Shown piece after piece: positions 1 through 41,585 of a stretch of 41,585 nucleotides of DNA. Every line of letters begins with the position of its first letter. Positions within the stretch are counted from its first letter, which is position 1. The stretch comes from SAR116 cluster bacterium AG-325-I21. Lineage in GTDB: Bacteria > Pseudomonadota > Alphaproteobacteria > Puniceispirillales > Puniceispirillaceae. The notes beneath the pieces are model-generated. The model saw nothing but the letters and a program-made list of their open reading frames with translations, was not told where the DNA came from and did not search any database. The stretch is from contig QBYK01000014.1 in the NCBI GenBank assembly GCA_003282865.1, forward strand, positions 1 through 41,585. The letters are read 5' to 3'. The position numbers were made by a program, and so were the translations under genes.

Positions 1-36
1 GTTAGCGGCTATGGCAGTGGTGGTGTTGACGTCGTT

Positions 37-840
37 ATGTCGGTGGATCAAGTTGCAAAAGAAGCGGCTTCGATCGCGGCAAGGGCTCCATCAGTAAAAA
101 AGTTAGATAAACTCGCATCCGGCGATACATACCTAACCATTAATGATCTCCGCGCTGGATATGGCAAAATGGAAATTTTGCACAATTTCAACCTTCGAAT
201 TGGTCGCGGACAATCCTTGTGCTTAATTGGACCGAATGGTGCAGGCAAATCAACGGTGCTTCACTCAATCTTTGGGTTCACCAATATTTTCGCTGGTTCA
301 ATCATAATTGATGGTTTGGATGTAACATCATTGACACCGTCGCAGAAGCTTGCACAGGCAGGCATTGCTTACATTTTGCAAGACAAGTCAGTGTTTCCAC
401 AAATGACCGTTGAAGAAAATCTTTTAATGGGTGGTTTTCTAAAAGACCGGCCGGCTGAGGCAAAAGCTGCCGCGGAAATGGTTTTTGACAAGTATAGCCG
501 CCTTGCTGATCGCCGAGACAAACCTGCTGGCGTTTTATCCGGAGGGGAACGTCGCTTACTAGAAATTTCACGTGCTTTAGTGATGCAACCTCAGGTCCTT
601 CTTGTTGATGAGCCCTCAATCGGCTTGGAGCCGCGTTTCATCGATATGGTGTTTGGTATACTCGGTGACCTTCAGAAAAAGGATGGTAAAACTATTATCA
701 TGGTGGAACAAAACGCTAAGAAGGGCCTCGCTTTTGCAGATATTGGTTATGTTCTCGTATCCGGTGAAACGGCGATTGCTGACTCTGGCAATGACCTTTT
801 GGACAATCCTGATGTTGGCCGGCTGTTCCTTGGTGGATAA
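37..840 (+). CDS. livF: LivF-type ABC transporter ATP-binding protein
   Basis: This is probably the second ATPase of a branched-chain amino acid or amide/urea-type (HAAT family) importer, energising uptake at the inner face of the cytoplasmic membrane. Walker A GPNGAGKST is at residues 65-73, the signature LSGGE at 167-171 and Walker B VLLVDEP at 187-193. The fold starts near residue 32, leaving an N-terminal extension of about 30 residues that is unusual for LivF (about 235 residues). The frame is open back to base 1 with no clear ribosome site before the ATG, so the true start may lie outside the window. Partner genes should lie upstream. The substrate cannot be told from the ATPase; the LivF subfamily call is fairly firm. 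Confidence 0.85.
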   Translation: MSVDQVAKEAASIAARAPSVKKLDKLASGDTYLTINDLRAGYGKMEILHNFNLRIGRGQSLCLIGPNGAGKSTVLHSIFGFTNIFAGSIIIDGLDVTSLTPSQKLAQAGIAYILQDKSVFPQMTVEENLLMGGFLKDRPAEAKAAAEMVFDKYSRLADRRDKPAGVLSGGERRLLEISRALVMQPQVLLVDEPSIGLEPRFIDMVFGILGDLQKKDGKTIIMVEQNAKKGLAFADIGYVLVSGETAIADSGNDLLDNPDVGRLFLGG

Positions 841-858
841 CTACTCGAAATCTATTTT

Positions 859-892
859 AAAAACACTGTATGGTGACATGCAGTGTTTTTTT
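859..892 (+). terminator. Rho-independent terminator after livF
   Basis: A 14-bp stem (859-872 with 877-890, one G-U pair) closes a four-base loop GTGA and runs into a T tract at 887-892. It lies 19 bases past the livF stop and should end the ABC transporter operon. Confidence 0.85.
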
Positions 893-1045
893 GACCCCAC
901 GTAAGGCCTTTAATCGGAACTTGGCAATGAGCAAGCTGGATGATTAACTAACGATTAAGATAGCGCAATCAGTGCGATTATGTTTTGGGGACTCTATTTT
1001 TTTGTGACTTTTTGATTGGCTATCTATCCTACCATTTGGTGATAA

Positions 1046-2272
1046 ATGTTATCTGGTGACCGTCCAAAACATCTATTAGCCCTAGTAAGCTTTGCGGGTA
1101 TTTTGGCATTGATCAGCTTTGCGCTATGGCCTGTATTCCTGACTAAATTGGGTCAAGAATGGGGTCTCACTAATACCGATATTGGCTGGATCAGTGGTGC
1201 TTATTTCTTTGGCTATCTGATAGCAACGCCAGTTCTTGTCGGGCTAACTGACCGAATGGATGCGCGGCTGGTTTTCCTTGGCGGTTGCGCCTTTAGTTCG
1301 GTAGGGTGCCTGTTATTCGCCACAAACGCGGTTAATTTTTGGTCGGCGGCTATTTCGTGGATGTTGGTAGGAGCTGGCCTGGCTGGCACCTATATGCCGG
1401 GTCTGCAAATATTAAATGCACGTCTTGATGATAGCGCGCGCGTTCGCGCGGTGCCTTGGTATACGGCTTGTTTTGGATTTGGCACTGCAGGATCATTTGC
1501 TGTGATGGGAATTGTCTTAGCTTATGCGGATTACCGAATTGCAGCATTGATTGGCAGTGGGGGTGCATTTATTGCGGCCTTTTTGATTCTGTTTTTTGTG
1601 AAGCCGCATGCATCACAGTCATTTTCTGGAGCCCAGAAAAAAAGGCACCCACTGGACTTACGACCCGCCTTTCAAAAACCAGTAGCGCTCGGTTATATCT
1701 TTGCCTATGGAGCGCACACATATGAATTGTTTGCCTATCGTACATGGAGTTTTGCGCTTCTTATATTCCTAGCTGGGCAGGCTGATGGGGCGTTGGGCAT
1801 CGGTGCAGTCACAATAATAGTAAGTCTGATCACCGCGACCGGTCTTTTGGCGTCCTTGATAGGAGCACACCTATGTCTTGCATATGGACGACACCGGATC
1901 ATTACGCTGATTGGTGCGGCAGCAGTTGGAATGAGTTGTTTTGCTGCCTTTAGCCTAAATGGCCCAATCTGGTTTGCGATTGTTGGATTGTGGATTTATA
2001 ACATCTTCATCATGTTAGATTCAGGAGCGTTGACGACTGGAACTGTTGAAGCTGGTGATACGCATGACCGCGGGGCGCTGCTGGCTGTCCATTCAATGAT
2101 TGGCTTTGGCGGCGGCGCGCTTGGTGGACCCGTTGTTGGCTATGTTCTCGATCGCGCAGGTGGGGTTGGGGCACTAGAATCATGGTTTTACGCTATTTTG
2201 GCAATGGGGGCTGGGTCAGGAATTGTATTTTTTGTGCAGCGGCATTTCTGGCACCAAAAACCTGAGCATTAG
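1046..2272 (+). CDS. MFS family permease
   Basis: A 408-residue inner-membrane secondary transporter of the major facilitator superfamily. Hydrophobic segments run through the protein in the 6+6 pattern, and the loop after the second segment carries the family motif A variant GLTDRMDAR. A basic, poorly hydrophobic stretch near residues 190-215 (AQKKRHPLDLR) separates the two halves. It follows the livF terminator and is convergent with the helicase gene, so it is probably a single transcription unit. The ribosome site before the ATG is weak. The substrate cannot be inferred. The family is certain; the specificity is unknown. Confidence 0.85.
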   Translation: MLSGDRPKHLLALVSFAGILALISFALWPVFLTKLGQEWGLTNTDIGWISGAYFFGYLIATPVLVGLTDRMDARLVFLGGCAFSSVGCLLFATNAVNFWSAAISWMLVGAGLAGTYMPGLQILNARLDDSARVRAVPWYTACFGFGTAGSFAVMGIVLAYADYRIAALIGSGGAFIAAFLILFFVKPHASQSFSGAQKKRHPLDLRPAFQKPVALGYIFAYGAHTYELFAYRTWSFALLIFLAGQADGALGIGAVTIIVSLITATGLLASLIGAHLCLAYGRHRIITLIGAAAVGMSCFAAFSLNGPIWFAIVGLWIYNIFIMLDSGALTTGTVEAGDTHDRGALLAVHSMIGFGGGALGGPVVGYVLDRAGGVGALESWFYAILAMGAGSGIVFFVQRHFWHQKPEH

Positions 2273-2310
2273 TCTCAGGGAATCAATGGGCCAGATATAA
2301 GCGGCAATAT

Positions 2311-4119
2311 CTATCTCCGCCGTTTCAATGTGCCTTGACCGCCTTGCGGGGATGCATTGTTTTTTTGACTGTTACGTTTTTTGGGTAAAGTGGGTCGCCG
2401 TGATGCGCCACTCTTTGGCTGATCTGATCTGTGCATCTTAGAGGATGGCTTGTCGCCAAAATTCGGCCGCTTGTTAAAGGCTGGTTTGCGGCTGAAAGGC
2501 TTTTGACCGCGTTCGGGTGCAGTCCCCCGCGATGGTGACGAACTGTTTTTTTGAGGATGTTGGTCACTGCGTTGAGGGGCATTATCGCGCGAGGATTTGT
2601 TGCTAAATCGTTTTTTACCAAATGGTTTACTGTCTTGTATTGGCTTACCATCGCGACTCGACCTTTCACCACGATTGACCCGAATAGAAAACCCAACCTT
2701 TGAATTGGCTGGTTTTTCGCCGCGTGAGGGTCTACCACCATGCGAAGGTTTATCGCTTAAAGGCTTTTTGCCGGAAGGTTTTTTGTTCCGAGCTAGCCGG
2801 TCATCATTAGAGCTATTCCGACGATCCCTATCGCGGGGCGTTTTTGCGCCCCGGTCATAACTGATAGATGAACGCCGGGTCGCTTGAGAGGGACGACGCC
2901 TGCTGCGTGAAGGCGCTATTCCAGATTTAAAATCAGTAACAATTGTACCATCGAGTTCAAAAAGCTCAACTGTTGCACCAACAACTGAAATAATGGCACC
3001 AAGCTTGTGCCGTTCATCAGGGGCGCAAAACGAAATGGCAAGACCGCTAAGACCTGCCCGACCAGTGCGCCCAATTCGGTGAACATATGCCTCTGGCGTG
3101 TCTGTAAGGTCAAAATTGATCACATGGCTAAGGCCAGCGACATCAATACCACGTGCGGCAACATCGGTTGCGATCAAGGCGCGCAATTCACCACTGCGGA
3201 AATTGCGCAATACTTTTTGCCGAAGGGTCTGGCGCATATCGCCGTGTAATGCGTCTATCGCAAAGCCGCGAACGCTCATAAATTTGGCTAGGTTATCAGC
3301 GCGGCGTTTAGTACGCACAAATATAAGGGTCTGCCCAGTATTTTTCTCATTTAGGATATCGCACAGCCGATCGCGCTTGTCGCTTTCGGCCATTAACGTA
3401 ACATGCTGTACCACCTTATCTGCTGTAATGCCTGTTTGTGGGGCCTTGATATGAACTGGGTTGATCAAAAATTCATTAGCCAGTTTTTCAATTTCAGGCG
3501 GCATGGTTGCCGAAAACAGCATGGTTTGTCGTTTGTGCGGCAGGCTAGAGGCAATGCGTTTGATGGGTGGGTAGAATCCCAGATCAAGCATATGGTCAGC
3601 CTCATCAAGAACAAAATGGGTAATGCCACTTGGGTCAAAGGCACCGCGATCCATCAAATCCTCCAAACGGCCTGGAGTTGCAACAACAATATCGACGCCG
3701 CGGCGAAGGCCCCTGATCTGGACATCATAACGAGCACCGCCAAATACCGCCAGGTGGCGTATGTTTAGATCGGCTGATAGCTTGCGAACATTTTGTTCAA
3801 TCTGGTTTGCAAGCTCGCGCGTTGGGGCGAGGATTAATGCTTTTGGAGGTTGGCCAGCTCGAACTGCTGAACCGTAAACAAGCTGGGTCATAATTGGCAG
3901 CAAAAAAGCCGCCGTTTTTCCTGTACCGGTTTGTGCAAGGCCAATCAGATCTTTTCCCTCCAATAATGGTGGGATCGACATTGCCTGAATGGGTGTTGGT
4001 GCGATTAAGCCCTCACGCGCTAGAGTGGCAAGCATGAACTCAGGTAATTCAAAGTTGTCAAAGCTGACAGCCGAGGATGGGGCCGAGTTTTCGGCAAAGT
4101 CTTGATTTGTATCTGACAT
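2311..4119 (-). CDS. DEAD-box ATP-dependent RNA helicase (RhlE/DeaD type)
   Basis: This 602-residue helicase remodels RNA duplexes, in ribosome assembly or RNA decay. The Q motif PTPIQ is at 41-45, motif I AQTGTGKT at 62-69, PTRELA near 99, the DEAD box at 172-175, SAT at 203-205 and motif VI HRIGRTGRAG at 347-356. From about residue 400 a tail of roughly 200 residues is rich in Lys, Arg, Ser, Pro and Gly with repeating S-R-G-E-K-P-like units. It is probably a disordered RNA-binding extension, as in many RhlE/CsdA relatives. It is divergent from the tRNA-Arg region and convergent with the MFS gene. The ATG has no strong ribosome site. Confidence 0.93.
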   Translation of the reverse strand: MSDTNQDFAENSAPSSAVSFDNFELPEFMLATLAREGLIAPTPIQAMSIPPLLEGKDLIGLAQTGTGKTAAFLLPIMTQLVYGSAVRAGQPPKALILAPTRELANQIEQNVRKLSADLNIRHLAVFGGARYDVQIRGLRRGVDIVVATPGRLEDLMDRGAFDPSGITHFVLDEADHMLDLGFYPPIKRIASSLPHKRQTMLFSATMPPEIEKLANEFLINPVHIKAPQTGITADKVVQHVTLMAESDKRDRLCDILNEKNTGQTLIFVRTKRRADNLAKFMSVRGFAIDALHGDMRQTLRQKVLRNFRSGELRALIATDVAARGIDVAGLSHVINFDLTDTPEAYVHRIGRTGRAGLSGLAISFCAPDERHKLGAIISVVGATVELFELDGTIVTDFKSGIAPSRSRRRPSQATRRSSISYDRGAKTPRDRDRRNSSNDDRLARNKKPSGKKPLSDKPSHGGRPSRGEKPANSKVGFSIRVNRGERSSRDGKPIQDSKPFGKKRFSNKSSRDNAPQRSDQHPQKNSSSPSRGTAPERGQKPFSRKPAFNKRPNFGDKPSSKMHRSDQPKSGASRRPTLPKKRNSQKNNASPQGGQGTLKRRR

Positions 4120-4239
4120 TATTATGTTTTCTAGCGCTTAGCTCGTCGCGGTGGTAGCCTCGCTCTCAGAGCGCCACACGATAGGCCGGTTTATGCGCCC
4201 TGGCGCACCATTTGTCAATAAATGGTATTTAAATGGTAG

Positions 4240-4269
4240 TTGGCATTTTAGGGTGATTTCGGGCATAAG
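4240..4269 (+). promoter_or_regulatory. Candidate promoter of tRNA-Arg
   Basis: TTGGCA at 4240-4245 and CATAAG at 4264-4269 are separated by 18 bases, and the tRNA begins nine bases after the second box. The spacing fits a housekeeping sigma factor promoter, but the -10 match is only partial. Confidence 0.35.
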
Positions 4270-4277
4270 GGGCGTGT

Positions 4278-4354
4278 GGTCCCGTAGCTCATCAGGATAG
4301 AGCGACAGATTCCTAATCTGTAGGTAGGGGGTTCGAGTCCCTCCGGGATCACCA
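4278..4354 (+). tRNA. tRNA-Arg (anticodon CCT)
   Basis: A complete cloverleaf of 77 bases. The acceptor stem GGTCCCG pairs with CGGGATC (one G-U), the D stem is GCTC/GAGC and the anticodon stem ACAGA/TCTGT. The loop TTCCTAA places the anticodon CCT at 4312-4314, and the T arm is GGGGG-TTCGAGT-CCCTC. The discriminator A and CCA end are encoded. It reads AGG arginine codons. It sits about 94 bases before the left boundary repeat of the catabolic island, and tRNA genes are frequent landing sites, but its 3' end is not repeated elsewhere in the window. Confidence 0.96.
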
Positions 4355-4447
4355 TTCGACAGCGCGCTAATCACTATCATGCCAATTTTAACCAGCAATC
4401 ATGATGTGAGGAGGTTATGATAACGTTTTAAAAAAAGCACCTCATTC

Positions 4448-4598
4448 GGCTGGGATATTTGAGCGATTTATTTTTTCTGGTACTCCATCGTAACTGGGTG
4501 CGGCAAGTTTAGCAGCAAGCTGGATATGAAGAAGATTTGGTGACATTTTTGGCAATTGTATCCGAAAGTGATATTGATTATTTGTCTGTTGCTCTGAC
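4448..4598 (+). repeat. Left boundary repeat (diverged copy of the cysQ 5' region)
   Basis: This stretch aligns without gaps to 18051-18201 at a constant offset of 13603. By hand count, 4448-4484 matches at 32 of 37 positions, 4485-4550 at 32 of 66, and 4551-4598 at 35 of 48. The best-conserved block contains TTGA(G/C)C and the shared string TTTTCTGGTACT, and looks like the cysQ promoter; the last part is the beginning of the cysQ reading frame. Together with the right copy it brackets the catabolic island. Confidence 0.75.
4549..4598 (+). pseudogene. cysQ: Truncated cysQ 5' remnant
   Basis: The frame beginning TTG at 4549 lines up with the ATG of the intact cysQ at 18152. Its conceptual product LAIVSESDIDYLSVALT resembles the CysQ start MAIELESEINYLALART (ten of 17 identical if the TTG is read as Met, several others conservative). 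Homology fades near 4598, where the frame runs antisense into the 3' end of the dehydrogenase gene. Its complement supplies the stop codon, and perhaps the last residues, of that dehydrogenase. I read it as the leftover of a cysQ allele cut by acquisition of the island. Confidence 0.65.
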
Positions 4599-5474
4599 CT
4601 CAATATCAAGCCACTCCTCCCAAAGCTTGATCAAGGCACCGTATTCTTCTTCTCCATAGCCCTTGGCCATACCAAGTTCATAGATATGATGCGCAGCGCT
4701 TGCTAGAAATACAGGCACGCCAAGATCCCGAGCAAGCTCAAGGCACAATACGGAATCTTTAGTCGCTAATTCCGTCTTCATACCTCCCGTGAAGTTACCT
4801 GGCAAAACATGCTTTCGCAGCCGGTCATCGATTTGGGCGCTGCGGCCCGAACTCACGGATACGACATTTCCTAAGAGCTCAGGATCGGCGCCTGCTTTTA
4901 CACCGAGAGCAACAGCCTCAGCGAGGGCCACCCAATTGACGTGAGCAAGCATGTTGTTAATAACTTTGAACAACATACCCATGCCAGGGCCACCACAGTG
5001 GAACAGGTTTTTTCCAAAAGCCTCCATTGCGGAACTAAGACGCTGAAATCCTGCCTCGCTGCCACCTACCATAAGAGTGAGCGTTCCAGCTACAGCTCCA
5101 GGAACGCCTCCACTGACAGCAGCATCAAGTAGCTCCCCACCTTGGTTGAGAACCGCAGGAGCGAGTTCTTTAATAAGGCTTGGTGAAACAGTGCTGGTTT
5201 CCGCAATTAACGCGCCTGATTCTATCCCTGCAAGAATGCCGTCGTTACCCAAAATTACTTCACGCGAGATGTTAGGATGCGGCAATGATAGAAAAATGAT
5301 ATCAGCGCCCTTGGCAGCCTCCTTGGGGCTCGTGCAACCCTTTGCGCCTTGCTTGATAATTCCAGTTAATGCATCGGGCGAAACATCATAGGCAGTGATT
5401 GTATGTCCAGCATTGATCAGGTGGCCGCAAATTGGCCCCCCCATATTACCTAGTCCCAGAAATCCAATTTTCAT
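4578..5474 (-). CDS. NAD-dependent beta-hydroxyacid dehydrogenase (3-hydroxyisobutyrate dehydrogenase family)
   Basis: A 298-residue cytosolic oxidoreductase that should interconvert a short beta-hydroxyacid and its semialdehyde with NAD(P). The Rossmann motif GLGNMGGPI is at 6-14, the substrate loop SGGV at 121-124, and the catalytic lysine K170 with N174 lies in FKVINNM. The length is normal for the family. It is the last gene of the minus-strand island block but is separated from dctM by 192 bases, so it may have its own promoter. Base composition differs sharply from its neighbours (34 G+C in row 5041-5100), suggesting a separate origin. Its 3' end overlaps the cysQ remnant. Tartronate semialdehyde reductase is an alternative within the family. 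Confidence 0.85.
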   Translation of the reverse strand: MKIGFLGLGNMGGPICGHLINAGHTITAYDVSPDALTGIIKQGAKGCTSPKEAAKGADIIFLSLPHPNISREVILGNDGILAGIESGALIAETSTVSPSLIKELAPAVLNQGGELLDAAVSGGVPGAVAGTLTLMVGGSEAGFQRLSSAMEAFGKNLFHCGGPGMGMLFKVINNMLAHVNWVALAEAVALGVKAGADPELLGNVVSVSSGRSAQIDDRLRKHVLPGNFTGGMKTELATKDSVLCLELARDLGVPVFLASAAHHIYELGMAKGYGEEEYGALIKLWEEWLDIEVRATDK

Positions 5475-5565
5475 AACAAAAACCCTAATTATTGAACTTT
5501 ATAGTAATTAAAAAAATTCCAGGCTACAACAGTGAGAGCAACTCCATGCAGAAAATTCTATAAAC

Positions 5566-5576
5566 GTAACGGTTAC
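5566..5576. promoter_or_regulatory. Possible operator palindrome GTAAC-G-GTTAC
   Basis: A perfect 5+1+5 inverted repeat lies in the 192-base gap about 92 bases upstream of the dehydrogenase start. The half-site resembles operators of LacI-family regulators, though no such regulator is in the window. It could be chance. Confidence 0.3.
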
Positions 5577-5646
5577 ATTAATGAGCTCCACACCTCAGGG
5601 AAAACCAAAAGACAAGTTCGTTAAGTAGACTTTACACGACATTTAT

Positions 5647-5664
5647 AGAAACATTATTGTTTCT
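5647..5664 (-). terminator. Hairpin just past the TRAP operon stop
   Basis: A perfect 7-bp stem AGAAACA/TGTTTCT with a four-base loop lies immediately downstream of the dctM stop. On the minus strand it lacks a good U tract (the T run is on the plus side), so it may be a weak terminator or an RNA-stabilising hairpin. Confidence 0.35.
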
Positions 5665-5666
5665 TT

Positions 5667-6947
5667 TTAATTTACTAGAAATGTAGAAATTTTTGGAAAT
5701 AACACTATTATCAAAAGCCCAAGTGCTATCACATATACAAAGGGCAAAGCTCCTCTGAATACATTTGCTACCGATTGGCCAGAAATAGCGCTAACTACAA
5801 ATAGGTTCATACCTATTGGCGGCGTTATAACCGCTAATTCCATATTAATCACAAGAATGATACCAAAATGAATAGGATCTATGCCCAGATGGATTAAGGT
5901 TGGCAAAACCACGGGAACAACAACTAAAATAACGGAAATAATTTCAAGGAAGCAACCCAAAACCAATAACATCAAATTGATTGCCAATAAAAACAATAAC
6001 GGGTCTATGTTTGCACTCGTTATAAATTCTGTGAAATCATTAGGTATACGTGTGTACGATAAGATGTAGCTTAAAACAGAGGTAGCCCCCATTATTATTA
6101 AAATTGTTGAGGCCATCGTGCCTGCCCTAACGATGACATCATAAAAGGATTTAAAATCAGTATTTTTGTATATTGTTACAGCGAGTAAGGTAGCTAAAAA
6201 CACAGAAACTGCTGCAGCTTCTGTAGGCGTAAAGATACCTCCGTAAATTCCGCCAAGCACTACAACCGGGAATAAAAACATGGGGAAGCCAAGTAAAAGC
6301 GTCTTTACTGGATTCAAGTCCTTTATTTGAAGTCTGTTATTATCCTTGGTTCGTACCCTATCTCCCATAAAGAACACATAACAAAATAGAAGTGCACCCA
6401 ATATAAATCCTGGCACCATTGCGGAAATAAACAGATCGCCCACTGAAATTTCCACAACCGCTGCATAAACAATAAGCGGCACACTGGGGGGAATCAAAAT
6501 ACCTAATCCTCCGCTGGCAGCAACGAGGCCAACGGAAAATTTTTTCTTATACCCGTTCTCTATTAATTTAGGGATCATGGTTCTGCCAATTGCTACAGCA
6601 GTTGCTACGCTAGAACCACTTATCGCGCTGAAAACCATGATGGCAACAACTGTGACTAACGCTAATCCATTTCGCATTCGGCCAAAAATCAAGTTGCTAG
6701 CATTCACTAAGGCATCAGTTGCTCCACTACGTGATAGAATTTCTGCTGCAAAAATAAAAAAAGGAATACTTACTAAGCTTGACTTGTTTAAAAACCAGAA
6801 AATTGTAGAGCCAGGGATTGATAAATCCATTCCCTCGAGAAACATATACCCCAAACAAGCGGCTAAAAGAGAGAAAGCAATAGGGAGGCCAGACAGCAAA
6901 ATAGGCACAGTACACAATGCAACCAGTAGAGCCGCATAAGTACTCAA
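5667..6947 (-). CDS. dctM: TRAP transporter large permease (DctM)
   Basis: A 426-residue inner-membrane protein forming the sodium-coupled translocation channel of a tripartite ATP-independent periplasmic transporter. It is hydrophobic throughout, with conserved DctM features including the SGSSVATAVAIG stretch near residue 110, GILIPPSVPLIVYA near 150, the FTPTEAAAV segment near 240 and the late VITPPIGMNLF loop. Translation appears to start at TTG (6947), overlapping the dctQ stop by four bases (TTGA), with AAGGA nine bases upstream, so the two permeases are coupled. The gene is AT-rich like its operon neighbours. Confidence 0.93.
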   Translation of the reverse strand: MSTYAALLVALCTVPILLSGLPIAFSLLAACLGYMFLEGMDLSIPGSTIFWFLNKSSLVSIPFFIFAAEILSRSGATDALVNASNLIFGRMRNGLALVTVVAIMVFSAISGSSVATAVAIGRTMIPKLIENGYKKKFSVGLVAASGGLGILIPPSVPLIVYAAVVEISVGDLFISAMVPGFILGALLFCYVFFMGDRVRTKDNNRLQIKDLNPVKTLLLGFPMFLFPVVVLGGIYGGIFTPTEAAAVSVFLATLLAVTIYKNTDFKSFYDVIVRAGTMASTILIIMGATSVLSYILSYTRIPNDFTEFITSANIDPLLFLLAINLMLLVLGCFLEIISVILVVVPVVLPTLIHLGIDPIHFGIILVINMELAVITPPIGMNLFVVSAISGQSVANVFRGALPFVYVIALGLLIIVLFPKISTFLVN

Positions 6948-7450
6948 TGGAAGAATTCCTTTTTTGGTCCTTCTGTTTTTATGTCTATAACTCCCGTAAG
7001 CCTGCCAAGAGCACGCAGACTAACCAAAAAAAAGGACACGGGGATTACCGCCATAATAGGCCAAATTATTACGCCCAAAGAAGAAACTGAAGTTTCATTG
7101 ATACTGTATGAAAATAAAACAGATTTTGTTGAAAATACACCCATAAAAAATGAGATAGTCAGAAGAAAAAAGTCACATATTTTCCATAATGTTAGAGCCT
7201 TCTCCTTAGAAAGCAGGGTATGTATAATATCAATGGATATGTTCTGGCGAAATGCGTCAGCTCTGGAAGTTCCTAAGAAAACCATTGCTATTACCATATA
7301 AATCGAAATCTCATCAATTGAGCTAAAAGATTTTGAAAAAACATATCGTGAAAAAACTTGTGAACAGTGCAAAGCGGCCGCAATGCTTAACAGGCTAGCA
7401 ATTGCGACAGCTTCGACACGACAAAGCCACTGTTCAAAAAAAGTTATCAC
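6944..7450 (-). CDS. dctQ: TRAP transporter small permease (DctQ)
   Basis: A 168-residue membrane protein with four predicted hydrophobic helices, as expected for DctQ, which docks the binding protein onto the large permease. The loop SRYVFSKSFSSIDEIS near residues 33-48 matches the conserved DctQ region (R-Y-V-F then a D-E pair), and FLGTSRADAFRQNISIDII follows. The start is GTG at 7450 with only a weak ribosome site, 38 bases after the dctP stop. It overlaps dctM by four bases. Confidence 0.9.
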   Translation of the reverse strand: MITFFEQWLCRVEAVAIASLLSIAAALHCSQVFSRYVFSKSFSSIDEISIYMVIAMVFLGTSRADAFRQNISIDIIHTLLSKEKALTLWKICDFFLLTISFFMGVFSTKSVLFSYSINETSVSSLGVIIWPIMAVIPVSFFLVSLRALGRLTGVIDIKTEGPKKEFFH

Positions 7451-7488
7451 GTTCAGAGGCTTCTGACATTTACTCGTTATCAGCCACC

Positions 7489-8469
7489 TTAATTTAGTGC
7501 TTTGGCTTTATCCATAAGCGTTTTTACAACTGGATCCATTGATTCATGCACTGAAATCATTGCTTTCTGCCAACGTGCGACCTCCTCTGCAGATGCGGGC
7601 AACACTTTCACCCCATTTTTTTCTGCCTTTTTAATTGAGACGTCAACTTCAGCATAAATATTTTCTTCATTCCACTTTGTGGCTTTTCTTGCCGCTTTCA
7701 AAACAGCTTCTTGATCGGCGGCTGGAAGTTTATCAAAAGCCTTTTTGTTCATGGCGAATATGTAACCACCATACACAAGCTTCACATCTGTGATAAATTT
7801 TAACACTTCATCTAATTTTATTGATACAGCAAAGCTAGGTGTCGTAACCGCCCCATCAACAACCCCATTCTTCAACGCCAAATAAACTTCGTTGCCTGGT
7901 ATTACTGTCGGGTTTGCTCCAAGCGCGGCAAGCATACTTTCGAGGGTAGCGGAAGGATAAGTTCGAATTTTCAATCCTTTTAGGTCAGACAGAGTGTTAA
8001 CTTTCTTTTTCGACGTAAACACAACCGTTGGGGTTTCATACCAAAAACCCAGTGGCTTCAGACCCTTTGCTTCCAAATCAGAGAATAAAGACGCACCTAC
8101 TTCCCCTCGCATAGCTTTCATCAAATGTTCATAGCTGCGAAAAACCAAAGGTGTTGTCAGAAGCTTAGCTTTTGGAGTTACTGCTTCGTAATAACTTATA
8201 AAAGGTACAATAGCTTCAACCTGCCCACGAATTGCAGCGGAAACCTCTTGTTTTGATGGTATTAAAGACGCGCTCGGATACGTCTCGACTTTGACTCCAT
8301 TTGTCAAACTTTCAAGTTCTTTTTTAAAGATCGCTACCGTTCTTGCTTTCAAATGTGTATCAGGCGTTTCATACGCTACACGAATGGTGTCTGCAGATGC
8401 AAAGTTCATAGCGCTTAAACATAAGCCAATGGCCAGCGATAATACAGAAAATTCTTTTAATTTCAGCAT
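7489..8469 (-). CDS. dctP: TRAP transporter substrate-binding protein (DctP)
   Basis: A 326-residue periplasmic solute receptor. A typical signal peptide ends near FASA-D (cleavage predicted after residue 26), and the mature part begins DTIRVAY. The segment LKGLKIRTY contains the arginine that in DctP proteins binds a substrate carboxylate, which suggests a carboxylate ligand. A strong ribosome site AGGAGGGG precedes the ATG. It heads the transporter genes within the operon below hyuA. High expression relative to the permeases is plausible, as in other TRAP operons. The ligand is presumably the substrate or product of the HyuAB step; this is inferred from context only. Confidence 0.93.
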   Translation of the reverse strand: MLKLKEFSVLSLAIGLCLSAMNFASADTIRVAYETPDTHLKARTVAIFKKELESLTNGVKVETYPSASLIPSKQEVSAAIRGQVEAIVPFISYYEAVTPKAKLLTTPLVFRSYEHLMKAMRGEVGASLFSDLEAKGLKPLGFWYETPTVVFTSKKKVNTLSDLKGLKIRTYPSATLESMLAALGANPTVIPGNEVYLALKNGVVDGAVTTPSFAVSIKLDEVLKFITDVKLVYGGYIFAMNKKAFDKLPAADQEAVLKAARKATKWNEENIYAEVDVSIKKAEKNGVKVLPASAEEVARWQKAMISVHESMDPVVKTLMDKAKALN

Positions 8470-8530
8470 TTTACCCCTCCTGTTTTAAAACTGTAATTTA
8501 ACTGCGTCAAATGAATTCTTAAATTATCGA

Positions 8531-10561
8531 TCAAATTTGCAAAAGAATCAACTCGCCCGCTTTACCAACAACACACTTCCAATCTTTTGGTATCACGGTA
8601 GTGGCCGACATTTCTTCCACTATTGCAGGTCCGATTATTTCAATATCAGGTGAAATATCTTCTCTTGACCAGATGGGAACCTTAGTTTTACGACCATCAG
8701 AAAAAACCTTTCGGTATTTAACCCGGCCTTCCTTTTGTTCGAAAGTAGCCTTTTGCCACTTCGGATAAATCATTGGGATAGTGGCTACAACTCGTATATT
8801 TACCAGCTCCAAATTACGGCCTTGATCTGTCCTGCCGTACTCTAATTTAAAGGCCTTTTCGAACATATTTTTGATATTAAGCATAGTTTCTTCTATACCC
8901 ACTTTGACAATCAATTCATGGGCTTGACCTACGTAACGCATATCAAATTGGAATTCAAAATTTATTTTACTGGTGTTTTGACCCTCATTCTCAAAACTCT
9001 TTGTCAATGATTTAGCCAACTGCTCTAATTCAAGTTTAACGGAAATTAATCTTTTTTCAGTTAGCTCTACCAGAACTGTTTTTGCCAAGTCCTTTTTTAA
9101 AGGCGAACACAAAGTTCCTAAAGCAGAAAAGGCACCTGGAATTGGAGGAACTATTACTTTTTTTATACCGAGTTCTACAGCCACTAATGCTGCATGCAAA
9201 GGCCCTGCCCCTCCGTAACTCATCAATGCAAAATTTCTCGGATCAAAGCCCCTTGTCGCAGAAATTTCATGTACAGCAGTGCAAAATTTTGCAACGGCTA
9301 ACTTCAAAACCCCCTCAGCCATCTCCATTTCCGATAAATTGGCTGTTTCTGCGATACTTTTCATCGCACGAAACGCTTTTATTTCATCTAGGGATAAAGA
9401 ATTTCCCATTTCTTGTTTTGGTCCAAGCCTACCTAAAATAAGGTTTGCATCGGTTAATGTAGGTAGTTTTCCTCCTTTTCCGTAAGAAGCAGGGCCGGGA
9501 TTAGAGCCAGCACTTTCCGGACCTACTTGCAAAGCCCCTCCTGCGTCGATGCTGGCAATACTACCTCCTCCAGCTCCAATTGTATGAATATCGAGTTGCG
9601 GGGTTTTGATTACCATACCCTCAAGAATTGTTTCATTTTTGAGAGGGAAGCCATAATTGGCTATTAAAGCCACGTCGCTACTTGTTCCACCAACATCAAA
9701 TGCTATTACATTTCTGCATTTGATTTCTCTAGCGAGGTGAACGCATGCCGCAACGCCTGCGGCTGGACCAGACAAAATTGTTCTAAGTGGTTCTCTGGAT
9801 ACCGCGTCTGTACTGAGCAATCCCCCATGCGAGCCAACTGTATAAAAATTGCTTTTTTTCCACACTCTCTTTATTTCGATACTCAAAGCCTCCGTATATT
9901 TACTCATGATTGGCATGACATAAGTGTTTATTGAACAGGCGGCAAACCTCTCAAACTCCCGAATTTCATTTAATACCTCTGTGGAGATCGAGACGAAATC
10001 AAAAAACTTGCTCAGTGTTTTTTTAGCTTGGATTTCGTGCTTTGCGTTTTTATAGCTATTGATAAAACCAACGGCAACGGCCTCCACATTTGTCTTTGCG
10101 AGCGAAATTGCTAACTCTTCCAGCTGTTTTTCATCTAATTTCTTTTCAGATTTTCCATCCACAGAAATGGTTTCACTGCACTCAAACCGGTACTCTCTTG
10201 AAACCAGCGGTTTTGGTCGCTTGAAGAAAGGATCATATAAAGTACGAGGCACCAACCTAGTTGTTCTTCCAACCTCTAAAACGTCTCTGAACCCTTCCGT
10301 TGTAAAAAAAGCAATTTTTGCTCCTTTTCGTTCTAATAATGCATTTGTTGCTACCGTCGTCCCATGTAAAATAAGATAAAGATTATCAGGGCTTACCTTT
10401 GCCTTGTTAAGAGCTGCGAGCACTGCTTTTTCGGGGCTTTCAGGCATTGAAGGAACTTTAAAAGCGCAGAATTCATAATTTTTGAGATCATAAAGCACTA
10501 GGTCGGTAAAAGTGCCACCAACGTCGATGCCAACGAAAATTTTCTTGTCACTTTTGGGCAT
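8531..10561 (-). CDS. hyuA: Hydantoinase/oxoprolinase family protein, subunit A
   Basis: A 676-residue ATP-dependent cyclic amide hydrolase subunit (HyuA/N-methylhydantoinase A type) of the actin-like ATPase superfamily, which phosphorylates the ring amide to drive opening. GIDVGGTFTDLVL at 11-23 is the phosphate-1 motif, followed by GTTVATNALLERKGA, LSGPAAGVA, the second nucleotide motif FDVGGTSSDVAL and SYGGAGPLHA. Length matches HyuA. HyuB lies 31 bases upstream in the same operon, so they should form one complex. Relatives act on hydantoins, 5-oxoproline, caprolactam or, with a third subunit, acetone; no gamma subunit of acetone carboxylase is present. The specificity is not resolved. Confidence 0.9.
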   Translation of the reverse strand: MPKSDKKIFVGIDVGGTFTDLVLYDLKNYEFCAFKVPSMPESPEKAVLAALNKAKVSPDNLYLILHGTTVATNALLERKGAKIAFFTTEGFRDVLEVGRTTRLVPRTLYDPFFKRPKPLVSREYRFECSETISVDGKSEKKLDEKQLEELAISLAKTNVEAVAVGFINSYKNAKHEIQAKKTLSKFFDFVSISTEVLNEIREFERFAACSINTYVMPIMSKYTEALSIEIKRVWKKSNFYTVGSHGGLLSTDAVSREPLRTILSGPAAGVAACVHLAREIKCRNVIAFDVGGTSSDVALIANYGFPLKNETILEGMVIKTPQLDIHTIGAGGGSIASIDAGGALQVGPESAGSNPGPASYGKGGKLPTLTDANLILGRLGPKQEMGNSLSLDEIKAFRAMKSIAETANLSEMEMAEGVLKLAVAKFCTAVHEISATRGFDPRNFALMSYGGAGPLHAALVAVELGIKKVIVPPIPGAFSALGTLCSPLKKDLAKTVLVELTEKRLISVKLELEQLAKSLTKSFENEGQNTSKINFEFQFDMRYVGQAHELIVKVGIEETMLNIKNMFEKAFKLEYGRTDQGRNLELVNIRVVATIPMIYPKWQKATFEQKEGRVKYRKVFSDGRKTKVPIWSREDISPDIEIIGPAIVEEMSATTVIPKDWKCVVGKAGELILLQI

Positions 10562-10592
10562 TTTCTTTTTTCATTTATTGAACGCAAGCGTT

Positions 10593-12485
10593 TTAGTACC
10601 GATGAAGGACATCAATCCTCATTTCATTTGAGTAAAAAAGTTCAGAAGCTATAACAACTTTTTCTTTTGTCATTTTGTCAATTAAACCTGATATCCATAC
10701 TCGTATCGTCGGACCATCTTTTGCTATCAGTTCAATTAAATCATTTTCTTTTACCTTTAATTTATTAGCTAAACAGGTGCTTAAAATGCCTTGGGAAAAC
10801 TCTAGCGTGTCACATTTTTCAACTTCTACTGTTTCCATATTGATTGTATATTTCATCGCACCCTTGTCTGTGACATACCCTTGTATTTTATCTGATTGTA
10901 AGGCCTTCAACGGACGATCGCTAGGGCAACCCCAACCGCCGCCTCCAGATGATTCCATCTTCACTAAATCAAATTTCTTGAGTTGAAAATTACCCACCTT
11001 ACCGGGAAAGTCGCTAATTTCTAATATTTTACCATTTCTAATTACACTGAAACGATTGGGTGCCCCTGAGCCTCCTCCGGCCACGCCACTAGGTGGCACT
11101 ATATTTCTATCAGAAAGAACCGATAACCTAGCCCCGCTTGCCAAAACCTCTATCTCTCTTTTTAAACCGACGCCTCCTCTGAAACGTCCAATCCCTCCGC
11201 TATCGGGTCTAATGCCAGACGACCTAACTTTTAATGGAAAAATAGTTTCAATTACTTCGGTTGACTGTATTGAAACATTTTCACCCTCGTTGAAAGCTCG
11301 AACTGCAACATTGCCATCACTTCCGTGCCATGCTCCGGTCCCGCCAGATGGGTACTCGTAAAAAATAAAATCGCTTGTCCCGATATAGGTATGATTTGAC
11401 GTTCCCCTCACCTCGCCGGTGATTGATTCTGGGATTACTTTACCCAGCGCTCCCATAACTGCGGAGTCACAAGCTGATCTCACTTCATTAAATCCACCAC
11501 ACGGGGCTGGAGCACTGGCATTAACTATCGAATTGTTCGGTAAAGTGACTTCGATTGCTCGGAGTGTACCAGATGTAATTGAGCCTTTTGGATCCAAAAA
11601 GGATTTCATTATTGTCAGAACAGAAGTTTTTGCTATTGCTGGTCCTACATTCAAGGGTGCTTCCACCTGAGATGAACTGCCTGAAAAATCTACGTTCAAA
11701 CTATCATCTTTTATAGAAATTTTGGCTTTTACTGCGAGTGGATGTTTCGTTTTTCCATTCCCATCAAGATACCCCACGTGCGAATAAATTCCATTGGGGA
11801 GTTTGTCGATAGAATTTCTTATACGCCTTTCACTCATATCTAAAATGCGGTGCATCGAATTACGAACTACTTCAAGAGTGTATTTTTTGCATAATTTTTT
11901 TAAGCGCTTCTCTGCAACCCTTATTATTCCAATTACTGAAAAAAAGTCTGAAACTGCTTCCTTTGTGACCCGCACGTTGTCAAAGATAAGCCGCATTACT
12001 TCACTTTTTCCAGACTTTGGAATCTTTAAAAAATTGAGTCTCAATCCCTCCTGTGTTATTTCCGTAACGTTGCCATTTAGTGACCCAGGAGACATGCCCC
12101 CAATGTCTCCCCAGTGAGAGCGTATAACAATATAAAATGTTTTACATGCATTGATGACAACGGGATAAATCACAGCTACATCATTTAGATGAGTTCCACC
12201 AGTATAAGGATCATTGTGAAGAAGCATCTCATCTTTATCAAAATTGCTGTGTATTTTTTTTGCTGTTTCTATTGCCGTAGCAATAGGCAAAATATGAAAT
12301 GGGTGGTCTTCACCAGACTCGGCGACAAGTTGTCCTTCGCCATTTAATAAAACACAAGAAAAATCATATCCTTCATAAATAATAGAACTGTAGGAGGATC
12401 TCACCATAGCCCTCCGCATTTCACGCACGATTGAGCTAAGGGCCTCGTTAATAATGGCAACTGTGGTGAGATCAATTTTTTTCAA
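10593..12485 (-). CDS. hyuB: Hydantoinase/oxoprolinase family protein, subunit B
   Basis: A 630-residue partner of HyuA that hydrolyses the activated amide. Family hallmarks are LVAESGEDHPFHILP, the metal and active-site region LLHNDPYTGGTHLNDV near residues 88-103, SHWGDIGGMSPGS, NVGPAIAKTS, and the glycine-rich GGVGLKREIEV and SSGGGGWGCP segments. It starts at TTG (12485) with AAGGA eight bases upstream. It lies between the aminotransferase and hyuA, all on the minus strand with gaps of about 30 bases. It is strongly AT-rich, as in row 12001-12060 (20 G+C of 60). Confidence 0.9.
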   Translation of the reverse strand: MKKIDLTTVAIINEALSSIVREMRRAMVRSSYSSIIYEGYDFSCVLLNGEGQLVAESGEDHPFHILPIATAIETAKKIHSNFDKDEMLLHNDPYTGGTHLNDVAVIYPVVINACKTFYIVIRSHWGDIGGMSPGSLNGNVTEITQEGLRLNFLKIPKSGKSEVMRLIFDNVRVTKEAVSDFFSVIGIIRVAEKRLKKLCKKYTLEVVRNSMHRILDMSERRIRNSIDKLPNGIYSHVGYLDGNGKTKHPLAVKAKISIKDDSLNVDFSGSSSQVEAPLNVGPAIAKTSVLTIMKSFLDPKGSITSGTLRAIEVTLPNNSIVNASAPAPCGGFNEVRSACDSAVMGALGKVIPESITGEVRGTSNHTYIGTSDFIFYEYPSGGTGAWHGSDGNVAVRAFNEGENVSIQSTEVIETIFPLKVRSSGIRPDSGGIGRFRGGVGLKREIEVLASGARLSVLSDRNIVPPSGVAGGGSGAPNRFSVIRNGKILEISDFPGKVGNFQLKKFDLVKMESSGGGGWGCPSDRPLKALQSDKIQGYVTDKGAMKYTINMETVEVEKCDTLEFSQGILSTCLANKLKVKENDLIELIAKDGPTIRVWISGLIDKMTKEKVVIASELFYSNEMRIDVLHRY

Positions 12486-12518
12486 AATTAAAATCCTTTT
12501 CCCAAGCTTGCCAAAAAG

Positions 12519-13886
12519 TTACATTTTCTTTATTGCTTTACAAGCTCGGTTAGTTGCTTCAAACGTTGCCTCTAAATCGTCTTCAGAGTGTTTTATCGAG
12601 ATAAACCGTCTATTCCCTGGCAATACAAATATTCCTTGATGCAGTAACTCCGCTTCAAACAACGACATTTTTTTTGCGTCTGCAAGCAATAATTCTCGCC
12701 AATTCGAGGGCTCAGTCTCAGTGAAAAGCATATGCCACATAGGTCCCTCTCCAAACACCAAAACATTTAAACCCTCGTCAAAAAATATTTTTCTCAAACC
12801 TTCTTTCAACTTTTCAGCCATCAAAAAAGTTTTCTCATACAATCTGGAATCCTCTTCGAGTACGTCTAATGTGGCGATCCCGGCAGCGCACCCCAGCATA
12901 TGACCCTGCAATGTGCCATTCTGGTATACGTAATCGGGTTGTCCCTTATTAGAGGGATTGGCTTGATCCATAATGTCAGCTCTTCCGGCAACCAATCCTA
13001 CGGGGAGGCCTCCGCCTAAAATTTTTGCGTAAGTCGCCAAATCTGGTTTAATTGAAAAAAATTCTTGAGCGCCCCCGAGTCCTAATCTGAATCCAGTAAC
13101 AACCTCATCCAAAATCATCAGAACTCCGTATTTTGTGCATAAGTCCCTGACGTTTTGTAAAAAATTATCGTGGGGATAAATTATGCGCTGGATAGGTTCG
13201 ATAATCACAGCAGCGATTTCACCACTATAATTTTTAAACAGATCTTCGAGCGCAGAAGGATCGTTGTAAGGACAGATGAGTGCTAATTCCCTTACAGCCC
13301 TTGGAATACCTGATGTGTCAGGTGAACCATTAGGAAAATTTAATGGATTTTTTGGGGTAGTGCTCATTTGCACATAGTCATGGCCTCCATGGTAAGCACC
13401 CTCAAATTTAACGATTCTTTCACGCTTCTTAAATGCTCTTGCCAGACGTATTGCATGAAATGTCGCATCAGAGCCTGAAGTAGTGAATCTCATCTTTTCT
13501 GCACAAGGTATTATTTTTTCTAAGCGTTGCGCTAAATCCAAAGCTAATTCATTTAGGTAGGCAAAAAAATGTGCACCATGACCGATTTGATCTTTTATTG
13601 CTTTTTCAATACTTGGATGTGAATGCCCAAGGAAGAATGTTCCGGAGCCCAAAACATAGTCTATGTATTCGTTATTTGAGGTGTCCCAAAATCTTGAGCC
13701 TTTGCCATGACTGAATACAAATTTGGATTTTTCAGCCAAAGCATTGCCACCAAGCGCCCCTCCTGGCAGTAGACGCTTTGCATCGTTGAAAGATTTTTTT
13801 TCTCTTTCGCTCAATTTTTTTCGGCCAATTTTATTTGGTCGAGAAGACTTATCAGTCGTTAGAATTGCAAATTCATTTCGTTCCAT
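12519..13886 (-). CDS. Class III PLP aminotransferase (glutamate-1-semialdehyde aminomutase subfamily)
   Basis: A 455-residue fold-type I PLP enzyme. The cofactor lysine is K288 in TYAKILGGGLPVG, the LDEVVTGFR motif with the pyridinium-contacting aspartate D260 is at 259-267, and FTTSGSDATFHAIRLARAF and GAYHGGHD bind the phosphate and ring. It is close to HemL in style, but SGSDATF and YHGGHD differ from HemL proper. The catabolic operon context argues for an amino-group transfer on the ring-opened amino acid rather than haem synthesis. It is the first gene of the minus-strand block, preceded by the divergent promoter region. Substrate unknown. Confidence 0.85.
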   Translation of the reverse strand: MERNEFAILTTDKSSRPNKIGRKKLSEREKKSFNDAKRLLPGGALGGNALAEKSKFVFSHGKGSRFWDTSNNEYIDYVLGSGTFFLGHSHPSIEKAIKDQIGHGAHFFAYLNELALDLAQRLEKIIPCAEKMRFTTSGSDATFHAIRLARAFKKRERIVKFEGAYHGGHDYVQMSTTPKNPLNFPNGSPDTSGIPRAVRELALICPYNDPSALEDLFKNYSGEIAAVIIEPIQRIIYPHDNFLQNVRDLCTKYGVLMILDEVVTGFRLGLGGAQEFFSIKPDLATYAKILGGGLPVGLVAGRADIMDQANPSNKGQPDYVYQNGTLQGHMLGCAAGIATLDVLEEDSRLYEKTFLMAEKLKEGLRKIFFDEGLNVLVFGEGPMWHMLFTETEPSNWRELLLADAKKMSLFEAELLHQGIFVLPGNRRFISIKHSEDDLEATFEATNRACKAIKKM

Positions 13887-14043
13887 TTTCTATTTGGCTC
13901 ACCCTTATTAACAGACAACCTTTATCAAACGCCCTATCTACATGTTAAAAAAAGATACGAATGCTATCAAGATTATTATATAATTTTATCTTAATAAGAA
14001 TTACTTTTATTTTTTTGAACCTCAAAGCACAAAGGAGAAATAC
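13887..14043. promoter_or_regulatory. Divergent promoter region of the catabolic island
   Basis: This 157-base, very AT-rich gap separates the minus-strand aminotransferase/HyuBA/TRAP block from the plus-strand tautomerase block. A perfect TATAAT on the plus strand at 13979-13984 could be the -10 box of the plus operon, though no good -35 box sits 17 bases before it. AAAGGAGA just before 14041 is the ribosome site of the tautomerase gene. No regulator gene is adjacent. Confidence 0.45.
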
Positions 14044-14433
14044 ATGCCCACTTCGAAGATTTATGGACTTAAAACCAATTTAAATCCCATAAAGGAAGAA
14101 CTGTCAGCAGTAATAAATTCATGTGTTTCAAACGCTCTCAATTTTCCAAAAGAGAAACGGTTACAACGTTTTTTTCCTATGGAAAAAGAAGATTTTTATC
14201 ATGGTGAGGGAAGATCAGATAAGTACACAATTATCGAAATCGCTTTATTTGAGGGGCGTAGCAAAGAAACCATAAGAGAGTTGATTACTTCTTTGTACTC
14301 AGAAATAGAAAAAAATTTTGGGATATCAAAAGTTGATGTTGATATACTAGTTTTAGAACTGCCAAAACACAATTGGGGTCTCCAAGGTGCACTAGGTGAC
14401 GAACAAAACCTAGGTTACAAGGTTGAAATTTGA
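14044..14433 (+). CDS. Tautomerase family protein (4-oxalocrotonate tautomerase superfamily)
   Basis: A 129-residue protein. Met-Pro at the start (MPTSKIYG) leaves the N-terminal proline that acts as the catalytic base in tautomerases. The pattern ALNFPKEKRLQRFF, then RSDKYTIIEIALFEGRS, then VDILVLELPKHNWG matches the longer Tautomerase_2-like family (about 130 residues, fused beta-alpha-beta units). It probably isomerises an enol/keto or dehalogenates/hydrates an unsaturated acid in the island pathway. A strong AAAGGAGA ribosome site precedes it. It heads the plus-strand operon, 70 bases before the aldehyde dehydrogenase. The family is recognised by pattern; the reaction is not known. Confidence 0.75.
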   Translation: MPTSKIYGLKTNLNPIKEELSAVINSCVSNALNFPKEKRLQRFFPMEKEDFYHGEGRSDKYTIIEIALFEGRSKETIRELITSLYSEIEKNFGISKVDVDILVLELPKHNWGLQGALGDEQNLGYKVEI

Positions 14434-14503
14434 ATAGGGAATAAAGCAAAATTGATCATTAAAAAAAATTATTTTGAAATTGTTATTTGTAGCGGGAGAC
14501 GTA

Positions 14504-16006
14504 ATGAAATTGGAAAAATTTAGAACTGAATTTTCGGGTGATTTTCACAATTTCATAAATAATGAATTTGTTCCACCAGTTTCAAATGAATATCTGGATA
14601 CCGAAGATCCATACACAGGAAAAAAGTGGGCGAACATTCCAAAAAGTAACGCTAGCGACGTAAATAAAGCAGTTGAGTCGGCGAAAAACGCGAGGGAGTC
14701 GTGGGCTGCAACCAATCCAGTTAAGAGAGCTAAGTTGTTATTCAGATTAGCCGATCTGATAGACAAAAATTATGATGAATTGGCAAGTATTGAAGTAAGG
14801 GATAATGGCAAACTCTATGCAGAAATGGTTGGGCAAACACAGTACATAGCGGAATACTACCGTTATTACGCGGGATTAGCTGATAAAATTGAAGGGAGAG
14901 TTATCTCTACAGATAAATTAAATATGTTTAATTACACTCTGTTTGAACCATTAGGAATTATTGGGATGATAACTCCATGGAATTCCCCCCTGATGCTTCT
15001 TACATGGAAGCTAGCACCCGCCCTCGCTGCTGGAAATGTAGCTGTAATAAAACCATCAGAATTTACTTCAAGTTCTACCGTGGTATTTATGAATTTGATC
15101 AAAGACGCAGGGTTCCCGCCGGGTGTGGTTAATGTGGTTTGTGGTCTTGGTATAGAAGCTGGAACAGCAATTGTTAACCATCCAGACATAGCAAAAATAG
15201 CATTCACTGGTTCAGATCAATCTGGTCAAATTATTTACGAAGCTGCCGCAAAAGGAATTAAACATGTTTGCCTTGAACTTGGTGGAAAATCGCCCAATAT
15301 CGTTTTTGAGGACGCTGACTTAGATGCGGCAGTGGCAGGAGTTATCTCTGGAATCTTTGCCGCCAGTGGTCAAACTTGTATAGCTGGATCACGGCTTTTA
15401 GTACAATCTTCGATCTACAAAAAATTTATGACCAAACTCTTAGATGTTGCATCTAAGGCAAAGGTGGGAAATCCTATGCTCCCAGATACTAATGTTGGGC
15501 CTGTGGCAACCAAACCACAGTTCAAAAAAGTCCTTGATTATATTGATATTGGAAAATCAGAAGGCGCCAAATGCCTTCTTGGTGGTGACGTCTTCAAAGG
15601 AGACGGGCCACAAGGCGGGCTAATGGTACAACCCACAATTTTCACAGAATGCAATAACAATATGAGAATAGCGAGAGAAGAGATTTTTGGTCCAGTTCTA
15701 TCGACGATAATATTCGATACAGAGGATCAAGCTTTTTCAATTGCAAATGATACTGCCTTCGGTCTGGGGGCAGGAATTTGGACAAATGATATAGGAAAAG
15801 CACATAATGGTGCGAGCCGTATAAACGCAGGAACTGTTTGGGTAAATACCTACCGAGTTGTGAGCTACACCTCTCCTTTTGGAGGATACAAACGGAGCGG
15901 AATTGGAAAAGAAGGAGGTATAGAAGCAATAATGGAGTATATGCAAACTAAATCTGTATGGATTTGTACGAAACCAAACACGGATAATCCGTTTGTTATG
16001 AAATAG
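14504..16006 (+). CDS. NAD(P)-dependent aldehyde dehydrogenase
   Basis: A 500-residue ALDH-superfamily enzyme oxidising an aldehyde to a carboxylate. Active-site residues are N160 in TPWNSPL, E259 in LELGGKSPN and the nucleophile C292 in ASGQTCIAGSR; FTGSDQSG near 235-242 holds the cofactor. I chose ATG 14504, with GGGAG five bases upstream, over the in-frame TTG at 14474, which has no ribosome site. In the operon it would oxidise the semialdehyde left by the aminotransferase. It resembles betaine or gamma-glutamyl aldehyde dehydrogenases, and the substrate cannot be fixed from sequence. Confidence 0.92.
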   Translation: MKLEKFRTEFSGDFHNFINNEFVPPVSNEYLDTEDPYTGKKWANIPKSNASDVNKAVESAKNARESWAATNPVKRAKLLFRLADLIDKNYDELASIEVRDNGKLYAEMVGQTQYIAEYYRYYAGLADKIEGRVISTDKLNMFNYTLFEPLGIIGMITPWNSPLMLLTWKLAPALAAGNVAVIKPSEFTSSSTVVFMNLIKDAGFPPGVVNVVCGLGIEAGTAIVNHPDIAKIAFTGSDQSGQIIYEAAAKGIKHVCLELGGKSPNIVFEDADLDAAVAGVISGIFAASGQTCIAGSRLLVQSSIYKKFMTKLLDVASKAKVGNPMLPDTNVGPVATKPQFKKVLDYIDIGKSEGAKCLLGGDVFKGDGPQGGLMVQPTIFTECNNNMRIAREEIFGPVLSTIIFDTEDQAFSIANDTAFGLGAGIWTNDIGKAHNGASRINAGTVWVNTYRVVSYTSPFGGYKRSGIGKEGGIEAIMEYMQTKSVWICTKPNTDNPFVMK

Positions 16007-16044
16007 CAAAGTCGAGTTCAGGGGTTCTTTTTTAGGAGGGCAAG

Positions 16045-16752
16045 TTGTTAGACATTGATTTAATTAGAAGAGAGATCAAGGCCTGTGTTTTTGACCAATA
16101 TGGAACTATTGTGGACATGCAGGGTTTTCTAACTGAATATTCGGCACCATTTCTAAAAGAAAAAGGTTGGGAGGGAAATCCAAATAGATTTGTAACGTGG
16201 TGGCGGAGAACGCATTTTGAAAATTCAATGATTGATGCCCTTTGTGATAGGGGACATACACCATATCGAGAGATTGGCCATAGAGCGGTCTCATTTACAT
16301 TGGAGAGAGCTGGCATAGAGCACACGAGCCAAGAGGTTCAAGATTTGGTCTCTGCCATTGAACGAATCACCCCTTTTCCTGAGGTGCCTGGTGCGCTAGC
16401 GAAGTTGCATAAAGATTACAAACTTGCCATCTTATCAAATGGTGACAGGGACATGCTTGAGGCAGCAAAACCCTATATTGGTTACAAATTCGATATGACA
16501 ATCTCTGTGCAAGAAGCGGGTTATTTTAAACCGCATAGGAAAACATATGAAAAGGCGGCCGAATTACTCGGACTTGAACCGATGGAATGTCTATTCGTGG
16601 CTAACCATACTTTTGACTGTGTGGGAGCAAAAGCTGCGGGTATGCGAACGGTTTTTATTGATCGACGAAAACGTCCATTTGGTCAAACACACCATGCTCC
16701 CGACTTGATTGTCTCAGATATGCAGGAATTAGCGGATTTAATGAGACCTTGA
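16045..16752 (+). CDS. HAD-superfamily hydrolase (haloacid dehalogenase type II-like)
   Basis: A 235-residue HAD enzyme. The nucleophile D16 is in VFDQYGTIVD, motif II is LSNGD, the conserved lysine is in YFKPHRKTY and the last motif is VANHTFDCVGAKAAG. The arrangement resembles 2-haloacid dehalogenases, in which Asp attacks the alpha carbon; a phosphatase role is the alternative. It starts at TTG 16045 with a perfect AGGAGG five bases upstream. It has visibly higher G+C than the ALDH and CoA-transferase on each side. The CoA-transferase ATG follows its stop by one base, so the two are translationally linked. Confidence 0.8.
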   Translation: MLDIDLIRREIKACVFDQYGTIVDMQGFLTEYSAPFLKEKGWEGNPNRFVTWWRRTHFENSMIDALCDRGHTPYREIGHRAVSFTLERAGIEHTSQEVQDLVSAIERITPFPEVPGALAKLHKDYKLAILSNGDRDMLEAAKPYIGYKFDMTISVQEAGYFKPHRKTYEKAAELLGLEPMECLFVANHTFDCVGAKAAGMRTVFIDRRKRPFGQTHHAPDLIVSDMQELADLMRP

Positions 16753-16753
16753 G

Positions 16754-17899
16754 ATGAATAAAAAAGTTGAAGCTTCTTTTTTTAAACATTTATTAGTTGT
16801 TTCGATTGAGCAAGCAGTTGCAGCGCCCATTTGCAGCATGCGATTTGCGGACGCTGGAGCTCGCGTCATAAAAGTTGAACCGACTATAGGAGAAACCGCA
16901 AGACACTATGATAATAGCATTGAGGGCGAAAGTGCATATTTTTCGTCCTTGAACAGAGGTAAAGAAAGCTTAGCGTTAAATTTGCGAAAAGATCACGATT
17001 TTTCTCTTCTGAAAAAAATTCTTTCAAAAACTGATGTTTTTATAAGAAATACTAGCCCAGGTTCAATGGCCAATATCGGGCTTGGAGCTTCCCAACTACT
17101 CAACGAATTCAAGAGACTTATAGTTGTAGACCTTGTTGGCTATGGGCAAGACACCGAATACTCTCATATGAAAGCATACGACTTGCTGGTTCAGGCCGAA
17201 AGTGGACTTTGCAGTATAACAGGAAGCCCCAATGAACCCTCAAAAGTGGGCATATCCATCGCTGATATGGGAACGGGAATGAATGCCTATTCAGCGATTT
17301 TAGAAGCGCTTTTGGAGAGAGAGTCTAATGGCACCGGTAAAGCATTGGAAATCACAATGTTTGACACCGTGGCAGAGTGGATGTCAGTACCACTTCTTCA
17401 TTATGAACATGCAAATATAGAAACAAAACGGCACGGAATGGCTCATTCTTCAATATATCCTTATCGACCATATAGTTGTTCAGACGGGGACGTATTAATA
17501 GCGGTTCAGAATAATGATCAATGGAAAATTTTTTGTGACATCGTTTTATCAAAGCCCATGTTGGCCGACAATAAACTGTATAAAGATAATGCATCAAGAG
17601 TTGAAAATAGAATTTTACTTGATCAAGAAATTGACGAAGTTTTTAAGGACCTAACCACTAACACATTGAAGAAATTGCTAAAAAAATCTGGTATCGCATT
17701 TGGGCAAATCAATACTGTAAAAGAGTTAAGTAAACATTTAGCTCTAAAAAAACAAGTTATAGAAATTAATAAGAAAAAAATTACGACACCCGCCTCCCCT
17801 CTAGTGAAAGAAAATGGTGTTGTCAAAAGAATTCCCAAAATAGGCGAACATAACTCAAAAATAAATGAGGAGTTTAGTAAGGAAAATCCATCGGGCTGA
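16754..17899 (+). CDS. Class III CoA-transferase (CaiB/BaiF family)
   Basis: A 381-residue transferase that moves CoA between carboxylates. The N-terminal part (VVSIEQAVAAPICSMRFADAGA, then VIKVEP) and LNRGKESLALNL match the family. The catalytic aspartate is D171 in SIADMGTGMNAYSAILEAL, following LLVQAESGLCSITG. It would activate the carboxylic acid made by the pathway, sparing ATP. It is AT-rich (19 G+C in row 17641-17700). It is the last gene of the plus operon. A long T run near 17921-17938 follows but lacks a clear stem. Confidence 0.88.
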   Translation: MNKKVEASFFKHLLVVSIEQAVAAPICSMRFADAGARVIKVEPTIGETARHYDNSIEGESAYFSSLNRGKESLALNLRKDHDFSLLKKILSKTDVFIRNTSPGSMANIGLGASQLLNEFKRLIVVDLVGYGQDTEYSHMKAYDLLVQAESGLCSITGSPNEPSKVGISIADMGTGMNAYSAILEALLERESNGTGKALEITMFDTVAEWMSVPLLHYEHANIETKRHGMAHSSIYPYRPYSCSDGDVLIAVQNNDQWKIFCDIVLSKPMLADNKLYKDNASRVENRILLDQEIDEVFKDLTTNTLKKLLKKSGIAFGQINTVKELSKHLALKKQVIEINKKKITTPASPLVKENGVVKRIPKIGEHNSKINEEFSKENPSG

Positions 17900-18050
17900 A
17901 TTTACAAACACATTTCCGATTTTTTTTTTGGGGTTTTTTATACGTTAACGGATATTTAGGATTTGTTATGTATTTTGCGATCCGATATAGGCATGGAAGA
18001 AACTTACAAATTTCATCTTTTTAAGATGGTTTTAGGAAAACGCCTTGCTT

Positions 18051-18201
18051 GGCTGGAATGGTTGACCGATTTATCTTTTCTGGTACTTTATAACGGCTGT
18101 TCTCCCCATGCATTCTAGCAAATTCGACACTAAGATAATTTAGCGTGGTATATGGCAATTGAATTAGAAAGTGAAATTAATTATCTCGCATTGGCTCGTA
18201 C
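18051..18201 (+). repeat. Right boundary repeat (intact cysQ promoter and 5' end)
   Basis: Right-hand partner of the repeat at 4448-4598, gap-free at offset 13603 and about two thirds identical overall. The 21-base core at 18067-18087 differs from 4464-4484 at a single position. Here the repeat leads into a complete cysQ gene. Confidence 0.75.
18062..18089 (+). promoter_or_regulatory. Candidate cysQ promoter
   Basis: TTGACC (18062-18067) and TACTTT (18084-18089) are separated by 16 bases. Both boxes lie in the part best conserved between the two boundary repeats (the left copy has TTGAGC and TACTCC), whereas the following leader has drifted to about half identity. That conservation supports a promoter role. 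Confidence 0.45.
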
Positions 18202-18976
18202 ACTAGTTAATCCAGTGCGAGAGGCGGGCCAGGCTATCATGGATATTTACCAGCTCGGTGCATCTGCAAACATAAAGGATGATGGCAGCCCGGTATCCAA
18301 AGCTGACCTGGCTTCAGAGGCGATCTTATTACCTGCGATATCAGTTGTAGCACCAGCTATTCAAATTGTTTCCGAAGAAAATGCTACCAGTCATGGATTT
18401 GCAGTTACTGACCGCTTTTTTTTGGTTGACCCGCTAGATGGTACAAAAGAATTTTTAAAGGCAGATAATAAAGGTGCATTCACTGTCAACATCGGCCTTG
18501 TCAAGGATGAGGTGCCTGTGATGGGCGTCGTTTATGCCCCGGCTTTAGACCGACTTTTTTTTGGTGCGCAGGATGCAGGCGCGTTTGAAATGCACGGAAA
18601 TGTTTGCCGCAAGATTGAAGTCCGGAAGCCGCCTGCAGACGGTTGGACTGCGGTCGCCAGTGAGTCTCATCGAGATAAGGCTACCAATGATTGGTTGCAA
18701 GCCCATGGTATTGGCAACACCATTGCAATTGGGTCATCTTTAAAATTTTGTTTGATTGCTGCCGGTGAAGCGGATGCCTATCCTCGGTATGGTCCAACAA
18801 TGGAGTGGGACACGGCTGCGGCGGATGCTATATTGCGAGCTGCGGGTGGCAGCGTTTTGACCGCGAATGGACACGTGCTCGGTTATGGTAAACCGGGCTA
18901 TCGTAATACTTCGTTTTTTGCCTTTGGTCGTGGATCACCTGCTTTATTCCAAAAGAAGATACTCTATGATTATTGA
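18152..18976 (+). CDS. cysQ: 3'(2'),5'-bisphosphate nucleotidase CysQ
   Basis: A 274-residue inositol-monophosphatase-family enzyme that removes the 3' phosphate of PAP from sulfate assimilation. Metal ligands are visible in SEENA (EE at 75-76), VDPLDGTKEF (93-101) and WDTAAADAIL in the C-terminal part. Length is normal. The ATG has no clear ribosome site. A second, truncated copy of its promoter and first codons lies at the other end of the island. Its last 11 bases overlap the start of ligJ, suggesting joint translation although the functions look unrelated. Confidence 0.9.
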   Translation: MAIELESEINYLALARTLVNPVREAGQAIMDIYQLGASANIKDDGSPVSKADLASEAILLPAISVVAPAIQIVSEENATSHGFAVTDRFFLVDPLDGTKEFLKADNKGAFTVNIGLVKDEVPVMGVVYAPALDRLFFGAQDAGAFEMHGNVCRKIEVRKPPADGWTAVASESHRDKATNDWLQAHGIGNTIAIGSSLKFCLIAAGEADAYPRYGPTMEWDTAAADAILRAAGGSVLTANGHVLGYGKPGYRNTSFFAFGRGSPALFQKKILYDY

Positions 18977-19976
18977 TTGTCACGGCCATTACACAACAAC
19001 ACCACCCCAGATCGAGGCCTATCGCAATAAACAGCGTGCCCTTCTGGCTAAGGACCAAAATCACATGTTTGTAAAGGGGCACGTAACAATTTCGGATGAT
19101 GAAATCCGTGACTCTATCGTCAATAACCAGTTGAAATTACAAAAAGACCGGGGCACTGATGTCACCATTTTTTCACCTCGGGCCAGCTGGATGGGGCAGG
19201 ATCTTGGCAATGCAAGTACATCAGCAGCGTGGACCGGGATTTGTAATGACTTGATCCGCCGTGTGTGTGATCTCTTTCCTAGAAATTTCGCACCAGTATG
19301 CCAACTGCCACAAAGCCCCGGGACATCACTTGACGCCAGCATCAAAGAATTAACGCGTTGTGTTGAGGAAATGGGGTTCATCGGCTGTAATCTGAATCCC
19401 GACCCATCTGGCGGGTTTTGGAAAGATCCTCGCCTAAGTGACAGGTATTGGTATCCATTCTATGAAAAAATGATTGAACTAGGTGTGCCAGCAATGATCC
19501 ATGTTTCAGGTGCGTGCCAGCATTCGGTGGACACAACATCCAGTTTTTATCTTGGGGCTGATACAACGGCATTTACCCAGCTTTTATTTTCAGATGTTTT
19601 TATTGATTTTCCAGATTTGAAATTGATCATTCCCCATGGGGGTGGTGCGGTCCCATATCATTGGGGTCGGTTCCGTGGCATCGCTCAAGATCGTGGCCTT
19701 GGTGACCTTGATGAGCGAGTGCTTGGCAATATTTATTTCGACACATGCGTTTATCATCAGCTTGGCATTGACCTGTTGCTCGATGTCATCCCCAGCAAAA
19801 ACATTCTTTTTGCATCCGAGATGATTGGTGCAGTACGTGGTATTGACCCCAGGACTGGCCATTATTACGATGATACCAAAAGGTACATTGATGAGAATAA
19901 AGCTCTTGACTCCGCGGCCAAACAAGCGATTTTTGAGGGTAATGCGCGGCGTGTTTTCAGCCGATTAAACCTGTAA
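18966..19976 (+). CDS. ligJ: 4-oxalomesaconate hydratase (LigJ family amidohydrolase)
   Basis: A 336-residue metal-dependent enzyme of the amidohydrolase superfamily. It hydrates 4-oxalomesaconate to 4-carboxy-4-hydroxy-2-oxoadipate in the protocatechuate 4,5-cleavage and gallate pathways. It starts IIDCHGHYTT with metal ligands H6 and H8, and keeps NLNPDPSGG, MIHVSG, PHGGGAVPYHWGRFRG, FDTCVYHQ and FASEMIGAVRGIDPRTG. These match Sphingobium LigJ as I remember it, almost word for word. I place the start at ATG 18966; an upstream in-frame start at 18867 would add 33 unmatched residues inside cysQ. No other lig genes are in the window. Confidence 0.85.
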   Translation: MIIDCHGHYTTTPPQIEAYRNKQRALLAKDQNHMFVKGHVTISDDEIRDSIVNNQLKLQKDRGTDVTIFSPRASWMGQDLGNASTSAAWTGICNDLIRRVCDLFPRNFAPVCQLPQSPGTSLDASIKELTRCVEEMGFIGCNLNPDPSGGFWKDPRLSDRYWYPFYEKMIELGVPAMIHVSGACQHSVDTTSSFYLGADTTAFTQLLFSDVFIDFPDLKLIIPHGGGAVPYHWGRFRGIAQDRGLGDLDERVLGNIYFDTCVYHQLGIDLLLDVIPSKNILFASEMIGAVRGIDPRTGHYYDDTKRYIDENKALDSAAKQAIFEGNARRVFSRLNL

Positions 19977-19985
19977 AAGTCAAAG

Positions 19986-20603
19986 CTAGCTGCTGAAATA
20001 ATGCGCTTCGATGGACCGACAAAGTTTGTGATAAATTGGTAGGTGCATCTCTTGAATTTGAGCTACATCATCAGATGGAACGTCAATTAGAACATCGCAA
20101 TGTGGGGCTAGTAGACCGCCACCCTCCCCGGTAAGTCCAATCACGGTTATCCGCTTTGCCCGTGCAACCTTGGCGGCCAGTACCACGTTTTTAGAATTGC
20201 CGGATGTCGATATGGCAAGCAAGGTATCGCCAGCAATGCCAAGCCCCCATATTTGTTGTGCAAAGATGATTTCAGTATCAAGATCATTCGCTATGGCCGT
20301 AATTAAGGATGAATGGCTGATAAGCGATAAAGCTGGCAGGCCATATTGAAGTTTCTTACCAAGAAAAACTGCATCTTCGCCACAGGTTTTGGCTAAATGG
20401 TTTTGATCGGCAGATGATAATGATCTTGGCAAATAAAAGCCCTTCATTAATTCGCCGACAATATGTTCACAATCGGCCGCGCTTCCACCATTGCCGCAAA
20501 TCATCAATTTGCCCCCAGTGTCATAGCAGGCAATCAGCCTCTCAACAGCCGCGTTAATTTTGCTCCGCTGGCTGCGATCGCTAAAACTTTCCTGCTTACT
20601 CAT
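19986..20603 (-). CDS. gmhA: SIS-domain phosphoheptose isomerase (GmhA-like)
   Basis: A 205-residue sugar isomerase domain protein. GNGGSAADCEH at 37-47, HIVGELMKGF and the STSGNSKNVV loop are typical of sedoheptulose-7-phosphate isomerase, the first step of ADP-heptose synthesis for lipopolysaccharide core. AAGGGG lies upstream of the ATG. The related DnaA-binding protein DiaA shares the fold and is a possible alternative. It stands alone, convergent with ligJ and 90 bases after... upstream of the pantothenate genes, which lie beyond its start on the same strand. Confidence 0.82.
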   Translation of the reverse strand: MSKQESFSDRSQRSKINAAVERLIACYDTGGKLMICGNGGSAADCEHIVGELMKGFYLPRSLSSADQNHLAKTCGEDAVFLGKKLQYGLPALSLISHSSLITAIANDLDTEIIFAQQIWGLGIAGDTLLAISTSGNSKNVVLAAKVARAKRITVIGLTGEGGGLLAPHCDVLIDVPSDDVAQIQEMHLPIYHKLCRSIEAHYFSS

Positions 20604-20692
20604 CCGGGTCCCCTTGAAAACATCGGTAGGCCAATTCCCCTAAGGAAATTATATTATTAGGATATCGAAGTAAAAGTGCAATTAATACCCTG

Positions 20693-21529
20693 CTATCCTA
20701 TAGCACAATTATCAATTAATCTGGTTGAACCGAGCCATATAGCGACAAAAATTCGGCTAGTGGCTGTTGGTTTCTCGCAAGGTTGGAAATCATCTGGCTG
20801 GCGAAGATCAAAATAGTCAATCTTACCAAATCCGGCTTTTTGCAGCTGGTCTTTTGCTTGACAAATTGCGGTATTAATGTCTCTTCCACCATCAATTAGC
20901 GCACGGGTGGTTTGCATTTGGGCATAGATCTGCGGGGCAAGGCGACGCTGTGCCGAGGTTAAGTATTGATTGCGCGATGACAGGGCTAGCCCATCTGCCT
21001 CGCGGATTGTTGGATGTGCTAATATGCCGATGTTCATATCAAGATCGCGAACCATTTGGCGAATAACTGCAAGTTGTTGAAAATCCTTTTCACCAAAAAT
21101 CGCAAAATCAGCAGGAATATGGTTGAACAGTTTGGACACAACCGTGGCGACACCAGGGAAAAAATGTGGTCTCGCCTCTCCTTCCATTGGCAGTGCAACC
21201 CCGCTTGGAATGATATTAGTAGCATGGGCGGCATCATAGATGCCGTTGGGTGCATAGATGACATCACACCCACCCTCAGCAGCAATGACATCAAAGTCAG
21301 TATCAATTGTGCGGGGATAACTATCAAAATCCTCATCAGTTCCAAATTGTGTGGGGTTTACATAGATGCTGACAACAACACGTGCAGCGGTTTTGCGTGC
21401 CCTCTCAATCAGTGCTAAATGTCCCCGATGGATGTTGCCCATAGTAGGGACAAGACATACCGTTTCACCTGATCCTTGCCATGCTTTTGTGACCGCAATC
21501 ATATCAGTCTTTTTATGCAGAATTTTCAT
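20693..21529 (-). CDS. panC: Pantoate-beta-alanine ligase
   Basis: A 278-residue ATP-dependent ligase joining pantoate and beta-alanine to make pantothenate. PTMGNIHRGH (28-37) carries the HIGH-like nucleotide motif; VNPTQFG, PGVATVVSKLFN, FGEKDFQQL and READGLALSSRN bind substrate and ATP. The start is ATG 21529 with GGGAG about five bases upstream. The longer frame from 21598 would overlap panB by 50 bases and add unmatched residues. It lies 19 bases after panB, forming a panBC operon. Confidence 0.95.
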   Translation of the reverse strand: MKILHKKTDMIAVTKAWQGSGETVCLVPTMGNIHRGHLALIERARKTAARVVVSIYVNPTQFGTDEDFDSYPRTIDTDFDVIAAEGGCDVIYAPNGIYDAAHATNIIPSGVALPMEGEARPHFFPGVATVVSKLFNHIPADFAIFGEKDFQQLAVIRQMVRDLDMNIGILAHPTIREADGLALSSRNQYLTSAQRRLAPQIYAQMQTTRALIDGGRDINTAICQAKDQLQKAGFGKIDYFDLRQPDDFQPCEKPTATSRIFVAIWLGSTRLIDNCAIG

Positions 21530-21548
21530 GTAGCTCCCTTGCTGCTCG

Positions 21549-22358
21549 CTAAATCTTCTTTGGTAAAAAAAGATGATCTTTGGCTGGAAAGCTGCCATCG
21601 ATCACAGCTGCGCAGTAGCATTCTGCAGCGCCCGAGATTTCATCTTGCAGGTTAGTAAATTTACGAACAAATTTTGGTGTAAATGCGTCATAAAGGCCAA
21701 GCATGTCATCTGTCACAAGAATTTGCCCGTCACAGGCTGCGGATGCCCCAATTCCAATAGTGAGCACTTTAGATGATTTTGCAATCGACGCTGCAACAGG
21801 CTCAACAATGCCTTCCATGACAATGCCAAAAACACCGGCCTCAGCAAGCACATTTGAGTCGTTATGCAATTGACTAGCTTCATTAGCGGTATGACCTTTA
21901 ATGCGAAAGGCCATTCCCGCCATCGTGCGCTGCGGTAATAGCCCAATATGTCCCAGAACGGGGATACCAGATTCAACGAGGCATTTTACATGGGGCGCGA
22001 AGTCAGCTCCACCCTCAAGCTTAACCGCATCAGCACCAGTCTTAGTCATGATTTCATTGGCGGTAACCGATGCTTGTTTTGGACTATTTTCATAGCTGCC
22101 TGATGGCAAATCAATTACGACAAGAGCTGATTTCCGCCGACGCATAACGGCCTGACCATGCCGGATCATCATGTTAAGATCTACATTTTGCGTAGTTTCC
22201 ATTCCGTAGACAACCATCCCAACTGAGTCTCCCACAAGAAGCATATCGCAATGTGGATCAAGTGCATTTGCCATGGGCGCACTATAAGCGGTCAGGCAAA
22301 CAATCTTGCGCTGGCCCTTTAGAGCAACAAAGTTATTGATCGTGGGTTTTCCAAGCAT
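21549..22358 (-). CDS. panB: 3-methyl-2-oxobutanoate hydroxymethyltransferase
   Basis: A 269-residue TIM-barrel enzyme transferring a hydroxymethyl group from methylene-tetrahydrofolate to ketoisovalerate, giving ketopantoate. LVGDSVGMV (41-49) binds the metal with LPSGSYE, the catalytic Glu is E182 in VMEGIVEP, and TIGIGAS and CDGQILVTDDMLGL follow. Length is typical. It is the first gene of the panBC unit, divergent from the BKACE gene across a 300-base gap. Confidence 0.95.
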   Translation of the reverse strand: MLGKPTINNFVALKGQRKIVCLTAYSAPMANALDPHCDMLLVGDSVGMVVYGMETTQNVDLNMMIRHGQAVMRRRKSALVVIDLPSGSYENSPKQASVTANEIMTKTGADAVKLEGGADFAPHVKCLVESGIPVLGHIGLLPQRTMAGMAFRIKGHTANEASQLHNDSNVLAEAGVFGIVMEGIVEPVAASIAKSSKVLTIGIGASAACDGQILVTDDMLGLYDAFTPKFVRKFTNLQDEISGAAECYCAAVIDGSFPAKDHLFLPKKI

Positions 22359-22658
22359 AGAGTTAATCTCATTACAAGTGAGGATGTCTGGGTCACTCTC
22401 TATTAACTAAAGCAAATCATTGAATAGACGGCTACGGGTAACATATATTCCCCTTGCTAGCGATAGATTTTTATCATGTTGCCTGTTGGGCTTGTCACTT
22501 GACCTAAACCTTGCCGATGCTAGCATAAAGAGACAAATTTTTTATGTGAAAATGCAATTTGCTCTGGTCAAATGTAGCCGGTGAATTGTGATATGAGTTT
22601 TTTCTGGTTAATAGGCAACCCTCTGGCACAAGCTTGTTTCTATTTTATAAGGACCATC
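22359..22658. promoter_or_regulatory. Divergent intergenic region panB / BKACE
   Basis: This 300-base gap must hold promoters for both genes. On the plus strand TTGACC (22499-22504) and TAGCAT (22521-22526) are 16 bases apart and could drive the BKACE gene, leaving a leader of about 125 bases. AAGGA at 22649-22653 is the ribosome site of the downstream gene. I see no RNA gene or strong hairpin. Confidence 0.4.
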
Positions 22659-23465
22659 ATGACCCATCCAACAATCATCATGGCTGCACCAAACGGTGCA
22701 CGTAAAGTTAAAACTGATCATCCGGCATTGCCGGTAACCATTGCGGAAACAATTGCCGCTGCCAAGGAATGCCATGCGGCTGGTGCTAGCATACTGCATG
22801 CGCATGTGCGCGATGATGATGGTAAGCACCTTCTTGACTCAGGGCGGTACCAAACTTTGTTAGAAGGGTTACGGACCGAAGTACCAAATATGCTAGTTCA
22901 GATCACAACCGAGGCGGTTGGCATTTATACCCCTCAGCAGCAGTCCAAATTGGTTTTTGATTTGAAACCAGATTTTGTGTCTGTTGGATTTCGTGAAATG
23001 ATTGGTGATGGTAGTCAAGTGGCGCGCGATCATGCCGCCCATTTTTATCACCATAGCCTGGATAGTCGAATTCATATTCAGCATATCTTATATGATGTTG
23101 ATGATCTTGCCCGGTTTCGAAAGGCGATGGCAGGCGGCATTCTGCCAAAATCTCGCCCACATGTGTTGCTAGTTCTGGGCCGCTACAGCGGTAATTTCCA
23201 GTCTGATCCCAGAGAAATTGATCCGTTTATTGCTGATGGGCTGCCGGATATGGCAAGCTGGTCAATATGCGCTTTTGGCTATCGTGAATTTGATGTGATG
23301 ATTGAGGCTATTAAAAATGGCGGCAACTGTCGGGTTGGATTTGAGAACAATCTTCACTTAAAGGATGGAACGCTGGCTTTAACAAGTGCTGATCTTGTGC
23401 GGCAACTTGCAGATGCCTGTCAACCGGCAACACGAGGGGAAACGCTGGAAATATTCTCCCTGTAG
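22659..23465 (+). CDS. BKACE family beta-keto acid cleavage enzyme (DUF849)
   Basis: A 268-residue TIM-barrel metalloenzyme. The family condenses a beta-keto acid with acetyl-CoA and cleaves it to acetoacetate and a new acyl-CoA. ILHAHVRDDDG supplies metal ligands H47 and H49, and GFENNL the third ligand E229. The residue after that glutamate, usually Asp in GLEDN-type members, is Asn (N230) here. ATG 22659, with AAGGA five bases upstream, is the likely start. A longer frame from 22581 adds 26 residues without family match. Known members act on 3-keto-5-aminohexanoate, dehydrocarnitine and similar; substrate unknown here. Confidence 0.82.
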   Translation: MTHPTIIMAAPNGARKVKTDHPALPVTIAETIAAAKECHAAGASILHAHVRDDDGKHLLDSGRYQTLLEGLRTEVPNMLVQITTEAVGIYTPQQQSKLVFDLKPDFVSVGFREMIGDGSQVARDHAAHFYHHSLDSRIHIQHILYDVDDLARFRKAMAGGILPKSRPHVLLVLGRYSGNFQSDPREIDPFIADGLPDMASWSICAFGYREFDVMIEAIKNGGNCRVGFENNLHLKDGTLALTSADLVRQLADACQPATRGETLEIFSL

Positions 23466-23502
23466 CCACGGCCGCCCTTTCAATCCTTTTCTTTAAAGCT
23501 AA

Positions 23503-23556
23503 CTATTCTGCGACTTGCTGTTCCCAGAATTCCATAGGTGGGCAGCTACAAATTAA
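23503..23556 (-). pseudogene. gcvP: Detached GcvP C-terminal tail after an in-frame TGA
   Basis: Directly after the TGA that ends the gcv chimera (23557-23559), the same frame continues LICSCPPMEFWEQQVAE and then TAG. This matches the conserved GcvP end, where GDR is normally followed by N, L, V or I, C, S or T, C, P, P. The sequence therefore carries a premature stop 17 codons before the original end. Confidence 0.75.
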
Positions 23557-24219
23557 TCAACGATCGCCAAGTGCATTATTGTCTCGGTTAACTGGCGGCC
23601 AGTATTTATTTTTCTGTTGATTGCCTTCAGGGTCTCCAGCCTGTTTTCGGCTATAGGGATGGGTGCAGACATCCTGCATTATATCATCGGAAGTATGCGG
23701 TGCATTCACCAGTGGATTGTCGTCTCGCGGCCAGACTCCAATGGCAACATTATTAATTTCATTAGCAATAGCAATCATCGCATCACAGAACCTATCTATC
23801 TCGGCAAGTGACTCAGACTCTGTTGGCTCAATCATTAATGTGCCGGCCACAGGAAATGACATCGTTGGGGCATGAAAACCGTAATCGATAAGGCGCTTGG
23901 CAATATCTTGATTGGTAATGCTATTGGCACCCTGAATTTGGCGTATGTCAATGCTACATTCATGGGCAACGCGGCCACTGCGTCCGGTGTATAAAATCGG
24001 ATATGCATCGCTCAGACGGTGAGCAGTATAGTTTGCAGAAAGAATAGCTGATGCTGTTGCGGTTGCCAGACCATCCGGTCCCATCATACGAATATAGGCA
24101 TAAGTGATAGGCAGAATGCCGGTAGAATATTGCACTGGAATATTCCAGCCAGCAAACGGCATCATGCGCGCGCCATAGGCAACGTGGAAATCATAAAGTG
24201 GGGTTCGTTTGAGGTCCAC
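23557..24219 (-). pseudogene. gcvT'-'gcvP in-frame deletion chimera (glycine cleavage system remnant)
   Basis: A 220-residue frame. About the first 35 residues ([18 protein letters not shown], then PFAGW and PVQYSTGIL) are the start of the aminomethyltransferase GcvT. From [11 protein letters not shown] onward it is the C-terminal part of glycine dehydrogenase GcvP, including [30 protein letters not shown] and EPTESES. The rest of gcvT, all of gcvH and most of gcvP, including the PLP-lysine region, are absent. GTG 24219 is the start, with AAAGGA eight bases upstream. An upstream GTG at 24273 lies in the riboswitch hairpin. The tandem glycine riboswitch sits directly upstream. The product cannot be either enzyme; deletion in the genome or a collapsed assembly would both explain it. 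Confidence 0.8.
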
Positions 24220-24247
24220 TGGTCTAATCCTTTGGCTCCACGTTAGA

Positions 24248-24275
24248 GGGTGAATACCAATGTTGGCATTCACCC
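24248..24275 (-). promoter_or_regulatory. Expression-platform hairpin of the glycine riboswitch
   Basis: In the RNA, GGGUGAAUGCC pairs with GGUAUUCACCC (11 bp, one G-U, six-base loop) between the second aptamer and the ribosome site AAAGGA. No U tract follows, so translational control or an attenuated terminator is more likely than a standard intrinsic terminator. Confidence 0.55.
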
Positions 24276-24520
24276 CGTCTGTCGCGGAACCTGAGAGATT
24301 AGCCGGTCCAAGCCAAGGTTTGAGCTACCTCGTTTTGTTAATTGAACCGGATACTATCGGGCCCAATTCCTCGCCAGTTTTCCCCGTCGGTGGACACTGC
24401 CGTGTCACTTTCCAGAGTGCTCACATGAAAGAGTACGTTTACCTGAGAGTTTCTGGGGGTTTTGCTCCTACGGTGTTGCCAAAGTGGTGCGATTTCCACT
24501 GACATGCTCTCCCCTCTCAT
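24276..24520 (-). promoter_or_regulatory. Tandem glycine riboswitch
   Basis: Two aptamer copies on the minus strand. Each ends with the hallmark CTCTCAGGT (complement at 24441-24449 and 24289-24297), 152 bases apart. The first opens with GGGAGAG and holds ACCGTAGGAGCAAAA; the second opens with CTCTGGAAAG, holds ACCGACGGGGAAAA and closes with GACAGACGGGG. This is the usual cooperative glycine sensor that turns on gcv operons. The aptamers look intact although the gene behind them is a remnant. Confidence 0.9.
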
Positions 24521-24615
24521 GTTTGGAACTTTTTTAAATTAAGGTATTTTTCAGTGCGGGGCAAGCCGCTGAACTAAAGAGACTTTATGAATCTAAAAAG
24601 GATTGGAAAATGTAC

Positions 24616-24646
24616 TTGAGAAACCGCCTGCTTATACTCATATAAT
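24616..24646 (+). promoter_or_regulatory. Candidate promoter of the M3 peptidase gene
   Basis: A perfect TATAAT at 24641-24646 lies 51 bases before the peptidase ATG, with TTGAGA at 24616-24621 (spacing 19, slightly long). The rest of 24521-24615 is the leader-side promoter region of the riboswitch transcript, where I see no clear boxes. Confidence 0.45.
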
Positions 24647-24697
24647 CATAAACGAATTTCGTTTCTACGGCACACGCCAGAAGAGTGAAAGGTCGAC

Positions 24698-26476
24698 ATG
24701 TCTGAGTCTTGTCCAATTTGGAGTCTTGAAGACCTCTATGCAGGGGTCGGTTCACCTGAACTCGAGACTGATATAGCTCAATGCCGTAAAGCCGCAAAGC
24801 AACTCGAGACCAAATGGCGAGGCCGACTTGGGGAATTAACTGCGAACCAGCTCATTGATGTGATAAACAGCTATGAGACGATATTGGAACTCCTTGGTAA
24901 GGTGCAAAGTTACGCCCAGCTTTTATTTGCGGCCAATACGAACGATGCAGCGATTGCCAAGCATCACCAATCAGTACGCGAGGTCGGAGCGGAGATTGGG
25001 GCGGCGCTTTTATTTGTTGAATTAGAGCTAGCTAAGATAGACGAAGGCCGTATGGCAGATCTATTGAAAGCTGGTGGGCTGGAACACTTCGCACCTTGGC
25101 TGCGGCGGGTGCGGGCCATGGCACCTTTTCAGCTTTCTGATGAAATTGAAAAGATGATTGCCGAACGGTCCCCAACTGGCAGCGGAGCATGGGTCCGGTT
25201 ATTCGATGAAACAACGACATCAATGCGATTTGCCTTTCAGGGATCGGAGGTGACCGAAGCTGAGATTCTGGATGCTTTATCTAGTTCAGACCCTGCAAAA
25301 CGTAAAGAGGCTGGTCATTCACTTTCAACCACATTAAAGGATCATCAACGCCTTTTGTCTCTGGTTATCAACACGATTGCTAAAGATAAACAAATTGAAG
25401 ATAGCTGGCGTGGATTTGATCGCCCTGTTTCATCGCGTAATCTTGCAAATGATGTTGACGATAATGTAGTCGACGCACTGGTTAAGGCGGTAAATGCCCG
25501 GAATGAAGATTTATCCCACCGTTATTATACGTTAAAAGCAGGATGGATGGACAAAAAGCAGATTGATTGGTGGGATCGTAATGCGCCTTTGCCGGGTGAT
25601 AATGACCGGAAATATAGTTGGACCGATGCTAAAGAAATTGTTCTAGACGCGTTTAGTGGCTTTGATGCCGACATGGCTGAAATTGCCAGACCATTTTTTG
25701 CCAAGAATTGGATTGATGCAGCCCCGCGTGCGGGAAAAAGCTCAGGGGCGTTCTCGCATCCGGTCGTGCCTTCAGCGCATCCTTACATATTAATGAATTT
25801 TGCCGGAAAGTCGCGTGATGTGATGACTCTTGCTCATGAAATGGGCCATGGTATTCATCAAGTTCTTGCCTCTGAGCAGGGATATCTAATGTCAGACACT
25901 CCGTTGACCTTAGCTGAAACCGCGTCTGTATTTGCTGAAATGCTGGCCTTCCGCCGACTTGTTGACAATGAAAGTGATGCGAATGTGAGGCGATTATTAT
26001 TAGCAGGTAAGGTCGAGGATATGTTGAATACGGTTGTCAGGCAAGTCGCTTTTCATAATTTTGAGACTCAGCTTCATGATCGCCGTGCTGAGGCCGAACT
26101 AACAGCTGATGAAATTTCTGATATATGGATGGCGACCCAGCGTGTTGCATTGGGCCCAGCGATCAAAATTGGCGAAGATTACCGTTCAATCTGGGGCTAT
26201 GTCCCGCATTTTGTTCATACGCCATTTTATGTGTACGCCTATGCGTTTGGCGACTGCTTGGTTAATGCGTTATGGCAGAAATACCAGCTGGCGCAGATAA
26301 ATAAAACTGATGATATATTCATTCAAAATTATAAGGATCTTCTGAAAGCAGGTGGAAAAGATCGTTATGATGTCGCACTTAAACGTTTTGATTTGGATGC
26401 CGGTAAACCAGCCTTTTGGTCACTTGGCCTTGATATGATTAGCGGCATGATTAATGAATTGGAAGGCCTGGCATAA
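24698..26476 (+). CDS. pepF: M3 family oligoendopeptidase (PepF-type)
   Basis: A 592-residue cytosolic zinc metallopeptidase that degrades oligopeptides. The zinc motif HEMGH is at 380-384 in LAHEMGHGIHQ, with the third ligand E407 in LAETASVFAEM. C-terminal substrate-binding residues are in YVPHFVHTPFYVYAYAFG. Length and motif placement suit the M3B (oligoendopeptidase F) branch. AAAGG precedes the ATG. Its stop overlaps the next ATG by one base (TAATG), so it is co-translated with the ABC1 kinase gene. Confidence 0.92.
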   Translation: MSESCPIWSLEDLYAGVGSPELETDIAQCRKAAKQLETKWRGRLGELTANQLIDVINSYETILELLGKVQSYAQLLFAANTNDAAIAKHHQSVREVGAEIGAALLFVELELAKIDEGRMADLLKAGGLEHFAPWLRRVRAMAPFQLSDEIEKMIAERSPTGSGAWVRLFDETTTSMRFAFQGSEVTEAEILDALSSSDPAKRKEAGHSLSTTLKDHQRLLSLVINTIAKDKQIEDSWRGFDRPVSSRNLANDVDDNVVDALVKAVNARNEDLSHRYYTLKAGWMDKKQIDWWDRNAPLPGDNDRKYSWTDAKEIVLDAFSGFDADMAEIARPFFAKNWIDAAPRAGKSSGAFSHPVVPSAHPYILMNFAGKSRDVMTLAHEMGHGIHQVLASEQGYLMSDTPLTLAETASVFAEMLAFRRLVDNESDANVRRLLLAGKVEDMLNTVVRQVAFHNFETQLHDRRAEAELTADEISDIWMATQRVALGPAIKIGEDYRSIWGYVPHFVHTPFYVYAYAFGDCLVNALWQKYQLAQINKTDDIFIQNYKDLLKAGGKDRYDVALKRFDLDAGKPAFWSLGLDMISGMINELEGLA

Positions 26477-27864
26477 TGGCTAAAATTTATGAGCATGACA
26501 AGGCCAGTAATCGACCGTTTGGGGGTCGAATCCGACGCTACGCGAAGGTAACCTCGACAATGGGGGGGCTTGCAGCGCGGGTAGCTGGCGAGCGTTACCT
26601 TGGTTGGAATATTGACCGTGAAAAACATGCCGCTGACTTACGCGAAGCACTCGGTGGTTTAAAAGGACCAATCATGAAGGTGGCGCAGATCCTATCGACA
26701 ATTCCTGACGCTTTGCCAACAGAATATGCTGAAGAACTTGCGGGGTTGCAGGCTGATGCGCCTGAAATGGGCTGGTTGTTTACTAAACGTCGGATGGCCG
26801 CTGAATTAGGAACTAATTGGCAGCAGAATTTTAGTAAATTTAACCGCGATGCGGTGTCAGCAGCGTCACTTGGACAGGTACACCAGGCTGTCGGGCTTGA
26901 TAACAAGTCGCTGGCAATTAAATTGCAATATCCTGATATGCATTCGGCAATTGAAGCTGATCTAAAACAATTGAAACTCCTGTTCCAGCTCTATGAACGT
27001 TATGATTCGGCTATCTCAACGTCTGATATTTATGACGAACTGTCTGAACGGTTACTTGAAGAGCTAGATTATCGAAGAGAAGCCAAGAATATGCATCTCT
27101 ACCAAATTATGCTTGCAAATGAAAGCAAGGTGCAGGTGCCCAACCACATCCCTGAATTATCAACTGATCGATTGCTAACCATGAATTGGCTCGATGGTAA
27201 ACGCTTGATGCCATTTCTTGAAACAAACCCGGATCAGGAAACGCGAAATGAAATTGCAAAAACCATGTTTCGCGTATGGTATGTACCTTTTTATTATTAC
27301 GGAGTTATACATGGTGACCCACATCTTGGCAATTATTCGATCGCAGATGACCATAGTATCAATCTTATGGACTTTGGATCAATAAGGATATTCCGGCCGC
27401 AATTTGTCGCTGGGGTGATTGAACTATATAGGGCTTTGCGGGATGATAACCGGGATCAGGCGATTGATGCCTATGAACGCTGGGGTTTTGTTGGGTTAGA
27501 CAATGAGGCCATTGATGTCTTGAACATGTGGGCAGAATTCATCTATGCCCCCCTTCTTGAAAATCGTGTACGACCAATCCAGCAAATGCGCGGTGGAAGT
27601 GCGGGCCGCGAACTTGCCGGCAAGGTTCATGCCGAATTAAAACGGATTGGCGGCATCAAACCACCACGTGAATTTGTTTTGACGGACCGCGCGGCGGTTG
27701 GTCTTGGCTCAGTATTTATGCATCTTGGTGCAGAGGTCAATTGGCATGAATTATTTCATGAATTAATTGATGATTTCTCGGTGGAAGCGTTGGCCAAAAG
27801 GCAACGGGAATCTGCGTTTAAAGTAGGGCTACCCGACGAGCTTGTTTTGAATAGCCTGAGTTAG
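26476..27864 (+). CDS. ABC1/UbiB family atypical kinase
   Basis: A 462-residue member of the ADCK3/UbiB protein-kinase-like family, linked in the family to ubiquinone biosynthesis. The N-terminal signature appears as MKVAQ at 67-71 (KxGQ in most members), followed by the Ala-rich loop AASLGQVH. The nucleotide lysine is in LAIKLQYP, the ExD-type acidic motif in LLEELDYRREAKNM, the catalytic loop is HGDPHLGN (279-286) and DFG is at 299-301. The gene starts inside the peptidase stop codon. The G-to-A change in KxGQ also occurs, as I recall, in alphaproteobacterial relatives, so it is not clearly a defect. Confidence 0.88.
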   Translation: MAKIYEHDKASNRPFGGRIRRYAKVTSTMGGLAARVAGERYLGWNIDREKHAADLREALGGLKGPIMKVAQILSTIPDALPTEYAEELAGLQADAPEMGWLFTKRRMAAELGTNWQQNFSKFNRDAVSAASLGQVHQAVGLDNKSLAIKLQYPDMHSAIEADLKQLKLLFQLYERYDSAISTSDIYDELSERLLEELDYRREAKNMHLYQIMLANESKVQVPNHIPELSTDRLLTMNWLDGKRLMPFLETNPDQETRNEIAKTMFRVWYVPFYYYGVIHGDPHLGNYSIADDHSINLMDFGSIRIFRPQFVAGVIELYRALRDDNRDQAIDAYERWGFVGLDNEAIDVLNMWAEFIYAPLLENRVRPIQQMRGGSAGRELAGKVHAELKRIGGIKPPREFVLTDRAAVGLGSVFMHLGAEVNWHELFHELIDDFSVEALAKRQRESAFKVGLPDELVLNSLS

Positions 27865-27942
27865 GTGCCAACTCCCGCGGTATTGGCAAATAAAATGGCG
27901 TTGTTTGAACGCAATGTTATGCTTGAGATCTTCGGCAACTTG

Positions 27943-29382
27943 TCAGTTGTTTGAAATGAGTGTTAAGAGCTGGTCTAGCGACGCTTTCGCATCACCGTAA
28001 AACATACGTGTATTTTCTTTGAAAAACAGGGGATTCTCAATACCTGAATAGCCGGTCCCTTGGCCTCGCTTAGAGACAAAAACTTGTTTTGCTTTCCAGC
28101 ATTCCAAAACTGGCATACCAGCGATAGGGCTATTTGGATCTTCTTGCGCCGCAGGATTTACGATGTCATTAGATCCGATCACGATTGCGACGTCTGTCTC
28201 AGGAAAATCATCATTTATCTCATCCATTTCAAGGACGATGTCATATGGCACCTTTGCCTCTGCTAAAAGGACGTTCATGTGACCCGGAAGTCGGCCCGCG
28301 ACAGGGTGAATCGCAAACCTAATTGTCTTACCCTTCGCGCGAAGCCTTCGGGTAAGTTCTGCAACATTTTGTTGGGCTTGGGCTACTGCCATGCCGTATC
28401 CTGGGATAATGACGACGCTGTCAGCATCTTGTAGCGCCGCCGCAACGCCATCTGCGTCAATGGCGATTTGTTCTCCCTCGACTTCCATTTGGGGGCCGGC
28501 TGCGCCGCCAAAACCGCCGAGTATAACACTGATGAATGAACGGTTCATTGCTTTGCACATAATGTAAGACAAAATGGCACCAGAAGAGCCAACTAGAGCT
28601 CCAACAACGATTAGAAGGTCATTACCGAGGCTGAATCCAATTGCCGCTGCCGCCCAACCAGAATATGAATTCAACATAGAAACAACCACGGGCATATCGG
28701 CGCCACCAATGCCCATAATCAAGTGGCACCCAATGAAAAGTGCAAGAAGGGTTAGGATCGTGAGTGGTAAAAGCTCGCCTGAATTTAAGTACCAGAAAAG
28801 ACATGCTAATGACGATATCGCGGCTGTGGCGTTCAAGATATGACCGCCTGGGAGTTTGGTTGCCGTTGATGTGACTTTACCTGAAAGTTTTCCATACGCA
28901 ATTACGGAGCCAGTGAAGGTTACGGCACCAATCCAGATTCCAAGTGATGCCTCAACGCGAAGAATATTGATTTCTATGGCGGACTTCTTTGCAAGCAACG
29001 CGGCAAAACCCTCCAAGCCCGCTTTTGTTTCGGTACTCATCCCCAAAATGTTGACAAGCTCAAAGTGTGCATTGAAACCGACAAAAACAGCAGCAAGGCC
29101 AACAAGTGCGTGCATACCTGCAACCAGTTCGGGCATTTGTGTCATCTCAACTTTCGAGGCGAGTAGATAACCTATTACTCCACCTGCTGCGATAAGAGCG
29201 ACCGTGAGCTGCCAAAGTCCTGCACCAGGTCCAACAATGGTTGCCAAGACAGCCAAAGCCATACCAAATATTCCGAACCAGACGGCACGTTTTGCGCTTT
29301 CTTGGCCTGACAGTCCTCCGAGCGATAGAATGAAAAGAACAGCTGCGATAACGTAAACGGCAGTGGTAAAACCTAAACCCAT
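27943..29382 (-). CDS. pntB: NAD(P) transhydrogenase subunit beta
   Basis: A 479-residue inner-membrane protein with about nine hydrophobic helices in the first 270 residues and a C-terminal NADP(H)-binding domain. It carries [41 protein letters not shown] and a late NPLFF segment with [12 protein letters not shown]. With PntA it uses the proton gradient to reduce NADP with NADH. It lies 13 bases after pntA. The late loop reads [10 protein letters not shown] where E. coli has KRSMNTGYAG. Confidence 0.95.
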
Positions 29383-29395
29383 TTCCCCAATATCC

Positions 29396-30967
29396 CTAAG
29401 ATTTCTGAAACATGGCTAGCATGCGCCTGGTTACAAGGAATCCACCAAAAATATTGATCCCAGCGAAAAATACCGAAACAGCTGCTAGTAAAGTCACAAT
29501 GATACTGGGCGAACCAATTTGCAAAATCGCGCCAAGAATTATTATTGACGAGATAGCATTTGTCACTGCCATTAACGGTGTATGTAAAGAGTGACTAACA
29601 TTCCATATGACCTGAAATCCAACAAAAACGGATAAAACAAAAACGATAAAATGTTGCATAAAGCTGGCAGGCGCATATGCTCCAACTGACAACATAAGCG
29701 CCCCACCAATCGCCAAGAGACCAACCTGATTTTTGGTTGCTCGTTTAAATGCGGCAACCTCTTCAGCTCGAACTTCTTCTGGGGTTTGCTCTTTTACCTT
29801 TTCCTTTGTTTTTGCCGCAATGGCTTGGACCTTTGGTGCTGGAGGCGGAAATGTAATCGCGCCAGCGTGTGTTACAGTAGCGCCCCGGATAACATCATCT
29901 TCCATATTATGGACGACTTGACCATCCTTATCTGGGGTTAAATCTGTCATCATGTGACGGATATTAGTGGCATATAGAGTGGAGGACTGCGCCGCCATGC
30001 GGCTAGGAAAATCAGTATAACCAATCACTGTGACACCATTATCGCTAATGATCTTTTGATCAGGAGCAGTCAACTCACAATTGCCGCCGCGCTCGGCAGC
30101 AAGATCAACAATAACGGAACCCGGCTTCATTGTCGAAACCATATCCGCAAGCCATAGTTTTGGCGCGTCTCGCCCTGGTATCAACGCGGTTGTAATGACG
30201 ATATCAACCTCTGGAGCCAATTCCCGAAACTTAGCTAGTTGCTTTTCACGAAATTCCGGGCTGGAAGGTGAGGCGTAACCGCCGGTCTCAGCACCATCTT
30301 GGCTCGTTTCTTCGAAATCGAGATAAACAAATTCGGCTCCCATAGACTCGATCTGTTCCGCCACTTCTGGCCTCACATCAAAAGCATAGGTAATGGCACC
30401 AAGTGACGTTGCTGTGCCGATTGCTGCCAAACCAGCGACGCCAGCACCTATAATCAAAACCTTTGCTGGTGGTACTTTGCCAGCAGCGGTAATTTGACCT
30501 GTAAAAAAACGGCCAAAGTTATTTCCAGCCTCAATTACCGAACGGTAACCAGCTATGTTTGCCATAGAAGAAAGCGCATCCATTTTTTGTGCGCGGCTGA
30601 ATCTAGGCACCATGTCCATTGCAATGACGTTGGCATTGTTTTTGGCAATCAAAGCCATCTGGTCGGGATTTTGCGCCGGATAAAAAAACGAAATTAAAAG
30701 CTTGCCTTTGGCTAGATTGTTAACCTCTTTTGCTTCGGGCGGCCGGACCTTCGTAATGATATCGGAGGATTTCCATAAATCTCTGGCTGTTTTTAACACT
30801 TTGACACCAACTGCACTATACGCGGTATCAGGAAAACCCGCATTGTCTCCTGCGCCAGCTTGAATTATGCATTCATAGCCAAGCTTTTGCAATTGTAGGG
30901 CGCTGTCTGGTGTCATTGCGACGCGCTTTTCATCAGCAGCTATTTCTTTTGGGGTGCCAATAATCAT
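29396..30967 (-). CDS. pntA: NAD(P) transhydrogenase subunit alpha (single-chain form)
   Basis: A 523-residue subunit. It starts with the alanine-dehydrogenase-like NAD domain ([17 protein letters not shown]), has the Rossmann motif GAGVAGL at 174-180 and the [19 protein letters not shown] loop that contacts the beta subunit. A charged linker (about 370-405) leads to four C-terminal hydrophobic helices. It is the E. coli-like fused form, whereas many alphaproteobacteria split this chain into two genes. It is the first gene of pntAB; the promoter should lie in 30968-31095. Confidence 0.95.
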
Positions 30968-31095
30968 TTTCCAAGATCCAATAAAGGGGAAGAGGGTATT
31001 TAAGTTTTCTTGTTTTGGCTTATCAGTCGAGACTATGCAAGTCTAAAGCGCGGCCAAAGGTCATTGGGGGTGTTTTGGATATTTATGCTGTCACA

Positions 31096-31123
31096 TGAAA
31101 AACCGCCACAAAGGCTGGCGGTT
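31096..31123 (-). terminator. Terminator of rpsU
   Basis: An 8-bp perfect stem AACCGCCA/TGGCGGTT with a seven-base loop is followed on the minus strand by five T. It lies 36 bases past the rpsU stop and also separates rpsU from pntA. Confidence 0.8.
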
Positions 31124-31158
31124 AAAATTTGTTGAGGTGAAAGTGATCTCTTCGGGGC

Positions 31159-31371
31159 CTAGTATCCTTCTCTTTCTAAACGCTTGCGCATCAGTTTACG
31201 CACCCGGCGCGTAGATTCTGCGGCCTCACGTGCTCGGCGCTCAGACGGCTTTTCATAAGACCGTCGGTTTTTCATTTCGCGAAACACCCCTTCGCGTTGC
31301 ATTTTCTTTTTAAGAACTCGCAATGCCTGATCAACATTGTTGTCTCTAACGGTGACGTACACGTCGTTCAC
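31159..31371 (-). CDS. rpsU: Small ribosomal subunit protein bS21
   Basis: A 70-residue basic protein of the 30S subunit, important at translation initiation. [18 protein letters not shown], then [19 protein letters not shown] and a Lys/Arg-rich tail, are diagnostic. The frame starts GTG at 31371 close behind GGAAGGG; a second GTG at 31362 would give the more usual S21 beginning and cannot be excluded. It stands as a single gene with its own terminator. Confidence 0.95.
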
Positions 31372-31596
31372 ATCCCTTCCAAAGCTCGCTGAGTATCCAT
31401 TTCAAATTGGGCCTGGGTCTATCACAGCAAAGCATACTTTGTAAACAAGAAACCTTTAATAGATAGTGCGATAGGGTGGTATTAGGTTAAAATGTGACTA
31501 TATACACCAGGTCGGCCATATCTCTCATGCATGTTGCAATAAAAAATTCGAGGAAAAGCCAGAAAGCTTGAAGGTTCTTGTTTAGGAGGTCTACCA

Positions 31597-32259
31597 ATGG
31601 GTGACGAAACAATCCAATTCGACCCAACTGCCGTTGAAATTCTGCGGGCCTCCATGCCGCACGTGCCATTTGATGGCTGGGGTGAAGCTGCACTTCTAGC
31701 AGGAGCTAATGATTATGGGCATGATGCAGAGGCTGTTCTAACTGCGTTTCCACGTGGTGCGACTGACGCGATTGCTCTCCATTCACGTCTTGCCGATCAA
31801 TCGATGGTTGATGCGTTTTTAAAGCTTTCTGAAAGGCCAGAAAAAGTGCATCTGACAATACGAAAGCTTGTACTGTTACGCCTTGAGATTGCCCAGCCTG
31901 ATAAGGATGCGATACGCCGGGCCGTCAGCGTGCTGGCAATGCCCGTTAATGCAAAATTATCGGCTAAACTTTTATATGAAACTGTTGATTCTATGTGGCG
32001 TGCCGCTGGTCAAAGAGATACGGACTTTTCCTTTTACACCAAGCGTGGCACTCTCGCTGCCGTGTACAGTGCGACAATGCTTGCATGGCTTGCTGACAAA
32101 AACAGCAATCTGGATAAAACTGTTGGATTCCTGGACCGTCGATTGGCTGATGTTGCCCGTATTCCTAGGCTTACCAGACCGATGCGTAGATTTATGTCCG
32201 CCGGCCAACGTTTTGCCGGTACAATTGTGCAACGTTTTGGTGGACGCCATTCGCGTTAA
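31597..32259 (+). CDS. coq9: COQ9 family ubiquinone biosynthesis protein
   Basis: A 220-residue protein. The C-terminal half matches COQ9: DFSFYTKRGTLAAVYSAT, then LAWLADKNSNLDKT, FLDRRLADVAR and a basic amphipathic end. COQ9 binds lipid and presents ubiquinone intermediates to COQ7-type hydroxylases in eukaryotes; bacterial homologues are typical of alphaproteobacteria. AGGAGG seven bases before the ATG fixes the start. The 225 bases upstream (31372-31596) separate it from divergent rpsU and hold only weak promoter-like sequence. Confidence 0.85.
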   Translation: MGDETIQFDPTAVEILRASMPHVPFDGWGEAALLAGANDYGHDAEAVLTAFPRGATDAIALHSRLADQSMVDAFLKLSERPEKVHLTIRKLVLLRLEIAQPDKDAIRRAVSVLAMPVNAKLSAKLLYETVDSMWRAAGQRDTDFSFYTKRGTLAAVYSATMLAWLADKNSNLDKTVGFLDRRLADVARIPRLTRPMRRFMSAGQRFAGTIVQRFGGRHSR

Positions 32260-32471
32260 GTATTTTGTTCGACAAGCGCCAACATTTTAATCGACCGTAT
32301 TTCGACTCTTGGGTGGATTTTGTTACGCACTTTTCTGATATATAGCCTGTCACCAAACTTTGCGCAGAATGGACATTGGGTCAAAAACCGTTATAACGCG
32401 GTTAGGGATTGAATCCATGTGTTCGTAATCATTCAAGCCGTTGTATTATTTTGCGGTGGCAAGGAGCGTAT

Positions 32472-33392
32472 ATGCCAATCAGGGTACCTGATAATTTGCC
32501 AGCGCTGAGAGCTTTGCATGCCGAGTTGGTCGACATCATACCGCAAAAGCAAGCGGTTAGACAGGATATACGGCCGTTACGCCTTTTGCTGCTTAATTTG
32601 ATGCCCAAAAAACGGGATACAGAAATTCAATTTGCAAGGTTGTTTGGCAACACCCCTCTTCAGGTTGAAATGATCCTAATGACCACGGCAAGTTACACGC
32701 CGCAGAACACTGAGCCCGGTTATTTGCGGCGGTTTTATCGACAGTTGGATGATGTACGTGATGATTATTTTGACGCGTTGATTATTACCGGTGCACCCAT
32801 TGAAACTTTGCCATTTGAAGATGTGAAATATTGGGTGGAACTGACCGAAATTATGGAATGGTCACGCCAGCATTGCTTCCGACGACTTGGTGTTTGTTGG
32901 GGAGCGCAGGCACTCTTGTGGCATTTTCACAAGGTGCAGAAACATGAATTAAATGCGAAGCTTTTTGGTATCTTTGAGCATCGTCTAAGCGATGTGTCTG
33001 GCCGTTTGATGCATGGTTTTACCGATCAATTTCCGATGCCGGCATCGCGCTACACTATGAATCGTAGTGAAGACCTTTTGGTGGCTGGCTTGAACGTTCT
33101 AGCTGAAGGTGGGGAGTGCGGTGCAGGGATGGTTCGAGATCCCGAAACTGGCGATTTATTCGTTTTCAACCATCTTGAATATGATGCTACCACGATTGGT
33201 GATGAGTATCACCGCGATTTGGCGGCTGGCCTAAATACAGCGTTGCCACAAAATTATTTTCCGAACGATGATCCAGCATTACCCCCAATTAATAAATGGC
33301 GGCCCTTTGCTTTTTTACTAATGGCTAACTGGATCAATGATTTATATCAGGCAACACCTTTTGATCTGAGCGGCATTGCTAAAAAAAAATAA
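32472..33392 (+). CDS. metA: Homoserine O-acyltransferase MetA (predicted acetyl-CoA specific)
   Basis: A 306-residue enzyme that acylates homoserine, the entry to methionine synthesis. The nucleophile is C142 in LGVCWGAQALL, with H234 and E236 in FNHLEYD completing the triad. Position 111 is Glu (ITGAPIETLPF), the residue reported to make MetA-type enzymes use acetyl-CoA; E. coli has Gly and uses succinyl-CoA. ATG 32472, with AAGGAG six bases upstream, is the start; a longer frame from 32409 adds 21 unmatched residues. No SAM riboswitch is recognisable in the 212-base upstream gap. Confidence 0.93.
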   Translation: MPIRVPDNLPALRALHAELVDIIPQKQAVRQDIRPLRLLLLNLMPKKRDTEIQFARLFGNTPLQVEMILMTTASYTPQNTEPGYLRRFYRQLDDVRDDYFDALIITGAPIETLPFEDVKYWVELTEIMEWSRQHCFRRLGVCWGAQALLWHFHKVQKHELNAKLFGIFEHRLSDVSGRLMHGFTDQFPMPASRYTMNRSEDLLVAGLNVLAEGGECGAGMVRDPETGDLFVFNHLEYDATTIGDEYHRDLAAGLNTALPQNYFPNDDPALPPINKWRPFAFLLMANWINDLYQATPFDLSGIAKKK

Positions 33393-33475
33393 AGCGTTAG
33401 CAGTTTGATTTTCGGTAAATCGAAATAATGCAGGCTGTCCCCAAGTTCAATAGTTGTTAAATGAGACCATGTAAA

Positions 33476-34555
33476 TTAGGCTAACGAATCACTACTAATT
33501 CGCTGGTTTGTATGTCCCATTTTCCGGCCGGTTTTAGCCTCTGCCTTGCCATAGAGGTGTATATGTAACCCTGCTTTTTTAGCAAGCGCCTCTAGGCTAC
33601 CCATGTCTTCGCCAAGCAGGTTATCCATTTGCCATGTGCCATAACAGTTGGTTCCACCCAGAGGCAAGCCAGCTACTGCGCGGACTAACTGGTTGAATTG
33701 ACTGGTTTCGCAGCCTTCAATGCTCCAGTGAAATGAATTATGCGGACGTGGTGCGATCTCATTGAATAACAGACGGCTATCTTCAGTCACAAAGGTTTCC
33801 AACGTCAGCAAACCAACAAGATCCAACGCTTCGGCAAGAGCGCTGACAGCCGCCTTGCCTTCATTGATGACGGCATCTGGTAGTGGGGCGGGAGCAAAAG
33901 AACGCGCAAGAATACCATTTTTATGTTCATTAAGGCTTGCTGGAAAAGAGGATAATGAACCATCGATTGCGCGCGCTACGAGAAAGCTGGCCTCGGCGTG
34001 GAATGGGATCATTTCTTCTAGGATGGCATCATTTGTTTGCAGCGAGGCAAACGCATCTAAAAGGTCATCATTCTCCGATAGACGCAGCTGCCCCTTGCCG
34101 TCATAGCCAAGCTGGCAAGTTTTCAAAATACCATCACCGCCCAGCTCAGTCATGGCCTCGATCAAATCAGCACTGTTGGTAATATGCCAGAATCGGGGCG
34201 TTTTAATGCCGAGGTCACGGGCCAACAATTTTTCACGAATACGGTGCTGAGCCGTGTGGAGGGCAGCTTGGCCAGGGCTGGCAACGCAATGCTTAGCAAG
34301 GAATTTCATGGTACTTGCTGGTACATTTTCAAATTCACTTGTAACTGCACCAACGTTGCTAGCAAATAACGTAAGTGCTGTGTGGTCATCATAGGAAGCC
34401 TCGGTGCGTTCATGCGCAATGTCACCAGCCGGACTATCATTTGCGTCGGGGGCATAAACATGGGTTCGAAGTCCCAATTGGCTGGCAGCAATCACAATCA
34501 TTCGGCCAAGCTGCCCGCTGCCAAGAATACCAATGGTTTTATGTGGCGTGAACAT
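33476..34555 (-). CDS. purK: N5-carboxyaminoimidazole ribonucleotide synthase
   Basis: A 359-residue ATP-grasp enzyme of purine synthesis, making N5-CAIR from AIR, ATP and bicarbonate. It begins with GILGSGQLGRMI, has TCQLGYDGKGQ and EEMIPFHAEAS in the ATP-grasp core, and FNEIAPRPHNS near the active site. I chose ATG 34555, seven bases after the purE stop; the TTG at 34615 would overlap purE by 53 bases and add unmatched residues. It forms a purEK pair. Confidence 0.94.
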   Translation of the reverse strand: MFTPHKTIGILGSGQLGRMIVIAASQLGLRTHVYAPDANDSPAGDIAHERTEASYDDHTALTLFASNVGAVTSEFENVPASTMKFLAKHCVASPGQAALHTAQHRIREKLLARDLGIKTPRFWHITNSADLIEAMTELGGDGILKTCQLGYDGKGQLRLSENDDLLDAFASLQTNDAILEEMIPFHAEASFLVARAIDGSLSSFPASLNEHKNGILARSFAPAPLPDAVINEGKAAVSALAEALDLVGLLTLETFVTEDSRLLFNEIAPRPHNSFHWSIEGCETSQFNQLVRAVAGLPLGGTNCYGTWQMDNLLGEDMGSLEALAKKAGLHIHLYGKAEAKTGRKMGHTNQRISSDSLA

Positions 34556-34562
34556 GGATGTG

Positions 34563-35057
34563 CTATTCTGGCGTTTCGGCGACACTACTGGCTTGATTTT
34601 GCCGCCATGTGACAAGTCTCTGGGTCAAGCTATCATCTGATAAGCCTATAATTTGAATTGCCAGCAAGGCAGCATTTTTGGCTCCCGGAGCACCAATGGC
34701 AAGAGTGCCTACAGGTACTCCTGCAGGCATTTGCACAATGGATAATAGTGAATCCATGCCGTTTAGTGCTGGCGACTCGATGGGCACGCCAAGAACCGGA
34801 AGGTGGGTTTGTGCGGCAATCATGCCCGGCAAGTGTGCTGCACCACCCGCTCCTGCAATAATTACCGCAAATCCCTGCTCGTGTGCGGTTTTGGCAAAGT
34901 TAGCAAGGCGCGCTGGTGTCCGGTGGGCAGAAACGATTTTCACCTCATGTGAAGTCCCAAATTGGGTGAGAATATCTGCAGCTTCTTTCATTGTTGGCCA
35001 GTCAGACTGGCTGCCCATGCAGATAGCAATGCGAGTGGGAGATGAATTCATGTTCAT
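34563..35057 (-). CDS. purE: N5-carboxyaminoimidazole ribonucleotide mutase
   Basis: A 164-residue class I PurE that moves the carboxyl group of N5-CAIR to C4. [31 protein letters not shown] and [18 protein letters not shown] are diagnostic. It is the first gene of purEK. GAGAG upstream of the ATG is a modest ribosome site. Confidence 0.95.
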
Positions 35058-35165
35058 AGAACTCTCGATTCATGTCAGGGAAGTACGGGACCCTTCAACT
35101 TAAGTGGTCCAGACGAACAACCCAGATAACAATCCGTCTGGCCGAGATTGCAAAATTTTCATTTT

Positions 35166-35390
35166 TTAAGCAATGATATCTGGTAAAATACGGCTTCGAA
35201 GCTTGGCCATTTCATCCTTTAGAATAAGCTTGCGCTTTTTTAGTCTTTGCAGTTCTAGCTGATCAAAGGGCAAGTCTTGACCTAGCCTCTCAATCACAGC
35301 GTCAAGGTTGCTATGCTCACTCTGCATTATTGCAACCTGCTGCAGTATCTGCTCTTGAGTTTCAACATTGTCTTCGTTGTCTTCGTCCAC
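35166..35390 (-). CDS. DUF465 family small protein
   Basis: A 74-residue helical protein. LDAVIERL and FDQLELQRLKKRKLILKDEMAKLR are the DUF465 (YdcH-like) signature, a short coiled coil of unknown function. I place the start at GTG 35390, where AAGGAG lies six bases upstream. The longer frame from 35501 would overlap the DUF1013 gene. It follows that gene by 37 bases and is probably co-transcribed with it. Confidence 0.8.
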   Translation of the reverse strand: MDEDNEDNVETQEQILQQVAIMQSEHSNLDAVIERLGQDLPFDQLELQRLKKRKLILKDEMAKLRSRILPDIIA

Positions 35391-35427
35391 ACACCGCTCC
35401 TTCGCGTCATGTGCCAGCCCAAGAGCC

Positions 35428-35991
35428 CTATGGCAGTTCTGAAATGTTTGAAACTTGTTCTTCGGTCTGAGTTGACCCACCAGATTTTTCAATTGCTGCA
35501 TTCAGATCATCTTGACGGCAAAGTCCCAGCATGGCCGGATGTTTCGCTGTGATATTGGCAATATTCCAATGTGATCGATCACGGATTTTCGAGATCGTCT
35601 CCTTGGTTGTGCCAATTAATTTTATGATTTGTGAGTCTTTTAATTCGGAGTGGTGTTTCACTAGCCACATAATCGCATCAGGTTTGTCACCGCGCCGTGC
35701 TACCGGCACATAGCGGGGGCCTTTTGTCCGCCGATTTGGCGTTGGCAAATGTGAAGTTGCCATAACGAGAATAGCAGTTTCATCCGCTTCGCAGCGATCG
35801 AGCTCGGCGCGGGTAATCTGCCCATTGAGCACTGGGTCATAGCCTTGAATGCCAACGCCAGCCTCCCCATCGGCGATGGACTGAACCTCAAGCGGGTGTA
35901 GGCTGCAAAACACACCAATTTGGTCAAAAGACAGTGAGGTGTTATCAATTAGCCACACAGCAGTGGCTTTTGGCATCAAGATTTGTGTCAT
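35428..35991 (-). CDS. DUF1013 family regulator (TrcR-like)
   Basis: A 187-residue protein typical of alphaproteobacteria. MPKATAVWLIDNTSLSFDQIGVFC at the start, GIQGYDPV, KGPRYVPVARRGDKPDAIMWLVKHH and IGTTKETISKIRDRSHWN mark the DUF1013 family. The two half domains look like helix-turn-helix or sigma-region-like folds. Some databases now call this family the cell cycle transcriptional regulator TrcR; I give no symbol because I cannot confirm it here. It is divergent from the DUF1192 gene. Confidence 0.82.
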   Translation of the reverse strand: MTQILMPKATAVWLIDNTSLSFDQIGVFCSLHPLEVQSIADGEAGVGIQGYDPVLNGQITRAELDRCEADETAILVMATSHLPTPNRRTKGPRYVPVARRGDKPDAIMWLVKHHSELKDSQIIKLIGTTKETISKIRDRSHWNIANITAKHPAMLGLCRQDDLNAAIEKSGGSTQTEEQVSNISELP

Positions 35992-36191
35992 TTGTTTTAC
36001 CTATTGCCGCCTCAACTTGTGTCGCTATCAAATGGGCGAGCTATGAACTTTTCGTTCTATTTGTTTAAGAAAAACTCTACACTACTTATAAGCGTGATTT
36101 TTGCTTATTGCAAATGCCTTTCCTTAAGCTGAGAAAAAGCACAGATTAGTGAATAAAAAAAGTCCGAAAGGGCACACTTTAGAGGCCTACC

Positions 36192-36380
36192 ATGGATGAC
36201 GAATTGGATCAATTAAAGCCAGCAGGGCTGCCAGCCAACAAGGAGCATTGGAATATTGAGGATTTAAATGGCTATATAACGGCTTTGAAGACCGAAATAA
36301 GCAATGTTGAACAAATTGTTAGTGAAAAGACCAAGGTTCAAATGGCGGCAAATGCTCTATTTAGCAAACCTGCCGATTAG
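36192..36380 (+). CDS. DUF1192 family small protein
   Basis: A 62-residue acidic, helical protein. LNGYITALKTEISNVEQIV followed by KTKVQMAANALFSK is the DUF1192 pattern (function unknown, mainly alphaproteobacterial). AGAGG just upstream serves as the ribosome site. The 200 bases before it (35992-36191) form a divergent promoter region with the DUF1013 gene; I see no confident boxes there. Confidence 0.8.
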   Translation: MDDELDQLKPAGLPANKEHWNIEDLNGYITALKTEISNVEQIVSEKTKVQMAANALFSKPAD

Positions 36381-36403
36381 ATTTTCTGCAACTTTTTGGT
36401 TCA

Positions 36404-37345
36404 TTATTTGCCTGGATTTGCTAGCGGCACCATCCAGTCTGGAATGGCGAGCGACGCCGGGTTACCGTTGACCACAAGGCCCCCATTTTTGTCGTTTCCC
36501 GTATCAAGAATGGCGTGTATATCGCTAAGCTTTAAAAGCGCCAGACAAATTGCCATGCCTTTATCATGTGGGGCAGCTGTTTTACTGTTGCCAATGATTT
36601 TTCCATTCCAAATAATATCGCTATCCACAATGGGCGGCGTGCCAGTCATTGTAATGGGCACAAGTCGACGTTTCACCAGTCCGCGATAATGGGTTCGGGC
36701 AGTAACTTCCTGGCCAACATAACAGCCCTTTTCAAAATCTACCGCGCCCAATTGATCAAGCCCAGCCTCAAGCATTAGGGCGCGTTCGGGCGTTAGGTCA
36801 ATTGCGCCTTCTGGGATGCCTGCTGCGATGCGTGCCGTGTGCCAAATATCAATTTGATCTGCTGTTGCGGTGATCTTGGTACCATTGGCAAGGATGTGTG
36901 TTCCAAGATCTGGATTGCGAGGATCAATGCATGATATACTTACATCTTCGCTACCTACCAATTGGTCTAATATTTGACCCGGTGTTTGTTTCCTAGATTG
37001 AGTTGCAGTTTTATTTTCCATCACGATAAAAAGTTTAACTTCTGGTTCAATTGCGATTTCAATTGGCCGACGAAGCCGGTAACGGCGAAGTCTCGCGCAT
37101 AAATCATCACGCCGTGTTGAATCACAGCGCAAGATAAATCTGTCAGTGGCGTACCGATAGACCATCATATCAATTAGAATCCGTCCCTGCGGCGTTAATA
37201 ACGCGCTTGGGCGGCCTTTACTGACCGGCAGAGTTTCAACATTCGCAGTAATGATAGATTGCAAGAAAGCACAAGAGTCATCACCTGCAACCGAAATGAA
37301 ACCAGTGTCAGGATGGCTGATTATCAGGGCATCATGTGGTATCAT
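36404..37345 (-). CDS. ygfZ: YgfZ/GcvT-domain folate-binding protein
   Basis: A 313-residue tetrahydrofolate-dependent protein that supports assembly or repair of certain iron-sulfur enzymes. The signature KGCYVGQE is at 206-213, with TARTHYRG following, and the cysteine is conserved. GAGG seven bases before the ATG gives the start. It is related to GcvT but is not part of the glycine cleavage operon, and cannot replace the deleted gcvT. It stands alone, convergent with the DUF1192 gene. Confidence 0.9.
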   Translation of the reverse strand: MIPHDALIISHPDTGFISVAGDDSCAFLQSIITANVETLPVSKGRPSALLTPQGRILIDMMVYRYATDRFILRCDSTRRDDLCARLRRYRLRRPIEIAIEPEVKLFIVMENKTATQSRKQTPGQILDQLVGSEDVSISCIDPRNPDLGTHILANGTKITATADQIDIWHTARIAAGIPEGAIDLTPERALMLEAGLDQLGAVDFEKGCYVGQEVTARTHYRGLVKRRLVPITMTGTPPIVDSDIIWNGKIIGNSKTAAPHDKGMAICLALLKLSDIHAILDTGNDKNGGLVVNGNPASLAIPDWMVPLANPGK

Positions 37346-37396
37346 AGACAGACCTCAATTGGCTTTTGCTAGGCTAACGGTGGTGCCTAAATATTT

Positions 37397-37960
37397 CTAT
37401 TCGACAATGGTTATCTCACCCTTGTAGGGTGCAATATAAAAGCGCCGCTTACTAGTCCAGAAGCAGCGTTTCTTGTCCGGCCATATTTCGCGATATTTTG
37501 GCTTGTCATCAAAATAGAACACTTGTGTGCAGCCAAAATAACGAACCTTGAACTGATTTTTGCCAAGCGTCAGCTTTCCCCTATCTGTGCGCGAAATGCG
37601 GATTGCCTGAGTGCTGGAGGAAAAACATTGACCTTTTTTATTACTGCGACAAGCGGTTTCAGTGGATCCAACCATGCGGATGTATCGTAAGCGCCCCTCG
37701 GCCAGCTGAAAACCCTCATCATCGAACATCTTGCATTCATCATCAGGTGGCCGTTGACGCTGTGCAAATTCGCAGGTAAACCAGAACCCCGGCCATTCTT
37801 CGCCGTCAATTGCAAAGCCATCCGATTCCGCCATTGCGGTTATCGGCATCAGAACGGCGGCACACATTGCTGCCATCAAAAAAGTGAAAATCAAAAAGGC
37901 AGAGGTTTTGAGGTCTATTTTATATTTTAAAAGTTGATCATACATTCCATCATCATTCAC
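37397..37960 (-). CDS. Putative secreted six-cysteine protein
   Basis: A 187-residue protein I do not recognise. An N-terminal hydrophobic segment (about 18-43) ends in ITAMA-ES, a good signal peptidase I site. The mature part has six cysteines (in FTCEF, DECKMF, TACRS, GQCFS, FGCTQ and KRCFW), which could form three disulfides in the periplasm, plus many aromatic and basic residues. The start is GTG 37960, overlapping the stop of the MFS gene by four bases (GTGA); an internal ATG at 37945 is an alternative. The coupling suggests a periplasmic accessory to that permease, by context only. Confidence 0.65.
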   Translation of the reverse strand: MNDDGMYDQLLKYKIDLKTSAFLIFTFLMAAMCAAVLMPITAMAESDGFAIDGEEWPGFWFTCEFAQRQRPPDDECKMFDDEGFQLAEGRLRYIRMVGSTETACRSNKKGQCFSSSTQAIRISRTDRGKLTLGKNQFKVRYFGCTQVFYFDDKPKYREIWPDKKRCFWTSKRRFYIAPYKGEITIVE

Positions 37961-39303
37961 AAAGGCTTGCGATAATGCAAGACAAGCATTGCTAAAATTT
38001 GTGCGCCAAACGCAAAGCCAACATTCATACCAAGCAAAGCATTCAGCCCTAAACCCGCATCAATCATCCAACCCATTAACATTGGCGATAGCGCCGAAGC
38101 AAACACCGCGACCGGCAGAAACATAGCTTTGATTTCACCCAAGTAACGAGTACCGTAAACCTCGGCGGTAAGGGCGGCGTTGGTGGCGTGCGGCATGCCA
38201 TTCGCAAGGCCAAAAAAGATAAAGAATAGCGGCACCCCGATTTCGACTGATCCAAATAAAAGGGCAAAACAGGCGAGGCTGTTCGGAAGTAGAGTATGAG
38301 CTGCAACTCTGCGGGCCGAAAATCGATCAATCAGTTGGCCAATAGAAAGGCTGCCAATAACTGCAAAAATCGCGTAAAGAACATAGCTTGCCGTCCATTT
38401 GGATAGGGCAACACCTTTTGCTTCGGCTAGATAGATTTGGTGAAATAAGAGGCCCGTTAGGACAAACGATGGCACGGCCGCCAGCCATATTAAGGCCAGC
38501 CAGAATACTGGATCGCGTAACACTTCAGATCGCCGCCATTGCCGCCGTGGTGTAGATGTTTTTTCGAGTAATGATTGGCCGCTGCTCAGTCCATCGAGGC
38601 CTTCACCATCTTGCAGGCGCGTGCGCTGGGTAAGATGGTGTATAAAAGGCGCGAGCATGCAAAAGGCAATAATAGGTAACCCAATCCATAGGCTTCGCCA
38701 GTCAAAAAGAGCTAATAATGCAACAATGCTTACTGGCCCTATTGACTCGCTAAGGGTCTGGCCAAGCTGGGCAATTGAGATTGCCCGCCCGCGCGTCGAA
38801 ACATATCGACGTGCCATTGCTGTTGTGTAAACATGTGTCATCATGCCCTGACCGAACATGCGCAAAAGATACAGGCCACCAACAAGCATCCACAATGATG
38901 ACACTTGACTAAATAAAATGGCCGAACAACAAAGGCTGCCAAGAACGACCATCGCCAGCTTTTCGAGGCGCATTGTATCGGCAAGCTTGCCAAGCCAGAT
39001 AAGACTTAATGCACTCGCCGTGGTCGCAATTGCGTAGTAGGTACCAAAATCACCATGACTTATGTTTAGCGTTTGTCGAATTTGGCCAGAAAAAAGCGAA
39101 ATGAAAAAGGTTTGCCCTAGTGATGACCAAAACGCCATGGCCATTCCGAATATTAGAAATCGCCATTCCATTCCAAGAAAATCCCAGTTACTAATTGGCA
39201 TCGGTATAGCTGATGCGGAGGGTGGCCGCGTTGATGGTGACGATTTTGCCCGTGATTTCGAAGACAATGATTTTGTTTTTGATGCCATACCGCAATTCAG
39301 CAC
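37957..39303 (-). CDS. MFS family permease
   Basis: A 448-residue inner-membrane transporter with 12 hydrophobic segments and the family motif-A-like loop WLGKLADTMRLEK. A 40-residue hydrophilic, Ser/Lys/Pro-rich N-terminus precedes the first helix. A hydrophilic central loop (about 230-255) separates the halves. The frame starts with GTG 39303; ATG 39288, five codons later, is equally plausible, and neither has a clear ribosome site. Its stop overlaps the start of the secreted six-cysteine gene. It resembles monocarboxylate/OFA-type members loosely. Substrate unknown. Confidence 0.82.
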   Translation of the reverse strand: MLNCGMASKTKSLSSKSRAKSSPSTRPPSASAIPMPISNWDFLGMEWRFLIFGMAMAFWSSLGQTFFISLFSGQIRQTLNISHGDFGTYYAIATTASALSLIWLGKLADTMRLEKLAMVVLGSLCCSAILFSQVSSLWMLVGGLYLLRMFGQGMMTHVYTTAMARRYVSTRGRAISIAQLGQTLSESIGPVSIVALLALFDWRSLWIGLPIIAFCMLAPFIHHLTQRTRLQDGEGLDGLSSGQSLLEKTSTPRRQWRRSEVLRDPVFWLALIWLAAVPSFVLTGLLFHQIYLAEAKGVALSKWTASYVLYAIFAVIGSLSIGQLIDRFSARRVAAHTLLPNSLACFALLFGSVEIGVPLFFIFFGLANGMPHATNAALTAEVYGTRYLGEIKAMFLPVAVFASALSPMLMGWMIDAGLGLNALLGMNVGFAFGAQILAMLVLHYRKPL

Positions 39304-39391
39304 GCAGAACAGGGTCTGACAAGCAGCAAAGTAACCAGGACTTGCCTCAAAAGGTTTCTGGATCGCTTAATTTGGGTCAATATCTTGAAAA

Positions 39392-39418
39392 CTTGCATAA
39401 ACATCACCAGATCCATCT
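39392..39418 (+). promoter_or_regulatory. Candidate heat-shock (RpoH) promoter of clpB
   Basis: CTTGCAT (39392-39398) and ATCCATCT (39411-39418), 12 bases apart, resemble the sigma-32 boxes CTTGAAA and CCCCATNT. They lie about 165 bases before the clpB ATG, in the 278-base gap shared with the divergent MFS gene. The match is partial. On the other strand TTGACA at 39425-39420 may serve the MFS gene. Otherwise 39304-39581 shows no feature. Confidence 0.3.
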
Positions 39419-39581
39419 ATGTCAAAGCACGTCTCGTAATAACAGCAAAAGCTTAGCTTTTTGGCACCCATTTCTATGTTGAGACATCGCACATTGGTGC
39501 GTTATTCCAACCTGAGATATGCTTTGTTGTCGTTGGTATGATCAATAAAAATTCATTATCATGAGTAGGCAGGGGACCAAC

Positions 39582-41585
39582 ATGATTCAAGTCGATAAAT
39601 TTACCGCGTTAGTACGGAATGCAATCAGTGCAGCGCAATCTGCAGCATTGGCCGCCAATCATCAAAAGCTAATGGCTGAACATATTTTGGTGACATTTCT
39701 AAAAGATGATAATATGACGGTAAAGATGTTGTTGGCAAGGGCTGGTGGTGATAGTGCGGCTTTATCGGTGAACTTAAAAACTGCCCTTGATAAGGTGCCG
39801 CAAGTAACTGGAGGCGGAGCCGGTCAGTTGCAGTTGGATGCTGACTTAGCCCGGATTTTTGCAGCTGTTGAGGAAGAAGCAAAGGTTCGAAATGATCAAT
39901 TTATCGGTGTTGACCTGTTGGTTCTCTCAATGGCTAAATCCTCTGGACCTGTTGGCAAGCTTTTAAAAGCAGCAGGGTTTGAAGCGGGTGCAATCACAAC
40001 AGCTATTGACGAAGTCCGCAAAGGTCGAACAGCCGACAGTGATTCTGCTGAGGACAGCTATGACGCCTTATCTCGCTACACGAGCGATCTGACTGATTCT
40101 GCCCGCAATGGCAAACTGGATCCAGTGCTTGGCCGCGATGACGAGGTGCGTCGTACAATTCAGATTTTAGCCCGTCGGACTAAGAATAATCCTGTTTTAA
40201 TAGGCCAGCCCGGTGTAGGGAAAACAGCAATTGCTGAGGGTCTAGCCCAGCGCATTGTCAATGCCGATGTACCTGGGGCTTTATCGGATAAAACGCTGCT
40301 TTCACTCGATATGGGGGCACTTGTCGCGGGAGCAAAATATCGGGGTGAGTTTGAAGAACGGCTTAAATCTGTTCTGAAGGAAGTTCAGGACCGTGATGGC
40401 GAAATCATTTTATTTATTGACGAAATGCATCAGTTGGTTGGAGCAGGTAAAACTGATGGAGCGATGGACGCATCGAACCTGTTAAAACCCGCATTAGCGC
40501 GGGGGGAGTTGCGTTGTATTGGGGCAACCACTCTTGATGAATATCGGCAATATGTTGAAAAAGATGCAGCTTTGACCAGGCGTTTCCAGCCTGTGTTCAT
40601 TGACGAGCCAAGTGTTGATGATACGATTTTCGTGTTGCGCGGTTTGAAAGAAAAATATGAACTTCATCATGGTGTGAGGATTACCGATGACGCGCTAGTT
40701 GCGGCGGCGCGCCTTTCCCACCGCTACATTAATGAACGATTCCTACCAGACAAAGCTATTGATGTGATGGATGAAGCGGCAAGCCATTTACGTATTGAGG
40801 TAGATAGCAAACCTGCTGATCTGGACCGTATCGACCGACAGATTATGCAATTGAGGATTGAGCAGGCGGCGCTGCAAAAAGATAGCCCCAATCCCGATAC
40901 CAAACGGCTCAATACCATTGCCAAAGAGTTAACCGGTCTGGAGAGGCAATCGGAGACACTTGGAACAGCATGGCATTCCGTCAAGGTAAAAACCGCTGAA
41001 GTTGTGCGCTTGCAACAGGCCATTGAAGATACGCGCCATGCGCTCGATGTCGCTCAGCGCGAGGGTAATCTTGAGGCTGCTGCTGAGTTGACGTATGGCA
41101 AGTTGCCCGCCCTTGGCCAAAATCTAGTTGCGGCCAAAGATGCAGTAGCGGAGTCTGAATTGCTAAATGAAGAGGTGATGGGGCAGCATATTGCTGTCGT
41201 GGTTAGCAAGTGGACCGGTATTCCCGTTGATAAGATGCTTGAGGGTGAGCGGGAAAAACTCTTGGCGATGGAGGATTTTATTGGAAACCGCATCATTGGC
41301 CAGGCCAATGCTGTAAAAGCTGTTGCCAATGCAACCCGACGGGCGCGGGCTGGCCTCGCCGACCCGGATCAACCAATGGGTAGCTTTTTGATGCTTGGGC
41401 CAACGGGGGATGCTAACACTGAACTTTCCAAAGCCCTTGCAGAATTTCTTTTTGATGATGATACGGCTGTGCTGAGGATTGACATGTCTGAATACATGGA
41501 AAAGCATGCGGTGGCACGCCTGATTGGGGCGCCCCCAGGCTATGTTGGTTATGAAGAGGGTGGCGCCCTAACTGAATCAGTGCGG
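39582..41585 (+). CDS. clpB: ClpB disaggregase, 5' part, with degraded NBD2 Walker A
   Basis: The first 668 residues of a hexameric AAA+ protein that extracts polypeptides from aggregates with DnaK; the gene runs off the window. The N domain (1-150) is followed by NBD1 with Walker A GQPGVGKT (208-215), pore loop [10 protein letters not shown], Walker B FIDE (D280) and arginine fingers ALTRRF. Next come the coiled-coil M domain and NBD2. NBD2 Walker A, normally GPTGVGKT, reads GPTGDANT (606-613), losing the catalytic lysine at 612 without a frameshift; surrounding residues are canonical. The start is ATG 39582 behind AGGGGA; an in-frame ATG lies 21 bases upstream. Confidence 0.93.

What the first reader, a model, noticed from the sequence alone, without database searches (positions are those of the whole stretch)
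4448..18201. Catabolic island bounded by diverged direct copies of the cysQ promoter and 5' end
The left and right copies align gap-free at offset 13603 over 151 bases (99 identities by hand count). The putative promoter block is 32/37 identical and the coding part 35/48, with mostly conservative amino acid changes. A truncated cysQ remnant therefore sits by the tRNA-Arg and the intact cysQ 13.6 kb away. This records how the island entered between tRNA-Arg and cysQ. The divergence argues against a fresh target-site duplication and for recombination with a cysQ allele from another lineage, or an old event. No integrase or transposase is present.
Basis: partly seen in the sequence, partly recalled or inferred. 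Interest (0 to 1): 0.8.

Follow-up and report, generated by a model that had tools for sequence, protein, structure and literature searches.

The report
Gene island scarred by duplicate cysQ start
In an uncultured marine SAR116 bacterium, a 13-kb block of imported catabolic genes sits between a tRNA gene and cysQ and has left behind a dead copy of the start of cysQ, a scar that suggests how it entered; islands like this are ordinary, but the scar is unusually readable.

Summary
In detail: 4448-4598 and 18051-18201 match ungapped at 99 of 151 bases, and 0 of 1000 dinucleotide shuffles reach the gapped score. The left copy is a dead remnant of the native tRNA-Arg/cysQ spacer plus roughly 16 codons of cysQ. 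The right copy precedes and starts the intact cysQ. Of 16 genus genomes held, 3 show the empty site (tRNA-Arg then cysQ), 6 (this one included) carry differing inserts there, and 7 could not be resolved. The left copy matches sister G014 over 240 bases from the tRNA outward (185/240). In the upstream part the live right copy is the more divergent one (27 unique changes against 11, p=0.014), opposite to what an in-situ duplication predicts; in the codon part it is not (5 against 10, p=0.30). I favour one-sided homologous recombination: donor DNA with the island plus its own cysQ 5' end crossed over inside cysQ and joined illegitimately on the left. The foreign origin of the right arm is favoured, not proven (quartet AU test, alternatives p 0.11-0.15). 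It is a flexible genomic island with an HFIR-like junction, not a new system. The tRNA-Arg itself is an integrase site in relatives, but not here.

The parts
4278..4354 (+). tRNA-Arg(CCT), intact, left neighbour of the insertion
   Evidence: ARAGORN, Rfam; 100% identical over 77 bases in G008, G011, G014, G015 and G005
4355..4548 (+). native tRNA-Arg/cysQ spacer (old cysQ upstream region), now cut off from its gene
   Evidence: aligns with the empty site of G014 (185/240 over 4355-4594); tRNA-proximal part also aligns with G006
4549..4598 (+). remnant of the first ~16 codons of cysQ (ATG has become TTG); joint with the island at about 4590-4600
4578..5474 (-). beta-hydroxyacid (3-hydroxyisobutyrate/tartronate-semialdehyde type) dehydrogenase; its stop codon (4578-4580) and last codons lie on the antisense strand of the cysQ remnant
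   Evidence: Pfam PF03446/PF14833, NCBIfam (below equivalog cut-offs); overlap read
5667..8469 (-). TRAP transporter DctM (5667-6947), DctQ (6944-7450), DctP (7489-8469)
8531..12485 (-). hydantoinase/oxoprolinase A (8531-10561) and B (10593-12485), nearest NCBIfam models caprolactamase alpha/beta, below cut-off
12519..13886 (-). class-III aminotransferase, glutamate-1-semialdehyde aminomutase-like
14044..14433 (+). tautomerase (Tautomerase_2)
14474..16006 (+). aldehyde dehydrogenase
16045..16752 (+). HAD hydrolase, type II haloacid dehalogenase model over cut-off
   Evidence: TIGR01428 156.8 bits, cut-off 125.4
16754..17899 (+). CaiB-type CoA-transferase
   Evidence: below equivalog cut-offs
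18020..18151 (+). right copy of the cysQ upstream region, the live one; divergent allele
18152..18976 (+). intact cysQ; codons 1-66 have raised synonymous divergence from G006, later codons do not
   Evidence: TIGR01331

Best explanation
SHOWN: the ancestral order was DEAD-box helicase - tRNA-Arg - cysQ; a 13.4-kb foreign catabolic island now lies between; the left end still carries the native spacer and about 16 codons of native cysQ; a second, diverged upstream region plus 5' end starts the intact cysQ at the right end. INFERRED: a linear DNA fragment from a related SAR116 lineage that already had this island upstream of its own cysQ entered the cell. Its cysQ end paired with the resident cysQ and crossed over inside the gene (somewhere past codon 16, perhaps near codon 66-100). 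The cell thus kept a working cysQ with a donor upstream region and 5' end, and the old upstream region and first codons stayed behind as a scar. This is the topology of homology-facilitated illegitimate recombination (HFIR).
For: Empty site in 3 relatives. The left copy runs unbroken with the native spacer from the tRNA on (185/240 with G014), while homology of the right copy starts only about 60 bases into the spacer, so the left is the resident copy. In the upstream 119 columns the live right copy has 27 unique changes and the dead left copy 11, with G014 as reference (p=0.014); left-right identity (72/119) is lower than left-G014 (93/119). Quartet columns: left+G006 against right+G014 4, left+right 0, left+G014 0, of 80 columns. 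Synonymous divergence from G006 is highest of 33 right-flank windows in cysQ codons 1-48 (0.47) and falls to 0.16-0.20 from codon 97, while the DEAD-box codons nearest the left end show 0.09: a one-sided border peak. Codons 1-66 against 67-269: W-G006 p=1.4e-4, G006-G014 p=0.47, W-G014 p=0.16 (the cut was chosen). The left joint falls within a few codons of the end of the dehydrogenase gene.
Against: In the codon part the right copy is not the more divergent one (right-unique 5, left-unique 10, p=0.30), and over all 175 columns the difference is not significant (32 against 21, p=0.17). The right copy is a little closer to G006 in the codons (45/55 against 42/55). The AU test does not reject the other two quartets (p 0.11-0.15). 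The change-point scan in cysQ is not significant (133 of 2000 permutations). Left-flank genes (MFS 0.52, urtE 0.48) reach divergences as high as cysQ codons 1-48, and G006-G014 is also high there (0.42, second of 58 windows), so the segment is not exceptional for these lineages. HFIR products in the laboratory averaged ~1 kb inserted and ~1 kb deleted (PMC3240628, passage); this is 13.4 kb with a small deletion. No donor was found.
Confidence: 0.5

Rival explanations
1. Two-step history: the scar was formed earlier in another strain (or by an earlier, smaller insertion), and the whole block tRNA - remnant - island - cysQ 5' part was later imported by ordinary double homologous recombination between the conserved flanks, as proposed for replacement flexible genomic islands.
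For: The site turns over often: 6 of 16 genus genomes carry different inserts, 3 are empty. Raised synonymous change at the right border is the mark described for such exchanges (PMC4033161, abstract and passages).
Against: No peak on the left: DEAD-box codons 1-48 differ from G006 at pS 0.09 and from G014 at 0.12. It still needs an illegitimate joint to make the scar in the first place.
Confidence: 0.2
2. A site-specific element recombined at the cysQ 5' end and carried its own cysQ upstream region and first codons, restoring the gene (as recalled for SXT-type elements at prfC); its integrase has since been lost.
For: The anatomy (old 5' end displaced to the far side, new one supplied) fits. 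An integrase element does sit at the neighbouring tRNA-Arg in G004.
Against: No recombinase among the island proteins scanned and no PF00589 match on the contig. Raised divergence reaches past codon 16, whereas a site-specific crossover at codon 16 predicts native sequence from there on (weak). No comparable cysQ repeat at the left end of G004's insert (scores at or below shuffle means); in G006, G009 and G010 the left/right alignments were scored without a shuffle control and stay undecided.
Confidence: 0.12
3. In-situ duplication: the insertion itself duplicated about 185 bases of target, and the copies have diverged since.
For: Simplest geometry for flanking direct repeats; the AU test does not exclude left+right as sisters (p 0.11-0.15).
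Against: 0 of 4 informative quartet columns join left and right; left and right differ more from each other than either does from G014 (110/175 against 131/175 and 120/175); the upstream part of the live copy changed more than that of the dead one.
Confidence: 0.1
4. An island integrated at the tRNA-Arg by an integrase, with the cysQ repeat a later accident.
For: tRNA-Arg is split at about nt 38-46 in G004, G006 and G010, and G004 has an integrase 4.3 kb from it.
Against: In the window the tRNA is intact, no 11-mer of it recurs anywhere in the window, and 240 bases of native spacer separate it from the island.
Confidence: 0.04

Closest known systems
Homology-facilitated illegitimate recombination (HFIR; Streptococcus, Acinetobacter, Pseudomonas, E. 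coli)
   Same: one homologous end, one illegitimate end, resident sequence replaced between them (PMC3240628, abstract and passages)
   Different: insert here is 13.4 kb with a small deletion against ~1 kb and ~1 kb on average; known here only from a scar
Displacement of T6SS effector genes in Vibrio cholerae leaving orphan immunity genes
   Same: incoming block anchored by a homologous stretch, old gene part pushed aside and kept as remnant; HFIR-like mechanism proposed (PMC5361080, passages)
   Different: there the anchor is upstream and whole immunity genes survive; here the anchor is cysQ and only a dead 5' fragment survives
Flexible genomic islands of aquatic bacteria exchanged by homologous recombination
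   Same: same chromosomal site with different gene sets; raised synonymous change at the border (PMC4033161, abstract and passages)
   Different: the peak is seen on one side only here, and the cargo is catabolic rather than surface structures
tRNA-linked cargo islands, including tycheposons
   Same: island beside a tRNA; relatives G004, G006, G010 show a split tRNA-Arg with foreign tRNA copies or pieces
   Different: in the window the tRNA is untouched and no recombinase was found; tycheposon features known here from passages of PMC10872708 only

Membership tests
Flexible genomic island | same locus empty or filled with different genes in relatives | tested here: met
   3 empty, 6 occupied, 7 unresolved of 16 genus genomes
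Flexible genomic island | foreign composition or gene relationships | tested here: met
   GC 0.34-0.43 in windows from 5501 to 18000 against 0.45-0.50 in the flanks; the first gene (4501-5500) is 0.486, like the flank. Only 3 island proteins were searched in relatives
HFIR product | homologous recombination at one end | tested here: inconclusive
   divergent cysQ 5' end and one-sided synonymous peak; quartet not significant; change-point scan not significant
HFIR product | illegitimate joint at the other end, often with 3-10 bp microhomology | not testable with these tools
   needs the donor's sequence beyond the joint; no donor found
HFIR product | deletion of resident DNA between the ends, ~1 kb on average | tested here: inconclusive
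   at most part of cysQ between codon ~16 and the crossover was exchanged
tRNA-integrated element / tycheposon | island attached to the tRNA, tRNA end repeated at the far side | tested here: not met
   no 11-mer of the tRNA elsewhere in the window
tRNA-integrated element / tycheposon | tyrosine recombinase in the element | tested here: not met
   0 of 11 own-genome PF00589 matches on this contig
Element integrating in a gene's 5' end and supplying a new one | crossover at the att core: native sequence directly after the repeat | tested here: inconclusive
   raised divergence of codons 19-66 from G006

The most novel reading that the evidence does not exclude
The tRNA-Arg/cysQ interval of this genus is a two-door acquisition site: integrases enter at the tRNA, and linear DNA enters at cysQ, whose 5' end acts as a replaceable homologous handle, so each island arriving by the second door also swaps the upstream region of a core sulfur-metabolism gene.
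Probability: 0.12. Interest if true: 0.5.

Novelty: new member of a known kind. Interest (0 to 1): 0.3.

Why it matters
Most islands without an integrase give no hint of how they arrived. Here the old 5' end of a core gene was left beside the tRNA, so the resident and incoming alleles can be compared, and the direction and likely type of recombination become testable in an uncultured ocean lineage. It also marks the tRNA-Arg/cysQ interval as a repeated insertion site in SAR116.

Tried and rejected
Chance match: rejected. tRNA-borne integration of the window's island: rejected. A recent target-site duplication: disfavoured. Donor search: HyuB in 61 family genomes and a sample of 385 class genomes, CoA-transferase and dehydrogenase in 136 order genomes, dehydrogenase in 385 class genomes, dehydrogenase and cysQ in viral contigs; no donor of the whole island. 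The best relative is G318 with HyuB, aminotransferase, HyuA and TRAP genes in a row at 36-56% identity.

Chimeric assembly considered: the two copies are only 63% alike over 175 columns, so collapsed repeats are unlikely, and the genome has no second cysQ beyond a 33% paralogue. Not tested on reads.

Quartet ML failed at first because the tree file was overwritten and was rerun. In one search the panC and BKACE rows were misaligned (internal stop codons in the fetched fragments were dropped by the aligner); they are disregarded and were redone with X at those codons for the alignment only. No paper on this locus turned up: 'Puniceispirillum' + 'tRNA-Arg' gave 1 unrelated listing, 'genomic island' + 'cysQ' + 'tRNA' + 'integration site' gave 0, and the SAR116 phylogenomics paper PMC8547437 holds no occurrence of 'genomic island', 'flexible' or 'recombination'.
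Full report
Observation. The two copies are real: 99/151 ungapped at offset 13603, next best placement 65/151, and 0 of 1000 dinucleotide shuffles reach the gapped score of 384 (maximum 262). Each copy finds the other as the only further place in the own genome at E<=0.01. The right copy belongs to an intact CysQ; the left lies just after an intact tRNA-Arg(CCT).

Where it is. The genome is a SAR116 bacterium in the same genus as Candidatus Puniceispirillum records (titles; window = G000:C14). I identify G006 with isolate AG-390-P06, G014 with AG-447-A06, G011 with FRAM18_bin087, G008 with ERR2098371_bin.27, G010 with AH-135-F23, G005 with AH-135-E14 and G009 with BS307-5m-G12 by equal contig length and content.

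The site in relatives. DEAD-box - tRNA-Arg - cysQ without insert: G014, G011, G008. Occupied: the window (13.4 kb), G006 (asparagine synthase between two tRNA-Arg genes), G009 (about 2 kb), G010 (about 3.6 kb between DEAD-box and cysQ), G004 (53.5 kb from tRNA to cysQ) and G005 (44.3 kb, tRNA and cysQ on one contig). Unresolved: G001, G002, G003, G007, G012, G013, G015 (cysQ ortholog not found, on another contig than the tRNA, contig end, or other gene order).

The island. Eleven proteins: a beta-hydroxyacid dehydrogenase, a TRAP transporter, hydantoinase/oxoprolinase A and B, a class-III aminotransferase, a tautomerase, an aldehyde dehydrogenase, a HAD hydrolase and a CaiB-type CoA-transferase. 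GC is 0.34-0.43 against 0.45-0.50 around it, except for the first gene, 0.486. Three of its proteins were sought in relatives and none has a close one there: HyuB at most 31% (61 family genomes), CoA-transferase at most 45% (136 order genomes), dehydrogenase only itself at E<=1e-60 (136) and at 1e-75 (385 class genomes). In the class sample G318 has HyuB, aminotransferase, HyuA and TRAP P, Q and M on one strand at 36-56%. A pathway taking up and opening a lactam- or hydantoin-like compound is a guess from family names.

Which copy is native. The left copy continues from the tRNA through the spacer into cysQ exactly as in G014 (185/240), and its tRNA-proximal part aligns with G006. The right copy's homology begins only about 60 bases into the spacer. 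Upstream of cysQ (119 columns) left-G014 is 93, right-G014 77, left-right 72; right-unique 27 against left-unique 11, p=0.014. A dead copy that is closer to the sister's live one than the live copy is argues against duplication in place. Against this: in the codons right-unique is 5 and left-unique 10 (p=0.30), overall 32 against 21 (p=0.17), and the right copy is slightly nearer G006 there (45/55 against 42/55), as decay of the left copy would give. Quartet columns are 4:0:0 for left+G006, but AU leaves the alternatives at p 0.11-0.15.

Borders. Synonymous difference to G006 in cysQ is 0.47 in codons 1-48, the highest of 33 right-flank windows, and 0.16-0.20 from codon 97 on; on the left the DEAD-box codons nearest the tRNA show 0.09. 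Codons 1-66 against the rest: p=1.4e-4 for W-G006, 0.47 for G006-G014, 0.16 for W-G014, with the cut chosen after seeing the data. The unbiased change-point scan gives 133 of 2000, and left-flank genes reach 0.48-0.52, so this is suggestive only. The left joint lies at about 4590-4600: the stop codon and last few codons of the island's dehydrogenase are read from the antisense strand of the cysQ remnant (read by eye), while its family domains end at residues 284-287. An abrupt joint on the left and a homologous, blurred border on the right are what one-sided homologous recombination would leave.

Mechanism and standing. I commit to HFIR-like entry at 0.5: the anatomy is shown, the donor allele and the two kinds of joint are inferred. 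The large insert is unlike the laboratory average (PMC3240628, passage). A close published parallel is displacement with retained remnants in Vibrio T6SS loci (PMC5361080, passages); variable segments in E. coli were also attributed largely to illegitimate recombination (PMC2884548, abstract and passages). Exchange of flexible islands by homologous recombination with raised border substitutions is described for aquatic bacteria (PMC4033161, abstract and passages). Integration into the 5' end of a gene with supply of a new one (SXT at prfC) is recalled, not looked up.

Side result. In G004 the neighbouring tRNA-Arg is split: nt 3-40 at C1:1786220-1786257 and nt 20-77 at 1795635-1795692, with another tRNA-Arg at 1786378-1786454 and a Phage_integrase match (64.3 bits) at 1790800-1791339 between them. 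G006 and G010 keep 5' pieces ending at nt 38-46. The tRNA is therefore an integrase site in the genus, a different door from the one used in the window, where no 11-mer of the tRNA recurs.

Noticed in passing
G004:C1:1786220-1795692 (L169, L180, L200): tRNA-Arg(CCT) split into a 5' piece (nt 3-40) and a 3' piece (nt 20-77) 9.4 kb apart, with another tRNA-Arg and a tyrosine recombinase between them: an integrative element at the same locus.
   Followed up: partly
L032:4304-6779 (G006): An asparagine synthase gene lies between two direct ~138-base repeats, each with a complete non-native tRNA-Arg(CCT); the native tRNA survives only as a degenerate 5' piece, so a foreign tRNA seems to have taken over.
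   Followed up: partly
L090:13428-13890 (G010): Native tRNA-Arg reduced to a 5' piece, and an inverted 5' half of a second tRNA-Arg nearby; ARAGORN finds no intact tRNA in this stretch.
   Followed up: partly
L032:6780-6852 (G006): The cysQ upstream region is about 120 bases shorter than in G014 (73 against 194 bases from tRNA to cysQ), so another insert at this site also altered the cysQ upstream region.
   Followed up: no
24278-24524, - strand: Two glycine-riboswitch aptamers in tandem; the one nearer 24278 barely passes its threshold (32.3 against 32 bits).
   Followed up: no
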